A stretch of DNA of 64,000 bases. Origin: Nitrospina sp. LS_NOB. Its GTDB lineage: Bacteria > Nitrospinota > Nitrospinia > Nitrospinales > VA-1. Below the pieces are notes generated by a model that searched no databases, was not told where the DNA came from, and worked only from the letters and a program-made list of their open reading frames with translations. Positions within the stretch are counted from its first letter, which is position 1, and every line of letters starts with the position of its first letter. The stretch is from assembly GCA_001542995.1 (NCBI GenBank), contig LFLA01000022.1, positions 1 through 64,000 on the forward strand, read 5' to 3'. The position numbers were made by a program, and so were the translations under genes. This document shows positions 1-64,000 of this stretch, one piece after another.

Positions 1-1396
1 ATGCCTGGCCGTCCAGCCCGTCATTAGTGATCTCAAGGTCACCCCAGCCGTAGCCGGCAGTGGCCCACAGGTCCAGTTGCCCGGCCAGCGCCTCCCAGCT
101 CACATAAGGATGGACGCTGGTGAGGTCCAGCTTGTAATCGCCGCTCAGGTCAAGATCCTCCCTCTGGTAGTCAAGATCGCTCTGGCTCCAGGATACCGCC
201 AGGCCGATCAGCAGGTCGTCACGCAGTTGAGTGTCCAGTCCCAGATAGGCACTGAACAGGTCGCCGTCAAAGCCCACGTCTTCCCCGCCGGAACCTTCGA
301 GGTTGCGGTAACCGCCCCCGCCCCATAAGGTCAGCGAGGACAGCATTCGGTTGCCCCCCGCATCACTCAGCGGCAGGACAAAATCGGAGTTGCCCAGCAC
401 GTCCTTAAGGCTCAGCCTGCCATCGGCGATGGCCTGACCGTGGGCAGATGCCGCCCCGGTCAATGTGGACTGCCCGGCGATCATGACCGACCGGGCACTG
501 CCGCCGCTCCTGGTCTGATCAATACGTTGCGTTATCGCACTCACCGTCTGGTCGGCTATGGCCCGCGCCATTTCCGGCAGGATCACGGTATTGAGCTCGG
601 CAAACCCCCCCTCGTCCGTATTGTCGGACACCGTGATCGTGAACCTCTGGCTGACGACGGCGGGCGGGGTGGCGCTGTCGGTGACCGTGTAGATCGCCCT
701 GTAGGTCCCTACCGTATCGGCGTGCCAATCAGCCGGAGGCTGGCCAGGCGAAAGATTGCCCCGGGCAGTACATCATTGTCGCTCACCTCCAAGTCGGTCA
801 GCGTGTAGCTCCGGGGAGCCGTACCGCCGGTAGCCACTGCTAGCAGATAGCCTATATCGACTCCACGCGCGAGGCGCAGATCGGGTATTGGGGGCAAAGC
901 CAAAGCCTGCGAAGCCGGGTCAACGGTAATCGTGAATTCCTGGATCTGTTGACTCTGCGGGCTATCGGTGTCGGTGACCCCGGGGTCCGTGACCGTGTAG
1001 GTCAGTAGCTGGAAGCCCGCCACCCGCGAGAGTCGGCGTGCCCGACAGGGTGCGGGTGGCCGGGTCAAAGGCAAACCCCAGTAATGCGGGCTCGAACCCT
1101 GGTGGTGATTCCAGGCGCCCTGCTGATGATCTGCGCTCTCCATTCAGAGAGTAGGTCAGCGGGCCGCCGGGGCCGCCGCTGGCCTCTGTCAGTACCAAGG
1201 GGGTGATCGTTGCACCCAGGTTGTAGTACAGAATGATATCACGCCCAGTGGGAACGACACCGACCCCAACCTGGATCGGGAATAGACCCCGCCTTTGTGC
1301 CTCCGCCGGCGATGCCAGTCCGAGCAACAGGGAGAGGCCCAGCAGAAGGGTGCCAAGACGGCGGGAGACTTTCTTCGGCAGCACAGGGTTTCTCAT
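1..1396 (-). pseudogene. Secreted putative-Ig (He_PIG) / autotransporter-type protein, frameshifted and truncated by the window edge
   Basis: Read on the minus strand from ATG at 1396, the protein begins with a clear signal peptide (basic start, LLLGLSLLLGLASPAEAQ). It continues through two putative-Ig modules with the typical FDPATRTLSGTP and TYTVTD signatures. After them, frame-corrected sequence reaches a barrel-like region (SLTLWGGGGYRNLEG, then DLFSAYLGLDTQL and LDLWATAGYGWGDLEI), as in C-terminal autotransporter beta barrels. Reading frame is lost about 1010-1030 (inside GTPTLAGG) and about 710-725 (after LIGTP). In both places the expected domain resumes in another frame, so it is either a pseudogene or poorly polished sequence. 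Base composition is far richer in GC than the rest of the window, and only 23 bases separate the start codon from a poly-C run, so this stretch may belong to another replicon or organism. The C-terminus lies outside the window. Confidence 0.7.
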
Positions 1397-1419
1397 ACAA
1401 ATCGCAACGGAGCGAAGTA

Positions 1420-1442
1420 CCCCCCCCCCCCCCCCCCCCCCC
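1420..1442. repeat. 23-base poly-C tract at a composition boundary
   Basis: Twenty-three consecutive C separate GC-rich DNA on the left from mid-GC repeat-rich DNA on the right. It sits just upstream of the start codon of the putative-Ig gene. It could be a promoter-spacer contingency tract, or an assembly join made through poly-G read artefacts. A matching poly-G tract lies at 61983-62007. Confidence 0.95.
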
Positions 1443-1447
1443 GGAAA

Positions 1448-2475
1448 AGAGACCTTTGCATGAGTCGATAAAACAGAAAAGCGGGATTACCCCTGCGGGG
1501 CACGAAAGCCTGGGTGAAACACCACGTCTTCACGGAGCCTGTGCTGAGCGAAGTCGAAGTATTCAGAATGACAAGAAACGCCAGTTTGTCATCCTTTTGT
1601 TCAGCATGACAATGCTGGGCCATTTTGTCATCCTCGAGGAGCCGAAGGCGACGAAGGATCTCCGGTTTGTCATTCTGACGATACAAGGCTGTTTTGTCAT
1701 TCTGAGGAACAGGGAATAATCCAGAAAAACTGTCTTTTAATACCCGGCTTAATTCCTTAACAGTGAGGTTCATCATGTCAGTACTTTATAACTCCAGTTC
1801 GAGGTATGATTTTTAGCGTGGTTCTTATGTATATACTCCATACTCCTCTTCTTCCGGTGAGGATAATGCCCCCAGGGACAACCATTGTCGCTTATATATC
1901 AATTTAATACTCATAAGTCAATTTTTTCAGGGCCGGGGATTCTTCACGGAGCCTGTGCTGAGCGAAGTCGAAGTATTCAGAATGACAACACACTGAAACG
2001 GGATTCTTCACTGCGTTCAGAATGACAAGAAACGCCGGTTTGTCATCCTTTTGCTCAGCATGACAAGAAACGCCGGTTTGTCATCCTTGAGGAGCCGAAG
2101 GCGACGAAGGATCTCGCCTTGCACTAACCTGGGGATTCTTCACTGCGTTCAGAATGACAACACACTGAAACGGGATTCTTCACTGTGTTCAGAATGACAA
2201 GAAACGCCAGTTTGTCATCCTCGAGGAGCCGGAGGCGACGAAGACGTGATATTTTTCCCTAAACTTCGTGCCCCGCATAAGACAGAAAAGCGAGATTCTT
2301 CACTGCGTTCAGAATGACAACACACTGAAACGGGATTCTTCACGGAGCCTGTGCTGAGCGAAGTCGAAGTATTCAGAATGACAACGCGATCTCGTTCAGC
2401 ATGACAAGAAACGCCGGTTTGTCATCCTTGAGGAGCCGGAGGCGACGAAGGATCTCAGGTTATGCAAAGGTCTCT
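1448..2475. repeat. Array of interspersed palindromic repeats bounded by 14-bp inverted repeats
   Basis: This kilobase has no credible gene and is built from a few repeated words. A long unit (GGAGCCTGTGCTGAGCGAAG ending in TTCAGAATGACA) occurs near 1527, 1938 and 2335. A short version (GATTCTTCACTGCGTTCAG) occurs near 2002, 2133, 2174 and 2293. An opposite-facing unit (GTCATCCTTGAGGAGCCG plus AGGCGACGAAGGATCTC) occurs near 1627, 2080, 2214 and 2420. The words resemble the GTCATTCTGAGC-type intergenic repeats known from many bacteria. The outer edges are an exact inverted pair, AGAGACCTTTGCAT at 1448-1461 and ATGCAAAGGTCTCT at 2462-2475. Confidence 0.85.
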
Positions 2476-2476
2476 A

Positions 2477-2512
2477 CGAAGGGAGGGGCTGGGGGAGGGT
2501 TGGATCAAAGTT
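2477..2512 (+). repeat. GGGAGGGTTGG-type dispersed repeat, solo copy
   Basis: The segment GAAGGGAGGGGCTGGGGG followed by AGGGTTGGATCAAAG matches the repeats at 18409, 19471 (inverted) and 19882. It directly abuts the right edge of the palindromic array and carries no gene. Confidence 0.8.
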
Positions 2513-2529
2513 GCACTTACAATTTGAAT

Positions 2530-2865
2530 TCAAGTCTGGTTATCAGCACTTTTACTTTTGCAGGCCGCGCATTCGCATAATTGCCGCAAAAGCTCATGTG
2601 TATAAAGCCCGGTATTGTGCCCGTCACTCCAGTCAAACTGGATGGCGTAAAGTCCCACCGCCTTTAGGTTTCGTGGACGGATTTCCTGTGGGATGGTACC
2701 CGGAGCGATCAACTTTTTACCGCTCCATTCATCAATGCAGTTCGCACACGGGCAACTTTCCCGTAAATTTTTGACCGAATAAACCGAGTCGTGTCCATCG
2801 TTCCAGGAAATACCCAGAGTGGACTCATCAATCTGTTTAATATTCCTGGGTGCAGGAGCAGTCAT
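2530..2865 (-). CDS. DUF971 (GBBH-like N-terminal domain) protein
   Basis: A small protein of about 111 residues consisting of one DUF971/gamma-butyrobetaine-hydroxylase-like N-terminal domain. Conserved elements visible are LGISWNDGHDSVY, LRESCPCANCIDEWSGK and a second cysteine set in LCECAACKSK. I chose the inner ATG at 2865 (MTAPAPR), because an in-frame ATG 33 bases upstream adds a non-conserved leader. The gene lies downstream of mrp on the same strand, about 190 bases away. In plant HCF101 the same three domains (DUF59, Mrp NTPase, DUF971) are fused in this order, so a role in iron-sulfur cluster carriage or delivery with the neighbouring Mrp is plausible inference. No enzymatic activity is assigned. 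Confidence 0.85.
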   Translation of the reverse strand: MTAPAPRNIKQIDESTLGISWNDGHDSVYSVKNLRESCPCANCIDEWSGKKLIAPGTIPQEIRPRNLKAVGLYAIQFDWSDGHNTGLYTHELLRQLCECAACKSKSADNQT

Positions 2866-3030
2866 AATCGTTTGTCTACTTTCTAATTTCAAAACCACTT
2901 ACAAACAAAATGGAATATTATTAAGTCTGGATCGCCGCGCTCCTTTTACCCCTCTGGGGCACGAAGGCAAATGAAGAGTTTCACATGGTCGCTCGCGATG
3001 ACGTGCTATACAGGTTACTACCCATTTCCT

Positions 3031-3073
3031 CAAGGCGTAGCCTTGTTGCTAGTTGAATCCAGCGTCACGCTGG
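3031..3073. other. Two small perfect hairpins after mrp
   Basis: CAAGGC-GTA-GCCTTG (3031-3045) and CCAGCGT-C-ACGCTGG (3059-3073) lie between the mrp stop and the DUF971 gene. Neither is followed by a T run on the minus strand, so they look more like repeat-derived or mRNA-stabilising hairpins than terminators. A further dispersed-repeat scrap (GTCGCTCGCGATGACG) sits near 2988. Confidence 0.5.
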
Positions 3074-3086
3074 CCACGCCTGGTGG

Positions 3087-4184
3087 TTAGCTTTTCCAGG
3101 AAAGTTCAAAGTCCGCGGAAACTTTTTCGCCTTTGTTAGCCTGGTTGATACTGAGTTGCGCCGCCACCTGCCCTGCTAAATCCTTGTAGGCCTGAGCGGC
3201 AGAAGATTCAGCATCAGCCATGACTACGGGAATACCCGAGTCTCCACCTTCTGCGATAGATTCGATGATCGGGATTTCTCCAAGAAGCGGGATATTAAAT
3301 GTACCAGCCAGTTTTTTCCCGCCGCCCTGTCTAAAGATATGATGTTTCTTATCGCAACCATCGCAGATGAAATAGCTCATGTTCTCAACGATACCGAGAA
3401 GGGGAACTTTGACCTGCTGAAACATTTTCACGCCCTTGTCCGCATCGATCAGGCTGACTTCCTGCGGAGTGGTCACAACCACTGCACCGGAAATAGGCGC
3501 CTTCTGGGTCAGGGTCAACTGCACATCGCCAGTACCCGGTGGCAAATCAATCACCAGATAATCCAGTTCGCCCCACTCCACGTTTTGCAGAAATTGCTGG
3601 ATGATACCGCCCAGCATGGGTCCACGGAGCATCAGGGGTTGCCCCTGTTTGGTTAAAAACGCCGCAGAGACCACTTTCAACCCATACTTTTCATGGGGAA
3701 AGAATTTATTTTCTGAGCCAACTTTCGGCGGAGAGATGGGAATGCCCATCATCTGCGGTATGCTGGGACCATAAATGTCAGCATCCATCAAACCGACTTG
3801 AGCACCGGTCATTGACAGGGCAATAGCCAGGTTGGTGCTGACTGTGGATTTCCCCACACCGCCCTTCCCACTCGCCACGGCAATGATGTTTTTCACTCCG
3901 GTCAAAACCGGTTGTGAATGCTCGGTAGATCGGACAACGGCAGTCATGTTCACATCAACCTGCTCAACTCCATCAATGGCTTTGACTTTGGTTTCGCATT
4001 CCGTGCGCAACTGTTCTTTCACCGGACAGGCAGGTGTGGTCAATTCAACATCAAATTTGACGTTTCCTCCATCTATACTCATATTCTTGACAAACCCAAG
4101 GCTGACAATGTCTTTATGCAGGTCAGGATCTTGAACTGTCTTCAACGCATCAATTATTTTCTCTTGCAGCTTGGGATCGGACAT
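3087..4184 (-). CDS. mrp: Mrp/ApbC/NBP35-family P-loop ATPase, iron-sulfur cluster carrier
   Basis: A 365-residue cytoplasmic scaffold/carrier thought to bind [4Fe-4S] clusters and pass them to target proteins. Residues 1-80 are an MIP18/DUF59 domain (TVQDPDLHKDIVSLGFV, TTPACPVKEQL). The deviant Walker A GKGGVGKST is at 106-114, followed by a full Mrp NTPase domain (DADIYGPSIPQMMG, DLPPGTGDVQLTL). The cluster-binding CxxC pair is present in FICDGCDKKHHIF. Length is normal for DUF59-Mrp proteins. It is transcribed divergently from parC and is followed by the DUF971 gene. Function is confident from family knowledge; the targets are unknown. Confidence 0.95.
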   Translation of the reverse strand: MSDPKLQEKIIDALKTVQDPDLHKDIVSLGFVKNMSIDGGNVKFDVELTTPACPVKEQLRTECETKVKAIDGVEQVDVNMTAVVRSTEHSQPVLTGVKNIIAVASGKGGVGKSTVSTNLAIALSMTGAQVGLMDADIYGPSIPQMMGIPISPPKVGSENKFFPHEKYGLKVVSAAFLTKQGQPLMLRGPMLGGIIQQFLQNVEWGELDYLVIDLPPGTGDVQLTLTQKAPISGAVVVTTPQEVSLIDADKGVKMFQQVKVPLLGIVENMSYFICDGCDKKHHIFRQGGGKKLAGTFNIPLLGEIPIIESIAEGGDSGIPVVMADAESSAAQAYKDLAGQVAAQLSINQANKGEKVSADFELSWKS

Positions 4185-4643
4185 AAATCGCTCCTTAAAC
4201 TAAAATATTTTTCCAATCGGTGATGACACCAAATCTTTAGAATTGTGAGGCGAAAACCAAAACCCTCCTGAGCATTCCGCCGGACACTAATAAGATGGCA
4301 CTCTCTTGAAAAAGATTTCAACCTGCTGAAATGAATCGCGTTAACATTTTCGAAGGTGACAAGAGAGGCCTTTGTTACCCCTTGATTTCACTTGCTTTAT
4401 AACTCTGCATATTGTATATAAATAATTCAGACCTACAATATATGGACATATACGGATTAACGAAAATAACACATTTAAAAAAAGAAAAAGGCCCTAACTC
4501 ATTGAAATTGTTTTTAAAAGCTGAAACCTCCCGATCAGGTTCAAAAACTTCTGGCTTGGCAACTGTATAAGACCGCAAACTACAAACGTCAAGCTGAACC
4601 GCCCATCTTTTCTTAAACTTCAATAACAACCTGGGATCACTTC
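4185..4643. other. Divergent intergenic region between mrp and parC
   Basis: About 460 bases of AT-rich sequence that must hold the mrp and parC promoters. A short minus-strand reading frame (4375-4629) has no recognisable features and is not called. No RNA gene or strong terminator was recognised. Confidence 0.5.
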
Positions 4644-6908
4644 ATGGGGCAGGAAAAAAATTCCGACTTACAAGACGAACTCGAAAAAAGGTTTTTAACC
4701 TACGCGCTTTCGACAATCGTCTCCCGATCTCTTCCTGATGTGCGGGATGGTTTGAAACCGATACATCGCAGGATCCTGTTTGCCATGGAAAGCATGGGAA
4801 TGAATTCCGCAAGCAAGCATGTCAAATCCGCCAAGATCATCGGTGAGGTGCTCGGTAAATACCATCCTCATGGAGATGCATCCACCTACGAGTCAATGGT
4901 GCGGATGGCACAGGACTTTTCCATGCGTTATCCCCTGGTAGACGGGAAAGGCAACTTTGGTTCCATGGATGGAGATTCACCAGCCGCCTACCGTTATACC
5001 GAAGGCCGATTGACACCCATCACCTCGTATTTACTACAGGATATCAAAAAGGATACCGTCGATTTCCGCGCCAATTACGACAACACCCTAAAAGAACCTG
5101 TGGTGCTGCCTTCCCGCGTTCCCAATTTGCTGGTTAACGGCGCATCGGGCATTGCGGTGGGAATGGCCTGCTCATTTCCCAGTCACAATCTGGATGAAGT
5201 CATGTCTGCTTTAATTTCTTTGATCGACTCTCCCAAGCAGACCGTGGCCAATCTCATGAAATATATAAAAGGCCCGGACTTTCCAACCGGCGGAATCATA
5301 CTCAACAGCAAGGCTGAGTTGCGAAAGGCTTATGAGACCGGTTTGGGAGCAATAAAAATTCGCGGGCTCTGGAAGGTTGAATCTCTGCCTCACGGCAAAA
5401 AGCAGATCATTCTCACGGCGATTCCATATAGCGTCAATAAAGCCCGGTTGATAGAAAAGATCGCGGAAATCATCATCGCCAAAAAGCTTCCTCCCTTGAC
5501 CGATGTGAGGGATGAGAGTGATGAGAAGGTCCGTGTGGTCCTTGAGTTCAAAAGCACGGCCGATGAAAACAAATTGATGAGCTATCTGTTCAAGCACACC
5601 GAACTGGAAAACAATTATCAAGTCAATTTTAACTGCCTCAAACCAAATGGGGAGCCTGCCCGTCTGTCACTGCTGGAAATATGCCAGGAATTCCTGGCAT
5701 TCCGCAAGCAGGTGATCCAACGCCGCTTGAGTTACGAACTCGTTCTTCTTGAAAAGCGCCTGCACATTATGGCAGGATTCGCGGCAGTCTTTAGCAATCT
5801 GGACAAGGCCCTGAAATTGATACGATCTTCCAAGTCCCGCAAGGAAGCTCACGATAAACTGCAAAAAAACTTCAAGCTTGATGACGAGCAAACCAGCGCA
5901 ATTCTGGAAATCCCCCTCTATCGACTGGTCTCAATGGAGATGGAGAAGATTCTGGAAGAACGAAAAGAAAAGCTCAAGGAGCAAAAACGAATCAAGTCCA
6001 TTCTCGCGTCATCCAAAAAAATCTGGAAGGAGGTGCGGGAAGAGCTGGAAGAAATCAAGAAAAAGCACGCGGACAAACGCCTCACCCAGATCAAAACCAT
6101 CGAAAGCATCGAGTATAATGCGGAGGACTTTATCGAGCACGAAGATGTGCATATCGTCCTCAGCCAAAACGGGTGGATTCGGAAATTAAAAAACCTGAGC
6201 GATCCTTCCGGACTTAAGTTTAAGGAAAATGACCAATTGCTCGGCTCCCTGCAGACCAATACGCGAAACCTGCTGGCTCTTTTCACCTCATTTGGAATCG
6301 TTTATGTCTCCAGGGTTTACAATCTGCCTTATACAAGAAGCGGCTTTGGCGAGCCTGTGCAAAGCCTGTACAAATTTGGTGATGGAGAAAAAGTGATCGG
6401 GATGATGCCCCTTCCCGCTCCGAGTGAAGGATCGGATACGCCTGAGGGCCAGGTCTCAATGGACTTCATCAAGAAGGACAAAGCTGAAGAAAGCGAGTTC
6501 ATGGTTGCCAGCGCTGATGGGTTTGGTTTTCGGTTTCCCTTATCCAACCTGGCCGAGACTACACGTTCGGGAAGAAAGATCATGAGCTTGAAAAATAATG
6601 ACCGCATGATCGGCTTCGCCCCGGTAACACAAGATCACGTTTTTCTAGCCACCGCTAAGGGAAAAGCGGTGGTCATCCCCACGGACCAAATAACGCAACT
6701 GACAGGATCGGGCAAAGGAGTCACCCTTATGAAACCGGGGGAAAGCAATTTGGTCGGATTTAAATTCGTCGGGCTTAAACATAAAGTCACACTTGAATTC
6801 GATTCCGGCAACGACAAGGAAATCACTGTCAAAAGTGTTCGCCTTTGCAACCGCGGTAGCCAGGGTGTAATTGTTTCCAAACGTAAAACCATTCTCAAAA
6901 TAAAATAG
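4644..6908 (+). CDS. parC: DNA topoisomerase IV subunit A (GyrA/ParC family)
   Basis: The 754-residue DNA breakage-reunion subunit of a type IIA topoisomerase. The N-terminal winged-helix/tower region is typical: SRSLPDVRDGLKPIHRRIL, then KYHPHGDASTYESMVRMAQ. The catalytic tyrosine is Y118 in AAYRYTEGRL. A long coiled-coil stretch around 440-500 precedes a beta-pinwheel C-terminal domain lacking a clear GyrA box, which with the length favours ParC over GyrA. The residue equivalent to E. coli GyrA Ser83 is Ala79, and Asp87 is Glu83. It is followed by parE after only five bases, in the less usual parC-parE order, so the two are almost certainly co-transcribed. No frameshifts; the start fits the family. 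Confidence 0.93.
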   Translation: MGQEKNSDLQDELEKRFLTYALSTIVSRSLPDVRDGLKPIHRRILFAMESMGMNSASKHVKSAKIIGEVLGKYHPHGDASTYESMVRMAQDFSMRYPLVDGKGNFGSMDGDSPAAYRYTEGRLTPITSYLLQDIKKDTVDFRANYDNTLKEPVVLPSRVPNLLVNGASGIAVGMACSFPSHNLDEVMSALISLIDSPKQTVANLMKYIKGPDFPTGGIILNSKAELRKAYETGLGAIKIRGLWKVESLPHGKKQIILTAIPYSVNKARLIEKIAEIIIAKKLPPLTDVRDESDEKVRVVLEFKSTADENKLMSYLFKHTELENNYQVNFNCLKPNGEPARLSLLEICQEFLAFRKQVIQRRLSYELVLLEKRLHIMAGFAAVFSNLDKALKLIRSSKSRKEAHDKLQKNFKLDDEQTSAILEIPLYRLVSMEMEKILEERKEKLKEQKRIKSILASSKKIWKEVREELEEIKKKHADKRLTQIKTIESIEYNAEDFIEHEDVHIVLSQNGWIRKLKNLSDPSGLKFKENDQLLGSLQTNTRNLLALFTSFGIVYVSRVYNLPYTRSGFGEPVQSLYKFGDGEKVIGMMPLPAPSEGSDTPEGQVSMDFIKKDKAEESEFMVASADGFGFRFPLSNLAETTRSGRKIMSLKNNDRMIGFAPVTQDHVFLATAKGKAVVIPTDQITQLTGSGKGVTLMKPGESNLVGFKFVGLKHKVTLEFDSGNDKEITVKSVRLCNRGSQGVIVSKRKTILKIK

Positions 6909-6913
6909 ACGCC

Positions 6914-8803
6914 ATGACAAAATACCGATCAGAAGATATCGAAGTCCTCGAAGGCCTCGATCCGGTTCGCAAACGTCCAGGAATGTATATTGGCGCCACG
7001 TCATCAACGGGCCTGCACCATTTGCTTTGGGAAATTCTGGATAACTCCGTAGATGAAGCACTCAACGGACATTGCGACACCATCGAAGTGACTCTGGAAA
7101 AGGATCATGGCGTCACCATCAAGGACAATGGCCGGGGAATTCCTGTAGACGCGTATCGCAAGACCAAAAAGAGCGCGATGGAAATCCTCTTTACCACTTT
7201 GCATTCAGGGGGGAAATTTGGTCAAGGCAACTATAAAGTATCCGGTGGACTTCATGGTGTTGGAATGGCTGTGGTCTGCGCCCTATCGGAAAAGCTTGTC
7301 GCGACTTCCCGCCGGGATGGATTCGAATGGAGCCAGATTTATTCCCGAGGCAAACCCACCACAAAACTTAAAAAAGGCAAAGCCGCACGAATCTACGGCA
7401 CCACAGTTTACTTCAAACCTGATGCTAAAATTTTCCCGAAAACGGAATTCAACCCCAAATTCATTCTGGAGCGGGCAGAATCAAAAGCCTTCCTCAATAA
7501 GGGGCTGAAGATAATCGTCCATGAAAATAAAAATAAACACACGTTTTACTATCCCGACGGAATTCAGGATTACATCAAAAAGATTGTTGGCCAAAAAGCC
7601 ACTTTGATGGACAAACCTTTTTACGTCGAAAAGGAAGACAAGTTATTAAGATTGGAAACCGCGTTTCTCTGGACCCCCAGCACCGACACCCAGATTCTGT
7701 CCTTTGCCAACTCCATCCGAACCATTGACGGAGGCACCCACGAGAACGGCTTCCGCAACGGCATCACTAAAGCTGTCCGGGCCTATATCGACCGGCGTAA
7801 ACTCCTCCCCAAAGGTATAACAACAGTTACCGGCGAGGACGTCCGGGAGGGGCTGGTTGCTATTATCAATGTTTATCTTCAGGGAGATGTCGAGTTTCAA
7901 GGACAAACCAAGGGACGATTAAATTCTGAAATCACCTCCCAGGTAGAAGCAGTGGTCAAACACACCCTCGAACATTATTTAAATGAAAATCAGAGCCTGG
8001 GAAACATCCTCGCCAACCGCATCATCCTTTCGGCACAGGCCCGTATCGCATCTCGTCAGGCCAAGGAAGCGGTTCAGCGAAAGACCAATATTTCACATCG
8101 GCTCAACTTACCAGGAAAACTATCGGACTGTGCCACAACGGATAAAGATCAAGCCGAACTCTTTATTTGCGAAGGTGACTCCGCCGGCGGTTCCAGCAAA
8201 CAGGCAAGGGATCGAAAAACCCAGGCGATCCTTCCCATTCGAGGGAAAATACTCAATGTTGAAACCGCAACCATGGCCAAGATTCTCGCCAATACAGAAA
8301 TTCAAAACCTCATTTCTGCTTGTGGTACCGGCATAGGCCATAAATTCGATTACAACAAGCTTCGCTACGGAAAAATCATCATCATGACCGACGCGGATGT
8401 TGACGGAGCACATATTTGCACCCTGCTACTTACCTTTTTCTATAGATACCTCCCAGAAATCATCGAAAAGGGGCATCTGTTCATAGCCCAACCACCTTTA
8501 TATCGCATCGATGTCGGCAAAAAACTGTTTTACGCCTTAACTGAAGAAGAAAAAAATGAAATCATCAAGGGATTGAACGGCACCTCCCACGAAATAGGCC
8601 GTTTTAAAGGACTCGGAGAGATGCCCGCTTCGGACTTGAAAGAAACCACCATGAGTAAAAAATCCCGATCCCTGATTCGGGTAGTATTAGGGTCTACCGA
8701 GCAAGCCAGCAAAACTGTTAGCGAGTTAATGGGGAAAAACGCCGAGTCACGCTTCAAATTCATAAAAGAAAAAGCGGAGTTCGTTCAGGATCTGGATGTT
8801 TAG
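6914..8803 (+). CDS. parE: DNA topoisomerase IV subunit B (GyrB/ParE family)
   Basis: The 629-residue ATPase subunit partnering the upstream ParC. The GHKL ATPase motifs are present (EILDNSVDEALNGH, DNGRGIPVD, GGLHGVGMAVVCALS), as is the QTK loop in EFQGQTKGRLNS. A Toprim domain follows with EGDSAGGSSKQARDR, LPIRGKILNVE and MTDADVDGAHI, then the RFKGLGEMPASDLKET motif. The length matches ParE or short GyrB without the large gammaproteobacterial GyrB insert. Separate gyrase genes would be expected elsewhere in the genome. The gene is intact and translationally close-coupled to parC. Confidence 0.93.
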   Translation: MTKYRSEDIEVLEGLDPVRKRPGMYIGATSSTGLHHLLWEILDNSVDEALNGHCDTIEVTLEKDHGVTIKDNGRGIPVDAYRKTKKSAMEILFTTLHSGGKFGQGNYKVSGGLHGVGMAVVCALSEKLVATSRRDGFEWSQIYSRGKPTTKLKKGKAARIYGTTVYFKPDAKIFPKTEFNPKFILERAESKAFLNKGLKIIVHENKNKHTFYYPDGIQDYIKKIVGQKATLMDKPFYVEKEDKLLRLETAFLWTPSTDTQILSFANSIRTIDGGTHENGFRNGITKAVRAYIDRRKLLPKGITTVTGEDVREGLVAIINVYLQGDVEFQGQTKGRLNSEITSQVEAVVKHTLEHYLNENQSLGNILANRIILSAQARIASRQAKEAVQRKTNISHRLNLPGKLSDCATTDKDQAELFICEGDSAGGSSKQARDRKTQAILPIRGKILNVETATMAKILANTEIQNLISACGTGIGHKFDYNKLRYGKIIIMTDADVDGAHICTLLLTFFYRYLPEIIEKGHLFIAQPPLYRIDVGKKLFYALTEEEKNEIIKGLNGTSHEIGRFKGLGEMPASDLKETTMSKKSRSLIRVVLGSTEQASKTVSELMGKNAESRFKFIKEKAEFVQDLDV

Positions 8804-8841
8804 GTTGCTTTTTTAGAAATTTTTCCCGGCAGATTTCGACT

Positions 8842-9267
8842 TCCCCCGCGATTATCCATATTCCGAACGATCACGCCAAAGTTGTAACTGAAATGTTTTC
8901 ACTGCTTTTAGAAGCGGCCATCGACCGATTCGGCCTGAGTTTTACATGACTCGGTAGTACGACGGGCGGGTCCCACCGTCATTTAAAATTGAACAATGCC
9001 CCACGCCACTTTGATGAATTGATTCTAAAAAAAACCATAGGTTGTGCCGCCTGTGATGAAACCGGTTATGCGGGACGTACCGGGCTGCACAAGTGCCTTG
9101 AAGGCACAGATACCGTTAAAAGAATGATTCTGAAACAAGCTTTGGTCGAAGAATTGCGCGAACAGGCTCTGAATGACGGAATGACAACCCTCAAGCAGGA
9201 CGGAATTTATAAAATATTCAAAGGGGATTGCGACCTGAAACAAGTTATGGCCGTTTGTATCGTCTAA
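8842..9267 (+). pseudogene. Remnant C-terminus of a PilB/GspE-type secretion ATPase
   Basis: From about 8989 the reading frame encodes only the last ~90 residues of a type II secretion/type IV pilus ATPase. It holds the zinc-binding-like motif GCAACDETGYAGRTGLH, then ELREQALNDGMTTLKQDG and a DLKQVMAVC end. Walker motifs and the whole catalytic core are missing. The same frame stays open upstream from about 8842 (IIHIPNDHAKVVTEMFSLLL) but is broken by TGA at 8947-8949. A TTG at 8989 could start translation, but nothing suggests a functional product. It lies between parE and the 3' end of trmFO and is best read as gene decay. Confidence 0.8.
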
Positions 9268-9284
9268 AAATTTCCAGAGGGTTC

Positions 9285-10616
9285 TTAAGAGTGGGCGGGA
9301 ATCGGATCTTTCAGTCCTTCCTTCCATTCCTTTATTTTTTCCATTGCGTTCATTGCGATCTTCTGATTCCTGACTTTTTTATCGCGAATCCGCATTTCCT
9401 GGACCCAGAATAAGCCAAAGTTAATATTCATCGGTTGAAATCCTTTACTCCTGGATGCGGTCAAATAATTTATCAAAGCACCTAGTGCGGTATCGGCGGG
9501 AGGTGGAGTGTAGGAACTTCCTGTGATTTTCGCCACTGCGCTCAAACTCGCTAAAAGCCCCATCGCAGACGATTCGACATATCCTTCCACTCCGGTGATC
9601 TGGCCGGCAAAATAATTTCCCGGCCGATCCTTCAATTCCAGTTCATGGCTCAAAAGGCTGGGAGAATTAATAAAAGTGTTTCGATGAATAGCACCCAATC
9701 GGAAAAACTCAGCATTTTCCAAACCAGGAATCATAGAAAAAATCCTTTTCTGTTCCGGATAAGTGAGCTTGGTTTGGAACCCCACCAGATTATAGGCAGA
9801 GCTATCCCGATTTTCCCGGCGCAATTGCACCACCGCATGGGCTATTTTTCCTGTTTTTGGATCGGGCAAACCCACTGGCTTTAATGGCCCAAATGCCAAA
9901 GTCCTATCACCCCTCTCGGCCAGCACCTCAATAGGCAGGCACCCTTCAAAATAAATCGGCTTTTCAAAAGACGCGAACTGGACCTTCTCTGCGGCCTTCA
10001 ATTCCCGAACAAACGCATAGTACTGTTCTGCGGTCATGGGGCAGTTCAAGTAGTCAGCATCCCCTTTATCGTAACGCGAAGCAAAAAATACTTTATCATA
10101 ATCTATCGAGTCTGCATTAACGATGGGCGACAGCGCATCATAAAAGTATAAATACTCCTGACCAATTAATTTTGAAATTTGCTCCGATAAATGAGGCGAG
10201 GTCAAAGGACCTGTGGCAATAACAACCGGTCCTTCCTGGGGAATTTCCAGTACTTCTTCACGCTTGAAAGTAATATTTGGGTGATTCAATAACTTTTCGG
10301 TAATTTCCTGCGAAAACAAATCCCGGTCAACAGCCAGAGCGGAACCTGCAGGAACCGAATTTTTATCGCCGGATGCGATAATGATAGAATTGAAACTGCG
10401 AAGCTCTTCTTTAAGGATAAACGGAGCAGAATGAGGCTGATTATTTCCCAAGGAGTTACTACAAACCAGTTCAGCACAATTCCCGGTTTTATGAACAGGG
10501 TTACGGACTACCGGCCGCATTTCATACAAAACAACCTGCACACCCCGTTCCGCCGCCTGCCAGGCCGCCTCAGACCCCGCAAGCCCTGCACCTATAATTG
10601 TTAAAAAATCCTTCAC
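9285..10616 (-). CDS. trmFO: Methylenetetrahydrofolate-tRNA-(uracil-5-)-methyltransferase TrmFO
   Basis: A 443-residue FAD- and folate-dependent enzyme that makes ribothymidine at tRNA position 54. The dinucleotide-binding start TIIGAGLAGSEAAWQAAERG is diagnostic. So are YEMRP, CAELVCSNSLGNNQPHSAP, the acidic SPIVNADSIDYDKVFFASRYDKG stretch, and the FAGQITGVEGYVESSAMGL motif near the end. Length is typical. It follows topA by six bases, and dprA-topA-trmFO is a conserved order in several phyla including Firmicutes. Confidence 0.96.
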   Translation of the reverse strand: MKDFLTIIGAGLAGSEAAWQAAERGVQVVLYEMRPVVRNPVHKTGNCAELVCSNSLGNNQPHSAPFILKEELRSFNSIIIASGDKNSVPAGSALAVDRDLFSQEITEKLLNHPNITFKREEVLEIPQEGPVVIATGPLTSPHLSEQISKLIGQEYLYFYDALSPIVNADSIDYDKVFFASRYDKGDADYLNCPMTAEQYYAFVRELKAAEKVQFASFEKPIYFEGCLPIEVLAERGDRTLAFGPLKPVGLPDPKTGKIAHAVVQLRRENRDSSAYNLVGFQTKLTYPEQKRIFSMIPGLENAEFFRLGAIHRNTFINSPSLLSHELELKDRPGNYFAGQITGVEGYVESSAMGLLASLSAVAKITGSSYTPPPADTALGALINYLTASRSKGFQPMNINFGLFWVQEMRIRDKKVRNQKIAMNAMEKIKEWKEGLKDPIPAHS

Positions 10617-10622
10617 AATCGA

Positions 10623-12887
10623 TCAAGCCGCAGCATCGGTTTTCTTGAAACCACAATTTGGACAAAGCACAGAAGGATCTTCATTCTTTTTCCACTTCTC
10701 GATCAAAAACGGATTCTTGCATTCCGGACAAGCTTCCCCAATCGGTTTGTCCCATGAGGTAAATTTACAATCGGGATACTTCGTGCAACCATAAAACGTC
10801 CTTCCCTTTTTAGACCGGCGCGAGGCAATCTCTCCCTCACAGGATTCCTCCGGGCAGGCAATACCAAGGCCAATTGCCTTGGTAAATTTGCAATCCGGGT
10901 AGTTGGAACAAGCAATAAATTTACCAAAACGCCCGCGTTTGATAATCAACGGCGACTGGCATAAATCACAATTTCCCTCAATTTCCTCTGCCTTAGCCCC
11001 TTCACCCTTTTCTCCTTTTTCTCCCAAATCTCGGGTGTTTTTGCATTCTGGATATCCCGAACACGCCATAAATTTTCCAAAACGCCCCCATTTAATAATC
11101 ATGGGCTGATCACATTTTTCACAAACTTCATCGGTTTCTTCAACTTGTGCTTTGAAGTCCTTCATCTTTTCTTCAGCTTTTTCCAAGTCCGCCTTGAAGG
11201 GGATATAAAAAGATTTGAGGGCATCGACCCAGTCTAGCTTCCCTTCTTCAATATCGTCTAACTGACTCTCCATTTTGGCGGTGAATTCTGTGGTCATGAT
11301 ATCGGGGAAGTTCTCAACCAAAAGATCATTGATCATAAAACCAAGTTCAACAGGTTGCAGGCGCCGTTCTACATTTTGAATATAGTCCCTGTCCTTAATC
11401 ACACTAATGATCGCTGCATAAGTACTGGGCCGCCCGACCCCTTTATCTTCAAGCTCCTTGACCAGCATCGCCTCGGAGAAACGGGCAGGAGGCTGAGTAA
11501 AATGTTGCTCGGGAAGGACTTCGTGAACTTTTAATGTCTCTCCCTTTTCCAATGGGGGAAGCAGACGGTCGTCACCTTTTCCTTCGGATTTCGACCCAGC
11601 GTCCTGATCATCGTCCTGACTTTCAACATAGACTTTCATGAAGCCGGCAAATTTTAATATCGAACCGTTACTGCGAAACAAATATTTCCCCGCCTGAATA
11701 TCAAACTGAGTGGTGTCCAAAACCGCCGGAACCATCTGGCAAGAAACAAAACGCGACCAGATTAACTGGTAAAGCCGGAACATATCCTTTTCCAGATTCT
11801 CTTTGATAGTATTCGGTTCCAGTTGAACATCGGTGGGCCGGATCGCCTCATGCGCCTCTTGAGCGGACTTTTTACTTTTATACGTGTTGGGTTTTCCGGG
11901 CAGGTATTCCTTGCCATATCTTTCAGGAATGAATGCACGAACTTCTTCGAGAGCCTGGTCCGACAATCTCACCGAATCGGTACGCATATACGTGATGAGA
12001 CCCACGGTTCCCTTTTTACCCATGGCAATTCCCTCATACAACCGTTGAGCAAGCATCATGGTTTTTTTGGGAGAGAAATTAAGTTTTCGGGATGCTTCCT
12101 GCTGGAGGGTACTGGTGATAAAAGGGGCACTAGGGTTTCTTTTTTTTTCTTTTTTGACAATACTCTCAAGTGTGGGCTTGGCCCCTTCCAATCCCTTGAG
12201 AATCTGGTCCGCCTCGACTTTATTGGCGATCTCGGATTTTTCACCTTCAATTTTAAATAGTTTTGCCTGAAACTGGGGTTTCTGACTGCCCTCCAACTCC
12301 AGCATGATCGACCAGTATTCGCGGGGCTTAAAGGCCAGAATTTCACGTTCCCTCTCACAAACAATCCGCAAAGCAACGGATTGCACTCGCCCGGCACTCA
12401 GCCCCCGATGAACTTTTTTCCATAAGATTGGACTGATTTTATATCCCACCAACCGGTCTAGAATTCTGCGAGCCTGTTGTGCGTTCACCCGGTTAGTATT
12501 AAGTTCAGTAGGATTTTTAAGAGCTTCCAGAACCGCCTTTTTAGTGATTTCGTTAAAAGCTACCCGATAAATTTTGCCCTTGGTAAATCGTGCTACTTCA
12601 TTTCCAATATGGTAGGCAATCGCCTCTCCTTCACGATCCGGGTCCGGAGCGAGATAAATTGTGTCACACTTCTTGGCGGCGGTTTTCAGCTCCTGGAGAA
12701 TTTTTCCTTTTCCCCGGATAGTGATGTATTCCGGAGTAAAGTCATTATCAACATCAACACCAAGCTTTTTCTTGGGAAGATCCTTAAGATGTCCCACCGA
12801 TGCCTTAATAATAAAATCCTTGCCAACGATTTTTTTCAGCGTGTTGACTTTGGTAGGTGACTCAACGATCAGTAACGATTTACCCAT
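10623..12887 (-). CDS. topA: DNA topoisomerase I
   Basis: A 754-residue type IA topoisomerase that relaxes negative supercoils. The N-terminal Toprim domain starts LLIVESPTKVNTLKKIVG and includes APDPDREGEAIAYHI. The active-site tyrosine lies in ITYMRTDSVRLS. The C-terminus carries four cysteine ribbons: CEKCDQPMIIKWGRFG, CDLCQSPLIIKRGRFG, CPEESCEGE with YGCTKYPDC, and a final CPECKN with CPNCGFKK. Four zinc ribbons is within the family range. Nine bases separate it from dprA upstream and six from trmFO downstream, indicating one operon. Confidence 0.96.
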   Translation of the reverse strand: MGKSLLIVESPTKVNTLKKIVGKDFIIKASVGHLKDLPKKKLGVDVDNDFTPEYITIRGKGKILQELKTAAKKCDTIYLAPDPDREGEAIAYHIGNEVARFTKGKIYRVAFNEITKKAVLEALKNPTELNTNRVNAQQARRILDRLVGYKISPILWKKVHRGLSAGRVQSVALRIVCEREREILAFKPREYWSIMLELEGSQKPQFQAKLFKIEGEKSEIANKVEADQILKGLEGAKPTLESIVKKEKKRNPSAPFITSTLQQEASRKLNFSPKKTMMLAQRLYEGIAMGKKGTVGLITYMRTDSVRLSDQALEEVRAFIPERYGKEYLPGKPNTYKSKKSAQEAHEAIRPTDVQLEPNTIKENLEKDMFRLYQLIWSRFVSCQMVPAVLDTTQFDIQAGKYLFRSNGSILKFAGFMKVYVESQDDDQDAGSKSEGKGDDRLLPPLEKGETLKVHEVLPEQHFTQPPARFSEAMLVKELEDKGVGRPSTYAAIISVIKDRDYIQNVERRLQPVELGFMINDLLVENFPDIMTTEFTAKMESQLDDIEEGKLDWVDALKSFYIPFKADLEKAEEKMKDFKAQVEETDEVCEKCDQPMIIKWGRFGKFMACSGYPECKNTRDLGEKGEKGEGAKAEEIEGNCDLCQSPLIIKRGRFGKFIACSNYPDCKFTKAIGLGIACPEESCEGEIASRRSKKGRTFYGCTKYPDCKFTSWDKPIGEACPECKNPFLIEKWKKNEDPSVLCPNCGFKKTDAAA

Positions 12888-12896
12888 ATTTCCTCA

Positions 12897-14018
12897 CTAG
12901 TTGTATTCATCGCCGCAATTAGAAATATACATCTTTCCACTCAGTTGCCGAACCAAACCTCTCAATTCGAGTTGTAACAGTGTAGCCGAAACTTGCGCGG
13001 GAGACAAATTGCTGTTTTCAATTAAATTATCTATATGTCTGCCTTCCAATGATAATAAAGAAAAAATCTTTTTTTCCTGGTCATTATCAAGTTTGACTTT
13101 GGGCTCAACGCTTTCTTTTTTAGCCTTCAAACTTTCACCCAACGCGGGTAACAGTTCTTCAAGAATGGATTCAGGACCATCGACCAACTTTGCACCTGTC
13201 TTGATCAGGTCATTAGTTCCCCTGCTTTTGGGAGATGTGATGTTTCCCGGAACTGCAAAAACCTCTCTCCCCTGCTCCAAAGCAAAGTCTGCCGTGATCA
13301 GGGCTCCACTTTTTTCAGCCGCTTCGACAACCACCGTTCCTAAAGCCAAACCGCTTAATATCCTGTTCCTTGCCGGAAAATTATTCCGATCCGGTCTCAT
13401 GAAAACAGGAAACTCAGACAATATAGTCCCCTGCTCGACAATTTGCTTTCTCAACTTAATATTCTCAGGCGGATATGTATGCCCCAATCCGCAACCAAAA
13501 ACAGCAATCGTATCTGCTCCGGCAGAAAGCGCAGCTTTGTGAGCCAATGTATCAATCCCCCTGGCCAAGCCGCTGATTATACTAAATCCGGCAGAAGCCA
13601 GTTTCAAGCAAAGTCTTTCCGCAACCAACTTTCCATATTCGGAAGGGGTGCGCGTACCCACCACTGCCAAGGGCAGGGAAATCTTGTTTAAGGCCTTGCC
13701 TTGTACATATAAAATTGGCGGAGGATCATAAATGGATTTCAATAAGGATGGATATTCCGGGCTCTCGAGTGTTAAAATCCGTATACCTTCCTTTTCAACA
13801 AGCCTCAGTTCGCGCTCTGCGGTAGAATCAACATCAAAGTTCTTTATTTCTCCCGCTACTTTGTCACCAATCCCCTGGATTCTCAGCAGTTCGTTTATGG
13901 GTGCCAGGAAAACTCCACGCGGTGAACCCAGCCCCTGGACAAGACGGTGAAACAGGGTCCGGCCTACCCCGACAACCATATTTAAAGCCAGCCAATACTT
14001 CAGGGTTTCCCTGTCCAT
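12897..14018 (-). CDS. dprA: DNA-processing protein DprA
   Basis: A 373-residue RecA/SSB-associated single-strand DNA binding protein that loads RecA during natural transformation. The N-terminal helix-hairpin-helix-like segment (LLRIQGIGDKVAGEI) is followed by a Rossmann-like fold with VGTRTPSEYG, SGLARGIDTLAHKAAL, VFGCGLGHTYPPEN and FPARNRILSGLALGTVVVEA. A C-terminal winged helix (about 310-365, LSPAQVSATLLQLELRGLV) is present. The gene is first of dprA-topA-trmFO and overlaps the upstream TolC-like gene by 19 bases, so it is probably co-transcribed with it. Confidence 0.95.
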   Translation of the reverse strand: MDRETLKYWLALNMVVGVGRTLFHRLVQGLGSPRGVFLAPINELLRIQGIGDKVAGEIKNFDVDSTAERELRLVEKEGIRILTLESPEYPSLLKSIYDPPPILYVQGKALNKISLPLAVVGTRTPSEYGKLVAERLCLKLASAGFSIISGLARGIDTLAHKAALSAGADTIAVFGCGLGHTYPPENIKLRKQIVEQGTILSEFPVFMRPDRNNFPARNRILSGLALGTVVVEAAEKSGALITADFALEQGREVFAVPGNITSPKSRGTNDLIKTGAKLVDGPESILEELLPALGESLKAKKESVEPKVKLDNDQEKKIFSLLSLEGRHIDNLIENSNLSPAQVSATLLQLELRGLVRQLSGKMYISNCGDEYN

Positions 14019-14842
14019 GGGGCTTTTACCCGATTTAATTGCGCGACAGCAAGATTAAAATTATAAACCGAATCATAATAACCACTCAATACCCGGGTGT
14101 ATATAATGAGCGCTTCAAACAAGTCACCCGGATCTCCAATACCAAAATCATAGTTTGCCACTTCACTCACCAACAAAGCCCGCGTGATTTTGCGGTTTTT
14201 TCGGGCAAGATCCAGTTTCCCTCTGTTTTCCACAGCTCTTAGATAACCGGTCCTGAGTTCCAACTCATTATTAGAAGAATGTTCGTCCCTAACGGTGGCA
14301 AGAGCGGACTCCTTAAACCAGGACTCATAATTATCAAATTTAAAATCGACAGGCTTTATCTCAGAGTCCTGCATTTTCGCATCTGGAGAATAGGACTCTT
14401 TGAACATTCCAGCCAGAGATAATCGCGCTACCTTTATATCACTGTCCAACTCGATGATATCAGTCAAAGTCCCGGCTAGGCCCAGTTTAAGCTTTGTAAT
14501 GGCCGATTGACTGACATCCTCTTCACCGGAATCGAATTTTTCTTCGGCTTTTGTGACGGCCTTTTCAAAATGTTCCTGCACCTCTTCTAATATTTCCAGC
14601 CTTTGTATTTTGCTTTGAATCTGATAATAGTACTTTCGGACTTGATATTCTTTCTCGGCTAAAAATGATACCTCTTTGCCTTTATAAAGAGACCGAATAT
14701 CTTCAACCGCTTTTTGCAGACCAGGCAATGGCTCCGTTCCTCCTGCCATAGAACTGGAAAGAAAAAGCGTAGAAATCAGCAATAATACTGCTAAGTTTGC
14801 AACCAGAAGCTTCATAACACCCCTTAACGGATTTTTAGACAT
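14000..14842 (-). CDS. Secreted coiled-coil protein resembling half of a TolC/OEP efflux protein
   Basis: A 280-residue protein with an N-terminal signal peptide or anchor (LLVANLAVLLLISTLFLSSS). The body is helical and heptad-rich (about 45-150). The C-terminal part (NYDFGIGDPGDLFEALIIYT, then YYDSVYNFNLAVAQLNRVKA) closely resembles the last helices of an outer-membrane efflux protein (OEP/TolC) repeat. The length is only about half that of TolC, and the barrel strands of the first repeat are not evident, so a channel role is doubtful. It could be a periplasmic partner or a reduced TolC relative. It overlaps dprA by 19 bases on the same strand. Confidence 0.6.
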   Translation of the reverse strand: MSKNPLRGVMKLLVANLAVLLLISTLFLSSSMAGGTEPLPGLQKAVEDIRSLYKGKEVSFLAEKEYQVRKYYYQIQSKIQRLEILEEVQEHFEKAVTKAEEKFDSGEEDVSQSAITKLKLGLAGTLTDIIELDSDIKVARLSLAGMFKESYSPDAKMQDSEIKPVDFKFDNYESWFKESALATVRDEHSSNNELELRTGYLRAVENRGKLDLARKNRKITRALLVSEVANYDFGIGDPGDLFEALIIYTRVLSGYYDSVYNFNLAVAQLNRVKAPWTGKP

Positions 14843-15264
14843 AAAAACGCGATCCTATAAATTTTTTTTCAATTAAGAACGGGAAAGAGATTAAAGGAAA
14901 GAAAAAAGGGGCACTAAACTTCTAAAAAGAAACCTTGATGGCAACCAAGAATGTTCTTTTCATTGAAAAATGCCCTATAAAGGCAGAAGCTCAGTACCCC
15001 TCAGATAGAGCAAATGTAGCATAGCCCCCTGCCTCTGTCAATTTTTTTCTGGATGGAGCCTATAATTTTAACAATATTTTGACAAAATTATCCTTTAATT
15101 TAAATTATTTAAGCATATATCGTCATTTTATATGACAATCAGCCCGTTTAAGACCTTGTTTTTCAAAGTATTAATTTTTATACAATTTCCAATATATTGC
15201 CGACTCCGAGGCCCGAAAAAGCCCCTCCGGCAAGAATAATGCTTAATTTATCAATATATTAGCC
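14843..15264. other. AT-rich intergenic region
   Basis: About 420 bases upstream of the TolC-like gene and downstream of the site-2 protease gene. Very AT-rich between 15040 and 15260. It presumably contains the promoter for the dprA operon, but no convincing box pair, RNA gene or repeat was identified. Confidence 0.5.
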
Positions 15265-16137
15265 TTATATCCAGGAGAAAGGAACGGGTATGAACGTTAC
15301 CAGAAAAATGGCTATGGATGCCACTCCCAGCGCTCTATGTTTAGGGTCCAGGTCTTCTGTTTCATTTAGCAAAGGTGCGGTTTTAAAACCTACCAGCGCT
15401 ATCATCGCGGCCCAGAAAAACCATCCCGTCCAAAAATAGCCCAATGGAAATAATGCGACGAAAAAAAGACGTCCTACCCACTCATGTTGTTTCGGGGACA
15501 ACGCAAAAACGATATGCCCGCCATCCAATTGACCGATGGGTATCAGGTTTAACGCGGTCACCAACATTCCTATCCAACCTGCAAACGCGATCGGATGCAA
15601 GTGAATATTCAAATCTGGCGACTGCGGATTCACTCCCAAAACCCATTCCGCGCAAATATTTAATACCAGGGAGCTGCCGAAATTCATTCCTTCAATACCC
15701 ACCAGTACCGGCGACACTTTTGAAAGAGACAGGCCGTATATCAATGTCGGCAGAGCCACTACAAAACCCGCTATGGGACCTGCAGAACCTATTTCCATCA
15801 GCACCCTACGATTAGGAATGACCTGCTTGATCTGAATGAAGGCGCCAAAAGTTCCGGCGATAAAAACAGGAGGAGCGGGGATGAAATAAGGCAACGTTGA
15901 ACGCACTCCGTTCCTTTTGCTGGCCCAGTAATGCCCGAACTCATGCGCACCCAAAATCAGGATCAGGCTGATTGAAAACAACAAGCCGCCAGACAAATAA
16001 GTCGTCACCAAAGTTCCCGCCAACAACATGGAAAACAACCACCAGTTCTCTGTCTTTACCGGTTCGGAATTGCAGGGTTCAGGGGAATTAATTGAAGCAG
16101 GGAGTTCCTCAGGAAGATTTTGATCGCCTTGCTTCAC
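15265..16137 (-). CDS. Site-2 protease family (M50) membrane metalloprotease
   Basis: A 290-residue polytopic membrane protein with the zinc motif HEFGH in LILGAHEFGHYWASKRNG. The third ligand motif is at LIPIGQLDGGHIVFAL (GxLDG type). These define an intramembrane protease of the M50/S2P clan; the short form with few helices resembles EGY/rseP-like members without PDZ domains. About six hydrophobic segments are visible. The start overlaps the proA stop by four bases, so the two genes are translationally coupled. The substrate is unknown; intramembrane proteolysis of an anti-sigma factor is one possibility. Confidence 0.88.
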   Translation of the reverse strand: MKQGDQNLPEELPASINSPEPCNSEPVKTENWWLFSMLLAGTLVTTYLSGGLLFSISLILILGAHEFGHYWASKRNGVRSTLPYFIPAPPVFIAGTFGAFIQIKQVIPNRRVLMEIGSAGPIAGFVVALPTLIYGLSLSKVSPVLVGIEGMNFGSSLVLNICAEWVLGVNPQSPDLNIHLHPIAFAGWIGMLVTALNLIPIGQLDGGHIVFALSPKQHEWVGRLFFVALFPLGYFWTGWFFWAAMIALVGFKTAPLLNETEDLDPKHRALGVASIAIFLVTFIPVPFSWI

Positions 16138-17423
16138 TTTAGTGATTTGTGGGTGAATTCTCGAGCATTGGCACCGGAATAATCGCTAGCGATTTGACCG
16201 TTGCCACGAAGTTTATATTTATAGATAACCAGTCCTTCCAATCCAACCGGACCTCGGGCATGCGTTCTATTCGTGCTGATGCCGATTTCGGCCCCGAGTC
16301 CATATCTAAAACCATCGGCAAAACGTGTTGACGCGTTACACATTACACTGGACGAACTGACCTCATTAAGAAACTGCTCTGCCCGTTCCCGGTCTTCAGT
16401 AAGAATCACGTCGGTATGCCCGGAACCATGCTTATTGATAAACTTCACCGCCTCCGAAAAACCATCCACAATTTTTATGGATAGTTTCAGGTCGTTATAT
16501 TCGGTATCCCAATCCGACTCAGAGACCGGGGCGACTTCTGGAACCACTTGGCAGGTTTTCACACATCCCACCAACTCCACCTGCTTTTCCCGGAATTTTG
16601 CCACTAAATCAGGCAGAATCTTCTCGGAAATGTCCTTGTGTACCAATAATGTCTCCATGGCGTTGCAAGCCGCAGGGTATTGCAGCTTCGAATCCAAGCA
16701 AACACGCAGCGCTTTATCCCTATCCGCGAATTTATCAATATAGCCGTGACACACTCCTTCGGAATGACCCAGAACCGGGATTCTTGTATTCTCCTGTATA
16801 TATTTTACAAAAGCATTACTACCTCGGGGAACAACTAAATGAATGTACTTATCTTCCTTGAGCATGTCCGCCACTTCCGAGCGCGTCTCGATCATCTGTA
16901 CCGCCGATGCTGGAACACCGGGCACTTTGCCTATCGCTTGCACCAAAAGTTTAACGATGATCTTATTAGAGTTCTGCGCTTCTGTTCCGCCCTTCAAGAT
17001 GACCGCGTTGCCGGATTTCAGGCACAGTGAGGAAATTTGCGGCACGGCATCGGGCCGGGACTCAAAAATCGCCCCAATCACGCCGATCGGACAAGTCACT
17101 CGCTCGACCACCAGGTCTTTATCCATCTCCATAATACTGTTAACCTGGCCTACGGGATCGGGCAATGCCACCACACTGCGAATGCCCTTAGCCATTCCGC
17201 GAACTTTTTCCTCATTCAAATCCAATCGGGCGATCAAAGCATTGGCGACTCCTTCCTTTTTCGCAAATACCAGATCTTTTTCGTTCTCCACCAAAATGGC
17301 AGCGCAATGCTCTTCCAAGGCATCAGCCATCAATGACAATGCCTGATTCTTTAAGTCGGTGGAAAGATGCGCCAGAACCAACGCCGAGGCATTGGCATTT
17401 TTCGCTATTTCAGTAATATTCAT
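16134..17423 (-). CDS. proA: Glutamate-5-semialdehyde dehydrogenase (gamma-glutamyl phosphate reductase)
   Basis: A 429-residue NADPH-dependent enzyme of proline biosynthesis, reducing gamma-glutamyl phosphate to the semialdehyde. Visible motifs are GVIGAIFESRPDAVPQ, CLKSGNAVILKGGTEA, PRGSNAFVKYIQENTRIPVL, and the catalytic cysteine in QYPAACNAMETLLVH. The terminal motif FADGFRYGLGAEIGIST is also present. Full length. proB is not in the window. The gene is followed with a four-base overlap by the site-2 protease gene. Confidence 0.97.
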   Translation of the reverse strand: MNITEIAKNANASALVLAHLSTDLKNQALSLMADALEEHCAAILVENEKDLVFAKKEGVANALIARLDLNEEKVRGMAKGIRSVVALPDPVGQVNSIMEMDKDLVVERVTCPIGVIGAIFESRPDAVPQISSLCLKSGNAVILKGGTEAQNSNKIIVKLLVQAIGKVPGVPASAVQMIETRSEVADMLKEDKYIHLVVPRGSNAFVKYIQENTRIPVLGHSEGVCHGYIDKFADRDKALRVCLDSKLQYPAACNAMETLLVHKDISEKILPDLVAKFREKQVELVGCVKTCQVVPEVAPVSESDWDTEYNDLKLSIKIVDGFSEAVKFINKHGSGHTDVILTEDRERAEQFLNEVSSSSVMCNASTRFADGFRYGLGAEIGISTNRTHARGPVGLEGLVIYKYKLRGNGQIASDYSGANAREFTHKSLK

Positions 17424-17522
17424 GTCAGATCAAAAATTCGTCTTCATTCCAAAAAGGCCTCCCATAGTCAAGCATTGGAAGACCCGTGGGTTAATATGGT
17501 TTGAGTATAACAAGTATCAAAG

Positions 17523-18311
17523 CTACCTATAGACTATTTGCACCTTTCCCTTACGGTTGGCTTTGAAGGCCGCCAACATCGTGCCCTCCCCTAACGGGTT
17601 CAGTATCAAATCCAGAACTTTTAGCTGAGGAAAGTGCTGCGACTCAATCAAGGCAACAGCCCCCTGATCGGTGATATTATTTTGTCCCATATATAACGAT
17701 TCCAGTTTCTGAAACTTCTCGGAACTGGCAAAAGCCAACGCCCCCCCATCACCAATTTCGTTGCGGAACAAATTCAACGTCGTTAACTGTCCAAACACTG
17801 TGGCCGAGGCCAGCATTTCAGCACCCACCGGAGTGATCAAATTATCGTTCAGCATAAGGGTTTTCAGGTGGGTAAAATTGCCGGATGCCACCATCAGTTC
17901 GATGCTGTCATCACTGATTTCGTTTTTCCAGAGCTTTAAGGATTCCAATTGCCCCAGATAAGGCGACTCCGAAATAGCTTTTAGACCCAGATCGCCCAGC
18001 AGGTTGCCCCAGAGATCGAGATGTTTCAATCCAGCCAGATGCGGAGACTTCGCCAAGGCCTTCATACCTTGGGCTCTGATATTGTTTCCCTGCAGAAAAA
18101 GAGTGGTGATCCCTTTGAGGGATTCCATCGCCGCCAGTTGTTTCGCCCCCGATGTGCCGATATGCAATCCGGTGAGGTCGAGAGTCTTGCCATCGTGGCT
18201 GATGCGTTTGGCAACCAAAGCCGAAAGATCCGCGCCCCACCCCAAAGTGGGGGAGGACAGAAGGAAAACCAGCAGATAAGTGACAGAAAGTTTTGTTTGG
18301 AAGGCTGACAT
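17523..18311 (-). CDS. Secreted leucine-rich repeat (RNI-like) protein
   Basis: A 262-residue protein with a signal peptide (LLVFLLSSPTLGWGA) followed by seven or so ribonuclease-inhibitor-like repeats of about 25-30 residues. The consensus is LxxLxLxxNxIxxxGxxxLA, for example LTTLNLFRNEIGDGGALAFA and LESLYMGQNNITDQGAVAL. The repeats form a protein-interaction solenoid; the ligand is unknown. The start codon lies just after a 3' fragment of a glycosyltransferase gene, suggesting an ancestral glycosyltransferase-LRR pair. A second, non-secreted LRR protein of the same type is at 30063-30971. Confidence 0.85.
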   Translation of the reverse strand: MSAFQTKLSVTYLLVFLLSSPTLGWGADLSALVAKRISHDGKTLDLTGLHIGTSGAKQLAAMESLKGITTLFLQGNNIRAQGMKALAKSPHLAGLKHLDLWGNLLGDLGLKAISESPYLGQLESLKLWKNEISDDSIELMVASGNFTHLKTLMLNDNLITPVGAEMLASATVFGQLTTLNLFRNEIGDGGALAFASSEKFQKLESLYMGQNNITDQGAVALIESQHFPQLKVLDLILNPLGEGTMLAAFKANRKGKVQIVYR

Positions 18312-18360
18312 GAAGTCAGGTTAACAAATAGTTGAAGAGGGTGTAAATAATTTTTGCACC
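18311..18360 (-). repeat. Direct repeat of the glycosyltransferase 3' end (copy C)
   Basis: Fifty bases nearly identical to 19969-20018 and clearly related to 20607-20656, the true end of the glycosyltransferase gene. Read on the minus strand it encodes KTGAKIIYTLFNYLLT followed by stop, the C-terminus of that protein. It ends at the start codon of the LRR gene. Confidence 0.85.
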
Positions 18361-18408
18361 CGTTTTGTCTGCCGGAATAACAATCGACTTGAGAGCCCTT
18401 CCTATCTT

Positions 18409-18450
18409 CCCTCCCTTCATAGGGAGGGACTGAGGGAGGGTTGGATTAAA
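18409..18450 (+). repeat. GGGAGGGTTGG-type dispersed repeat, solo copy
   Basis: Contains the palindromic core CCCTCCCTTCATAGGGAGGG followed by ACTGAGGGAGGGTTGGAT. Same orientation as the copies at 2477 and 19882, no gene attached. Confidence 0.8.
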
Positions 18451-18561
18451 AATCTGTACCTGAAGTGGTGTTCAACCATTAGATCCATGTCTCGATGAGG
18501 TGAATTGCACCTTTTAACCGGTCGCCAAGAATAGACTTACCTCCTTGCCTGCCCCACGCTC

Positions 18562-19335
18562 TCACTTATCTAAGATTCCCTCATGAAAGTCTTTTAGAAG
18601 CCGGTTAAAATTTTCTGTAAGGGATTTCATGATTTTCTCTGCGTCCAATTTTGATTTAAAATATTCATCAAAAAAAGTCTTATCCCTTGCCAAAATTGTT
18701 TCTTTATAAAACCATGTTAATGTGGCAGTCAACCAAAACCAAAATTCTAAAAGCTTCATGCAGTAATCAGTCACCATGATTAGATCCGGCTTACCTATAA
18801 CCCCTAAAACAAATTGATTCCCCTCACCTAGAAAGCGATGGGGAATTAGCTCTCTGTTTGGGTGTGTTGCTGAGCAAAAGAAGTTATATAACTCATCAGT
18901 TAAAACTTTAGACTCTCCTAATGGATGCTCATCCAGCGCACTTCTTATCTCATGATTATTAATTTTTCTCCCCTCCTCCCACTCCATAGCCAAAGACGGA
19001 TCCAGCGCAGATAAATGCAAAAGAGATAAGGATTCATAAGCTCTTCTTCCAAGCGGAAAAGCGATAGTGCACTTACCGCTTAGAATTAACTTCCTTGATT
19101 CATATAAGCAATCAAACACATCAGCCATTAAATCTCGAATAACTTTACCCTGAATATTTATTGGCTTTACCCCGCCAAGTAAATTAGTTATTCGAGACAG
19201 CAATTCCCCATACTTGTCAGTAACTTTTATGTATGGTTCTAACATTCCACATATCTCTCTACTTCTCTGGTCTGAATAATATTCCAGTTTTTCATAATCT
19301 TCGATAGCTCGCTTCTGGTTAGGGTTTTTCGACAT
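18562..19335 (-). CDS. Hypothetical all-alpha protein
   Basis: I do not recognise this protein of about 257 residues. The start is taken at the inner ATG (MSKNPNQKRAIEDY); an in-frame ATG 15 bases upstream is also possible. It is predicted mostly helical and charged. It has an LGRRAYESLSLLHL segment, a CSATHPNRELIPHRF segment and one hydrophobic stretch near FWFWLTATLTWFY that may be membrane-associated. The RRxxE and aHP-like motifs faintly recall HEPN-like or DUF5677-type families, but this is not secure. Composition is AT-rich relative to flanking housekeeping genes, and it lies in the accessory patch between two copies of the glycosyltransferase 3' end. Confidence 0.6.
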   Translation of the reverse strand: MSKNPNQKRAIEDYEKLEYYSDQRSREICGMLEPYIKVTDKYGELLSRITNLLGGVKPINIQGKVIRDLMADVFDCLYESRKLILSGKCTIAFPLGRRAYESLSLLHLSALDPSLAMEWEEGRKINNHEIRSALDEHPLGESKVLTDELYNFFCSATHPNRELIPHRFLGEGNQFVLGVIGKPDLIMVTDYCMKLLEFWFWLTATLTWFYKETILARDKTFFDEYFKSKLDAEKIMKSLTENFNRLLKDFHEGILDK

Positions 19336-19470
19336 ATAAAAACCGTCCAAATAAAGTTAAAGAAATAATTGCGTGGTATTTGGAGTAGCAATCATTTTTT
19401 TATTCTTTAGATAAATAAAAGTGAAAGGGTTAAATCCGCACTTGACTACAAGAGGGTAAAAGAAGCGCGG

Positions 19471-19955
19471 CAATCCAACCCTCCCCCAGCCCCTCCCTAT
19501 GAAGGGAGGGGAGGCAAATGCTTTAAAATCTTTTCGCAAACTCCATCCAGGTTTTCATAAACATCCTGATTGGTAAATCGCAGAAACCGTATCCCCATAT
19601 CTTCGATGGTTTTCTGCCGGATTTCATCCGATTGGATCGCCGTTCCACTGAAATGAGAGTCTCCATCGATTTCAATCGCGAGTTTTGCCGATGGACAATA
19701 AAAATCCAGAATGTACCCGTCCACACTGTATTGTCGCCTAAATTTATGCCCATTGGCCTGTTTGTTTTTCAAAAACTGCCACAAAGCCACCTCCGCTGGC
19801 GGCATTTCTTTGCGCAGGGATTTTCTTTTGGTTTTTTCTGTGTTTCTGTTAAAAATTTTTACCATAGCTTTTTGTATTCCAGGCTCCCCTCCCTTCATAG
19901 GGACTCAAGCCCGATAGTCTGAGGGCTTGATGGCCAAGGGAGGGTTGGATCAAAG
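19471..19955. mobile_element. Candidate DUF559 element flanked by inverted dispersed repeats
   Basis: A 485-base unit in which a DUF559 endonuclease gene lies between an inverted pair of the GGGAGGGTTGG repeat. The left copy is at 19471-19515 (CCAACCCTCCC outermost) and the right copy at 19882-19955 (GGGAGGGTTGG outermost). The right copy carries an insertion with its own hairpin, TCAAGCCC/GGGCTTGA at 19905-19912 and 19923-19930. Solo copies of the same repeat occur at 2477 and 18409. The layout recalls REP elements mobilised by an associated RAYT enzyme, but movement is inference. Confidence 0.5.
19497..19865 (-). CDS. DUF559 endonuclease-domain protein
   Basis: A 122-residue Vsr-like/restriction-fold protein. 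Diagnostic features are RKEMPPAEVALWQFLKNKQA, KFRRQYSVDGYILDFYC and KLAIEIDGDSH, then IRFLRFTNQDVYENLDGV; the D, E and ExD residues match the nuclease core. The preferred start is MVKIFNR at 19865. The frame is open eleven codons further to ATGAAGGGAGGGG at 19898, which is part of the flanking repeat. The stop codon TAG at 19497-19499 is also supplied by the repeat core. Thus repeat sequence provides the stop and possibly an upstream start. The function of DUF559 proteins is unproven. Confidence 0.85.
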   Translation of the reverse strand: MVKIFNRNTEKTKRKSLRKEMPPAEVALWQFLKNKQANGHKFRRQYSVDGYILDFYCPSAKLAIEIDGDSHFSGTAIQSDEIRQKTIEDMGIRFLRFTNQDVYENLDGVCEKILKHLPPLPS

Positions 19956-19968
19956 TTAGCATCCAACC

Positions 19969-20018
19969 CGAAATCAGGTTAACAAATAGTTGAAGATGGT
20001 GTAAATAATTTTTGTACC
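19969..20018 (-). repeat. Direct repeat of the glycosyltransferase 3' end (copy B)
   Basis: Minus-strand reading gives SGTKIIYTIFNYLLT and stop, matching the C-terminus of the glycosyltransferase at 20612-21295. About 46 of 50 bases agree with copy C at 18311-18360. Confidence 0.85.
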
Positions 20019-20030
20019 AGAAGTAGGCCA

Positions 20031-20255
20031 CTACCCGTCAGGAACCAGCTTCTTTTTAAGCCAGCTTATTATTGGAAAAATTAGAAATGCTAGAATAACG
20101 ACAGGAAACCTGTACTTGGCAAAAAAACCCTCCTCTACACGCACACCCGATAACGAATGAATCGCATCGGGCAAATAATCAGCCGTAGAGTAGATGATGG
20201 CGTAGGACAAAATTAGCGACAAAATAATGGCAATATTTTTCATGATAAATGCCAT
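20031..20255 (-). CDS. Small membrane protein, unknown
   Basis: A 74-residue protein with two hydrophobic segments (IAIILSLILSYAIIYS and FPVVILAFLIFPIISWL) and a basic C-terminus. No family recognised. Its start overlaps the stop of the upstream 97-residue gene by one base (TAATG), indicating translational coupling. It lies between copies A and B of the glycosyltransferase 3'-end repeat. Confidence 0.55.
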   Translation of the reverse strand: MAFIMKNIAIILSLILSYAIIYSTADYLPDAIHSLSGVRVEEGFFAKYRFPVVILAFLIFPIISWLKKKLVPDG

Positions 20256-20548
20256 TAGAATATTTTTGTCCTTAATTTTGGTTTAGGAATCTGGATATCC
20301 AGAGAGGTGTCAGACCAACTACAATCATCTGCCTGTTCTTCCAACTTTTGATGCAGTTCGAGGACACTCACTCCGTTTGATTCATATTCTTTTAATTTTT
20401 CCCTGGATATTGCAAGAAAGCTGTGCTCCGTTTTTTCTACAGGCAAATGCAGATTTCCATCCTTATCAAATTCTCCATAGGACTCACATCTACTGATTAA
20501 CTGTTTAAGGGTCTTTACGCATCTTGTAATGTTATTTTTTGAAATCAT
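20255..20548 (-). CDS. Small hypothetical protein
   Basis: A 97-residue, charged, soluble protein (starts MISKNNITRCVKTLKQLISR). It has no recognised domain; a helical first half and a ISREKLKEYESNG stretch are visible. Coupled to the small membrane protein that follows, forming a two-gene unit inside the repeat-bounded accessory patch. Confidence 0.5.
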   Translation of the reverse strand: MISKNNITRCVKTLKQLISRCESYGEFDKDGNLHLPVEKTEHSFLAISREKLKEYESNGVSVLELHQKLEEQADDCSWSDTSLDIQIPKPKLRTKIF

Positions 20549-20606
20549 AAAATATGATCCTCTTGAAATCTCATCATCAAAATTTTCTAGGGGGGTTATC
20601 CAAACC

Positions 20607-20656
20607 TGAAGTCAGGTTATTAAATACTTGAAGATAGTATAAATGATTTTTGTACC
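20607..20656 (-). repeat. Glycosyltransferase 3' end, copy A of the repeat
   Basis: The genuine last 45 bases of the glycosyltransferase gene plus a few bases beyond its stop. It matches copies B and C (19969-20018, 18311-18360) in the same orientation. Confidence 0.85.
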
Positions 20657-21295
20657 GGCTTTGATCGTCCCGGAAAAGGTGCCGGTGATCTTGGAAACCC
20701 CGATCCGCTCCCGATATTTCACCGGAACCTCCAGGATACGCAGTCCTTTTTTAACCGCCTTGATCTGCATCTCCACCGTCCAGCCGAAATTGGTATCCTG
20801 CATACCAATAGACTTCAACGAGTCGTAGCGAATGGCGCGGAACGGCCCCAGGTCGGTATAGCTGTGATGGAAAAACAGGCGTATTAAAAACACGGCCAAT
20901 TGGTTGCCATACCGCGATTGCGGTAACAATGCTGAGCGGCTTTCGGGAAGTATCATCCGGCTTCCCAGAACAAAATCCATCTCTCCGGCTTCTATCGGCG
21001 CCACCAGTTTCACAATCTCTTCCGGGTAGTCGCTGAAATCTCCATCCACAAACACCACGATATGTGGGCTGTCCAGTTCAGAAATCCCCTTCAGGCAGGC
21101 AGAACCATAGCCTCTTCTTTTTTCCACAACCACCCGCGCGCCTTTTTCAATGGCAGATCGGGCAGTGTTATCGGTTGAGTTGTTGTCAACAACGATGATT
21201 TCATGAATTTGATCTTGCGGCAGGGCATCCAGAACCAGTCCAATAGACTGCTCTTCATTGAAAGCGGGAATGATGACAGAAATGCGGGAAGGCAT
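20612..21295 (-). CDS. Family 2 glycosyltransferase, dolichyl-phosphate mannose synthase-like
   Basis: A 227-residue GT-A fold enzyme. Motifs are VIIPAFNEEQSIG, VVDNNSTDNTA, the metal-binding FVDGDFSDYPEE and VLGSRM, then DLGPFRAIRYDSL and GWTVEMQIKAVKKG. It lacks a C-terminal membrane anchor, so it is likely a soluble or peripheral enzyme using a nucleotide sugar and probably a polyprenyl-phosphate acceptor. It starts 18 bases after the trpA stop with a strong ribosome-binding site (GGAGGAG), and so may be read from the trp operon. That site is partly self-complementary with CCTCC next to the ATG. Its 3' end is repeated twice downstream. Confidence 0.88.
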   Translation of the reverse strand: MPSRISVIIPAFNEEQSIGLVLDALPQDQIHEIIVVDNNSTDNTARSAIEKGARVVVEKRRGYGSACLKGISELDSPHIVVFVDGDFSDYPEEIVKLVAPIEAGEMDFVLGSRMILPESRSALLPQSRYGNQLAVFLIRLFFHHSYTDLGPFRAIRYDSLKSIGMQDTNFGWTVEMQIKAVKKGLRILEVPVKYRERIGVSKITGTFSGTIKAGTKIIYTIFKYLIT

Positions 21296-21313
21296 GGAGG
21301 CAACTCCTCCAGA

Positions 21314-22111
21314 TCAGGAACTGTTAGTGAGGGCTGTTTTAATGCCGGATATAAATTCAGCGATACTTTTATCACGCGCGATTGGATCGGAATGGGATTC
21401 AATCAACTTGACGATGGCGCTACCTATGATGACTCCATCCGAGCATTGCCCAGCTTCTTTAGCCTGTTCCGGGCCGGAGATGCCAAACCCGACCAGCACC
21501 GGAAGTTTTACCTTACTTTTAATCGCAGTGACTTTCTCTTCCAGGTTTCTAGAAAGCGCCTCTTTTGTTCCTGTTGTTCCGGTCAGAGAAATATAATAGA
21601 TGAAGCCTTTACTCACCTTCCCGATCTGCTGAATCCGATCCGGGGTACTGGTGGGCGCTAAAAGAAATATCGTATCGAGTTCTTTTTCATTCGCGATCGC
21701 CAGGAACTCCCCCGCCTCTTCCGGAGGAAGATCGGGTAGGATCACCCCATCCACTCCCGCATTGACCGCATCCTCAACAAACGCTTTCTGGCCATAAACA
21801 AAAATAGGATTGAAACTGCTCATTAGAACAATCGGTAACTCAGACTGACCCCTGATATCTCTCACTAGCTCGATAATTTTTTTCAGGCTGGTGCCGTTTT
21901 GCAGGGAACGATGTGAAGAGGCCTGAATGACTGGACCATCGGCAAGTGGATCGGAAAACGGGACACCAATCTCAATGATATCGGCACCGCTTTTCTCGAT
22001 CACAGAAAAAATCTCTTTTGACGCAGACAGATCGGGGTCACCGGCAGTAAAAAAAGCCACCAGAGCCTTATTGCCATTTAAACTTTTGAATCGGTCCTCT
22101 ATCCGGCTCAC
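21314..22111 (-). CDS. trpA: Tryptophan synthase alpha subunit
   Basis: Cleaves indole-3-glycerol phosphate to indole and glyceraldehyde 3-phosphate. The catalytic region [20 protein letters not shown] and the [13 protein letters not shown] loop are present, as is a GISGPEQA segment. I place the start at GTG 22111 ([11 protein letters not shown]), giving a four-base GTGA overlap with the trpB stop and a normal 265-residue length. An ATG at 22174 would add 21 non-conserved residues overlapping trpB. Confidence 0.95.
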
Positions 22112-23307
22112 AACGAAACTCCCATCATATCCGCCACTTGGTTCACGTCTTTGTCGCCCCGGCCAGAAAGACAAACCAGAATAACTTCATCCTTTTTCAT
22201 GGTTGGTGCCATTTTCATTACATGGGCGATGGCGTGGGCCGATTCAAGAGCCGGAATAATGCCTTCCAATTGAGAAAGTAGTTTAAAACCTCCCATTGCC
22301 TCCTCATCGGTGATGGTGACATATTGTGCTCGGCCTGATTCTCTGAGAAAACTATGCTCGCAACCCACACCCGGATAATCCAACCCCGCCGAAATCGAAT
22401 GCGCCTCAGTCACTTGCCCGTCCTCATCATGCAGGAGATAACTCATCATGCCATGCAAAACACCTGCTGATCCCTTGGTGAGGGAAGCGCCATGCTTATC
22501 CGTGTCCAGTCCCAACCCGGCGGCTTCGACACCGACCAGATCGACTTCTTTGTTTTCCAGGAACGGATAAAACAGTCCCATCGAGTTACTGCCGCCACCC
22601 ACACAGGCCACACAGGTGTCGGGCAGTCGGCCTTCCATTTCCATAATCTGGCTAATGGCTTCTTCGCCAATCACTTTTTGAAAATCCCGAACTATCATCG
22701 GATAAGGATGCGGACCGACCACAGAACCAATAATATAGTGAGTGCTCTCAACGGTAGTGATCCAGTTGCGGATGGCTTCGCTGGTGGCATCCTTGAGCGT
22801 TCGTGTTCCTCCTGTTACCGGAATGACCGTCGCACCTAAAAGCCGCATGCGAAAAACATTGAGCTCCTGCCTTCGCATATCTTCCTCACCCATGAATACA
22901 TCACATTCCAGGCCAAATAAAGAAGCGGCGGTGGCCGTTGCCACGCCATGTTGCCCGGCACCTGTTTCGGCGATCACCCGTTTTTTACCCATCCTTTGGG
23001 CCAACAAAGCGCTACCAATAGTATTGTTGATTTTATGCGCGCCGGTATGAGTCAGGTCTTCACGTTTTAAATAAATTTTCGCGCCGCCCAAATGCTCTGT
23101 AAAACGCTCAGCAAAATAAAGTGAGGTGGGACGGCCAACATAATGTTTCAGGTAATAGTCGAGATCCTTTTTAAATTGCGGATCGTTTTGGGCTTCCTCA
23201 TAAACCCGTTCCAACTCTTTCAGAGCTGGCATCAGGGTTTCGATGACGTACTTACCTCCAAATTTTCCAAAATGTCCACTGGAATCGGGCAGTTTATGCG
23301 GCTTCAT
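22108..23307 (-). CDS. trpB: Tryptophan synthase beta subunit
   Basis: A 399-residue PLP enzyme condensing indole and serine. The PLP lysine motif [31 protein letters not shown] and the phosphate-binding [10 protein letters not shown] are visible, with [16 protein letters not shown]. Its start overlaps the trpF stop by four bases (ATGA). Confidence 0.97.
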
Positions 23308-23936
23308 GATTTACTCCCTGACCTGATATTGGCCAGAAACGCGCGAACCTTTTCAGGATCCTTGATTCCCGGCGATTTTTCCACACCCGAACACACATCC
23401 ACACCATAAGGACGAACCCGACTGACCGCCTGACCAACATTACGCGGTGTCAATCCCCCTGCCAAGATAACTGGCCCGATTTTTTTTGCAGGAAGAGCCA
23501 GGTTCCAGTCAAAAGGTTTGCCCGTACCCCCGCGCAGATCTTCACAATACGTATCCAGCAGAAACCCGGTCACTGGATATTTTTCCATTTGCCTGAGCGA
23601 TTGAAGGTTTGTAACCCGAAACGCCTTGATCACACGCCGGTGAATTTTTCGGCAAAACGCTGGAGACTCTTCACCATGCAATTGCACCAAGTCCAATCCG
23701 CAATAATCGGCGATTTTGTTCACTCGGTCGGCGGATTCATTGACGAAAACCCCCACTGTATCGACAAAAGGCGGCAATTCTAAAATAATTTCCCGAACTG
23801 CCTTCATCGTAACCGCCCGCGGACTCTTTTTATAGAAAATAAAGCCGACCGCATCAGCACCCTGTTCGACAGCGAACAGTGCATCCTTCAACTGTGTCAT
23901 CCCGCAGATTTTAATTTTTACTTGTGGATTCGTCAT
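23304..23936 (-). CDS. trpF: Phosphoribosylanthranilate isomerase
   Basis: A 210-residue TIM barrel with [47 protein letters not shown] and [14 protein letters not shown], ending [18 protein letters not shown]. The catalytic Cys (in KICGMT) and Asp (in LLDTY) are present. Fourth-to-fifth step enzyme in the operon; 74 bases follow the trpC stop. Confidence 0.97.
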
Positions 23937-24010
23937 TGCCTAAAAGAACTGTTAAAAATTAATCGGGATATCTCGTTCCGCCGAGATAAGTTTTTGATTG
24001 CCAAACAGAG

Positions 24011-24814
24011 TCATTGCTCGTTGGCCCCACGCCCAGTGAGTTCGTTTAGTTTTTCAGGTATATTTTTTGAGGTCATCAGGCTTTCACCGATCAAAAAAGC
24101 ATGCGCCCCTATTTTTTCAAATTCTTCGATCTCTTCCCTACCATGAATTCCGCTCTCACAGACCAGAGTACTACCCGGTTCCTGCAATGCCATGGGGATC
24201 AGGCGTCTGGCAATGTTCAAATCGGTTTTGCCATTCTTGAGATCACGGTTATTGATACCAATCAAACTCGCCTTGGCCTCGAAGGCTTTTTCCATATCAT
24301 ATTCGTTATGAGTTTCCACTAATGCGGGAAGTCCCAATTCCTTGCCTAAATGAAGCAGATCGGTCAATTGGTTTTGCTCCAGCCAAGTAGCGATCAACAG
24401 AAACAAGTCGGCTCCATGCGCTCTGGATTCATAAACCTGATACTCATCGCAAATAAAATCTTTGCGCAACAATGGAATCGGGGCGATGGGCCTCACTTCC
24501 TTCAGGATATCAATATGACTGCCGAAATAATTGCTTTCGGTCAGAATGGAAAGCGTGGCTGCCCCATTCCGGGCATAGTCTCCGGCGATTTCACCAGCGT
24601 TAAAATTTTCTCTTAGCTCACCTTTAAACGGCGTACGCCGTTTGATCTCCGCAATAATTTTGGAATTTTTCCCCTCGTTCAGCGCCTTATAAACATCCCG
24701 GACGGGGGCCTGATCTCCCATACGTATTTTAAGCTCGGGCAATGGCAGTTCGCGTTTGGTGCCTGCCAGTTCCTTTTTTTTATCCGCAAAAATCTTATCA
24801 AGTATATTCGACAT
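24011..24814 (-). CDS. trpC: Indole-3-glycerol phosphate synthase
   Basis: A 267-residue TIM-barrel enzyme. Motifs are IIAEIKRRTPFKGELR, LSILTESNYFGSH, PLLRKDFICDEYQVYESRA, NNRDLKNGKTDL and VCESGIHGREEI. Start taken at ATG 24814 (MSNILDKIF); a TTG six bases upstream is a weaker alternative. About 95 bases separate it from trpD. Confidence 0.96.
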   Translation of the reverse strand: MSNILDKIFADKKKELAGTKRELPLPELKIRMGDQAPVRDVYKALNEGKNSKIIAEIKRRTPFKGELRENFNAGEIAGDYARNGAATLSILTESNYFGSHIDILKEVRPIAPIPLLRKDFICDEYQVYESRAHGADLFLLIATWLEQNQLTDLLHLGKELGLPALVETHNEYDMEKAFEAKASLIGINNRDLKNGKTDLNIARRLIPMALQEPGSTLVCESGIHGREEIEEFEKIGAHAFLIGESLMTSKNIPEKLNELTGRGANEQ

Positions 24815-24909
24815 TTTCAAAATGGGTGCGTTTGATCAGCATGAAACTGAAGAAATTTCAGAAAAATCATCTTTAAAATTATGAGAGAATTTTTCTAAAT
24901 TTTGAAAAA

Positions 24910-25941
24910 CTATGATTTCCCAACTGTTCCAGAGTGCGTAATTCTACACAAATCTTCCAGTTTCTCCTGCGCCTTACCCGATTCGATAGAATCAACAGCT
25001 GATTGGATGCTCAGTTCGAGAGAGTCCGCTTTCCCGGCCACATAAATAGCCGCGGCAGAGTTTAATAAAACGATGTCCCGCTTCGGCCCTTTTTCTCCAT
25101 TCAAGATATTCTCGATCATTACGGCGCTTTCCTCAGGAGTTCCCCCTTTAAGATCATCGGGAGCGCAAATATTAAAACCGAGTTTCTCAGGGTCCAGGCT
25201 ATAACTCGATACCTTTCCATTTTTCAATTCTGTGACCTGGCTTTTTCCTGTCAGGGTGATTTCGTCGAGACCATCGGAACCATGAACCACCAGTGCGTGC
25301 CTGCAACCCAAATCGCGCAGAACTTCTGCCAGAGGCTCAACCCATTGTTCATCAAAAACACCCAGCACCTGGGCCTCGGCGTTGGCCGGATTGGTCAAAG
25401 GCCCCAACACATTAAAAATGGTGCGAAAGCCCAGTTCTTTCCGGACCCCGGCGGCGTACTTCATGGCTTTATGCATCAAAGGCGCGAACAGAAAACCGAT
25501 ACCCGCCTCTTCCACGCAACGTTTCACAGTTGGCAGGCTGGCATCGAGGTTCACTCCCAAACATTTTAAGACATCGGCGCTACCAGACCGGCTGGATACA
25601 GCCCGGTTGCCATGTTTTGCTATGTTCACTCCCGCACCCGCCGCAACCAAAGCACTAGCAGTAGATATATTGAAGGTGTCCGCACCGTCCCCACCCGTTC
25701 CGCAAGTGTCCACCAGAGGAGCCACTTTGATATCGAGCTTCTCCGCTTTTGCCCGCATCACCCGGGCCGCGCCAACAATTTCAGAGACGGTTTCACCTTT
25801 CGCATGCAGCGCTGTTAAAAACGTGGCCAGTTGAGGATCGGTCACTTCTCCTTGCATGATCGCAGTCATGCAGGAAACCATTTCATCCTCCGTCAGATCG
25901 TTGCCGCCAGTAAGCGAATCCAAGGCCGTCTGGAAGCTCAT
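24910..25941 (-). CDS. trpD: Anthranilate phosphoribosyltransferase
   Basis: A 343-residue enzyme with [55 protein letters not shown] and [11 protein letters not shown]. The start at ATG 25941 (MSFQTALD) gives a four-base ATGA overlap with trpG; the frame is open further upstream but inside trpG. The domain is separate from the glutamine amidotransferase, as is usual outside enterobacteria. Confidence 0.96.
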
Positions 25942-26510
25942 GCGTGATTTCCCTTTATAAAATTTCCTAATAACTCCTTTCCACATGCGGTCAGAATGGA
26001 TTCGGGATGAAACTGAACACCTTCTACGGCAAGTTCTTTATGGCGGATTCCCATGATCTCGTTGTCATCGCTCTCCGCAGAAATTTCAAAACAGTCCGGC
26101 AGATTATCCCGGTTCAAGACCAAGGAGTGGTAACGGGTCGCCTCAAACGGATCGGGAAGGTCTTTAAATATTGTTTTGCCGTCGTGGCGGATCATGGAAG
26201 TTTTGCCATGCATCAGACGCCCGGCCTTGATGATTTCACCGCCAAATGCCTGGCCCACCGATTGGTGCCCCAGACAAACTCCCAAAATCGGGATTTTCCC
26301 GGAAAAATGTCGGATCACTTCCACCGATATCCCTGCTTTATCGGGAGTGCAGGGGCCGGGAGATATGACAATCTTTTCTGGGTTCAACGCCTCAATTTCC
26401 TGAAGACTGATCTTATCGTTACGATCCACACGTACTTCGGCACCCAACTCACCCATGTATTGCACCAGGTTGTAGGTGAACGAATCATAATTGTCGATCA
26501 TCAGAATCAT
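25938..26510 (-). CDS. trpG: Anthranilate synthase component II (glutamine amidotransferase)
   Basis: A class I glutamine amidotransferase of 190 residues. [18 protein letters not shown] starts at ATG 26510, overlapping the trpE stop by four bases. The catalytic Cys is in [17 protein letters not shown], and the His-Glu pair in [11 protein letters not shown]. It supplies ammonia to TrpE. It could also serve aminodeoxychorismate synthase, as in other bacteria with a single TrpG/PabA. Confidence 0.96.
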
Positions 26511-28000
26511 ACCACCCACCCCTTCTCAGCCAACTCTATGGCTTTCAGTAAAGCCCGACCCTTGTTCATGGTCTCTTCAAATTCACTTTTTGGAACCGAG
26601 TCGGCAACAATCCCGCCACCCACTCCAAGATAAGCCGTTTTTCCTTTAATCAGCAAAGTCCTGATGGCTATTGCGGTATCCATATTTCCGTTAAAACTAA
26701 TATAACCGACGGCCCCGCCATAAAGCCCGCGCCGGGTCGGCTCTAACTCATCAATGATTTCCATGGCCCTTATTTTTGGAGCCCCGGAAAGAGTTCCGGC
26801 GGGGAACGCCGCTTCCAGAACATCAAAACAGTCCAAGCCTTTTTTCAGGATTCCCTTCACATTAGAAACAATATGCATGACGTGGGAGTAGCGCTCGATA
26901 GTGAACCGCTCATCCACTTCCACCGTATTGATTTCAGCCACCCGTCCGATATCGTTCCTGCCCAGGTCTACCAGCATAATATGTTCTGCCAATTCTTTTT
27001 CATCGCTTAACAAGTCCTGCTCCAGTTCCAAATCTTCTTTCTCGTTCTTTCCCCTTTTACGGGTTCCGGCTATCGGTCGGACCTCTACCTTATTATCCTC
27101 CAACCGCACAAGAACTTCTGGTGAAGACCCGACCACTTGAAGCTCGCCAAACTTCAGATAATACATATAGGGAGAAGGGTTAATGGTTCGCAGAGCCCTG
27201 TATATATCAAACGGATCCCGGTTAATGGAAAATTTCAACCGCTGGGAAAACACCACCTGAATAGCATCTCCCTCCTGAATATATTGTTTGATCCGAATCA
27301 CCGCCTGTTTGTGCTCTTCCTCTTTCATATTGGAGTCAAAACTCAATGGCGATGCAGAATCTTCTTCCGTATCTGGCACTGATCCTCTGGCAAGAGGTGT
27401 TTTTAATTTTTCTTCCAAGGCAGAAATTTTCCGGATTGTGTTTTCATACACCGCAGTCAGATCATCCCCCTCGATAAACGCGTTGGATACAATTTTAATG
27501 GTCTGTGAAACATTATCGAACACCAGCATAGTATCGGTAATGACAAACTGCGAGTCCGGAACATCGAGGTCATCCACCGTTTGTTCGGGGAGGTCCTCGA
27601 AAAACCGGACCATGTCATAACTGATAAACCCCACCGCACCGCCTGAAAACCGGGGCAGTCCGGCAGAGGGCACCGGCTTGTAACGGGCCAAGATTTCCTT
27701 CACTGCTGAAAGGGGACTTCCTGATTTAATCTCCCGCTGTTCCTGCTTGCCGTTTTCGATTAAAGTCAAAGTTCGGCCCTTGGTGCTGACCACCACCGAT
27801 GGGTCACAACCCAGGAAACAATAACGAGCCCATTTTTCTCCACCTTCAATGCTTTCCAGTAGAAAAGAATATTCCCCTCCGCTGATTTTCATATAAGCGG
27901 ATACCGGAGTATCGAGATCGGCCAAAACTTCCTTATAAACAGGAATCAGATTTCCCGATTTGGCTTTCTGTTTGAACTCTTCCAAAGAAGGTTTGAACAT
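26507..28000 (-). CDS. trpE: Anthranilate synthase component I
   Basis: A 497-residue chorismate-utilising enzyme. The LLES motif associated with tryptophan feedback inhibition is visible in [11 protein letters not shown]. The catalytic core has [22 protein letters not shown]-type sequence, [46 protein letters not shown] and [17 protein letters not shown]. First gene of trpE-G-D-C-F-B-A. A perfect hairpin terminator 35-60 bases upstream may control entry into the operon. Confidence 0.97.
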
Positions 28001-28034
28001 ATCGACTCTTTAACAAAAGAAAATCGCACAATAA

Positions 28035-28059
28035 CAAAAAAGCACAGGAGACCTGTGCT
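28035..28059 (-). terminator. Rho-independent terminator or attenuator upstream of trpE
   Basis: On the minus strand an 8-bp perfect stem AGCACAGG/CCTGTGCT with a 3-base loop is followed by a run of T. It ends about 35 bases before the trpE ATG. It could terminate the upstream propeller transcript or act as a trp attenuator. A small frame starting ATGATTGATATTAAAGG runs across it but contains no Trp codon, and no T-box signature is seen. Confidence 0.8.
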
Positions 28060-28203
28060 CATTAAACCTGCCGAAAATAAAGCCCGACAAATATATTAGG
28101 GCGCCTTTAATATCAATCATTTAAAAACCAGACCCTAACATCACGCCAAAGCCGGTGTCAAGCAGTTTAGGTGGGGGGTTTCAGGGGTGAGAGCCAGCGC
28201 CCA

Positions 28204-29037
28204 TCAGCCTTCTACAGCTTTCCAATCTTCACCGTTCCAGTGCAAGATCAGACCATTATCTCCGACGGCATAGATATTTTCATCACTACTGCCCCAGATG
28301 GCGGTGAGATATTCTTTGGTGTTGGATTCTATCCGGGTCCATTCATTATCATCAAGGTAAAGGATCATCCCCTCATCCCCAATCGCAAACACCATTTCCC
28401 GGGAGGGACCCCAGACATCGAGAAAAAATTCCATGGTCTGTGAAGGCATTTCGGTGAAATCAACGCCGTTGTATTTGAAAATGGCACCGTCAGACCCAAC
28501 CATATAAATCTCATCAGGACCGAACCCATAAACGCCGTAAAACTCGGCATTCGAGTTGAAAGTTTGACGGATCCAACGTTCTCCATCCTGCTTGAGCACC
28601 AGGCCATCGTAACCCACGGCCAGCATGCCGCCCTCTTTGCAGCCCCATAACCGAGTCACGTCAGTATCGGTTCCCGTCTGGGTAAACTTCCAGGAACTTC
28701 CATCGTAGCGAAGGATTTTACCCAATCTGGAGCAGGCATAGATTTCATCCGGGCCAAGACCAAAAATCCCGGTCATGGGTGGAAGTTTTTCCATATCCTC
28801 ATCAGGCGACCAGGATTTACCATCATAGTGTAAGATTCTGCCATCAGTCACCACTGCAAAAACATTATCCGGCGCACTGCCCCATATATTCTTGAAAGTC
28901 CAACGCCCCCCTGTTTCCATGGTCGACCATTGGCTGCCATCATAATGCAGCAGGGTGCCCTCGGCACCTCCGACAAAAATATCGTTTTCGCTGAATCCAA
29001 AAATGGATAAAAGGTGACTGGAGGTCAAGGCAGACAT
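28204..29037 (-). CDS. Seven-repeat beta-propeller-like protein, cytoplasmic, paralogue 1
   Basis: A 277-residue protein built entirely from seven repeats of about 39 residues. The pattern is fxxIWGxxxxxIyAVGxxGxIlhYdGxxW, for example LTAIWGSSDENIYAVGDNG and FKNIWGSAPDNVFAVVTDG. Seven such units should close a seven-bladed propeller. There is no signal peptide and no catalytic domain, so a cytoplasmic binding or scaffold role is likely. Forty-six bases separate it from its paralogue upstream. Function unknown. Confidence 0.8.
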   Translation of the reverse strand: MSALTSSHLLSIFGFSENDIFVGGAEGTLLHYDGSQWSTMETGGRWTFKNIWGSAPDNVFAVVTDGRILHYDGKSWSPDEDMEKLPPMTGIFGLGPDEIYACSRLGKILRYDGSSWKFTQTGTDTDVTRLWGCKEGGMLAVGYDGLVLKQDGERWIRQTFNSNAEFYGVYGFGPDEIYMVGSDGAIFKYNGVDFTEMPSQTMEFFLDVWGPSREMVFAIGDEGMILYLDDNEWTRIESNTKEYLTAIWGSSDENIYAVGDNGLILHWNGEDWKAVEG

Positions 29038-29083
29038 AATTGCTCCCCAAGGTTATCTCTGTTTTCTAAATGGTGTTTAACAA

Positions 29084-29920
29084 TCATAACGACATATCGC
29101 TCCATTCCTTGCCGTCATATTTAATCACCGTTCCGTTTTCACCTGCCACATATACCTGATCCGGCCCAAGCCCTTTGACTTTTGTAAAATACTCATCCTT
29201 GAGCGGCTCAATGGGAGACCATTTTTTGCCATCGTAATGAAGCATGGCCGCATTATCTCCGACCACATAGATATTTTCCGCCGAGGTTCCCCAGATGCTC
29301 AATAGGTATTCTTTGGTCCCCGATTGCATCGGTTTCCATTCCTCTCCGTCAAAATGCAAAATCGTCCCGTGGGAACCGCAAATATAAATATTGTCATTGC
29401 GAGTGCCCCAGATGCCGAAGAGAGAAACTTCTTCATCTGTCAAATCTTCACGACGATGAAATTCTTTGCCATCATAAAACCGATAAATCCCTTCACCGCC
29501 TACCGCGTGAATATGTTCCATGTCCTCGCCCCACATGCCGAACAAGTCATGAATAGTGTTGGGTTCGCGGTAGTCCCATTTTTCGCCATTCCAATACAGC
29601 ATCCGGCCGCCGACTCCATAAAGGAATACGTTGTTTTCATCCAAGCCGTAGACAGAGTTGAGCGAATCGTAACTCCCTGTATCCACTTGCTTCCACGCCT
29701 TACCATTATATTGAAGGACAACCCCGCCGATACCCACGGCATACACACATTGTTCATTCGGTCCCCAAATACCCATCAGTGGATTGGTATTCTCGGTACG
29801 AACGGGCAACCACTCCTCCCCATCCCAGTGCTGGGGGATGCCATCCTTCCCTACGACATAAATATAGTCCTCCCGGAAAGGCATGATATCGAGGAGATCT
29901 GGTTTTTCACCTGTAAACAT
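29084..29920 (-). CDS. Seven-repeat beta-propeller-like protein, paralogue 2
   Basis: A 278-residue paralogue of the downstream gene with the same seven-repeat plan, for example LMGIWGPNEQCVYAVGIGG, LFGIWGTRNDNIYICGSHG and LLSIWGTSAENIYVVGDNA. No signal peptide. The tandem arrangement and matching length point to a local duplication with considerable divergence. The two may act as a heterodimer or bind different partners. Confidence 0.8.
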   Translation of the reverse strand: MFTGEKPDLLDIMPFREDYIYVVGKDGIPQHWDGEEWLPVRTENTNPLMGIWGPNEQCVYAVGIGGVVLQYNGKAWKQVDTGSYDSLNSVYGLDENNVFLYGVGGRMLYWNGEKWDYREPNTIHDLFGMWGEDMEHIHAVGGEGIYRFYDGKEFHRREDLTDEEVSLFGIWGTRNDNIYICGSHGTILHFDGEEWKPMQSGTKEYLLSIWGTSAENIYVVGDNAAMLHYDGKKWSPIEPLKDEYFTKVKGLGPDQVYVAGENGTVIKYDGKEWSDMSL

Positions 29921-29998
29921 ATTATGAGTCCGCTATTAAAAGGGGAAATGCCATTTTATAATTATTATCCACCTACCCAAAAAGAATAAAAACCATCA

Positions 29999-30039
29999 AA
30001 AAAACAGAAGGGGCTCCCGGTTCAAAATCCGGGAACCCC
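29999..30039 (-). terminator. Rho-independent terminator after the LRR gene
   Basis: Minus-strand stem of 11 bp with one mismatch (GGGGTTCCCGG/CCGGGAGCCCC, 8-base loop) followed by TTCTGTTTTTTT. It lies 24 bases past the stop of the LRR gene at 30063. Confidence 0.85.
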
Positions 30040-30062
30040 TGATTCATCAAACCAGCGCCGAA

Positions 30063-30971
30063 TTATTCCTCGGCTTTAGCTTTATAAAAATAAACATCCT
30101 TTAACTTCGGAAAATTTTTACTATCCTTGAATAAGGCCTGCACCCCGTCACCCACATCATTGTGGATCAAGACCAGTGTTTGCAGGTTGGGAAGGCACGT
30201 CGATTGGGCCAGGGCTCTGGCACCCATATCTCCCACCTCCGACTCATACAAATCTATCAAAGTGAGTTCTCTAAAATTGGCAGAACCTGCAATAGCCTCA
30301 GCACCTCGGAGACCAATAGGATTAAAAGTCAGTGTCAATTGGGTCAAGTTGCTCAAAGTCTCTGATCCCGCAAGTGCCTCCACGCCTTCACCCCCAATGA
30401 AGTTCCAATTCAGATTCAATTCCGTCAGATTGCTCAAGTTTTTAGAATTGGCAATCGCAAGCGCGCCTTCATTTCCTATATTGTTCCGATATAAAGAAAG
30501 CTGCGTAATATGGGTGAGGGTTTCAGAAGTAGCCAGAGCTTCGACACCTTCATCGCCAATCTTATCGCCCAACCATAAGGAAACCAGACTCCCCAGAATA
30601 TTAGAGCTCGCCACCGCTTTAGCACCTTCAACACCAACTTCATTATCAGCCAATATCAACTCGGAAAGGTTGAGCATGTTTTTGGACTTGGCCAACGCCT
30701 GGACACTTTCGTCAGTCGCCTTATTTTTAAACAGGTTCAAAGCGGTCAAAAACTTCAATTTATCGCAGTCCACCAAAGCCTTGATGCCTTCATCGCCGAT
30801 TTCGTTAAACTCCAGAAACAGGGCGGTGATTCCTTTAACCTTGTCGGATTCCAGGACTTGTATTAAATCCTCATCATCCAGTTCCTTTTCCCTCAAATCC
30901 AGTTCACTTTTATCTTCACTCAGTCCTTGGTCAATGAGGCTATCAATATCCTTGACTTCTTTTTCAGCCAT
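30063..30971 (-). CDS. Leucine-rich repeat (RNI-like) protein, cytoplasmic
   Basis: A 302-residue protein with about nine LRRs of 24-28 residues, for example LTALNLFKNKATDESVQALA and LTELNLNWNFIGGEGVEALA. Start chosen at MAEKEVKDID; an ATG 15 bases upstream is possible. No signal peptide, unlike the related secreted LRR protein at 17523-18311. It is followed by a strong terminator. It lies immediately upstream of the paired propeller genes; the ligand is unknown. Confidence 0.83.
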   Translation of the reverse strand: MAEKEVKDIDSLIDQGLSEDKSELDLREKELDDEDLIQVLESDKVKGITALFLEFNEIGDEGIKALVDCDKLKFLTALNLFKNKATDESVQALAKSKNMLNLSELILADNEVGVEGAKAVASSNILGSLVSLWLGDKIGDEGVEALATSETLTHITQLSLYRNNIGNEGALAIANSKNLSNLTELNLNWNFIGGEGVEALAGSETLSNLTQLTLTFNPIGLRGAEAIAGSANFRELTLIDLYESEVGDMGARALAQSTCLPNLQTLVLIHNDVGDGVQALFKDSKNFPKLKDVYFYKAKAEE

Positions 30972-31145
30972 CCGTACGCGCTCCACAATAAAAACAATAT
31001 TTTGGGAAATATGAGTAGTCCGCTATTCTAAGGCAGTATCCACACTTGTAAAGCTTAAAATCCAATTTCCCGCATCATTTGCCCGATTTTACCCTGCTTA
31101 TTGAGATGAACTCAGCTAGTCAATTGTCTGAGGTAGGAAAACAAC

Positions 31146-31712
31146 CTATGAGGCGTGTCTGGAGACTCTTATATTGTCTAATTTTTCCGGATCAATCGAT
31201 GCCAAAATATCAAATGCGTGCCGAGTTTTATGATAAAGCCCTTTTGAAGCATTTCGGGAGGCTTTGTCCAAACCCTTTGCCACATCTTCTTTAGGTATTT
31301 CTTCAATATTTTCTCTCGGAGGAAGCGAATTTAAAGCAAAACCTTGCCCATAAAACTCCGCAAGGGCCTCCTTGTCCGCTAAAAACCAGGTTTCCATGGA
31401 TTGAACCATCAACTGAGCGGATTCATCTGAAAAGCCGGACGAGCCCCAACTATCGCGCCTTTTCAAATGGTCCCAAACAGGTTCAGAAACTGGGCCTTCA
31501 CTGTCCACAAGTAGAATCACATTGGCATCATATTTTTCATAGGCTAGAGTAAACTTCTGATAGGTATTCTGCCGTCCCCCACAAGCAATTATTCTTGGTT
31601 TTCTCCCTGGAGGGACTACCTTTTCAAAAAATTTAGAAAACCCTTTGCGGCACTTTGATAAGTTAGCCCTGGAATCACCACCACCTTCAACATAAATCCT
31701 GGTACTGGTCAC
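31146..31712 (-). CDS. DUF4276-family (Toprim-like) protein
   Basis: A 188-residue protein with features of DUF4276/RloB-like putative Toprim nucleases. It has TRIYVEGGGDSRANLSKCRKG near the start (the acidic residue of the first strand), then NVILLVDSEGPV and LMVQSMETWFLADKEAL. The start is GTG at 31712, forming a GTGA overlap with the ATPase stop; an ATG at 31745 would overlap the ATPase by 37 bases. The tight coupling shows the two proteins work together. Related ATPase/Toprim pairs (OLD, PARIS, RloAB-like) are anti-phage; that function here is inference. Confidence 0.8.
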   Translation of the reverse strand: MTSTRIYVEGGGDSRANLSKCRKGFSKFFEKVVPPGRKPRIIACGGRQNTYQKFTLAYEKYDANVILLVDSEGPVSEPVWDHLKRRDSWGSSGFSDESAQLMVQSMETWFLADKEALAEFYGQGFALNSLPPRENIEEIPKEDVAKGLDKASRNASKGLYHKTRHAFDILASIDPEKLDNIRVSRHAS

Positions 31713-32869
31713 CAACGATTTCCTCCAATCTCGCCACTTCTCCATAACTGCCCTAAAGAAGAGCCTTCAAGCCATGCAGCGAGCTCTTCCGGATTTTGCC
31801 TTTTTAATTTGGTCGCACCCGCCTCTTTTTCAACCACCACCACCGATTCCGGCGTATCAGACAAAGCATCAATCAGCACCTCAGAATGAGTTGTAACAAT
31901 TAGGCAGGTATTTTTTGAAGCCTCCTTCAATAAATCAGCAAGAACCGATATCATATCCGGATGCAAGCCTAATTCTGGTTCTTCAATACAGATTAATGGA
32001 GGAGGATCTGGATTTAAGAGGATCACAAGCAAACAAAGCCACCGTAACGTTCCATCGGATAAACGTACCGCCGGAAACATAAAATCATCTTCCTGAAGAA
32101 GAACCCTTACACTGTTACTTTCGACAGAAATATCCAAATCTTGGACACCATCGTAAACTTCCCGCAAATATTTCAATATCAGCTTTTTAGTTGGGACATC
32201 TTTTCTATAATTATTTAGAACCAAACCAAAATTTTTATAATCAGGCTCTAAAACCTGATTATTCAAAGAGGCTTCCTGAGAACTTCGAAGGGGATTAGTG
32301 TAACCAAAATTCCAATCCTGATACACATGGATTCTTTTAAACAAATCGGCAATTGAAGTAACTTCGGAATACTGGTCTGGGTCTGAACGTTGTGAAAGTA
32401 CCGACAGCCTTGAGTCAAACGAATCATGAACTAAACGGCGTTCTTCCTTCGTCTTCGTATTGATGCGCCCATTCCCCTGCTTAACTTTAAAAAAGAAGTA
32501 GGGATCAACCTCGCCAGTTTTTTTTTCAGTGCTTTCCAGTATTTCTTCTTCAACAACCATGTAAGGGTCCTGAGAACGAAAAGCTATCTTATAGCGCAAA
32601 CGAGAATAATTCTCCGGGATCTTGACAATTACTTCAATCTCAGCAATCTTATCTAACCCGCCTTGCTTGTGAATCCATTCCGCCGCTCCCCCTCTCCTGA
32701 AAGGAGCCAACTCTCCCTTAGGGATCGACTGAAGAATTTTTATCACTTCAATCAAGTTCGACTTTCCCGAACCATTGGGACCAATTAAAACATTTAAGGG
32801 TTCCAACTGAAATTCGCAATCTTCCCACCCGAAGGAAAGCAAGCCTTTAATTTTGATACTTTTAATCAT
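31709..32869 (-). CDS. ABC-type/AAA_21 family ATPase partner of DUF4276 protein
   Basis: A 386-residue SMC/RecF-like ATPase. Walker A GPNGSGKSN is at about 31-39, and the signature-like motif is VRLSDGTLRWLCLL. Walker B is LICIEEPELGLHPD and the H-loop is VTTHSEVL. The C-terminus ends LGQLWRSGEIGGNRW, typical of predicted ATPases paired with small nucleases. It is the first gene of a two-gene unit with the DUF4276 gene. No integrase or phage gene adjoins it. A defensive role is plausible but not shown by the sequence alone. Confidence 0.87.
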   Translation of the reverse strand: MIKSIKIKGLLSFGWEDCEFQLEPLNVLIGPNGSGKSNLIEVIKILQSIPKGELAPFRRGGAAEWIHKQGGLDKIAEIEVIVKIPENYSRLRYKIAFRSQDPYMVVEEEILESTEKKTGEVDPYFFFKVKQGNGRINTKTKEERRLVHDSFDSRLSVLSQRSDPDQYSEVTSIADLFKRIHVYQDWNFGYTNPLRSSQEASLNNQVLEPDYKNFGLVLNNYRKDVPTKKLILKYLREVYDGVQDLDISVESNSVRVLLQEDDFMFPAVRLSDGTLRWLCLLVILLNPDPPPLICIEEPELGLHPDMISVLADLLKEASKNTCLIVTTHSEVLIDALSDTPESVVVVEKEAGATKLKRQNPEELAAWLEGSSLGQLWRSGEIGGNRW

Positions 32870-32974
32870 ATTTTCCTCGAAATCTTCAATAAGGTTTCAG
32901 GGCAATTTTAAAAGAAGTAAAAATTCTATTCTCGTCACACAAACCAGGGGAAAGCCCTTAAATGATGAATATTT

Positions 32975-33310
32975 TTATGTGTCCGCCTTTTCGTCAGTGC
33001 CGGTGTATGTCACTAATGTGCCTCTTGTTGCTAACATCAACACGCCGAGCACCGCCGTTCCAGCAAGCCATAGGCCGCCAGCAAGAACCCCGCCAACCTG
33101 ACAGGCCAAATCACCAGCACAATTAGTCTCGCTAAATGCCCCGATACTCAACAAAAAGAAGCCGACCGCTCCTGCCTGAAAAAGCCAAAACAAAATCATC
33201 CACACCGACCCGAAAAACCACGCTCCCGCTTGCTCACTGTTGTCTTTTTTAATTTTTTGGACATCTCCAAACTCCCCAACGGCAAATGTTTTATAACCCG
33301 GACGAGTCAA
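32975..33310 (-). CDS. Small membrane protein, unknown
   Basis: A 111-residue protein with two hydrophobic segments (WMILFWLFQAGAVGFFLLS and GGVLAGGLWLAGTAVLGVLM) separated by a short loop with two cysteines (NCAGDLACQ). No family recognised. It overlaps the frameshifted secreted gene upstream by 20 bases and is probably co-transcribed with it. Confidence 0.6.
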   Translation of the reverse strand: MTRPGYKTFAVGEFGDVQKIKKDNSEQAGAWFFGSVWMILFWLFQAGAVGFFLLSIGAFSETNCAGDLACQVGGVLAGGLWLAGTAVLGVLMLATRGTLVTYTGTDEKADT

Positions 33311-33832
33311 TTGCTTTGCTTTCTAGCAAGATGCGTTCATCTTCTGCCAACGCGCCTAGTTTCTTGTCTTTATACTGAATACTTATCGAAGCATCTGAAA
33401 AATTATTAGTACACTTTGTTAGCAGATACCTGTCCTCTTGGTCAATCTCTTTGATGTCGTAAAGACTGGAAATAAGACCACCCTTATCTTCCTTTCCATA
33501 CTTCTTTTGAAGAACTGCCATGACGGTTGCTTGTTTTTTTTGCAATATGAATCACTTTTCACACTACCCCTGGCCGAGATTGAATAGACTTTATAGGTTT
33601 CTGGAGTTATCAAAACGTGATATTCTGAAAACAATCTAAACTTCTTTTTTGGGCTGAATTGGTATATTGGAGTCCCATCGGTTAAAGAGCTTTTGCCGAT
33701 GGCTTCAGACGGGTCGAATACTTGACCAAGATTAACTCCAAACGCTCCCGATATTTTTTCCGCTGCTTGCGCTGAGGATACTACCCCGATAGTCAGGAGC
33801 AAAGCTAAAGAAACAATTCTTCTGGTTTTCAA
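33291..33832 (-). CDS. Small secreted protein, needs a -1 frameshift at an A8 run
   Basis: The first frame (from ATG 33832) encodes a signal peptide (IVSLALLLTIGVVSSAQA) and a domain with FGVNLGQVF and LITPETYKVYSISARG. At codon 97 it reads TGC AAA AAA AAC and then diverges to a stop at 33419. The continuation (QATVMAVLQKKYGKEDKGG) is in the -1 frame and runs to 33291. Slippage by one base on the canonical heptamer A AAA AAC (A8 run 33534-33541) would join them exactly, giving about 180 residues. Alternatively one A is missing from the assembled sequence, or the gene is dead. No family name is recognised. Confidence 0.65.
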
Positions 33833-34112
33833 AACCCCTCCTTATAAATAAAATTATAAATTTTACCATCATCACTTTTTACGAAACTCCACCCTGCGCT
33901 TACGGCGGAACGTGTCCTTCTCCTTCCGTCTGTCCTGGTTATTGTAACAAAACCAATTTTAATACTTTTTAGCATGCCATAGGGAAATAAATTAAAAAAA
34001 ATTAATTTTCTTCTGACTTGTTTTATTGTACTTTTGTAAAAACTCTCTTGAGTTTTTCTTCATTGTTACGCCTCTACTTATCACCCATTCATATAAACCA
34101 AAGGTTTTTCTG

Positions 34113-35105
34113 ATGGTACAAAAGATCGATGAAATAACGGAACACGTCAATCAGGCCAGCGTATTTATTCCCTCCCTTTTGCATGAATTGGAACAAATCA
34201 TGGTCGGGCAGAAATATCTGACCGAGCGGTTGATACTAGGACTGTTGACCGGAGAGCATGTTCTGGTCGAAGGGGTACCGGGGCTGGCCAAGACCACGGC
34301 GGTGAAAACCCTGGCCCAATCGGTGAAGGCCGATTTCAAGCGCATCCAGTTCACCCCCGACCTGTTACCAGCCGATTTACTGGGAACCCAGGTGTACCAG
34401 CCCAAAACCGGCGAGTTTGATATTAAAAAAGGACCTCTTTTCGCCAACATCATTCTCGCGGATGAAATCAACCGGGCTCCGGCCAAGGTTCAAAGCGCCC
34501 TGCTCGAAGCCATGCAGGAAAGGCAGATCACCATTGCTGGCACAACTTTCAAGCTCGAAGAACCATTTATGGTGATCGCCACCCAAAATCCTATTGAGCA
34601 GGAGGGCACCTACCCCCTTCCCGAAGCCCAGATGGACCGGTTCATGCTGAAACTCCATATCGATTACCCCACCCGGGAAGAGGAAAAACTTATCATGCAA
34701 AGGATGTCCACCTATAATAATGCTTATCAAGTCAAGCAGGTGGTATCGCCTGCGGAAATTTTGCAGGCCCGGAAAGTGTTTGACGAAATATATATCGATG
34801 AAAATCTACAGGATTATATCATCAACATCGTTGCAGCGACACGCGACCCGGCAAGCCACCAATTGTCTTCCCTGAAAGGAATGATCCAGTTTGGCGCTTC
34901 CCCGAGGGCATCCATTTTTTTAAACCGGGCCGCAAAAGCCTATGCCTTTTTGCAACGTCGTGGGTATGTCGTTCCGCATGACATTAAAAGTATAGGAATG
35001 GATGTGCTCAGGCACCGAATCATCCTTTCATATGAAGCCGAGGCTGAGAATGTGACGGCGGATGATATCATCAAGAAAATATTCGACACCCTGGAAGTTC
35101 CTTAA
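34113..35105 (+). CDS. MoxR-family AAA+ ATPase
   Basis: A 330-residue chaperone-like ATPase. Walker A is GVPGLAKTTAVKTLA, Walker B is ILADEINRAPAKVQSALLEAM, and sensor-1 is VIATQNPIEQEGTYPLPEAQMDRF. Start taken at ATG 34113 (MVQKIDEI); the frame extends 87 bases upstream but that leader is not conserved. It opens the Bat-type cluster, with DUF58 two bases after the stop. MoxR proteins act with VWA proteins in assembling or activating target complexes. Confidence 0.93.
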   Translation: MVQKIDEITEHVNQASVFIPSLLHELEQIMVGQKYLTERLILGLLTGEHVLVEGVPGLAKTTAVKTLAQSVKADFKRIQFTPDLLPADLLGTQVYQPKTGEFDIKKGPLFANIILADEINRAPAKVQSALLEAMQERQITIAGTTFKLEEPFMVIATQNPIEQEGTYPLPEAQMDRFMLKLHIDYPTREEEKLIMQRMSTYNNAYQVKQVVSPAEILQARKVFDEIYIDENLQDYIINIVAATRDPASHQLSSLKGMIQFGASPRASIFLNRAAKAYAFLQRRGYVVPHDIKSIGMDVLRHRIILSYEAEAENVTADDIIKKIFDTLEVP

Positions 35106-35107
35106 TC

Positions 35108-36055
35108 ATGCTTAAGACCCTGACTCTTACAATTCGAGATCGGTTTCAGGAACCAGAGCTTGCGCCTGAGCAGGATAAAAACCTGTCCCCGGAGTTATTG
35201 CAACGCATCAAAGCCATTCAGGTGAAGACCAATTATCTGGTCAATGACATCATGGCGGGAGAATATGTCTCTGCCTTTAAAGGAAGGGGAATGGAGTTCA
35301 GCGAGGTACGGGAATATCAGCCTGGAGACGATGTCCGGCTGATCGACTGGAACGTGACCGCCAGAATGAATCAACCCTTCATTAAAGAGTTCAAGGAAGA
35401 ACGGGAGTTGACCCTCATGCTTCTGGTTGATGTTAGTTCTTCGGGCGGATTCGGCTCGGCTGAGAAACTTAAAAATGAAGTTTCTGCCGAGATTGCTTCT
35501 ATCCTCGCTTTCGCCGCCATCAAAAACAACGACAAGATCGGGCTGATCGTGTTCTCGGACAAAATCGAGCACACCATACCACCCAAAAAAGGCAAAGCCC
35601 ATATCTGGAATATCATACGAACCATTCTGAATTTCAAACCGGAAGGAAAAGGCACAAACCTTTCCCTATCTCTGGAATATCTTTTAAATATCCAGAAACG
35701 AAAAGCCACCGCTTTTTTGATTTCTGATTTTCAGGATGACGACTATGAGACAACATTAAAACTAGCAAAACAAAGACATGATTTGGTCGCCATCAGCATC
35801 ACCGATCCACGCGAGGAAACCCTGCCCGATGTCGGCTTGATCCAACTTGAAGATGCAGAGTCTGGAGAAACTTTGTTGGTGGATACCAGCGACAACGAAA
35901 TGACCGAGCAATACACCAAACAGTTTCAGGAAAAAAGAAGGAAACGAAAAGATTATTTTCATTCCACAGGTATAGACACCATCGAAATTCACACAAACCG
36001 GTCTTTGACCGAACCCATCATCCGCTATTTTAAAATGCGGGAGAAGAAACATTAA
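35108..36055 (+). CDS. DUF58 domain protein
   Basis: A 315-residue protein with the DUF58 signature GRGMEFSEVREYQPGDDVRLIDWNVTA-type stretch and a VWA-like metal site LLVDVSSSGGFG. It normally accompanies MoxR and VWA proteins. Stop and the following ATG share a base (TAATG), so the next gene is coupled. Confidence 0.92.
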   Translation: MLKTLTLTIRDRFQEPELAPEQDKNLSPELLQRIKAIQVKTNYLVNDIMAGEYVSAFKGRGMEFSEVREYQPGDDVRLIDWNVTARMNQPFIKEFKEERELTLMLLVDVSSSGGFGSAEKLKNEVSAEIASILAFAAIKNNDKIGLIVFSDKIEHTIPPKKGKAHIWNIIRTILNFKPEGKGTNLSLSLEYLLNIQKRKATAFLISDFQDDDYETTLKLAKQRHDLVAISITDPREETLPDVGLIQLEDAESGETLLVDTSDNEMTEQYTKQFQEKRRKRKDYFHSTGIDTIEIHTNRSLTEPIIRYFKMREKKH

Positions 36056-36516
36056 TGACAAACCAAAATCCTGAAATAATCCCGACCGAAGGGGTCAGCA
36101 AAAAGCTGAAAGCCGTTGTCATGATCCTTACGGTAGTCACCCTTATTGCATTTGTGGCGTTGTTCACCAAGCTTGCAAACAAACCGAGTGGCCCGACAAA
36201 AACCGGATCGACTGTCCGAGAACCCGACCAGTATTTGAGCGAGGAGTATAAAGAGGTTGGAACACGCCTGATGAATTCCGGTTTAATAGAGCAGGCCATC
36301 GACCAGTTCATAAAAGTCTGGGAGATGCAAAAAATCGGCAGCGTGGAAAGGGCAAAAGCGGCCCAGACGGTCGGCGGTTTATATGCAGACCTCGGAAATT
36401 GCCAGGAAGCCCTGATCTGGCTGTTTCGGGCAGAAGTTTCGGATGCAGCCCTGCCTTTGCAACCGCTCATCGACTCGTGCCTTGCAAAAATCAGGAGTAT
36501 TCATTCCGGCCGATGA
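36055..36516 (+). CDS. Membrane-anchored TPR-like protein
   Basis: A 153-residue protein with one N-terminal transmembrane helix (VVMILTVVTLIAFVALFT) and a helical periplasmic part with TPR-like periodicity (LMNSGLIEQAIDQFIKVWE, VGGLYADLGNCQEALIWLFR). Overlaps the next gene by four bases (ATGA). A helper of the Bat cluster by position. Confidence 0.75.
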   Translation: MTNQNPEIIPTEGVSKKLKAVVMILTVVTLIAFVALFTKLANKPSGPTKTGSTVREPDQYLSEEYKEVGTRLMNSGLIEQAIDQFIKVWEMQKIGSVERAKAAQTVGGLYADLGNCQEALIWLFRAEVSDAALPLQPLIDSCLAKIRSIHSGR

Positions 36517-37493
36517 TGAATAAAACCATTTCGGTAAAGTTTGTTGCAGGGGGTTTTCTCCTTCTAATTATTTTATTTTGCTCGGTCCCATTTTCCATCG
36601 CTGGTAAAATTTCAAATCCGGTTTCTGTCACCACCCGTATCACTCCTGACACTTTCACTCTTGGCGATATCGCGACTTATACCATTACCGTCCAGCATGA
36701 TCTGGACATCCACCCTACCGCTCCCGATATTGAACCGCCAAAGGGTCTGGAATTTATCGAGAAAGGAGAAAACCCACCTCAAGAAATAAACGAACAAACC
36801 ATCGATGAATACTGGTACAAATTTCGCATCGATGACGTTGGCAAATTGAGCCTCCCTTCCGTCCCGGTATCTTTTAACGCTCCAGACCAAAAGGAAGCGG
36901 GAAAAAATATTCAGGGGACCATTCTGGCCCCTGAAGTGAACCTTGAAGTGCAGTCTCTTCTAAACGTACTGGGAAGCCAGGAAGGGATTCACGATATCAA
37001 ACCACTGGAGGACTATCCCCTACCCTGGATGAATTATTTTTGGATAGCTCTAGGAGCGCTCGCCCTTTTCGGATTGCTCTACTTCTTATGGCGCAAATGG
37101 AAGTCACGGCCCACCTCTTTGACCCTTCCTTCACCCACTTCAGCCTTGACGGCGGAACAGTTGGCTTTCAAAGAGCTTGAGGAACTCAAAAACAAAGGAT
37201 GGCTTCAGCTTGGACGGATTCAAGATCATTTTTTTGAGTTGTCTGAAATCTTTCGCAGGTATCTGGAAAACCGTTACCAGTTTCCAGCGCGGGAATGGAC
37301 CACGGAGGAAATCACGGCGCATTTTAAACATTTTCCCAGCCTCAGCGAAAACCTGAGGCTTCAGGCGCGGTCCATCCTGACTCAAACAGACCGTGTCAAG
37401 TTTGCCAAGGTGGAACAAACGGAAGATGAGATGCAACCCATCATCAACTTTATCCGAGAGGCCCGACCCCCTGAAGCAGTAAACCAACCATGA
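36513..37493 (+). CDS. BatD/DUF4381-like membrane protein
   Basis: A 326-residue protein. Signal peptide (FVAGGFLLLIILFCSVPFSIA), an Ig-like periplasmic domain (RITPDTFTLGDIATYTITVQ), then the IHDIKPLEDYPLPW motif and a TM helix (YFWIALGALALFGLLYFL). A cytoplasmic C-terminal region (LSEIFRRYLENRYQFPAREW) follows. This matches the DUF4381/BatD C-terminal arrangement found between DUF58 and VWA genes. Start is ATG 36513 overlapping the previous stop. Overlaps batA by four bases. Confidence 0.82.
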   Translation: MMNKTISVKFVAGGFLLLIILFCSVPFSIAGKISNPVSVTTRITPDTFTLGDIATYTITVQHDLDIHPTAPDIEPPKGLEFIEKGENPPQEINEQTIDEYWYKFRIDDVGKLSLPSVPVSFNAPDQKEAGKNIQGTILAPEVNLEVQSLLNVLGSQEGIHDIKPLEDYPLPWMNYFWIALGALALFGLLYFLWRKWKSRPTSLTLPSPTSALTAEQLAFKELEELKNKGWLQLGRIQDHFFELSEIFRRYLENRYQFPAREWTTEEITAHFKHFPSLSENLRLQARSILTQTDRVKFAKVEQTEDEMQPIINFIREARPPEAVNQP

Positions 37494-38488
37494 TTTTTTT
37501 CCAGTTTCAAAATCCCTGGCTATTGCTATTCCTGTTGGCACTGCCCCTGCTTGCCTTTCAAGTGAGCAGAGGCCACCGGGCAACCGTGCATTTTTCATCT
37601 CTCGTTACCCTGAAAGCCCTACGCCCATCCCGAATCGATCTGTATGCAGGACTGCCGTTTATAATCCGTTTTTTAGCGCTGGCGCTTTTGATCATCGCCC
37701 TGGCCCGGCCACAGGAAGGACATAAGAGCACGGAAATTCTTTCAGTCGGAGTCGATATCATGCTGGCCCTGGACACCTCAGGAAGTATGCGGGCACTGGA
37801 CTTCATAGAAGAGGAAGAACGCATCACCCGGCTCGCTGTGGTGAAAGGAGTGGTCTCCGAATTCATCGACAACCGGCCCAACGACCGCATAGGCATGGTG
37901 GTGTTCGGCGAGCAGGCCTACACGCAATGCCCGTTGACCCTCGATCAAGGCATCCTGCAATCATTTTTAAGCAAGCTGGAGATTGGCATGGCCGGAGACT
38001 CCACAGCCATTGGTTCGGCCATCGGTATCGCCGTGAAGCGGCTCAAGGATCTGGACTCCGAATCCAAAGTCATCATTCTATTGACCGATGGCAGGAACAA
38101 TGCCGGGACACTGGCCCCGCTCCAAGCCGCCCAGACGGCCAAAACCTTCGGGATAAAAATCCACACCATTGGTGTCGGAACTAAAGGCAAGGCACCCTTT
38201 TTGGTCAACTCTATTTTCGGCCAACGCTATGTCTACCAGGAAGTGGATATCGATGAGACCACACTTCAGGAAATATCTAAAATTACCGGCGGCCAATATT
38301 TCCGGGCCACCGATCTGGAGTCCCTGAAAAATATTTACAAGCAGATAGATGAAATGGAAAAGTCGGAAGTCAAAGTGATCGACCATTCGGAGTACAAAGA
38401 ACTGTTCCACTATTTTCTGGTGCCGGGACTGGCCCTACTTTTATTGGAAATCGGTCTTTCCAATACCCTTTTAAGAAGGATTCCTTAG
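37490..38488 (+). CDS. batA: BatA-type von Willebrand factor A membrane protein
   Basis: A 332-residue protein with two N-terminal TM helices, a periplasmic or cytoplasmic VWA domain carrying an intact MIDAS (MLALDTSGSM and the T/D positions downstream, LLTDGRNNAG), and a C-terminal TM helix (YFLVPGLALLLLEIGL). Typical BatA (Bacteroides aerotolerance) length. Coupled to the gene upstream and three bases from batB. Confidence 0.92.
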   Translation: MIFFQFQNPWLLLFLLALPLLAFQVSRGHRATVHFSSLVTLKALRPSRIDLYAGLPFIIRFLALALLIIALARPQEGHKSTEILSVGVDIMLALDTSGSMRALDFIEEEERITRLAVVKGVVSEFIDNRPNDRIGMVVFGEQAYTQCPLTLDQGILQSFLSKLEIGMAGDSTAIGSAIGIAVKRLKDLDSESKVIILLTDGRNNAGTLAPLQAAQTAKTFGIKIHTIGVGTKGKAPFLVNSIFGQRYVYQEVDIDETTLQEISKITGGQYFRATDLESLKNIYKQIDEMEKSEVKVIDHSEYKELFHYFLVPGLALLLLEIGLSNTLLRRIP

Positions 38489-38491
38489 ATC

Positions 38492-39505
38492 ATGCGATTT
38501 GGCGCGCCCGGTTATTTTTATTTGTTGTGGAGCTTGATCCCGGTGATTTTTTTCATGGTGTGGGGCATGAGAAAGAAACACCAGCTCACGTTGAAGTTTT
38601 GCGGCAATCCTTTGCTACCGAAGTTGGTCCACCCCGGCGTGGAAAAACGACATCACAGTAAAACTGTCTTCATCGTTCTGGCTGTGCTTTTTATTATGCT
38701 TTCCCTCACTCAACCACGGTGGGGCTACCAATGGGAAGACCTGCATCAGCGCGGGGTCGATATCATCGTCGCTCTGGATGTTTCCAGCAGCATGCTGGCT
38801 GAAGACATTAAACCCAATCGCCTTGAGAGGGCCAAACGAAAAATCTCCGATCTTCTGGATATGCTGGAGGGAGACCGAATCGGACTGGTTGCTTTTGCCG
38901 GTACTTCATTCGTCCAGTGCCCGCTGACTCTCGACTATGGTGCCGCAAGAATATTTCTTTCCGCCATTGACACACAGTTGATTCCTGTGCAGGGAACCGC
39001 CATCGGCAATGCTATCCAGACTTCCGTCAAAGCGTTTCGCACTCAGGAGAAAAAATCCAAAGCCCTGATTTTGATCACTGACGGAGAAGATCAAACAGGA
39101 AAAGCCCACGCAGCCGCAAAATCGGCAGGCGAGCAAGGCGTAAAAATATATACCATTGGAATTGGTGGAAAAATAGGTGCCCCCCTGCCCGACCTTTCCG
39201 GCAATGGCGGATTCAGAAAAAATCAGCAGGGAGAAGTCATTCTCTCAAAACTTGACGAGACGACCCTTCAGCAGATCGCGCTGGAGACGGGCGGAAGTTA
39301 CGTCCGCTCCGTCACTGGGGACATCGATTTAAAAACCATTTATCAAGACCAGATCAAAAAGCATATCGAGAAAAAAGAATTGAAGTCAGAACGTCGCAAA
39401 ATCTGGCAGGAGCGTTTTCAATGGTTCATTTTCGTAGCACTCATTTCCCTGGTCATCGAAACCTGTTTATCCGAAAGAAAACCGCTGGAAAAACCCAAAA
39501 TTTAG
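38492..39505 (+). CDS. batB: BatB-type von Willebrand factor A membrane protein
   Basis: A 337-residue BatA paralogue with TM helices near 8-22 and 55-70, MIDAS motif IVALDVSSSM, LITDGEDQTG and a C-terminal TM helix. It closes the first half of the Bat cluster. A separate promoter follows before the BI-1 gene. Confidence 0.92.
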   Translation: MRFGAPGYFYLLWSLIPVIFFMVWGMRKKHQLTLKFCGNPLLPKLVHPGVEKRHHSKTVFIVLAVLFIMLSLTQPRWGYQWEDLHQRGVDIIVALDVSSSMLAEDIKPNRLERAKRKISDLLDMLEGDRIGLVAFAGTSFVQCPLTLDYGAARIFLSAIDTQLIPVQGTAIGNAIQTSVKAFRTQEKKSKALILITDGEDQTGKAHAAAKSAGEQGVKIYTIGIGGKIGAPLPDLSGNGGFRKNQQGEVILSKLDETTLQQIALETGGSYVRSVTGDIDLKTIYQDQIKKHIEKKELKSERRKIWQERFQWFIFVALISLVIETCLSERKPLEKPKI

Positions 39506-39572
39506 TCTGCATTCCCCATCTCAATTTTGGTAAAATGTATTTAGACTTATGAAAAGTTGGGGTTTAACCACC

Positions 39573-39601
39573 TTGACAAGCGGTATACGCGGTTTTATTT
39601 G
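39573..39601 (+). promoter_or_regulatory. Candidate sigma-70 promoter for the BI-1 family gene
   Basis: TTGACA (39573-39578), 17-base spacer containing the palindromic GCGGTATACGC, then TATTTG (39596-39601). Fifty-odd bases before the ATG at 39655, which has an AAAGGAAA ribosome-binding site. Confidence 0.5.
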
Positions 39602-39654
39602 ATACAAGAGCCGGCATAAACGGCTGCGTTTAATACATACGAAAGGAAAAAATA

Positions 39655-40356
39655 ATGGATAGTTCACCTAGAACCATGAGCATGGATGCCGTTGCCGCAG
39701 AGCAACAGCGGTTCATGGTGCGTGTCTATAACTGGATGACTGCCGGACTGGCTATAACCGGCTTCATGGCTTTTTATATTTCCAGCAGCCCGGCAATAAT
39801 GGATATCATTTTCGGCAATGCCATTATACCGATTGTCCTCATCATTGCACAGATAGGACTTGTTTTCTGGCTGGCGTCAAGAGTCATGCAAATGAGTGCA
39901 AGCCAGGCGACCGGTGTTTTCATGCTCTATGCGGGCCTGACGGGTATCACTTTTTCCGCAATATTCGTGGTTTATACGGCGTCATCTATTACCTCCACAT
40001 TTTTGGTCACAGCGGGCACCTTTGGCGCCATGAGCCTGTACGGTTATACGACCAAAAAGGACCTGACTTCTTGGGGAAGCTTTCTCTTTATGGGATTGAT
40101 CGGAATCATCATTGCTTCGGTGGTGAATATGTTCATGCAAAGCTCCATGATGCACACAATCATCACTTATGCCGGAGTGCTGATCTTTGTCGGGCTGACT
40201 GCCTATGACACACAGAAGATCAAAGAGATGAATATTCTCGGCAATGAAGGCACCGATGAAGACACTAAAGAAGCCATATCAGGGGCATTAACTCTATACT
40301 TGGACTTCATCAACCTGTTCCTTATGCTCCTCAGGCTTATGGGAGACAGAAGGTAA
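39655..40356 (+). CDS. BAX inhibitor-1 (BI-1/YccA) family membrane protein
   Basis: A 233-residue protein with seven hydrophobic segments and the family motifs: N-terminal FMVRVYNWMTAGLAITGFMA, GLTGITFSAIF, and the end YDTQKIKEM. C-terminal SGALTLYLDFINLFLMLLRL is typical. Members conduct or regulate Ca2+ or modulate FtsH proteolysis. It interrupts the Bat cluster between batB and the TPR gene and seems to have its own promoter. Confidence 0.93.
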   Translation: MDSSPRTMSMDAVAAEQQRFMVRVYNWMTAGLAITGFMAFYISSSPAIMDIIFGNAIIPIVLIIAQIGLVFWLASRVMQMSASQATGVFMLYAGLTGITFSAIFVVYTASSITSTFLVTAGTFGAMSLYGYTTKKDLTSWGSFLFMGLIGIIIASVVNMFMQSSMMHTIITYAGVLIFVGLTAYDTQKIKEMNILGNEGTDEDTKEAISGALTLYLDFINLFLMLLRLMGDRR

Positions 40357-40381
40357 GTTGGATCATTTCAATTTGGAAAGT

Positions 40382-40403
40382 TCCCGGCTCCCTCGAGCCG
40401 GGA
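40382..40403 (+). other. Perfect intercistronic hairpin
   Basis: CCCGGCTC-CCTC-GAGCCGGG, extended by a T-A pair, lies between the BI-1 stop and the TPR gene ATG at 40430. There is no T run, so it is more likely an mRNA stabiliser or partial terminator. Its presence argues against the in-frame TTG at 40358 as the start of the next gene. Confidence 0.7.
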
Positions 40404-40429
40404 GCACCCATTCTCCAGTTTCTAAAATT

Positions 40430-41179
40430 ATGGTTTGGAATCTTCCGGCCAAAAATCTTATCCCTGTCGTCTTTTTTCTCATTTGGTCCCTGCCCTTGAC
40501 CGGTTTTGCCGAATCGGTAAATTCAAAAATGCGGGAGGGTATTTCCCAATATCACGAAGGGGAGTTTAAGGAATCCGTTAAAAATTTCTCTTCGGCGCGC
40601 GCCGGTCGCCCTGAAGATTCACGCATCGCCTATAACCTGGGCAACGCGCACTATAAGGAAGGGAAGTTTGAGGAAGCGCTCCAGGCCTACACCCAATCTA
40701 CTTTGGACAAAAAGAACCCGGACATCAGGAAAAATTCGATCTACAACACCGGCAACACCATGGTGAAGTTGGGAAAACTGGAAGAAGCCGAATCGGCTTA
40801 TAAAAAAGTTCTGGTGCTCGATCCCGGCGACATGGACGCCAAATACAATTTAGAATACGTCCGCCAGCAGTTAAAGGATAAAGAAAAGCAAAAACAGGAT
40901 TCCCAGCAAGAAGATGACCCTTCTGAAAAAGAACAAGCCGAAAACCAGCAACCGAAAAATGAAAACGGCGAGCAGGAAGGGGATCAGCCTCCCCCGCCTG
41001 ACAATGCCGATTCTGAGAGCAAGGAAAATTCCGACCAACCCGGGAAGTCCGCAATGGAAGCAGAAATCTCTGAGGAAGAAGCCGAACGGATATTGGAAGG
41101 ACTCACCGAAGATTTAAAAAACATCAGCCGCATGCAGGCCAGAAAAATGAAGTCCGAATATCAGGGAAACGACTGGTAA
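40430..41179 (+). CDS. batC: BatC-like TPR protein
   Basis: A 249-residue exported protein: signal peptide (NLIPVVFFLIWSLPLTGFA), three TPRs (RIAYNLGNAHYKEGKFEEAL, YNTGNTMVKLGKLEEAESAY) and a long acidic, glutamine-rich tail from about 150. Start chosen at ATG 40430, which directly precedes the signal sequence. Two bases before batD. The symbol is given by position and domain plan. Confidence 0.85.
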   Translation: MVWNLPAKNLIPVVFFLIWSLPLTGFAESVNSKMREGISQYHEGEFKESVKNFSSARAGRPEDSRIAYNLGNAHYKEGKFEEALQAYTQSTLDKKNPDIRKNSIYNTGNTMVKLGKLEEAESAYKKVLVLDPGDMDAKYNLEYVRQQLKDKEKQKQDSQQEDDPSEKEQAENQQPKNENGEQEGDQPPPPDNADSESKENSDQPGKSAMEAEISEEEAERILEGLTEDLKNISRMQARKMKSEYQGNDW

Positions 41180-41181
41180 AA

Positions 41182-42966
41182 ATGAAAATATTTTCAGGCG
41201 TGTTTAAAAAAGTCGCGTTGTTCACCCTTTTCTTGATTCCCATGCTCAGCACCCTGAGCTTTGGCCAGAATATCTCCGTCACAGCAACGGTCGACAAGAA
41301 CCGTTTGACTCTGGAAGACGTCCTGCAGCTTTCCATAGTCATTCAGGGAACCCAGAACACGCCTCCTCCCGAACTGCCGTCTTTGCCGGATTTCAGGATT
41401 ACTTCGGCAGGCACATCTTCCTCCACTCAGTACATCAATACCCAGCGAAGTGTTTCCATCACCTATAATTACCGGCTGACTCCCATGAACACCGGGACTA
41501 TCGTAATCGGTTCGGCACGGGTGCGGGCAAACGGAAAAACTTACTCCACCCAACCCATAACGATTGAAGTTCTAAAACCGTCCAAGCGTCAATCTGCTGA
41601 AAGCAAAGCCGCGTTTGCTGAAGCCACTCTGTCGAGCAAGAAAGCCTATATTGGAGAACAACTGGTCTATACTTTCCGATTATTTCATCGAGTTGAAGCC
41701 AAAAATCTGGATTTAAAACTGCCCTTTGATAAGATCTGGTTCGATAAGGAAGAACTTGGAGAACCCAACGCATATATCAAAGTCGTGAACGGACTTCAAT
41801 ATCATGTGCAAGAACTATCAATAGCCCTCTTCCCTCTAAAAAAAGGAAGACTAAAAATTCCAGCCGCAATTATTGAACTGGATCTTTTGCACAAGACACA
41901 AAACCGCTCAAGACAGGACCCTTTCAGCCGTTTTTTTGGCCGGCGTACTCAGGCCGAGCATAAGATTCTGCGATCGCAACCTATTTCGATTGAGGTTCTG
42001 CCTCTGCCCGATGGAGCACCAAAAGGATTTAAAAATTTAATCGGACAATTCAGGATTTCAGCAGAAGTTGGGAAAAGGGACCTTGAAGTCGGGGACACCA
42101 CCACTCTGACGGTGACCGTTTCAGGACAAGGAAATGTCCGGGATATATCCTTTGAGGAACCGGATTTAAGAAATTATTTTAAAATATATCCGGACAAACC
42201 CGAATTCAGCCAAACCGTTCAGAACAACCAGATCAGGGGAGAAAAGGTTTTTAAGTTTGCTCTGGTACCTCTCGAAGCAGGAAACAGAACCCTGCCAAAA
42301 TTTTCCATGGCCTATTTTGATTCAGCAAACGCCCAATACCGTATCACCGAAACCCGACCTATTTCTTTAACCATAAGACCCTCTTCCATAAAAGAAGAAC
42401 TCAATCTGGTTCAGTCCGGACAACAAAATCTACCTATGGTCAAACCTGAAATTGAAACTCTTGGCACAGATATCTTGCCCATCTACACCGAACTGGATAA
42501 ATTTCAAAATAACGGTTCTTACTCTTCCGCATTCATTGCAGCCGGTTTTGGGTCGCCGGTGGTTCTTTTCATCATTTCAGCGTTCTTGATAAAACGACAG
42601 AATCGGATGAAGTATGACATGGCTTTTTATCGGCGTCGCAATGCCTATAAAAACGCCAGCCAGCGCTTAAAACAAATATCGGAGCATTCCGATCTTTCCG
42701 CTCCCAAAGAATTTGCCCGCGAGCTATCAGAAATTCTGCGGGAATACATCGGCGACAAGTTGAACCTGCAGGGCAAAGCCATCACCGCTGAGGAAGTGGA
42801 GGCTCGCCTGAAAGAATCGCATTACGAACCCGGGCAGGCTGAAGGCACGCGAAGGCTTCTTGAAAAATGCGAGACCCTGCAATATGCCCCCATGACCCGT
42901 GGCAGCACAAAGGAACTACTCGGCGAATCTGAAAAGATGATCAAAGTGTTGGAGAAGCAATCATGA
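41182..42966 (+). CDS. batD: BatD, oxygen-tolerance family protein
   Basis: A 594-residue exported protein. Signal peptide ending FGQ, then tandem beta-sandwich domains (VTATVDKNRLTLEDVLQLSI, EVGKRDLEVGDTTTLTVTVS), a TM helix near 455-475 (AGFGSPVVLFIISAFLI) and a helical cytoplasmic tail. This is the BatD/PF13584 plan. Its stop overlaps the start of the next gene by four bases. Confidence 0.93.
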   Translation: MKIFSGVFKKVALFTLFLIPMLSTLSFGQNISVTATVDKNRLTLEDVLQLSIVIQGTQNTPPPELPSLPDFRITSAGTSSSTQYINTQRSVSITYNYRLTPMNTGTIVIGSARVRANGKTYSTQPITIEVLKPSKRQSAESKAAFAEATLSSKKAYIGEQLVYTFRLFHRVEAKNLDLKLPFDKIWFDKEELGEPNAYIKVVNGLQYHVQELSIALFPLKKGRLKIPAAIIELDLLHKTQNRSRQDPFSRFFGRRTQAEHKILRSQPISIEVLPLPDGAPKGFKNLIGQFRISAEVGKRDLEVGDTTTLTVTVSGQGNVRDISFEEPDLRNYFKIYPDKPEFSQTVQNNQIRGEKVFKFALVPLEAGNRTLPKFSMAYFDSANAQYRITETRPISLTIRPSSIKEELNLVQSGQQNLPMVKPEIETLGTDILPIYTELDKFQNNGSYSSAFIAAGFGSPVVLFIISAFLIKRQNRMKYDMAFYRRRNAYKNASQRLKQISEHSDLSAPKEFARELSEILREYIGDKLNLQGKAITAEEVEARLKESHYEPGQAEGTRRLLEKCETLQYAPMTRGSTKELLGESEKMIKVLEKQS

Positions 42967-43706
42967 AACACGCTTTAGCGTTCTTTTTATTTCTTGTGCT
43001 GACGCTCTCTACCAGCCTGCCGACAGAAGCCTCTGACTATTTAAATGAGATCGTTCGCGCCAACGGCTTGTACGCTGAAAAGCATTATGCCGAGTCTGCC
43101 CAGGCTTACGAATCTTTAATCGATAAAGGGGTGCAGAATGGATATCTGTATTACAACCTGGGGAATGCTTATATCAGGATGGGAAAAACAGGGCCTGCGG
43201 TTTTAAATTATGTCCGTGCCCTAAAATGGATTCCGCGAGATGAAAACCTGGAAGCCAATTTAAAATTTGCCATTCAACAAACCCGGGACAAAATAGAGCT
43301 CCCGCCTCCCGGAACGCTGAATGTCCTGCTGTTCTGGGTCCACGATTTAAATTTTCACGAACTGGTTGTTTTTACCATAGGCTTGAATATCATTTTTTGG
43401 GTCAACCTGGCCCTGTGGATGTATTTTCCTTTCCTGAAAGTCGTTCGCAACGCCCTGCTATGTTTTCTTTTCCTGTCATTTGTTTCAATTGGAGTTAAAA
43501 TTAAGAATGAATCCGATTTGAAACTGGGAGTGGTTCTGGCTGAAAATGTCGAAGTGAAGTCCGGGCGCGCTGGAGATGCGGTTACTCTATTTCAGTTACA
43601 CGAAGGTGCCTTGGTTACCGTCACCGGCAAACATGACAACTGGCTGGAAATTCGTCTCAACGATGAACAAAAAGGCTGGGTTCCGCAAAACTCCCTGGGA
43701 ACCTGA
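42963..43706 (+). CDS. batE: BatE-like TPR and SH3 domain membrane protein
   Basis: A 247-residue protein: signal peptide (ALAFFLFLVLTLSTSLPTEA), TPR pair (LYYNLGNAYIRMGKTGPAVL), two TM helices (VVFTIGLNIIFWVNLALWM and ALLCFLFLSFVSIGV), and a C-terminal bacterial SH3 domain (NWLEIRLNDEQKGWVPQNSL). Last member of the Bat cluster. Confidence 0.88.
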   Translation: MKHALAFFLFLVLTLSTSLPTEASDYLNEIVRANGLYAEKHYAESAQAYESLIDKGVQNGYLYYNLGNAYIRMGKTGPAVLNYVRALKWIPRDENLEANLKFAIQQTRDKIELPPPGTLNVLLFWVHDLNFHELVVFTIGLNIIFWVNLALWMYFPFLKVVRNALLCFLFLSFVSIGVKIKNESDLKLGVVLAENVEVKSGRAGDAVTLFQLHEGALVTVTGKHDNWLEIRLNDEQKGWVPQNSLGT

Positions 43707-43727
43707 ACCCACCACGGAGCAGAAGCC

Positions 43728-45929
43728 ATGAGGGTTAAATTACCCCGCAGTGCAGGTGGCTGGGGCACCATTCGCTATTCGCTTAAAATGGCGCTTCGGG
43801 CCGGCGGATTGTGGCCCATGCTTAAGGCGCTATCTTCCCGCAATAACTGCAAAAGTTGTGCGTTAGGAATGGGTGGACAAAAAGGCGGGATGCGTGATGA
43901 AAAGGGCCACTTTCCCGCTGTGTGCAACAAGTCTTTCATGGCCCAGGCCTCGGACATGCAAGGGGCCGTGCCGGAAGATTTTTTCAATCAACACGATATA
44001 GTCACCCTTTCGAAATGGTCTCCCCGCGAACTGGAATTGAGCGGACGTTTGACCCAACCCGTTCTCTGTGAAGCTGACGATTACCAATACCGTTCCATAA
44101 CCTGGTCGGAAGCCTTTGACCGGGTGGTCGATAAACTCAAGGAAACATCCGCCGATCGGTCATTCTTTTATGCCAGCGGGCGTTCCTCCAATGAAGCGGG
44201 TTTTCTCCTGCAACTTTTTGCCAGACTCTATGGTACCAACAACATTAATAACTGCTCGTACTATTGCCATCAAGCTTCGGGGGTTGGACTTAACCAAAGT
44301 CTTGGAACCAGCACCGCTACCGTTGAGCTTGACGATCTTGATCACGCCGACCTGATTTTTCTGATTGGAGCCAACCCCGCCTCCAACCACCCGCGCTTCA
44401 TGCGTATTCTCATGGATGTTCGCCGACGTGGCGGACAAGTGATCGTGGTCAACCCGGCTAGAGAACGCGGACTGGAAAATTTCAGTGTCCCGTCAGATAT
44501 ACGGAGCCTGTTGTTCGGTTCAGAAATTGCCAGCCTCTACCTGCAACCCCATATAGGCGGAGACATAGCGCTTTTCAAGGGCATTGCTAAAGCTCTGCTG
44601 GAGTTGAATCCCGGATCACTGGACCAAAACTTTATCAGCAGCCATACGCGAGGCTTTGCCGCAGTTGAAGAGGAACTCAAAACAGAATCATGGGAGACTT
44701 TGGAGTCCGCTTGTGGAATTTCACGTGAAGACATAGAAAAAACTGCCGATATTTATTCCAAAAGCGAAAACACCGTGTTTACCTGGGCAATGGGAATCAC
44801 CCACCATGCATTTGGAGTGAACAATGTCCAGGCTATCGTCAACCTCGCACTCATGCGGGGAATGGTGGGCAAAAAACATGCCGGACTCCTGCCCTTGAGG
44901 GGGCACAGCAATGTGCAGGGAATTGGCTCTATAGGTTTTACTCCGCAGCTAAAACAGGCCGTGCTGGACAACCTGGAATCCAGGTATCCGGTGACCCTGC
45001 CCACAGAGCCGGGTCTCGACACCCTGGCGTGTTTGGAAGCCGCCAACAACAGAGAATTTGATTTTGCCTGGTGTCTGGGAGGCAATTTGTATGGTTCCAA
45101 TCCGGATTCCCAGTTCGCCCAGACGGCTCTTGCCAAAATTGGTTTCAGTCTTTTTCTTAATACCACCTTGAATCAGGGGCATTTTCTCGGGTGCGGCCGA
45201 ACCAGTCTCATTCTTCCCGTCCTGGCCAGAGATGAAGAACCGGAACCGACAACACAAGAAAGTATGTTTAGTTATATAAGGCTCAGTGACGGAGGCCTAA
45301 ATCGTTATTCGGGACCCAGGAGCGAGGTGAAAATAATAGCGGAAATAGCTCGGCGGGTTCTGGGAGATTCCCCGCTGCCGTGGCAATCTTTAAGCAAAAC
45401 GGGGAACATCCGGGAAGTCATCAGCGCCGTCGTTCCAGGCTTCGAACCCTTGAAAAATATTGACCAGACAGGAAAGGAATTCCATATTAATGGAAGAATC
45501 CTCCATACTCCGAAGTTTCCTCTGCCTGATGGCAAAGCCTGTTTTAAAGTCTGCCCTATTCCTGCCGTCAGGGGAAACGAGGAAAGTAAGGAAAACAGCT
45601 TTATTTTAATGACCGTTCGCTCAGAAGGACAATTCAACACCGTGGTTTATGAGACAGAAGACCGATATCGTGGAGTCTCGTCCCGCAATGTTGTTTTAAT
45701 GAACGAAGAGGACATAAAAAGAATTGGATTGAACCAAGGCGACTCGGTAACAGTAAAAAATGATACAGGGATTATGACCGGGCAAAAATTACTGGCTTAT
45801 CCCATCAAACCGGGAAACATTATGATGTACTATCCTGAAAGCAACATTCTGGTACCGCGCCAATCTGACCCTCAATCGAAAACCCCTTCGTTCAAATCTA
45901 TCGAAGTATTTTTGGAAAAACAGTTATGA
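43728..45929 (+). CDS. FdhF/YdeP-family molybdopterin oxidoreductase
   Basis: A 733-residue DMSO-reductase superfamily protein. The YdeP/FdhF-like N-terminus has NNCKSCALGMGGQKGG, then FYASGRSSNEAGFLLQLFAR, NNCSYYCHQASGVGLNQSLG, LIFLIGANPASNHPRFM and a C-terminal molybdopterin-dinucleotide binding domain (FNTVVYETEDRYRGVSSRN). Signal peptide and Tat motif absent, so cytoplasmic. The substrate is unknown; E. coli YdeP is linked to acid resistance. It follows batE by 21 bases and overlaps the POTRA gene by four bases. Confidence 0.9.
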   Translation: MRVKLPRSAGGWGTIRYSLKMALRAGGLWPMLKALSSRNNCKSCALGMGGQKGGMRDEKGHFPAVCNKSFMAQASDMQGAVPEDFFNQHDIVTLSKWSPRELELSGRLTQPVLCEADDYQYRSITWSEAFDRVVDKLKETSADRSFFYASGRSSNEAGFLLQLFARLYGTNNINNCSYYCHQASGVGLNQSLGTSTATVELDDLDHADLIFLIGANPASNHPRFMRILMDVRRRGGQVIVVNPARERGLENFSVPSDIRSLLFGSEIASLYLQPHIGGDIALFKGIAKALLELNPGSLDQNFISSHTRGFAAVEEELKTESWETLESACGISREDIEKTADIYSKSENTVFTWAMGITHHAFGVNNVQAIVNLALMRGMVGKKHAGLLPLRGHSNVQGIGSIGFTPQLKQAVLDNLESRYPVTLPTEPGLDTLACLEAANNREFDFAWCLGGNLYGSNPDSQFAQTALAKIGFSLFLNTTLNQGHFLGCGRTSLILPVLARDEEPEPTTQESMFSYIRLSDGGLNRYSGPRSEVKIIAEIARRVLGDSPLPWQSLSKTGNIREVISAVVPGFEPLKNIDQTGKEFHINGRILHTPKFPLPDGKACFKVCPIPAVRGNEESKENSFILMTVRSEGQFNTVVYETEDRYRGVSSRNVVLMNEEDIKRIGLNQGDSVTVKNDTGIMTGQKLLAYPIKPGNIMMYYPESNILVPRQSDPQSKTPSFKSIEVFLEKQL

Positions 45930-46710
45930 AATCAAACCGCGCTTTCCATTCCCAAGGCTATTTGTTGTTAGCACTTTTTTTGTCGGGTCTTTTTCTGATG
46001 GTGCCGGAAATATCTGTAGCTGAAAACTCCAGGCCCTTTGTAAAAAAATCCGGGTTGTAGGCAATACCCTCATCGACCCTTATGATATAAATACTTATAT
46101 TGATTTGGGAAATGGACTCAACATGACCCCGGAAATCATGGATCTCGCTGTAAGTGAATTGAAGGCCAACTATAGTTTTCATGGGTATCCCTCTATTGGC
46201 GCCTATTCTATTCTTAGAGTTAAAAACTGGGTCATGACCATAAAGGTTGATGAAGAGAATGAATACCGCTGGGGCAAGCCCCGCGCTGAAAGAGCTGTGC
46301 TCAAGCGGGCTTTTCTCCACGACATCACCCTCACTAAATTTAAAAAACAGAAAATCATAAAAACCCTGTTGAAGGGCTACCAAAAACAAAGGAAAATTGA
46401 AGATATTGTGGCTGGGTTCCTTGTGGAAAAACAGAGAAACCGTATAGAGGAAATTCTGTCGCAAAAGAGAGCGGTGATGCGGGAAAATATCGCCAGCAAG
46501 GTCAAAGAGTTTCAGACGATAAAGAAAAATTTGGAGGAACAGGAAACCCGAAGAGTTACAGAAATGAGGGATCGAATGCTATCCGCCGGACTTAAAAAAA
46601 TAGATGATTCGGCTGAAGGACGCCCGAAAATGATTTCTGATGAATACACCGATCTGGATATGTTTCTGGATAACGCAATGTTTGAAGAAATGCTGAATCC
46701 CGGACTTTAG
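45926..46710 (+). CDS. Secreted POTRA-domain protein without a barrel, needs a -1 frameshift
   Basis: ATG at 45926 overlaps the upstream stop (ATGA) and encodes a signal peptide (LLLALFLSGLFLMVPEISVA). At GTA AAA AAA TCC (A7, 46042-46048) the frame soon reaches TAG. In the -1 frame the protein continues IRVVGNTLIDPYDINTYIDL and ANYSFHGYPSIGAY to a stop at 46710. The joined product of about 261 residues has a POTRA-like fold (GNTL, then YxxxGYP) and a long charged helical tail, but no outer-membrane barrel. Slippage on A AAA AAA, or a missing A in the assembly, would restore it. Confidence 0.65.
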
Positions 46711-46717
46711 TCCTTTT

Positions 46718-47128
46718 TCAGCTCAACGCAGAGAGAAACCCTTGGATCTGGGCCTTTTTCTTGGCATCCCCTTCCCTGTGAATCGCAATCACCTTTTCTA
46801 CCACCCCTTTTAATTTCCTATCCTGCATCATAAACATAAAGTCTTCATAAAGATCCGACTGTTGTGTTGATTTGTCGACTCAAGGGACCAGTTTCCTGTT
46901 CACCGGACCTTCACCATTTAACAACCAATAAATATTTAAATCAGTATAGATGGACAAATTCACCAAGGTGGTCGCCGAGGGCAAAGATTTATCATTTTCC
47001 AAATCAGAAAGCGAACCCTGTGAAACCTTGATCAAACGAGACAATTCCATCAGTTTTAATGGGACGGATTTCCTCCATGCCCTCAATCGCTTTCCGGTGG
47101 TTTTCTGCTTCTCAATTTGACTACTCAT
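46718..47128 (-). pseudogene. XRE-family HTH regulator interrupted by an in-frame UGA
   Basis: The first 82 residues (from ATG 47128) are an XRE helix-turn-helix domain (MELSRLIKVSQGSLSDLEND, then NIYWLLNGEGP). TGA at 46880-46882 ends it. The same frame continues without further stops for 53 codons (SDLYEDFMFMMQDRKLKGVV and AKKKAQIQGFLSALS) to TGA at 46718, which looks like the normal C-terminal helical part of such regulators. It may be a nonsense mutation, a sequencing error, or readthrough. The HTH alone could still bind DNA. Confidence 0.65.
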
Positions 47129-47226
47129 GGTAAACAATCTCCCGTAAAGATGGTCCTGCCTGGTTGAAAGATCGTAAAGCGATAATGGCTCGCATTAGCA
47201 ACCTAAAATCATCATAGGGATATCGT

Positions 47227-47290
47227 GTTACCGAAAAATCAAGAAGATGTTACAGTCCCGTCACTTTTCGTTACGGAAATGTTAATTGAA
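47227..47290. promoter_or_regulatory. Direct GTTA repeats with helical spacing
   Basis: GTTACCGAAA (47227), GTTACAGTCC (47249), GTTACGGAAA (47270) and GTTAATTGAA (47281) start 22, 21 and 11 bases apart, that is, near multiples of one DNA turn. They lie upstream of the XRE gene and could bind it or a response regulator. Confidence 0.4.
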
Positions 47291-47362
47291 AAGGGAATCT
47301 GAGGAAGGCTTTAAGGCAGGATGAGTCGGTGCCAAACCAGGAATGCCTAACGACAACAGTGA

Positions 47363-47440
47363 TCAGTCACACTTTTCAAAGCGATAACCTACACCACGAA
47401 CGGTTTTTCGGTGTGCCATCTTTTTTCCTGATTTAAAAGT
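47363..47440 (-). pseudogene. Remnant C-terminus of an OmpR-family response regulator
   Basis: Twenty-five codons on the minus strand read HRKTVRGVGYRFEKCD and stop; TVRGVGYRF is the hallmark end of OmpR/PhoB winged-helix domains. TAG directly precedes the fragment and nothing else of the gene remains. Confidence 0.7.
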
Positions 47441-47452
47441 CTATATATATCG

Positions 47453-48166
47453 CTAAGAAGTCGGGCCGCTTTCACTAATAGTCGGCATGGTTCGACCTGG
47501 ACTACTTTTGTCGTCTATTAAATTCTTCAACCGAAAAAATTCCAGGCAGTCCTCAACAATCCAATCAATGCATGACAAAAGACCATGGTCAGAATCCAGC
47601 TCTTTTAATTGACACCAGGGCCGCGATCTGGAGAAATCTCTGGATTCCTGAATACTAACTGTTTCATCATGAAGTCCATGAATCAAACGGATAGGAATAT
47701 TGCGGGTTAACGGCAAAGAATCCCAGTTCATTGCGTCTCGAAATAAATCGGTCCTTAGATTTACCTCGGCATTGTAACTATAATGAAATACCGGGATCAA
47801 GTCTTGAATCGAATCAAGGTGGTTCTTATCCCAGCCCATGTTTTCCATCCAGCGATTGAGGAAATTGAAACCAGGGGCCATCAGGTAGAGGGCTTTTATT
47901 TCTTTTCGGGTTTCTGCAATCAGTGCCGCAATATAGGCCCCCATACTACTCCCTATCAGAGCAAAGCGTGTACCGGGTTTTCCATCAATAATACCTTGAA
48001 CTAGTGAAACCTGTTTGGTTAGGGTCAGGTTTTCAAAATCGCCCTGTTGCAGATCTGGAATTGTCAGGGGAAGCCGGGCTTTCTTGAAACGGTCTTTGAA
48101 CACACAGGCCTTTTGAGAACCCGGTCCCGATGCAAATCCATGCAGGTAAATGAATTCTGTCATCAC
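47453..48166 (-). CDS. YqiA-like alpha/beta-hydrolase (UPF0227-type esterase)
   Basis: A 237-residue protein starting TEFIYLHGFASGPGSQKA. The nucleophile elbow is ALIGSSMGAYIAAL, the acid is in LIHGLHDETV, and the catalytic His is in DSDHGLL. Catalytic triad Ser-Asp-His is complete. Natural substrate unknown. It overlaps ampG by four bases (ATGA). Confidence 0.88.
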   Translation of the reverse strand: MMTEFIYLHGFASGPGSQKACVFKDRFKKARLPLTIPDLQQGDFENLTLTKQVSLVQGIIDGKPGTRFALIGSSMGAYIAALIAETRKEIKALYLMAPGFNFLNRWMENMGWDKNHLDSIQDLIPVFHYSYNAEVNLRTDLFRDAMNWDSLPLTRNIPIRLIHGLHDETVSIQESRDFSRSRPWCQLKELDSDHGLLSCIDWIVEDCLEFFRLKNLIDDKSSPGRTMPTISESGPTS

Positions 48167-49410
48167 AAAACAGCCTTACCTTGAAGGCCGTTTCCCTTTT
48201 CCAGAGCTTGGATTTTTTCACGCATCTTCCATAAAAGTACCAACCCCGGTAAAGCGGCTAAAAAGGTCACCAGGAAAAACAGCAGCCAGCCAAACTCAGC
48301 CACCAGGCTCCCCGAAACGGGCCCGACATACACCCGACCAAGAGAAGCTAAAGCCGATAACAGGGCAAATTGCGTTGCAGTAAAGTTATGGTGACATAAT
48401 GTCATCAGGAAGGCCACGAAGGCTGCGGTTCCCATCCCGCCTGCCAGGTTTTCAAAGGCAATGGTGAAGACCAGCATGGCATAATTCTTCCCCACCATGG
48501 CCAGAACCATGAACGACAAATTAGAGACGGCCTGTAAAATTCCAAAAATTAAAAGAGAACGATAAAGACCCAGGCGAGCCATGAGCGCCCCCCCAAACAG
48601 TGCCCCCACTATTGTTGCCGCGAGCCCCATCCCCTTGTTGATGGCACCCACTTCACCGACAGAAAATCCTACGCCACGGATCAAAAAACTTGTGGTCAGG
48701 CTTCCCGCAAAAGCATCTCCCAGCTTATAGAGAACGATCAGGGCCAGCATCAGCCAGGCACCATCCCGGGAAAAGAATTCGAGTAAAGGATCCCTAACAG
48801 CTTCCCTCATTGTCTTGGGTGGAGTTCCAGGGTCTTCCGGTTCGGGGCCCAGCCAGGCCGCCACCATACCCACAAACATCAGCCCGGCCATAATCATATA
48901 CGTTGTACGCCATCCTAAAACCTCGGACAGAATCAAAGCCAGCGCCCCCGAAACCAGCATCGCAATCCGGTAACCCGTTACCGAAACTGCTGCCCCCAAT
49001 CCCCGTTCCTTTTCCCTCAGCACTTCTGTTCGGTAAGCATCTACGACAATATCCTGGGAGGACGAAGCAAAAGCCAAACCAAGGGCAAGAAATGCAAGGA
49101 CCCAAGGTGCCTTGACAGGAGACACCATGCTCATGGCAAAAATCAAAATAAGCAATAGGGCTTGAAAAACCCAAATCCAACCGCGTCTTCGTCCGAATAA
49201 AGGAACCGTAAATCGGTCAAGCAATGGGGACCAGAGAAACTTCAAGGTATACGGCAAACCCACTAAAGTGAACAGGCCAATAGTCTCAATATCGACCCCT
49301 TCCACCGTCAACCAAGCCTGCAAAGTTCCGCCTGATAACGCCAACGGCAGACCCGAGGAAAACCCTAAAAACAAAACAGTCGCTACCCTGAAATTTAAAA
49401 TAGAACCCAT
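48163..49410 (-). CDS. ampG: AmpG-family muropeptide MFS transporter
   Basis: A 415-residue protein with about 12 TM helices. It begins FLGFSSGLPLALSGGTLQAW with VGLPYTLKFLWSPLLDRF, then GRRRGWIW and SSQDIVVDAYRTEVL, the conserved AmpG motifs. It imports anhydro-muropeptides for cell-wall recycling. Operonic with the esterase. Confidence 0.92.
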   Translation of the reverse strand: MGSILNFRVATVLFLGFSSGLPLALSGGTLQAWLTVEGVDIETIGLFTLVGLPYTLKFLWSPLLDRFTVPLFGRRRGWIWVFQALLLILIFAMSMVSPVKAPWVLAFLALGLAFASSSQDIVVDAYRTEVLREKERGLGAAVSVTGYRIAMLVSGALALILSEVLGWRTTYMIMAGLMFVGMVAAWLGPEPEDPGTPPKTMREAVRDPLLEFFSRDGAWLMLALIVLYKLGDAFAGSLTTSFLIRGVGFSVGEVGAINKGMGLAATIVGALFGGALMARLGLYRSLLIFGILQAVSNLSFMVLAMVGKNYAMLVFTIAFENLAGGMGTAAFVAFLMTLCHHNFTATQFALLSALASLGRVYVGPVSGSLVAEFGWLLFFLVTFLAALPGLVLLWKMREKIQALEKGNGLQGKAVL

Positions 49411-50159
49411 AATTATCTATATATTTTAGCTAGTTAAGTATAGAATCATAATATATAACATTAAATCAAAGCCGGGCCATATCTTTGCGACTCAAACCCC
49501 TTATAACATTAACGCTAAGGAGTTTCAGGTATTTTACTTAGGAAGCGAAGCTAATTCTGTCAGTATGGGCAATTGATATCTGGTAACATCATTAACTAAA
49601 ATTGACTTACATAGGTACAATCTAAACCCAATTCATCGCCTTCGCTTACACTTGTCATTACCTCAACTGGTTTTCAAAAACCTCAATCATCCAGTGGCAT
49701 AAAGTGCCCAGAAGCTGGGATGACTGGAAAAATTCACGGCGTAGCAAGAATTATTAGATTTCAATCTAACAACTCTGTTCACAGTTTTATTTTTGGCGGG
49801 TGGACAAAAAGCGAGGGGCAAGAATTAGACTATGATCAAATGCTGGAATATATTTTAAGTCGTGTTGATTGAAATTGGGGCAAACAAATGAACTGTGATA
49901 TATACAAAAAGGTAAAATGTGGGTCGTTGGGGAGTAGAACAAAGCGCCTCTGATGTAATGAAAGAGAGATTTTCTGACCAAAACGTATAACAAATCGTTG
50001 CACTGGAATTTTACCACGCTACACTCTGCCTTTAACTTCTGGTTATGGCAGGCGTTATATTTCACTGGAGTATCGAAAATGGCTAAATCTATAAACACTT
50101 TTCGTTACTAATCCAGCTGATACTTTCCGGGCATTGATACCTATTTGATCCCGAAATTC
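49411..50159. other. Gene-poor AT-rich region
   Basis: About 750 bases between ampG and the FGE-like gene without a confident gene. A 50-codon reading frame is listed separately; a minus-strand frame at 49787-50098 shows no features and is not called. No RNA gene or known repeat was recognised. Confidence 0.5.
49720..49872 (+). CDS. Short hypothetical frame, possible gene fragment
   Basis: Fifty codons (MTGKIHGVARIIRFQSNN, then SFIFGGWTKSEGQELDY and MLEYILSRVD). The composition looks coding-like and acidic at the end, but there is no obvious ribosome-binding site and no family is recognised. It may be the end of a decayed gene. Confidence 0.25.
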   Translation: MTGKIHGVARIIRFQSNNSVHSFIFGGWTKSEGQELDYDQMLEYILSRVD

Positions 50160-51041
50160 TCAGTGGTCACCTTTTTCCGATATAATTTCAGACGCGCACC
50201 GGAATCCGACATTCTCAAAAAAATCATTAGGGTTGGCCTCGGTGCGGGCGAACGCATAGCGGTAAGCAGGCAAAAAATAATGCCCGGCTTTCTGGAACCC
50301 GTTTCCCCTTAACACTTTCAGTTCTCTGCCAAACCTGGGGTCCGATTTGGAATTTCCCGGGTAAGGAAGGTACCAGTCCTGAGTCCATTCCATAACATTG
50401 CCGGACAAGCCATAAATTTTGTAAGGGCTAACATCTTCGGGCCAGGCGGTGACCGGTGCTGTTTTGCGGTCTCCATCAATGCCTAGATTCGCCTTGCCTT
50501 TAACAAACTCCTTCCCCCATGGATACGGCAGGCCGTTCGTACCTCGTGCTGACTTTTCCCATTGCGCTTCGGTAGGAAGCTGTTTTCCCGCCCACATGCA
50601 ATAGGACCAACCCTCCCACCATGTGACCTGGGTGACAGGGTGTGAAGCCTGCTCTTCAGGAAAAACTCCGTCCACCCAATGGGCAGGCCGATCGGTGAAC
50701 TGGGTGGCTTTTAGAAATCTTTGATACTCCTCATTGGTCACTTCATAACGGTCCATATAAAACGGACCGAGAAACAGTTTCCTCTCCGGGTGCTGATCGA
50801 GATAAAGAGGTTTAACCGCGCCAATTTTTTTATGTGTACCCTCCGTATCAACCTTGTTCGTTCCCATGATAAATTCACCGGAAGGAACCAGAACCATTTC
50901 TTTTTGATCCCTCTCGGAAACTTTTATCGGAGATAAAGGCCCCTCCTTGTTTTCACAGTCGCAGGACCCGCATCCCGTAACAAAAAACGAAAGCAATATA
51001 AAAACAGCTGGGGTATAGTAACCAAACCGAAAACACCTCAC
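50160..51041 (-). CDS. FGE/SUMF1-domain (formylglycine-generating enzyme-like) lipoprotein
   Basis: A 294-residue protein. Start chosen at GTG 51041, preceded by GAGAGG at suitable distance; upstream ATGs have no such site. A lipoprotein signal is visible (YYTPAVFILLSFFVTGC). The FGE-sulfatase domain has VLVPSGEFIMGTNK, FYMDRYEVTNEEYQRFL, PVTQVTWWEGWSYCMWAGKQ, LPTEAQWEKSARG and GLSGNVMEWTQDWY. The catalytic cysteine pair of true FGE is not evident, so a binding or structural role is likelier. It is head-to-head with the propeller gene, about 20 bases apart. Confidence 0.85.
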   Translation of the reverse strand: MRCFRFGYYTPAVFILLSFFVTGCGSCDCENKEGPLSPIKVSERDQKEMVLVPSGEFIMGTNKVDTEGTHKKIGAVKPLYLDQHPERKLFLGPFYMDRYEVTNEEYQRFLKATQFTDRPAHWVDGVFPEEQASHPVTQVTWWEGWSYCMWAGKQLPTEAQWEKSARGTNGLPYPWGKEFVKGKANLGIDGDRKTAPVTAWPEDVSPYKIYGLSGNVMEWTQDWYLPYPGNSKSDPRFGRELKVLRGNGFQKAGHYFLPAYRYAFARTEANPNDFFENVGFRCASEIISEKGDH

Positions 51042-51060
51042 CGTGCAACCTCTCAAGCTC

Positions 51061-52210
51061 ATGAGTAAAATAAAAACCATTATATTCATTTTCATCGCAG
51101 GTGCGAGCTTTATCCCGGTAGATACTACCAACGTTTTCCCTGTGTCCGAAAAAACTTCAGCGATGCCCTATCCCCATATCCTGAAAACACAAACCTTCTC
51201 CCTCAATACCAGAAATATTAAAGTGCTGACCTCTCATGGGCGGCATCTATGGATGGGAACCGGGCTAGGGGTCATCCGCTATGACACCGGCACCAGCGAG
51301 AACTATGAAGTCTATGACAATCAGAACCATTTACTCAGCAATGGAATTTTCGCCATTAGTTTTGATTCCGAAAAACGGCCCTGGGTCGGAACCCTACGGC
51401 GGCGGACTCAGCCATTTTGATGGAAAGGAATGGAACCATTACAACACCCCCGAAGGGTTGAACGATGCTTTTGTCTACGATATTGAATTCGATAAAAAAT
51501 CCCTGTGGCTCGCAACTTGGAGCGGCGTGAACCGGGTGACCGGGAACCCCGCATCAAGAAAGAACTGGGAAAGTTTTACGGTAGAAAATACCGAGGGTGG
51601 TCTGATCGATAACTGGGTCTATGCCATCGAAATTGAACCGTCTGGAAAAGTCTGGTTCGGCACCGAATCCGGTATTTCTTCCCTGCACAACGGGAAATGG
51701 AAATCCTACAACCACAAGAACGGACTCGGAGCCCCTCACGAACAGGAAGAAAACCAGGGCACCATGTCGCTCTTTCAGGGCCAGCATCATTCAGCCTCGC
51801 CTTCCATTCCCAATTTGCAAGGTTCCGACTATCGACCCAACTACGTGGTTTCCATGTTACTCGACCAGAAAAACCGCTTGTGGATCGGAACCTGGGGCGG
51901 AGGCTTGAGCCTGCTGGATACCGATACCTTAACATTTCGCAATTTCACCGCGAAGGATGGACTGCCGGGAAACTTCATCCTTTCATTGGAAGCAGACGGG
52001 TCAGGAGGACTATGGATCGGCACCAATGACGGTTTGAGCCGGTTTAACGGAAAAACCTTTCAAAATTTTTCAGCGATCAACGGATTAAAATCAAAATTTA
52101 TATTCAGTATTGAAGCGGCCTCCGACCATTCCCTCTGGGTGGGCAGCAATCGCTCGCTGACCAGGATGATTCTAGACCCTGAAACCGGGATCCCGCTGAA
52201 TATCAATTAA
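51061..52210 (+). pseudogene. Secreted two-component-regulator-type propeller protein with a frameshift
   Basis: From ATG 51061, a signal-peptide-like start (IKTIIFIFIAGASFIPVD) leads into a Reg_prop propeller (HGRHLWMGTGLGVIRYDTG). In CCC at 51392-51394 the frame is lost; without one C it continues YGGGLSHFDGKEWNHYNTPEG. Further blades follow: KVWFGTESGISSLHNGKW, RLWIGTWGGGLSLLDTD, GLWIGTNDGLSRFNGK. The end at 52210 has no kinase or other output domain. It is either a pseudogene, or one extra C is an assembly error. It overlaps the next gene tail-to-tail by four bases. Confidence 0.75.
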
Positions 52211-52491
52211 AAATCCTCGTCATCAGGATCATCCTCCACAAAGGCTTCATCCACCTGAGCCTGCTCGGCCTCATTTACCAGTGCCAAGATTTGTTCATAA
52301 CCCGTTGCCAGCTTCTGGATATTGACCAATAAAGTTATCAATTCTGCATCCTTGCATTCGCGCATTCCCGCCACCAGAGAACCCCGCTCGTCTTCTTCAT
52401 ATTTCTTATCCCATTTCTCAAAAACACTGAGGATTTTGTTCTTACAATGAATCAAGTCATAAAAAAAGCTCTGAATTTCTATTTTTGGCAT
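52207..52491 (-). CDS. Small acidic hypothetical protein
   Basis: A 94-residue helical protein ending in an acidic tail (EAFVEDDPDDEDF). No family recognised. Its stop overlaps the convergent propeller gene by four bases. Confidence 0.55.
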   Translation of the reverse strand: MPKIEIQSFFYDLIHCKNKILSVFEKWDKKYEEDERGSLVAGMRECKDAELITLLVNIQKLATGYEQILALVNEAEQAQVDEAFVEDDPDDEDF

Positions 52492-52688
52492 AACATTCCT
52501 AAATTAAAATATTGAACTGCGTTTCACATTAAGAACCGATCTTTACACAAAGGACACCAGAAAGGCCCCACTATCTGCAAAGTCGTTCCGCTTTTTTATT
52601 TACACATTTTACAACCCTGATATTATAGGCGGAGTGCCTCCACAGGCAAATAGCAATATCTCCAACCTTAACTATTTTTTAGAGGCTT

Positions 52689-53171
52689 ATGTCAGAAGAA
52701 GACCGATTTAAAGACAACGATAATGGCACCCTGATCGACACCAAGTATAACTTGACCTGGACCAAGGAAGACAGCTATCAAATGCGCAACAAGTGGTGCT
52801 CCTGGAAAGGTGCCAACAATTATATTGGCTGGCTCAACGAACAAAAATTTGCCGGCTTCGATGACTGGAGACTGCCTAAAAGCCAGGAATGCAGAAACCT
52901 GTATGATCATGAATGCAAGAATACCGATTTCAATGGTGACATTGTTCACCTCGACTATAAATTCCCTGAAGGCTGCGGCTCCACTTACTGGTGCCAGGAA
53001 GAACATGGAACCAACGCCATGGTCTATAATTTTTACAGCGACCGGGCCTATCAGGTGAAGAAAAAAGCAAAGGATGAGGAAAACATGTGTTGCCGGGCTA
53101 TCCGCACCTCTGGGCCAGCGGTGAAAAAGAGCGGTCGATTGTCCAGCACGGGACGGTCACGAAAAGAGTAA
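52689..53171 (+). CDS. DUF1566 (Lcl C-terminal domain) protein
   Basis: A 160-residue protein with the DUF1566 pattern: RFKDNDNGTLIDTKYNLTWT, YIGWLNEQKFAGFDDWRLP, then STYWCQEEHGTN and CCRAIRTS. No signal peptide. The domain is a beta-rich, probably carbohydrate- or ligand-binding fold. Start ATG 52689 fits the family. Confidence 0.85.
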   Translation: MSEEDRFKDNDNGTLIDTKYNLTWTKEDSYQMRNKWCSWKGANNYIGWLNEQKFAGFDDWRLPKSQECRNLYDHECKNTDFNGDIVHLDYKFPEGCGSTYWCQEEHGTNAMVYNFYSDRAYQVKKKAKDEENMCCRAIRTSGPAVKKSGRLSSTGRSRKE

Positions 53172-53187
53172 CCGGGCCCCGCCCGGT
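53171..53187 (+). terminator. GC-rich hairpin after the DUF1566 gene
   Basis: ACCGGGC-CCC-GCCCGGT, a perfect 7-bp stem starting at the stop codon. No following T run, so an intrinsic terminator is possible but weak. Confidence 0.45.
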
Positions 53188-53282
53188 GGGAACAAGCTCT
53201 ACGCCTTCGGCGGTCGCATTAATGTTTCACCAGCCCCTTAACCGAATAATAACCCAGTATTGCATTCTGATAACACCTATTC

Positions 53283-54428
53283 ATGGCACACCATCGCGCG
53301 ACTCGCGCTGAAATTGATCTGCAGGCCTTTCGGCACAATTTTCAAAACCTGAGAAACTATCTAGACCCTCAAATCCGTATCATGGCGGTTGTCAAAGCCG
53401 ATGCCTACGGTCATGGCGCCATACCTTGTGCGCGGATCGCGGTTGACAGCGGCGCAGACTATCTCGGAGCCGGGGTGATTGAAGAAGGCCTCGAGTTCAG
53501 GGAAAGTGGCCTCGATGCCCCTATCCTGATACTGGGTAGTATTTTTCCCGATGAGGCGGAAGATTTAGTCCGTCACGACCTTGCCACCATACTTTGCACT
53601 CAGCCCCTGGCCCAGGCTCTTTCAAAAGAAGCCAGAAAACAGGACAAAACAGTATCGGTTCACATCAAGGTGGACACCGGAATGAACCGTCTGGGAGTCT
53701 CTCCAGAAAATTTACCCGGACTTCTGGATCAAATTTGCAACTTACCAAACCTGAAAATTGAAGGCATCTCCACCCATTTTTCCTCTGCCGATAATGAAGA
53801 CCTTTCCATCACTCAGGCACAGCTCGAAAAATTTCAAACCGCCCTTACTATTGCGCAAAAGCGAGGTGTGTCCGCACCGTTGCTCCATTGCGCCAACACC
53901 TCCGCCTTGTTCAAGTTTCCCAAAAGCCGTTTCAATATGGTCCGCCCGGGACTCATCCTTTATGGCACTCTACCCTCTCCGTCCCTGCAGGCGGTCCTCG
54001 ACCAGGAAAAAAAACTGACTCCGTTTCAGCCAGTCATGCAATGGAAAAGCCAAATAATTCTGGTCAAGTCGATTGCTAAAGGCCAACACGTCAGCTATTC
54101 AGGAAGTTTCACGACCCAAAAAAATAGCCTTATCGCCACCCTGCCCATCGGTTATGCAGACGGACTCCACCGCAACCTGTCAAACAAAATGGAAGTCCTT
54201 ATCCGTGGAAAACGTGCGCCACAAATTGGGAATATTTGCATGGATATGACGCTCATCGATGTTACTGGGATTGCGGATGTTCAGGCAGGAGATGAAGTCG
54301 TTCTGTTTGGCAAACAGGAAGACCAGATGATATCTGTAGAGGAACTTGCAGCGAAGGGAAATACCATCCCTTACGAAATTCTCTGCAATGTCGGCAAACG
54401 AGTACCTCGGGTTTATCTCAACGGATAA
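53283..54428 (+). CDS. alr: Alanine racemase
   Basis: A 381-residue PLP enzyme interconverting L- and D-alanine for peptidoglycan. The PLP lysine lies in AVVKADAYGHGAIPCA and the catalytic tyrosine in GQHVSYSGSF. The domain end has GNICMDMTLIDVTG. Ends one base before the convergent pyrD stop. Confidence 0.96.
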   Translation: MAHHRATRAEIDLQAFRHNFQNLRNYLDPQIRIMAVVKADAYGHGAIPCARIAVDSGADYLGAGVIEEGLEFRESGLDAPILILGSIFPDEAEDLVRHDLATILCTQPLAQALSKEARKQDKTVSVHIKVDTGMNRLGVSPENLPGLLDQICNLPNLKIEGISTHFSSADNEDLSITQAQLEKFQTALTIAQKRGVSAPLLHCANTSALFKFPKSRFNMVRPGLILYGTLPSPSLQAVLDQEKKLTPFQPVMQWKSQIILVKSIAKGQHVSYSGSFTTQKNSLIATLPIGYADGLHRNLSNKMEVLIRGKRAPQIGNICMDMTLIDVTGIADVQAGDEVVLFGKQEDQMISVEELAAKGNTIPYEILCNVGKRVPRVYLNG

Positions 54429-55328
54429 TCAGTCCATTTTGAATTCTGAAAGATTTTTTACCCCATTCGACGAACAATATCGGCGGATTCCTTCAATCAC
54501 GTGAAGGGTGGAGGCCGGATCGATAAAGTTGGCAGTTCCTATCTGGACGGCTTTGGCCCCCGCCAACAAAAACTCCACCGCATCTTCACCGCTCGTTATT
54601 CCGCCAATCCCAATAACAGGAATTTTCACCGCCCGCACCGTCTGATACACCAGGTTTAAGGCCATGGGTTTGATGGCAGGTCCCGAAAGCCCCCCCGTTC
54701 TGTTGGCCAAGTGGGGCTTTCTGGTTTTCAAATCAATCGACATTCCCACAAAAGTGTTGCACACCGATAAGGCATCGGCACCAGCACTTTCTGCGGCCTT
54801 GGCCAACAAGGTGATATCTGTAACGTTGGGAGACAATTTGACAATCAAAAACTTTCCCGTCACTTTTCGAACAGAAGAAACCACTTCTCCCAAAACTTCC
54901 GGGTCGGAACTGAATTGCAAGCCTCCCTTCTCGACATTGGGACAGGAAACATTCATCTCCAAGGCATCCAACCGTTCTACCCCCGATAAAGCCTGGGCCA
55001 TCTCTACATATTCATGGGTAGTGTCGCCGAAAAAATTAACAATAATGCGGGTGTTTAAATTTTCCAGTTGCGGGAGCTTCTCGGATAAAAAAACCTCCAG
55101 TCCGACGTTCTCCAATCCGATTGCATTGAGCATGCCGGAAGAGGTTTCAATCACTCTCGGTACGGGGTTGCCGGTTTTCGGTTTCAAAGAAAGCCCCTTT
55201 GTGGAAAACCCACCCAGAGCATTCAAATCCACGAGCGAACGATACTCCAAACCATAGCCAAAGGTCCCGGAAGCCGCAATGACCGGATTATTCAAACGCA
55301 AACTGCCTAAATCGACCGACAGGTCCAT
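54429..55328 (-). CDS. pyrD: Dihydroorotate dehydrogenase, class 1B catalytic subunit
   Basis: A 299-residue FMN enzyme of pyrimidine synthesis. It starts LSVDLGSLRLNNPVIAASGT; the catalytic cysteine is in EMNVSCPNVEKGG, and the FMN/phosphate site in VIGIGGITSGEDAVEFLLAGA. Class 1B by sequence; the PyrK partner is not in the window. Adjacent convergent to alr. Confidence 0.95.
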   Translation of the reverse strand: MDLSVDLGSLRLNNPVIAASGTFGYGLEYRSLVDLNALGGFSTKGLSLKPKTGNPVPRVIETSSGMLNAIGLENVGLEVFLSEKLPQLENLNTRIIVNFFGDTTHEYVEMAQALSGVERLDALEMNVSCPNVEKGGLQFSSDPEVLGEVVSSVRKVTGKFLIVKLSPNVTDITLLAKAAESAGADALSVCNTFVGMSIDLKTRKPHLANRTGGLSGPAIKPMALNLVYQTVRAVKIPVIGIGGITSGEDAVEFLLAGAKAVQIGTANFIDPASTLHVIEGIRRYCSSNGVKNLSEFKMD

Positions 55329-55514
55329 GGCGGACTCTTCCTTATCTTATTGACAATTAAGGACTTATCAGATATATTTTTCAATATATGAGGTGGACAG
55401 GGTCAAACACTCCCTGTTTTTTTATATCCTAACATTCGCAACTGAAGTTGTCCCCAATAATTAAAACAGTAAACTATTTTAATTTAAAAAACCATTTAAC
55501 AGGGGCCCCCGATC

Positions 55515-56531
55515 ATGCTGGAAATTAAAGAGCAGGAAACATTGCCTTTCGAAGAGAACAACCAACCTCCGGAAGAGATAAATAAATACAACAAACGAAT
55601 TGATGACCTCATTGAAGACGCTGAAATTGAAGCAGAAATGGAAGCGGAAAAAAATATCAAGTCAAAAAATTCGCGGATGTTTTCTATTTCCATGGTCGGT
55701 ATCGGGCTGTTAGGACTGGTTTATTTCCAGATCAATCATCAAACCACTGTTGCTCCGGTCGAACAGGCAAAAGAAACCCAGGTAAAGAAACCTGAGACAG
55801 CAGAAGAGGGTTTGGCCAGACAGGTTCCCGTGGTAGAAGATGGGTCAAGCGGCTCCAATATACCAATTGCACAATCTTCAGGTCCAGCAACGCCTATAGT
55901 GGGACCCAATCCATTCCTCACCCCGCCAAAAACCAAAAGTACCCCACCAATGGCTAAAAACACCAAGTCTCCGGCAAAGATTCAGCAAACAAAAAAAACA
56001 ACTCAGGTAAATAAAGTATCCACAAGCGCTAAACCAAAATCCAGTTCTAAAAAAATACCCTCGGTAACAAAAAGTGAGAGCTCAAGATTCTATATTCAGG
56101 CCGGCGCGTTCGGCGTCAGGAAAAACGCTGAATCGCTGTTGAAGCAACTTAAGGGCAAGAGTTTTTCACCCTCTATTCAGACGCGCTCGAAAAAATCCAA
56201 CCAGCATGTCGTGACGGTTGGAAGCTTTGCCAGCAAAAAGGCTGGAAACGGTACGTTAAAAGAACTAACCCGCAATGGATTCGACGCTTCCTATTACAAA
56301 AATAGCAAAAACTCCTTTAGTCTTAAAGTCGGTCAATTCAAAAACCTTCAAGATGCTCAGAAAGTGCAGGATCGCCTGAGCATAAAGGGGTTTTTATCCG
56401 AATCGCACAAGGCGAATGTACCTGTTAAAACCTATATGGTGCAACTAGGAGTTTTCCCCAGCCGCGAAAAAGCACGGCTTATCCAGGAAAAACTGGCCCA
56501 GGCAGGATATCCAAAAACATTCCTCCGCTAA
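55515..56531 (+). CDS. Membrane-anchored protein with two SPOR domains
   Basis: A 338-residue type II membrane protein: acidic cytoplasmic N-terminus, TM helix (FSISMVGIGLLGLVYFQI), a Pro/Ser/Thr/Lys linker, then two SPOR repeats (FYIQAGAFGVRKNAESLLKQ and TYMVQLGVFPSREKARLIQE). SPOR domains bind denuded peptidoglycan at division sites. Confidence 0.88.
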   Translation: MLEIKEQETLPFEENNQPPEEINKYNKRIDDLIEDAEIEAEMEAEKNIKSKNSRMFSISMVGIGLLGLVYFQINHQTTVAPVEQAKETQVKKPETAEEGLARQVPVVEDGSSGSNIPIAQSSGPATPIVGPNPFLTPPKTKSTPPMAKNTKSPAKIQQTKKTTQVNKVSTSAKPKSSSKKIPSVTKSESSRFYIQAGAFGVRKNAESLLKQLKGKSFSPSIQTRSKKSNQHVVTVGSFASKKAGNGTLKELTRNGFDASYYKNSKNSFSLKVGQFKNLQDAQKVQDRLSIKGFLSESHKANVPVKTYMVQLGVFPSREKARLIQEKLAQAGYPKTFLR

Positions 56532-56675
56532 CCCACTAGGCGTAGGGCCAGCGTGCAATATCTTTATCTTGCAAACAAACGTTTTCTCAGCACAAAGAAT
56601 CCTTGCCCGGTTACCCCCCTCTTGTTCCCGTGATATGATATCGCGCTTATTATCGTATTTCACTTAAGGCTTAAA

Positions 56676-57617
56676 TTGCTTGACCTCATACAGATCATTG
56701 CCGGGCTGGCACTTTTATATTATGGAGGCAACTTTCTGGTAACAGGCAGTGTTCGCCTTGCCCGTTCTCTGAAAATCAGTCCCTTCATAGTCGGTGCCAC
56801 TGTCATCGCGTTTGGAACCTCCGCACCTGAACTGGCCGTTGCCCTTCTCGCCGCCCTGGGCGGTACCCCCGAACTGGCTATGGGCAATGTCATCGGTAGC
56901 AATATCGCTAATATTGGCCTCGTTCTGGGATTAACCGCTCTCGTTAGCTCCATGTCGATCGCACCCGATCGTCTCAAGCGGGAATCCCCTCCACTGGTGT
57001 TGGCATCCCTTCTTATTCTGGTTCTCGCCTGGAATCTGGAAATCAATCGCTATGAAGGGCTTTTTATGGTTTGTCTCTTAGGTGTTTACGTATGGAGATC
57101 ATTCAGCCATAAAGAGGATTTTGCCGAAGAGCCGGAGGAGGAAGCCCATCTTTTTGCGGGGAAAGGCTCCGCCTTTCAAATATTACTGATCGTCGCAGGA
57201 GTAGTGCTTTTGGTTGGAGGTGCCAAATTGCTGGTCGTAGGTGGCGTGAGCATTGCTCGTAACCTGGGAATCAGCGAATGGTTCATTGGTATCACCATCG
57301 TCGCGATAGGAACCAGCCTCCCCGAAATTGTTTCCTCCCTGATCGCCGCAAAACGAGGCCATGGAGAAATGGCAATCGGCAATATTTTTGGCAGCAATAT
57401 CTTCAATATCCTGATGGTTCTGGGCCTCACCGCTACCATCCATCCTTTACAGATCCAGGAACCCATCCAACCGGATTTGATCATCACCACCGCCATCACC
57501 GGACTCTTACTGGCAATGATAGGGTATGGGAACCATTCATTAGGAAAACAAAAAGGCGCCCTCTTACTCCTGGTTTATTTTGTATATATAGGACTCAAAG
57601 GAACTGGAAGTCTTTAG
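56676..57617 (+). CDS. CaCA-family calcium/sodium antiporter (YrbG-like)
   Basis: A 313-residue, ten-helix exchanger with the two alpha repeats: VGATVIAFGTSAPELAVALL and GITIVAIGTSLPEIVSSLIA, each followed by GNVIGSNIANIGLVLG or GNIFGSNIFNILMVLG. The start is TTG 56676 with AAGG seven bases upstream; no ATG precedes the first helix. Convergent with the bactofilin gene. Confidence 0.9.
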   Translation: MLDLIQIIAGLALLYYGGNFLVTGSVRLARSLKISPFIVGATVIAFGTSAPELAVALLAALGGTPELAMGNVIGSNIANIGLVLGLTALVSSMSIAPDRLKRESPPLVLASLLILVLAWNLEINRYEGLFMVCLLGVYVWRSFSHKEDFAEEPEEEAHLFAGKGSAFQILLIVAGVVLLVGGAKLLVVGGVSIARNLGISEWFIGITIVAIGTSLPEIVSSLIAAKRGHGEMAIGNIFGSNIFNILMVLGLTATIHPLQIQEPIQPDLIITTAITGLLLAMIGYGNHSLGKQKGALLLLVYFVYIGLKGTGSL

Positions 57618-57623
57618 ACTCGA

Positions 57624-59624
57624 TCAGGCAGGGGGGTTCAGCTTTACATTCTTAAACTTCCATAATTGTTGCTTGTAATAAGAATCGTTGGGCACCATTT
57701 TAATGGCTTCTTGAATTTTTTCCACTGCCTTTTTAGGCTTTCCCTGAACATAAAGAATTTCTGAAAGTGTGTCGATGAATTCGGGCTTATTGGGAAAAGC
57801 TTTCAGAGTCTGACTTGAAAGTGAAAAAGCCTTATTAAGCTTGACGCTTTTTTTTGCGTACAACCAGGCCAAGCGGTTCATGGTCTCATAATTGCTGTTG
57901 TTCAATTCAAAAGATTTTTCACAATGCCCGGTGGCAACTGTGAAATAACCTTTCTTCGTATAAACATTGCAGATCGCGAAAAAGATTTTAGGATTATTCA
58001 CCTCATTTCTGGAAACGGGAAGAAGTAACTCCAACGCATTATCCAGTTCCCTTTTCTCAACCAGCCCCAGAACCAGCCCCATAATAAAATTTGAGTTTTT
58101 GGGCTCCAGATCCAAAGCTTTTTTGAATTCGCCTATAGCTAGATCCACCTGCTCTCTGCCCAACAATACAATTCCGAGCTCATGATGGGAAGGAGCGTGC
58201 CTGGCATTCAGGGCAATGGCATTGGATAATAAAGATTGCGCTCGGCCCCATTTTTCTTCACTGGAAACCAGTTTTCCTAATTGATAGTGGCTTTGGGCGT
58301 CCTTCGGGTTAAGCTTGATAGCCTTTTCCAGCGCTTCCTGGGCTTTTATATTTTGGTGTCTGTCTGCGTAAATTTTCCCCAACCGGGCCTGAACCACGGG
58401 GTTCCCGGAGTCAAGAGTTTCTGCCACTTTGTAGGTTTCAAGAGACTCTTCAAGCATCCCCTTGGTGTAATACCAATCGGCAATACGAATTTGCGCAGGG
58501 AAGTTTTGCGGGAACAAGTCTGCCGCTTTTTTGAAAGCCCTCACCGCCTCATTTTCCTTACCACTTTGAAGAAGAAGTTTCCCTAAAGTTAAGTGCAAGC
58601 TGGGTTTATCATTCTTAAGCTTTACCGCCTTGGCAATCTCTGCAACGGCTTTGTCATATGCTTTTTCCTGAGAATAAAGCAGACTCAATGCTTCATGAGG
58701 TTCAAAGGAATCTGCGTCCAACTCCACGCTCATATTGAGAGCTTCACGGGCTTTTTCCAGCTCCTTCTGTTCCAGAAATAAAAGGCCCAGGTTGTAGAAA
58801 GTGGCTCCACTCTCGGGATCAATTTCCACCGCCTGTTTATAGGACTCCACCGCTTCCTTCAATTGTCCCTTGGAGAAATAAGTTTTTGCCTGCTTGACAC
58901 GGTATTTCTCATTGGCGGGGTTTAAATCAATAGCCCTCTGGAACTGGGCCAGCGCATCGTTGTAACGTTTGTCCTCAAAATAAATATCTCCGAGTCCGGC
59001 ATACACTTTGGACTCGACTCGTGAAATAGTCAGGGCTTTTTTAAAGATGGCTTCCGCGTCGGTATAACGTTTTTCAGCGACAAGCTCGTAGCCTTTTTCA
59101 ACCAAAGGCCCCAGTTCATTTTCCCCTCTCGGGTAAAGCCAGGTCACCCCGGCTATGACCAGAACTACAGCTGCTATTCCGGCGACCTTTTTCAATGGGA
59201 AAAACGACTTGCTGTCAGAGGCATTCGGATCATTAGAAGCCTTGGAAACTTTCGCCGTTTTGGGAACAGGTCGTTCCAACGTTTCCATTTCCTCCTTGAC
59301 CGTTTTCGGAGCCTCATCGATCATCTTACAACGGCCCTCGAAGTTGGAACCTTCATCAATGACCAAATGGTAGGTAGAAATATCTCCAGCTAACCGGCTG
59401 TCGTTCATCAGGGCAACCTTGTTCTCTGCAAACAGGTTCCCTTGAATAAAACCCATATTGGTTACATCATGGGTTTTAATGTTGCCTAAGATTTTGCCCG
59501 ACTTCCCCACAACAAAATGGCTGGAGGAGTATATTTCTCCCTCAAAATCCCCATCGAAATGAACCGCACCCTTCACCCATAGAGTGCCTTTGAGCCTGAT
59601 TCCTTTTTCAAAGTAGGAGTCCAT
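57624..59624 (-). CDS. Bactofilin-TM-TPR fusion protein
   Basis: A 666-residue protein of unusual plan. Residues 1-105 are a bactofilin (polymer-forming) domain (GTLWVKGAVHFDGDFEGEIY, VVGKSGKILGNIK). A linker leads to one TM helix near 146-168 (VAGIAAVVLVIAGVTWLYP), followed by about 14 TPRs. Examples are KVYAGLGDIYFEDKRYNDAL and TFYNLGLLFLEQKELEKARE. This would place a bactofilin polymer in the cytoplasm and the TPR arm in the periplasm. The function is unknown; a scaffold that links a cytoskeletal patch to envelope proteins is inference. Confidence 0.88.
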   Translation of the reverse strand: MDSYFEKGIRLKGTLWVKGAVHFDGDFEGEIYSSSHFVVGKSGKILGNIKTHDVTNMGFIQGNLFAENKVALMNDSRLAGDISTYHLVIDEGSNFEGRCKMIDEAPKTVKEEMETLERPVPKTAKVSKASNDPNASDSKSFFPLKKVAGIAAVVLVIAGVTWLYPRGENELGPLVEKGYELVAEKRYTDAEAIFKKALTISRVESKVYAGLGDIYFEDKRYNDALAQFQRAIDLNPANEKYRVKQAKTYFSKGQLKEAVESYKQAVEIDPESGATFYNLGLLFLEQKELEKAREALNMSVELDADSFEPHEALSLLYSQEKAYDKAVAEIAKAVKLKNDKPSLHLTLGKLLLQSGKENEAVRAFKKAADLFPQNFPAQIRIADWYYTKGMLEESLETYKVAETLDSGNPVVQARLGKIYADRHQNIKAQEALEKAIKLNPKDAQSHYQLGKLVSSEEKWGRAQSLLSNAIALNARHAPSHHELGIVLLGREQVDLAIGEFKKALDLEPKNSNFIMGLVLGLVEKRELDNALELLLPVSRNEVNNPKIFFAICNVYTKKGYFTVATGHCEKSFELNNSNYETMNRLAWLYAKKSVKLNKAFSLSSQTLKAFPNKPEFIDTLSEILYVQGKPKKAVEKIQEAIKMVPNDSYYKQQLWKFKNVKLNPPA

Positions 59625-59885
59625 AAGCCTGCGATAAAGATCCGAAAATTTTAAAGGTCTGGAATGATTTGAATAGTACCAAATAATTGAATAAGTTACA
59701 AGCTAGTAACACATGGAACGTCTGGTGCAACCCAGCATTCCGAACGAATGTTTACATAGCAATATTCCTGTACAATGATTGGCAACGCATGTGATGGTTG
59801 AAAAGTCGGTTCATAACTGCTAATTTGAGCCTTTTTTTACATTTTTTAGCCCCAAAAACTCATCATTATTTTTTCAGGGAGTATC

Positions 59886-60602
59886 ATGTCAAGAGATCAA
59901 GGTAGAGCCTTCAATGTATGCAGGAAAATCAAAGTCATAAAAAACTACATCATGCACCCGGCGGGCTCTGTTCTCATTCAGATGGGAAACACCAAAGTCA
60001 TTTGTGCCGCCACTGTGGAAGAAAAAGTTCCTTCCTTTCTCAGAGGCAAAAACAGCGGCTGGGTCACTGCGGAATATTCCATGCTCCCATCTTCCACCAA
60101 TACTCGGACACCCCGGGAGGCTTCGCGTGGCAAACAGTCAGGGAGAACCCAGGAAATCCAAAGACTCATCGGCCGCTCACTGCGTACGGTCATCGATCTT
60201 GAGAAACTGGGCGAGCGCACCATCTGGCTCGACTGCGATGTCATTCAGGCGGATGGCGGCACCCGTTGCGCTTCCATTACAGGAGCCTTCATGGCAACCG
60301 TTCTGGCCTTGAAAAAATTGAAAAGGGAAAAGCTGATCGACGAACTGCCGATCAAAGATTATGTCGCCGCGATCAGTGTCGGCATCGTCAATAATAAAAA
60401 AATGCTCGACCTGGATTACTCGGAAGACTCCACCGCCGAAGTCGACCTCAATATCGTCAAAACCGGGTCTGGAGGATATGTCGAAATTCAGGGAACTGCC
60501 GAACAGGAACCCTTCGACGATAAACAATTGGAGGGCCTTCTCAAACTCGCCGATAAGGGCATTAAAGAACTCATTGCCCTACAAAAAAAGACCGTCCACT
60601 AA
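59886..60602 (+). CDS. rph: Ribonuclease PH
   Basis: A 238-residue phosphorolytic tRNA 3'-end exonuclease. Motifs: [72 protein letters not shown] and [17 protein letters not shown]. Full length and intact, with a GGGAGT ribosome-binding region. Confidence 0.97.
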
Positions 60603-60910
60603 GCGTGGGGCTAAATGCAATAGCGTTATTGGGTTGGCAACAGGTTAGCTCGGCTTGAATTGGTTTGACCCCCTCTTCCTCAAAGTACCCGTTCCGGGCA
60701 TGAAAACTAGGGTGGGGCACCACAAGGGTTGGGTGATTTACATTCAGGTTGTTGCTCGATGAGGCTGAGGGAGGGTTTGATTTTCTCCCCTGAACGAGGC
60801 CGAGTTTTTTCTCTAACCCGAAACAGCCAACCCCTGAAAAAGAAAAAATCCTGGTCGGAAAGCCTACGGAAGAGAGCACCCTTTTTTATGCTAAAAACCG
60901 CATAAATTTA
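60603..60910. other. Intergenic region with a partial dispersed repeat
   Basis: Contains a degenerate GGCTGAGGGAGGGTTTGA near 60763, related to the GGGAGGGTTGG repeat family. Nothing else recognised. Confidence 0.4.
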
Positions 60911-60939
60911 TTGACAAATTATGCGGAATTACGCATTAT
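60911..60939 (+). promoter_or_regulatory. Promoter with overlapping operator for the toxin-antitoxin pair
   Basis: TTGACA (60911-60916), 17-base spacer, CATTAT (60934-60939). The spacer and -10 box contain the inverted repeat AATTATGCG/CGCATTATT, so a repressor bound there would block the promoter. This fits autoregulation by the downstream HigA-type antitoxin. Confidence 0.75.
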
Positions 60940-60967
60940 TGTGAGTGGCAAACTAAAAAACAATTAA

Positions 60968-61321
60968 ATGCCGGAATATAAAAAAAGCGAACTAAAATTT
61001 ATAGGAAGCACATTAAAGGATTTAAAACGATTCCCTGGGAAGGTAAAGCGGGAAATCGGCTTTGATCTGGATATGGTTCAAAGCGGTGAAACACCAGCCA
61101 CAGCCAAGTCCTTAACTGGTTTATCTGGCGTTATGGAGCTTGTTGAGCGTTATAACAAAGATACCTACAGGGCTGTCTATGCCACCAATATAGGAGATAT
61201 TGTTTATGTATTGCATTGCTTTAAGAAAAAATCAAAACAAGGCATAAAAACTCCAAAAGAAGATATTGATTTGATTCGGCAACGCTTGCGGCAGGCACAA
61301 GAAGAAAACAAAGGGAGCTAA
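60968..61321 (+). CDS. higB: RelE/HigB-type toxin (Gp49-like)
   Basis: A 117-residue toxin-like protein: IGSTLKDLKRFPGKVKREIG, then VMELVERYNKDTYRAVYATN and IVYVLHCFKKKSKQGIKTP, characteristic of phage Gp49-like/HigB toxins. Toxin-first order with the antitoxin four bases downstream is typical of higBA. Likely a ribosome-dependent mRNA endonuclease by family. Confidence 0.9.
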   Translation: MPEYKKSELKFIGSTLKDLKRFPGKVKREIGFDLDMVQSGETPATAKSLTGLSGVMELVERYNKDTYRAVYATNIGDIVYVLHCFKKKSKQGIKTPKEDIDLIRQRLRQAQEENKGS

Positions 61322-61325
61322 AACC

Positions 61326-61661
61326 ATGAAAAATGAAGACCAAATTATCACAAAAAGTAGCGGCAATGTTTTTGCTGATTTAGACTTAGAAAATTCTGAT
61401 GAATTACTGGCCAAAAGTACTCTGGCTCGTACTATTCGAGAAATTATTAAAGACCGAAAGTTAACGCAAGCAAAAGCCGCCAAATTACTCGACACACATC
61501 AAACTCAAGTAAGCCGCTTAAATAGTGGTGCGGGCATAGACAGCATGTCTTTTGATCTGCTTATGAATTGGCTTATGCGGCTTGACCGCAATATCACGGT
61601 AACAGTAAAAAAGACCCCGAAAAGTCAAACAGATTTTGGGCATATACAAGTTGCCGTTTAA
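61326..61661 (+). CDS. higA: HigA-type XRE antitoxin
   Basis: A 111-residue protein with a helix-turn-helix (LTQAKAAKLLDTHQTQVSRL) and a C-terminal segment ITVTVKKTP, as in HTH_37 antitoxins. Expected to bind HigB and the palindrome at 60917-60939. Confidence 0.9.
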   Translation: MKNEDQIITKSSGNVFADLDLENSDELLAKSTLARTIREIIKDRKLTQAKAAKLLDTHQTQVSRLNSGAGIDSMSFDLLMNWLMRLDRNITVTVKKTPKSQTDFGHIQVAV

Positions 61662-61875
61662 AAACTAAATCTCTTTTAAAGAACTTTCTTTGCAAAATAT
61701 ATTACGCAACAGAGAAAACTACCCAACCGCAAATAATGTCCTCAAAATTGCCGATATTTGCTAAATTGATTCCGGCTACCTCCTCTCAAGAAGAGGAAAT
61801 TCTTTTTGCTTTTTTCTACAATAATTTGTAATCAGTTGTCAGTCTATTAATAAACTGCAATAAAAATATATTAAA

Positions 61876-62758
61876 ATGAAACCTGATATTTCTGAATTTT
61901 CATATGGGTTCGGTGTAGTAAGAGAGTTGGAAAAAGAATATGGGTTAACAAGTGCCCCAATGTTTCCGTCCTTAAAAGATGAGGGGGGGGGGGGGGGGGG
62001 GGGGGGGTGGATTTGATGTGAAAATTGAGCCCAAAATGGGGAGGCCTGTATTTATTCAATTTAAACTTTCTGACTATATAAAAGGACCAAAAGGGAAATG
62101 TTTTGCAGGGTTAAATAAACCATATTACAAAATGGGACTTCGCCCTTTAAGTATTTCAATTCAACGTAGCCTTTTGTTGGATCTGGAAACATCTGGAGAG
62201 AAAAATGTATTTTATATTGCTCCAGTATTTCACCTAAGTAATGATTTTAATAAATACTTTCTAAGCTGAACAGTACTCAAAAATTCAATTTCTATAAGGC
62301 CGAGCGGTATAGGGCCTTTGCCAGACAAGAAAAATCACAGCGTATGCTTTTCTAACCAGTCAATTCCTTTTGGTTACTTTTCATCCGAGCCACAATTAAT
62401 ACATTTAACTGATCAGGAATTAGGGAGAAGATTGAGGGGAAATTATGAAAGTGACTCTACCCAAGGAAAAGAATTTATGCGAACTGAAAAAAATAAATTC
62501 AATGAGCAAGTTAAAGATAGGGGGGATTATTTTCTACAGGAGTTAATGCTTCAAGAGTCTCAATTATTAGATGATATATACTTTGATCGATTAAGAGAGA
62601 GAATTAGGAACTTTTTAATTGAAAGAGAAAAAGAATTTATGGATGAGGGCGTTTATGGACAAATCGATAAAACCAATGATTCGTATACATGGCTGTTTTA
62701 TTTTTTTACGACCATATTAAATGTACAATTTTTATTCTTGTTTGATGAAGAGGGATAA
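61876..62758 (+). pseudogene. Hypothetical protein split by a 25-G run and an in-frame UGA
   Basis: ATG 61876 begins a frame (FSYGFGVVRELEKEYGL, APMFPSLKDEG) that enters the G tract and, after it, hits TGA at 62014-62016. The rest (FDVKIEPKMGRPVFIQFKLS and VFYIAPVFHLSNDFNKYFLS) is in a frame reached if one G is removed or two are added. That frame meets TGA at 62267-62269, then continues in register (NSISIRPSGIGPLPDKK and GYFSSEPQLIHL) to 62758. Together this would be one protein of about 290 residues. I do not recognise its function. It may be phase-variable or simply dead. Confidence 0.65.
61983..62007. repeat. 25-base poly-G tract inside a reading frame
   Basis: Twenty-five G in a row encode glycines in any frame and set the frame between the two halves of the gene. 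This is either a contingency tract or an artefact, like the poly-C at 1420. Confidence 0.95.
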
Positions 62759-62781
62759 TAATATAATCTTCCCGTTATTAG

Positions 62782-62878
62782 TGGACAGCTAATTAAGCCA
62801 CATTCTTTTTCTCGAAGTTTTCTGGGCTGAGATAGCCGAGATAGGAATGGCGGGAAGGAAAATAACCCAACTTATTAT
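62782..62878 (-). mobile_element. Remnant of an IS3-family transposase end
   Basis: Minus-strand translation gives SRHSYLGYLSPENFEKKNVA and stop (stop at 62793-62795), the characteristic C-terminus of IS3-family OrfB transposases (HSYLGYLSPxxFE). TGTCCACTAATAACGGG beyond the stop may be the IS end. Everything upstream of the last ~25 codons is lost. Confidence 0.8.
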
Positions 62879-62887
62879 GAGCGTTTA

Positions 62888-63849
62888 ATGATTACCCAAA
62901 TAAGTCAAATCATCTTTTTAAGCATTATAGCTTTTCATCTTTCTGCAATTTCCTCTTTTGCCATAGATCCATTTTTAGAAGGAGCTATGAAGGAACTATG
63001 AAGGAACTACAAAGATTAGACGCTCTTCCTAGAGTTACATTAGATCCCGCGTATCTTGAGTACACGCAGAGGGAAAGTGATTTAAGTAACGCCGATATGT
63101 TTTTAAAAACTAGAGAAGCTATGGTTAAAGATTCTAATTATATGTATTATCTCTCCTTTTACAGAAGAGGTTATGACTTATTTAAGGGTTATGATGACCT
63201 TGAAAAGTGTAATGAGGTAGGTAAACGCATCGTCAAAGAAATGAGAAAACATCAAGGATACAAAAAATTTAAATGGGATGGAAAATTCTTTCATTACAAG
63301 TGTGAAGCATCAACAGCGGAAGAGCAAACGAGAGTATCAATCAATCAGGAAGTATATGGAATAAAGGGAGTAAAGGTGGGAATGACTCTCGAAACCGTTA
63401 AATCTCTACATAAGAAATATCCAGAAAAACTCGGAGGTAATATTAAGTGTAAAAAAGCCTCCTCTGTTCCTTTTAATGCAATCGAGTGCTTACCAATGGG
63501 TTCTACCTCAATAGCGGGTTTTGAGTCTGGAGTTAAATATTCTTTTTATAAGGAGCGATTGTTAAACATTCATGTTAGCTTTTCCATCTCTGATTATTCT
63601 GACGTACATAATGCTCTTTCACATAAATATGGCAAAAAGTCTAAAGGCATATCTGGTACTAAGTGGGATAATGATATTAGCTCTATTGAGATATCTGAGA
63701 CTTTTGACTCTTACTTCGATACGAGCGCTAGTGGCGGAGAAATTGATGTTCAACATAGTGCTATTTGGGATGAGCGTTTTGCCGATGAAATGAGAAACAA
63801 AAAAACAGCTGAAGAGAAGGATGCCACGGCAAGATCAAATGATCTTTAG
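62888..63849 (+). CDS. Secreted protein gene split into two coupled frames by an 11-bp duplication
   Basis: ATG 62888 starts a signal peptide (IIFLSIIAFHLSAISSFA) and runs to the first copy of ATGAAGGAACT. The second tandem copy shifts the frame, so translation stops at TGA 62999-63001. An ATG at 62998, preceded by AAGGA, restarts into a 283-residue frame (KELQRLDALPRVTLDP). It includes a domain with GIKGVKVGMTLETVKSLHKK and a possible second copy (FSISDYSDVHNALSHKYG). Removing one repeat unit would restore a single exported protein of about 316 residues. No family recognised. Confidence 0.7.
62987..63008. repeat. 11-bp tandem duplication
   Basis: ATGAAGGAACT at 62987-62997 and 62998-63008. 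The extra unit changes the frame and creates an ATGA stop-start overlap with an AAGGA ribosome-binding site. Confidence 0.95.
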
Positions 63850-63867
63850 TTGCCTAGAGGAAGGTAA

Positions 63868-63936
63868 ATGAACCGCACAGTAATGATTATGTCTGCCTTT
63901 AGAGCAAAGAATCTTACTAAATGGCGTAAATCATAA
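63868..63936 (+). CDS. Possible 22-codon peptide
   Basis: ATG 63868 follows AGAGGAAGG at good distance and encodes MNRTVMIMSAFRAKNLTK and a short basic end. It is too short to judge; listed because of the strong ribosome-binding site. Confidence 0.2.
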   Translation: MNRTVMIMSAFRAKNLTKWRKS

Positions 63937-63952
63937 AAGGGAATTTAGAGAT

Positions 63953-64000
63953 ATGAAACCATTTTAAAAGTTTTTAATTGTTATTACTCTAATTATACCT
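63953..64000 (+). pseudogene. Start of a signal-peptide gene with an early stop, cut by the window edge
   Basis: ATG AAA CCA TTT is followed by TAA (63965-63967) and then KFLIVITLIIP in the same frame, which looks like a signal peptide. Either a nonsense mutation or a chance. The rest lies beyond the window. Confidence 0.3.

Follow-up and report, generated by a model that had tools for sequence, protein, structure and literature searches.

Direct copies of a glycosyltransferase gene end around accessory genes in Nitrospina suggest an insertion hotspot that works without a mobile element

Here we describe a junction between a glycosyltransferase (GT) gene and an LRR gene in Nitrospina sp. LS_NOB at which accessory genes are bounded by direct copies of the GT 3' end. 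The explanation that we consider probable is that the promoter or start region of the LRR gene extends into the GT end, that additive illegitimate recombination displaces this gene end, and that selection keeps the displaced copy. As part of this explanation, the junction is likely to be a hotspot at which insertion proceeds without a mobile element.

Results

The window, that is, the whole stretch of 64,000 nucleotides that was analyzed, comprises positions 1 to 64,000 of contig LFLA01000022.1 (assembly GCA_001542995.1). The organism belongs to a group of marine nitrite-oxidizing bacteria. The locus is made up of the following features.

20612..21295, minus strand: GT gene (family 2 glycosyltransferase), an open reading frame matching PF00535 (E 9.3e-23)
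20604..20663, minus strand: copy A, the GT gene's own 3' end with its stop, in which TTTACA and TGTTAACCT are lost
20255..20548, minus strand: cargo gene of 97 aa, without a family, with homologues at other loci in relatives
20031..20255, minus strand: cargo gene of 74 aa, without a family
19966..20025, minus strand: copy B, a GT 3' end upstream of the DUF559 gene, with TTTACA and TGTTAACCT retained
19441..20012, minus strand: block of copy B and the DUF559 unit, with a second instance on contig C10
19497..19898, minus strand: DUF559 gene (nuclease-like family; PF04480, E 1.6e-29)
18562..19350, minus strand: cargo gene of 262 aa, without a family
18308..18367, minus strand: copy C, the displaced native GT 3' end joined to the LRR start
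17523..18311, minus strand: LRR gene (LRR_6, E 1.8e-20, and synteny), the ancestral right neighbor of GT

The repeated sequence consists of the final 42 to 45 coding bases of the GT gene. A first-pass annotation of this DNA had described three direct copies of the GT end as repeats of about 50 bp; the three copies are confirmed, with the extents given above, but they are not equal, since they differ in downstream continuation. A repeat search of the window returned them as a single three-copy family, all in direct orientation (B, 83%; A, 82%), and in a BLAST search of the organism's own genome the three matched at E values of 2.4e-25, 7.9e-11, and 1.5e-10. B and C each have about 45 coding bases in common with GT. 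Copy C, in which the GT coding frame is out of use, runs into the native junction (GT stop, 5 nt, LRR ATG), and A and B continue into other sequence. Compared with the native junctions of two relatives, G002 and G012, copy C is 94 to 96% identical and copy A 85 to 88%; this, together with the retained GT end, agrees with the earlier proposal that the gene end is regenerated at each insertion. An AAC codon common to B and C and absent from A counts against our reading.

The genome, which the first-pass annotation had proposed to search for more copies, contains a further one. The block of copy B and the DUF559 unit recurs on contig C10 (573 bp, 89.9% identity) and contains a fourth GT-end copy, which the BLAST search had missed. 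The GT-end copy can thus travel with DUF559, which again counts against our reading. A degenerate 30-mer, allowing up to 3 mismatches, gave 20 matches in 16 genomes of the genus and the reversed control pattern gave none, so the repeat is not due to chance; 19 of the 20 matches lie at the GT-LRR junction.

The GT gene was found in 13 of these 16 Nitrospina genomes, and 12 of the 13 junctions could be classed. Three are empty (G002, G005, and G012), eight carry cargo flanked by GT-end copies, and one has a DUF559 unit without a second GT-end copy. Empty junctions, with 5 nt separating the GT stop from the LRR ATG, were also present in five genomes of genus g6; this bears out the suggestion that the LRR gene is the ancestral right neighbor and supplies the uninterrupted junctions that were to be looked for in relatives. 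The predicted change of cargo was seen as well: among the eight loci occupied with repeats, different accessory genes lie between copies of the same GT end. In other genera, insertions at this junction lacked a GT-end repeat in four of four cases. In one relative (G015), a cNMP-domain gene sits between the last copy and LRR, a point against our reading. The occupied lineages group together on the GT tree, which is poorly resolved, and the occupied state may have had few origins, which also weighs against it. In its favor, comEC is present in 9 of the 16 genomes, the window's included, and dprA is present in the window.

The conservation of the GT end differs between empty and occupied loci. 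Over the last 14 GT codons, synonymous-codon identity was 0.80 at the eight empty loci, which span two genera, versus a mean of 0.49 (standard deviation, 0.058), and the highest of 202 other windows reached 0.616. At the eight occupied loci it was 0.64 versus 0.549, with 11 of 202 windows equally high. Pairwise identity among C copies was 0.86 over the final 39 nt and 0.38 over the adjacent upstream 39 nt; among GT ends, the corresponding values were 0.85 and 0.84. All seven copies adjoining LRR have TGTTAACCT six bases before the LRR ATG. TTTACA and TGTTAACCT occur jointly in 6/7 C copies, 7/8 empty loci, and 1/8 GT ends of occupied loci (C versus A, Fisher p 0.010, with lineages that are not independent). 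From this conservation, a candidate promoter is placed within copy C.

18318..18347, minus strand: candidate LRR promoter, TTTACA (18347-18342), 18 nt, and TAACCT (18323-18318) preceded by TG

It ends 6 nt ahead of the LRR ATG. Two results count against our reading: sigma-70 consensus scans of the coding strand returned nothing at this site, and genes with a leaderless pattern, TANNNT placed 6 nt ahead of the ATG, were not overrepresented in the window (2 of 52, including LRR).

The copies are remnants of GT whose length varies from about 45 to 150 bp, and displaced, decaying 3' remnants of GT are present in tandem. Several have a decayed upstream part that is closest to the GT gene of the same or a near lineage. 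Of 12 copies, 5 reach well past 45 bp, with significant upstream-only homology to GT (p 0.001) and the own-genome GT as best match in three and second best in two. Homology upstream of the core was undetectable in five (p above 0.1; no extension), the window's B and C included, and marginal in two (p about 0.02). Such copies could therefore have a sharp att-like edge, contrary to our reading. Internal copies away from LRR may show the reverse pattern, with GT homology upstream and a damaged end, as in G004 B, G015 B1, and an internal copy of G013. Full-length tandem GT genes, which had been named as a sign that the repeats are merely what is left of duplicated genes, were not seen; the partial, decayed GT remnants measured about 150 bp at most.

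In G003, two joints fuse codon ~58 of LRR to a point in GT about 100 bases short of the GT stop; each lies at a shared CGGGAGCG, a microhomology of 8 bp. LRR 5' fragments fused to GT fragments in this manner would fit a model in which the GT-LRR junction was first simply duplicated in tandem, by slippage or unequal exchange, and unrelated insertions arrived later in the spare copy, capture not being tied to duplication. We regard this order of events as unlikely, though worth keeping in mind, as LRR 5' fragments of convincing length were detected in this one occupied genome only and other remnants are joined straight to cargo. A further view is that an old island is only reshuffled, through double homologous recombination in the core genes on either side, and that the repeats are relics of one ancient event. 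The right-end cargo common to G004 and G013 (81% over 787 bp) speaks for this view, and the grouping of the occupied rows is compatible with one origin. We nevertheless consider it improbable, because remnants with GT homology are in most comparisons nearer GT genes than one another, their left ends differ, and G015 B1 retains 94% identity to its own GT.

A direct repeat of the GT 3' end stands at both cargo boundaries, with GT regenerated. This had been read as att-like, and it is what serial site-specific integration would leave if integrase-less cargo carried the GT 3' end as its attP and a recombinase acted in trans, restoring the gene end each time. The native copy beside LRR, the altered GT end, tyrosine recombinases elsewhere in all 37 genomes searched, and one of them near a homologue of the 97-aa cargo gene in G004 speak for this model. 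Against it, none of 26 cargo open reading frames scanned in relatives matched a Pfam recombinase family, nor did the window's own four cargo proteins, and PF00589 was absent, among the matches listed, from the contigs of occupied loci. In addition, copy length varies, the upstream parts are in several cases decayed GT sequence from the genome's own or a close lineage, the G003 tandem is joined at microhomology, insertions in other genera lack the repeat, and the 30-mer is all but confined to this junction. Nor would integration lead one to expect the synonymous conservation seen at empty loci in two genera. On balance, att-like integration appears doubtful. It is still less likely that an unrecognized trans-acting system uses the GT 3' end as its attachment site and loads single genes into a genus-specific locus, integron-like without integron parts, with the DUF559 and gene-end block, present twice in the genome, as one cassette.

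As for the cargo itself, homologues of the 74-aa gene lie beside or near a homologue of the 97-aa gene in three relatives (G004, G036, and G026), and the 262-aa gene was found in its own genome only among 60 searched. The pattern does not belong to the 97-aa gene as such, since the direct repeats around five of its other loci showed no comparable duplication of a gene end. Several insertions have the sequence after the GT stop in common, and this sequence may resemble dispersed repeats or integron attC arms. The DUF559 gene lies between inverted palindromic repeats (19473-19513 and 19884-19903); by title, the literature searched contained nothing on palindrome-flanked DUF559 genes. Scans of the cargo with defense families and NCBIfam gave nothing convincing.

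Discussion

We infer a promoter function for the GT end and the following route of recombination. At an empty junction, GT would end in ~42 bases that double as the promoter or start region of LRR. On entry of cargo, homology within GT would anchor incoming (or sister-chromatid) DNA at one side, and its other end would join the resident GT at a microhomology 45 to 150 bp before the stop. The product would be, in order, an intact GT with a new 3' end, the cargo, the displaced old GT 3' end, and LRR. The displaced copy would decay save for its last ~40 bases, kept because LRR needs them, and GT's own end, left with a coding role only, would lose its regulatory bases. Several rounds in succession could produce a series like A, B, and C.

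Direct repeats of a gene end at island edges are commonly taken as att sites. If our reading is true, an att-like footprint can form without any recombinase, because beside a gene end that doubles as its neighbor's promoter an insertion is tolerated only if that end is duplicated. It would also account for the construction of some integrase-free hotspots, provide a rule for where insertions are permitted in tightly packed genomes, and call for caution: repeat length, decay, and synonymous conservation should be checked before repeats are named att sites. Our literature searches found nothing that combines tandem duplication with a promoter inside the coding region upstream and, by title and abstract start, nothing on gene-end-restoring islands without an integrase; within that literature, we claim the pattern as unpublished.

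Integrative elements at gene 3' ends leave a direct repeat of the gene end, regenerate the gene, and displace the native end distally. The locus described here has the same repeat, regenerated gene, and distal native end; unlike such elements, it has no integrase found in the cargo, apparently no fixed att length, and several decayed remnants of its own lineage.

Integrase-free hotspots of horizontal transfer are a second point of comparison. According to the portions of Oliveira et al. 2017 (PMC5635113) used here, an integrase is encoded in under half of the hotspots (45%), and the mechanism proposed is homologous recombination at the genes that flank them. Those hotspots likewise have variable cargo between conserved core genes and no recognized mobility genes, but the same portions do not describe copies of the left gene's 3' end, which most insertions leave here.

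In homology-facilitated illegitimate recombination, as outlined in the part of Amarir-Bouhram et al. 2011 (PMC3240628) drawn upon, one homologous anchor is combined with one illegitimate joint, usually at 3 to 10 bp of microhomology, and the 8-bp joint of G003 is similar. The laboratory events given there generally delete resident DNA, whereas insertion here is additive and duplicating. This type of recombination was also proposed, in the sections consulted of Kirchberger et al. 2017 (PMC5361080), for effector-immunity modules of the Vibrio type VI secretion system (T6SS), with displacement of Rhs C termini named alongside as a case of serial displacement. As at the GT-LRR junction, a module enters a gene in its 3' part, the previous 3' part or its partner ends up further downstream, and repetition builds up arrays. 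In Vibrio, those sections indicate, gene tips and immunity genes are kept, whereas here it is only a gene end of ~45 bp, apparently for the expression of the next gene.

Results

Three direct copies of the 3' end of the glycosyltransferase (GT) gene, a number far above chance expectation, were located by a repeat search of the window and BLAST of its own genome, bearing out the triple repeat that the first-pass annotation had described at these places. The minus-strand order is as follows:

20612-21295 (-), GT gene
20604-20663 (-), copy A, the GT gene's own end
(-), 97-aa and 74-aa genes
19966-20025 (-), copy B
(-), DUF559 unit
(-), 262-aa gene
18308-18367 (-), copy C
17523-18311 (-), LRR gene

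Copy C passes into the LRR start without a break (stop codon, 5 nt, ATG). The further copies that had been thought worth seeking in the genome amount to one, on contig C10, within a 573-bp block that also contains a DUF559 gene and is 89.9% identical to window positions 19441-20012. The stretch adjoining this second DUF559 block (G000:C10:24650-25000) may be a transposase remnant. A GC-rich palindromic repeat with a CCTCCCTTCATAGGGAGG core occurs at these places:

19473-19513, window
19884-19903, window
18406-18447, window
G000:C10:24103-24648, window's own genome

The core has 31 matches in the genome at up to 2 mismatches, while its reversed control has none. The repeat flanks some DUF559 genes as inverted repeats (among 15 DUF559 loci from the genus, 4 had inverted arms of at least 20 bp), and may represent a nuclease-linked dispersed repeat family.

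A protein search of 60 genomes, including the window's own, identified a GT orthologue (at least 83% identity) in 13 of 16 genus genomes; none was found in G001, G011, and G014, all of which are incomplete. The stretch downstream of GT was examined in the 12 relatives within the genus that have the gene and, beyond the genus, in 22 of 44 genomes. The uninterrupted GT-LRR junction that had been predicted exists in G002, G005, and G012 and in five genomes of the neighboring genus g6, and the order GT then LRR is conserved across the order, which supports the earlier view of LRR as the ancestral right neighbor. Cargo together with GT-end copies is present in the window's genome (G000) and in G003, G004, G007, G008, G009, G013, and G015, whereas in G010 the junction is cut by a contig end. 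The G003 and G015 loci are each spread over two contigs, the joining of the G003 halves being supported by the same DUF5649-repeat protein type on both. One relative, G006, has no second GT-end copy and carries this feature:

L068, ~770-1260 in GT orientation, DUF559 unit with 38-bp inverted ends, directly after the LRR ATG

LRR resumes from a new ATG beyond the unit, which suggests that a DUF559 unit is able to insert by itself.

Pfam scans of the relatives' cargo ORFs showed that content varies from genome to genome, as had been anticipated for this junction.

Cargo between GT and LRR in relatives
G003: DUF5649, CBS
G004: Questin oxidase-like and AlkZ-like proteins
G007: diacylglycerol kinase, GNAT, alginate-export-like, hybrid histidine kinase
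G008: carboxypeptidase-regulatory-like protein, GNAT
G009: CBS, protoglobin/PsiE, NnrS
G013: Na+/H+ exchanger, peptidase M90, DUF4399
G015: SUI1, SelO, and cNMP-binding proteins

Some insertions are not independent, since G004 and G013 have 787 bp of right-end cargo in common (81% identity) and the left junction of G013 has sequence in common with that of G015. The window's 262-aa protein has no relative in the 59 other genomes; its 97-aa protein has matches in 12 of the 60 genomes (own included), with the relatives' copies at other loci. In G004, at a different genomic place (C181:16664-18170, L141), a tyrosine recombinase gene is followed within ~1 kb by homologues of the 97-aa and 74-aa proteins, and a 97-aa homologue in G003 (C50, L145) lies near a gene similar by eye to the SelO gene in the G015 cargo. 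Accessory genes may therefore move among several loci within the genus. Directly after the gene-end copy, several insertions (L070, L071, L073, and L074) have a loosely common stretch (TTCGGA.AC.A and, further on, CGACCCAWAGCGGA).

Discussion

The copies had been read as att-like. The extent of att sites would be expected to be element-defined; instead, it varies. Of 12 copies, 5 show significant homology to GT ahead of the last 39 bases, which by BLAST begins ~98 to 150 bases before the stop; this homology is marginal in 2 copies and absent in the remaining 5, among them window copies B and C. The upstream parts homologous to GT contain indels and stops. The att-like reading is not supported. 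The remnants are generally closer to GT genes than to one another. G004 B, G007 C, and G015 B1 (the last at 94%) match the GT of their own genome best, and for G003 C and G008 C the own-genome GT ranks second. In G003, an LRR fragment reaching roughly codon 58 joins GT ~100 bases before the GT stop at a common CGGGAGCG, and a second, shorter LRR-GT joint lies 0.8 kb away; here the GT-LRR junction has been joined in tandem at microhomology.

Most likely, cargo would have been captured additively, by homology on one side and an illegitimate joint on the other. The window's genome encodes comEC and dprA, which is compatible with transformation. Additive capture is difficult to distinguish from plain tandem duplication with later insertion. 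A single origin of the occupied state is possible: the GT tree, built without the last 84 bases of the gene, resolves the genus poorly, and the occupied label needs 2 changes on it.

Retention of the displaced end probably reflects its doubling as the LRR promoter or start region. Across eight empty loci (three of the genus and five of g6, those of other genera, with their longer gap, being left out), the last 14 GT codons reach a synonymous codon identity of 0.80, where 202 other windows average 0.49 and peak at 0.616; at eight occupied loci it is 0.64 and not outstanding (11 of 202 windows are as high). A DNA-level constraint beyond the protein is thus at work, and it is weaker where cargo parts GT from LRR. 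The seven LRR-adjoining copies show the opposite pattern, with ungapped pairwise identity of 0.86 in the last 39 nt, although coding use is gone, versus 0.38 in the preceding 39 nt. TTTACA is accompanied by TGTTAACCT in 6 of 7 C copies, in 7 of 8 empty loci, and in 1 of 8 GT ends at occupied loci. Aligning the C copies with the empty loci other than G005 (14 rows) shows no change in TTTGTTAACCT, in the ATG, or in the spacing of the two, while the intervening bases vary. TTTACA, 18 nt, and a TG-extended TAACCT form a plausible candidate promoter of the extended -10 kind, whose match to the consensus is not strong and which was not among the results of a promoter consensus scan. The motifs are lost from some internal copies that precede no obvious partner (G004 B, G015 B1, and the G013 internal copy) but are retained in window B and G009 B.

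None of the four insertions that other genera carry at this junction (G017, G018, G025, and G029) has a GT-end direct repeat, and where other genera have the two genes adjacent (11 loci), the GT-LRR gap is longer; together, this fits a GT end that doubles as the LRR start region. A recombinase specific to the genus could possibly lie behind the repeats; no recombinase or transposase family was detected among 26 scanned cargo ORFs of at least 100 aa in the relatives.

Integrase-free hotspots have been described (PMC5635113), and 3'-end displacement is likewise already known. Our literature search, on promoters within upstream genes combined with tandem duplication and on integrase-less islands that restore gene ends, found no description of gene-end repeats retained through overlap with the next gene's start signals. 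One-sided homology with an illegitimate joint has been proposed for serial displacement of Vibrio effector modules (PMC5361080). In transformable bacteria, such homology-facilitated illegitimate recombination proceeds with 3- to 10-bp microhomology and generally with deletion (PMC3240628), whereas the capture proposed here would be additive.

Follow-up and report, generated by a model that had tools for sequence, protein, structure and literature searches.

The window analysed in this study, the whole stretch of DNA under examination, comprises positions 1 to 64,000 of contig LFLA01000022.1 of Nitrospina sp. LS_NOB. A small DUF559 gene lies in it between two inverted copies of a short dispersed repeat, and further copies of the repeat stand alone. 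The features are as follows.

19497..19865, minus strand: DUF559 (PF04480) nuclease gene, Pfam domain match E=1.6e-29; 122 amino acids from the conserved MVKIFN; predicted Vsr/EDxHD fold
19475..19511, minus strand: 37-bp triplex repeat, intact, which overlaps the stop codon at the gene's 3' end; tail pointing outward
19886..19948, plus strand: second triplex repeat, at the gene's 5' end and in opposite orientation to the 3' copy; purine arm and spacer interrupted
19475..19948, no strand: putative mobile unit (repeat, DUF559, inverted repeat), with close copies in G000:C10 (L003), G032, G035, G061 and G063
18409..18444, plus strand: solo repeat with complete hairpin and tail
2478..2503, plus strand: truncated solo repeat, purine arm and tail only

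The earlier note on this DNA had described a DUF559 gene exactly flanked by an inverted repeat pair, with solo copies at 2477 and 18409. The domain match bears out the gene, and repeats do lie inverted on both of its sides. The 3' copy is whole and reads, in minus-strand order, CCCCTCCCT-TCAT-AGGGAGGGG-CTGG-GGGAGGGTTGG, but the 5' copy consists of CCCCTCCCTTCATAGGGA, a 34-bp stretch with its own hairpin (19904-19937) and then GGGAGGGTTGG. This 5' repeat is uninterrupted in the sister unit L003. The solo copy at 18409 has its complete hairpin and tail, whereas the one near 2477 is truncated and its pyrimidine arm is missing. The stop codon (TAG, 19497-19499) lies inside the repeat, as had been proposed, and is kept in six of the seven members of the window family that were compared (L002, L003, L048, L181, L182, L186 and L199). 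More widely, 55 of 122 DUF559 genes have their stop codon within a repeat unit. The suggestion that the repeat also supplies the start, at the ATG at 19898, did not stand. The window reading frame stays open up to this ATG, but L003 has GTG there followed by an in-frame TAG, and all seven members share an ATG outside the repeat, opening MVKIFN or MAKIFN (19865 in the window).

The structure model of the protein (pLDDT 82) matched best 3hrl (NGO0050) and 3r3p (the homing endonuclease I-Bth0305I) among PDB entries, and Vsr more weakly. I-Bth0305I was matched both by sequence profile (E=1.5e-4) and by Foldseek (E=9e-5). In 59 aligned sequences, E36, D65, E76 and D91 are invariant and D78 and H82 nearly so; these are catalytic-type residues. 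As modelled, the DUF559 protein is a nuclease of EDxHD/Vsr-like fold, related to I-Bth0305I by profile and fold. The relatives differ from it in setting, I-Bth0305I being intron-encoded and Vsr a mismatch-repair enzyme. To our knowledge, neither is accompanied by flanking dispersed repeats, and we know of no standalone nuclease of this fold that transposes DNA.

The window repeat, CCAACCCTCCCYCAGYCCCTCCCTRTGAAGGGAGGG, had 22 matches with at most three mismatches in the 2.65-Mb genome, and the reversed control had none. The edges of the aligned copies are sharp and common to the copies. The full repeat was taken as the search unit rather than its exact 11-mer GGGAGGGTTGG, which occurs at 2493, 18434, 19475 (minus strand) and 19938, and a fifth time at 50607 without a hairpin; with two mismatches the 11-mer was not over chance in number (27 observed, 21.5 expected). 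A search of Rfam returned no match. The genome holds three DUF559 loci, two with the window repeat and the third (L001, G000:C2:61316-61630) with a different repeat of the same build. L001 is probably a decaying unit, because its gene has an in-frame TAG. Two other repeats were met in the window. A second dispersed repeat, CCTGAAGTCAGGTTAACAAATAGTTGAAGATGGTGTAAATAATTTTTG, stands three times around the DUF559 unit (18308-18354, 19970-20012 and 20598-20650), partly in a stretch common to L002 and L003. A CGTC-type repeat, CGGTTTGTCATCCTTGAGGAGCC..., present about 100 times in this genome (G000), is clustered at 1560-2460 and connects with the truncated triplex copy (2478).

Across the loci, the repeat sequences differ but the architecture is constant: a 5' pyrimidine arm, a loop, a purine arm, a short loop and a 3' purine tail. 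The tail mirrors the purine arm, such that an A of the arm faces A or T and a G faces G. With the arm-tail alignment picked on exact mirror matches only, A-to-T not being allowed, arm G faced G in 97.6% of 1,284 cells, and arm A (387 cells) faced A in 61% and T in 34%, or either of the two in 96%. Tails fitted their own arms at 0.713, compared with 0.636 (sd 0.007) for permuted arms. A plain direct copy of the arm was tried as a description of the tail and rejected; the mirror reading was better in 73 cases, worse in 16 and equal in 84. A/A, A/T and G/G are the pairings permitted as triads in an antiparallel purine-motif triplex. Judged by their sequence, the repeats follow the rule for a purine-motif intrastrand DNA triplex and belong to the BoxC/PIT/triplex motifs, a nature that the earlier note had not seen. 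The window sequence could also form a G-quadruplex.

Knowledge of BoxC/PIT elements goes back to the 1990s in E. coli and was later extended to more than 260 genomes, while their origin and spread were left open (PMC4666352). The isolated strand of the E. coli motif forms a stable triplex in vitro, whereas in vivo footprinting gave no support for stable triplexes (Holder et al. 2015, PMC4666352). Our repeats share with BoxC/PIT/TM_ECO the architecture and the triplex rule, and are likewise dispersed, intergenic, and solo or in inverted pairs (PMC4666352). The difference is the DUF559 gene that stands between two motifs in many phyla, whereas the main survey reported no mobility gene near them (PMC4666352). 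Types beyond the E. coli TM consensus also occur here, namely the window CCCTCCCT type and the CCCCCTTT type. The DUF559 family includes the gene ycjD of E. coli K-12; its last codons fall in a degraded motif and a canonical TM lies about 200 bp downstream. A fuller motif directly follows ycjD in E. coli AGR6137.

Family matches were found in 38 of 77 genomes of the phylum. With YcjD as query, DUF559 proved rare on plasmids (43 of 72,556 records) and in phages (3 of 50,697 records). We read 32 loci from the phylum and 80 from contigs of wider genomes, picked by protein similarity alone; the wider sample came from a narrower alignment, which biases it toward the DGGQH clade. Most of these loci had repeats built in this one way. 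A strict detector, applied to 107 DUF559 loci of many phyla, found a repeat upstream at 69, downstream at 83 and on both sides at 61. Within 100 bp of the domain match there were 74 units upstream and 89 downstream, while at distances above 400 bp each 100-bp bin contained about 1-2, so that density adjoining the gene is about 50 times the distant level. In the same phylum, genes of another small nuclease family, GIY-YIG, had such a repeat on both sides at 0 of 28 loci. The distance profile and this control led us to reject the idea that the genes lie beside abundant repeats by chance. Inverted flanks matched each other (local score of at least 18) in 60% of pairs from one locus, 9% of pairs from different loci and 0% of shuffled pairs. 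The tail points toward the gene at most loci (61 against 10 upstream, 76 against 11 downstream). The minority with outward tails includes the window family and the Synechocystis B12 locus. Such repeats also lie near DUF559 in Neisseria gonorrhoeae, Picosynechococcus PCC 7002, Pseudanabaena, Sphingomonas, Klebsiella and Synechocystis, with less regular placement in N. gonorrhoeae and Klebsiella. These comparisons show that, in many phyla, the repeats are part of what defines a DUF559 unit. The flanked gene of the window is a real observation, and broader than the earlier note held.

The association has exceptions. The earlier note had proposed testing whether every DUF559 gene has a flanking pair. 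Some genes lack detectable repeats, one or both being absent at L054, L121 and L126, and E. coli ycjD has none upstream. The converse also occurs, since genome G047 (97% complete) has 34 copies and no DUF559 gene, which indicates that the repeats can outlive or do without it. Both had been named beforehand as observations against a tie between gene and repeat, and both are encountered in part. They fit a loss of autonomous copies, yet they weaken a strict dependence. Two structural variants were also observed. L192 (G022:C46:4944-5923), close to the end of its contig, is a tandem of two DUF559 units that are identical and spaced 656 bp apart. In Legionella and betaproteobacterial units (L066, L067, L082, L121 and L126), the hairpin loop or the spacer is enlarged by long inserts, for example GGATAACCAGCGACT...CGAATGGCTAGTTGTTTC, which are possibly nested repeats like the 34-bp stretch of the window.

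These data bear on two other explanations. One is that the hairpins are terminators or attenuators of the DUF559 transcript. They do lie near the start codon and often overlap the stop; but solo copies are common away from DUF559, PIT elements had neither promoter nor terminator activity in earlier work cited in PMC4666352, and a terminator needs no purine tail that obeys a DNA-triplex rule. We regard this explanation as very improbable. The other is that host processes or another enzyme spread the repeats; DUF559 would serve the host, for instance in Vsr-type T:G mismatch repair next to solitary cytosine methyltransferases, and would be carried along between two repeats through chance and selection. 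The DUF559 protein VsrA of Caulobacter, linked to DNA damage in cells without the methyltransferase ScmA, has been proposed as a mismatch-repair endonuclease (PMC12907096), and the genomes with repeats but no DUF559 agree with such a passenger role. It accounts poorly for a flank enrichment that extends over diverse phyla and is not seen for GIY-YIG in the same genomes. DUF559 also has a patchy distribution in the genus and several copies in some genomes, which is not the pattern of a host repair gene, and the class of repeat tracks the protein clade. We therefore doubt that the nuclease is a mere passenger with a repair function, though it comes next after the main rival discussed below.

The control genes had neighbours of their own. 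By eye, about 12 of 30 GIY-YIG loci (L136-L165) bear CGTC-type REPs on both sides (GTCACCCTGAGCCTGTCGAAGGGTG, CGTCATTGCGAG...GCAATCCAG, GTCATTCTGAGCGAAGCGAAGAATCTC). Since a dedicated transposase was reported to be absent for CGTC-type REPs (PMC3733652), GIY-YIG may be their partner.

On a tree of 135 proteins, repeats with A next to loop 1 and G-type repeats were separated by 4 changes, compared with 22 under shuffled labels, and 0 of 500 shuffles were as low, a contrast inflated by near copies. Genomes with two DUF559 clades (G026, G020 and G010) have at each gene the repeat class of its own clade. Linkage of gene and repeat in one unit can by itself explain this match of types. Window-type repeats occur in 12 of the 77 phylum genomes, including 5 of 5 with a window-type gene. 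Two other repeat types were found in 31 of 36 genomes with DUF559 and in 17 of 41 without (Fisher p=5.7e-5, phylogeny not corrected).

The all-against-all comparison showed many locus pairs that align solely from repeat to repeat, at up to 97% identity. L038 and L190, from genomes of different genera, are 96.8% identical over 438 bp with unrelated flanks; L034/L036 (92.7%) and L189/L191 (86.7%) likewise align repeat to repeat. Copies within one genome were also found in G000 and G026, L002/L003 being 89% identical over 590 bp, including some shared flank, and L026/L178 81%. The alignments show the unit occurring as a repeat-bounded block at unrelated sites. Besides complete units there are solo repeats, inverted pairs without a gene, and units with an internal deletion, the last including L240 (G036), whose middle is deleted. 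At the nifU locus of the genus, four genomes have the unit (three of them decayed), one has a degraded repeat and most others have no repeat. The earlier note had proposed comparing empty sites between strains, and no junction could be cleanly read in E. coli or the genus. None of the loci examined revealed a target-site duplication, or a recent insertion clean enough for both junctions to be read. At the genus empty sites ychF, queC and nifU, either the differences exceed the unit (two loci) or divergence is too great for exact junctions. Strains without ycjD were considered as clean E. coli empty sites and rejected, as they carry an efflux operon there. A cyanobacterial PglX-like methyltransferase gene shows three states at approximately one position: no repeats in Planktothrix (L275), an inverted pair in Pseudanabaena (L274) and a pair with DUF559 in Synechocystis B12 (L273). 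In L274, two inverted triplex-repeat pairs (295-405 and 800-900) lie in frame within the methyltransferase coding sequence and add repeat-encoded peptide.

This locus is compatible with, though no proof of, a different history, which we consider the main rival. A free-standing DUF559 homing endonuclease would cut inverted pairs that already exist, such as those of E. coli and Pseudanabaena, and the gap would be filled with a copy of the gene by repair from a pair that has it; the repeats would be target sites and homology arms, spread by something else. Gene-less pairs do exist, five of them in E. coli MG1655 (PMC4666352), and the Pseudanabaena pair sits at about the position that holds pair and gene in Synechocystis B12. 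The nearest solved structures are, moreover, a homing endonuclease and a Vsr-like protein. Against homing into ready-made pairs, the flanking pair is the only window-type copy set in G032 and G063, solo repeats outnumber close pairs in the genome of the window, and orthologous sites of the genus without the gene mostly have no repeat at all. It also leaves the spread of the repeats unexplained. We judge it unlikely, yet worth keeping in view.

We believe that a minimal mobile element is the probable, though far from certain, identity of the unit: about 430-500 bp, with a DUF559 nuclease as its sole gene and two inverted, potentially triplex-forming repeats as its ends. Several lines of evidence point to it: the flank enrichment relative to the GIY-YIG control, the matching inverted flanks, the triplex rule, the block mobility, the tracking of clades, the co-occurrence of window-type repeats and genes, the three-state methyltransferase locus and the homing-endonuclease fold. 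In such an element, ends turned single-stranded during replication or repair would fold into hairpins or triplexes. The DUF559 protein would bind the folded ends and cut or nick them, and host repair would then copy the unit to, or join it at, a different site. Repeats standing alone and pairs without the gene would be non-autonomous derivatives moved in trans, as proposed for REPs by RAYTs. The step from nuclease to movement is one that we infer. What speaks against a self-mobilising unit is the lack of resolved insertion junctions, the repeats of G047, the genes without repeats, the sufficiency of linkage alone for the type match and a fold that, as far as we know, has no transposing member.

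The earlier note had drawn a parallel with REP/RAYT systems and suggested that DUF559 may mobilise the repeat or act on it. As an analogy this is well supported, because one repeat architecture recurs in many phyla, movement of the unit is blockwise and repeat type tracks protein clade. In both systems, the nuclease gene stands within an inverted pair of short palindromes that have an unpaired extension, solo and paired copies occur elsewhere, and repeat type and protein type go together (PMC3733652, PMC8266576). The unit works like REP/RAYT without being a member of it, since enzyme fold and repeat tag differ. RAYTs are HUH tyrosine transposases whose repeats bear a GTAG tag, whereas DUF559 is Vsr/EDxHD-like and its repeats have a mirror-repeat tail; the window repeat consensus has no GTAG tag, and the window gene is a DUF559 gene, not one for an HUH tyrosine transposase. 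Like MITEs and their parent insertion sequences, the autonomous unit has shorter non-autonomous derivatives with common ends, as in L240. It differs from them in having no DDE or other known transposase and no target-site duplication seen, and in that its ends are hairpins of the triplex type.

No prior link between DUF559 and these repeats was found in the open-access literature; subscription journals were not covered. We tentatively propose, with a little less than even confidence, a new class of mobile element, in which a nuclease of Vsr/EDxHD fold recognises intramolecular-triplex ends and BoxC/PIT elements are its non-autonomous offspring, with a parallel class of GIY-YIG and CGTC-type REPs. 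DUF559 and triplex repeats may together explain the spread of orphan BoxC/PIT repeats, including those of E. coli. A Pfam family of 'unknown function' is now a named candidate, which can be tested in E. coli K-12 (ycjD) and with the protein of solved structure NGO0050 (3hrl). If true, a widespread class of bacterial repeats would be explained, DUF559 would be given a role, and the unit would stand as a mobile element with ends that may be recognised in the form of DNA triplexes.
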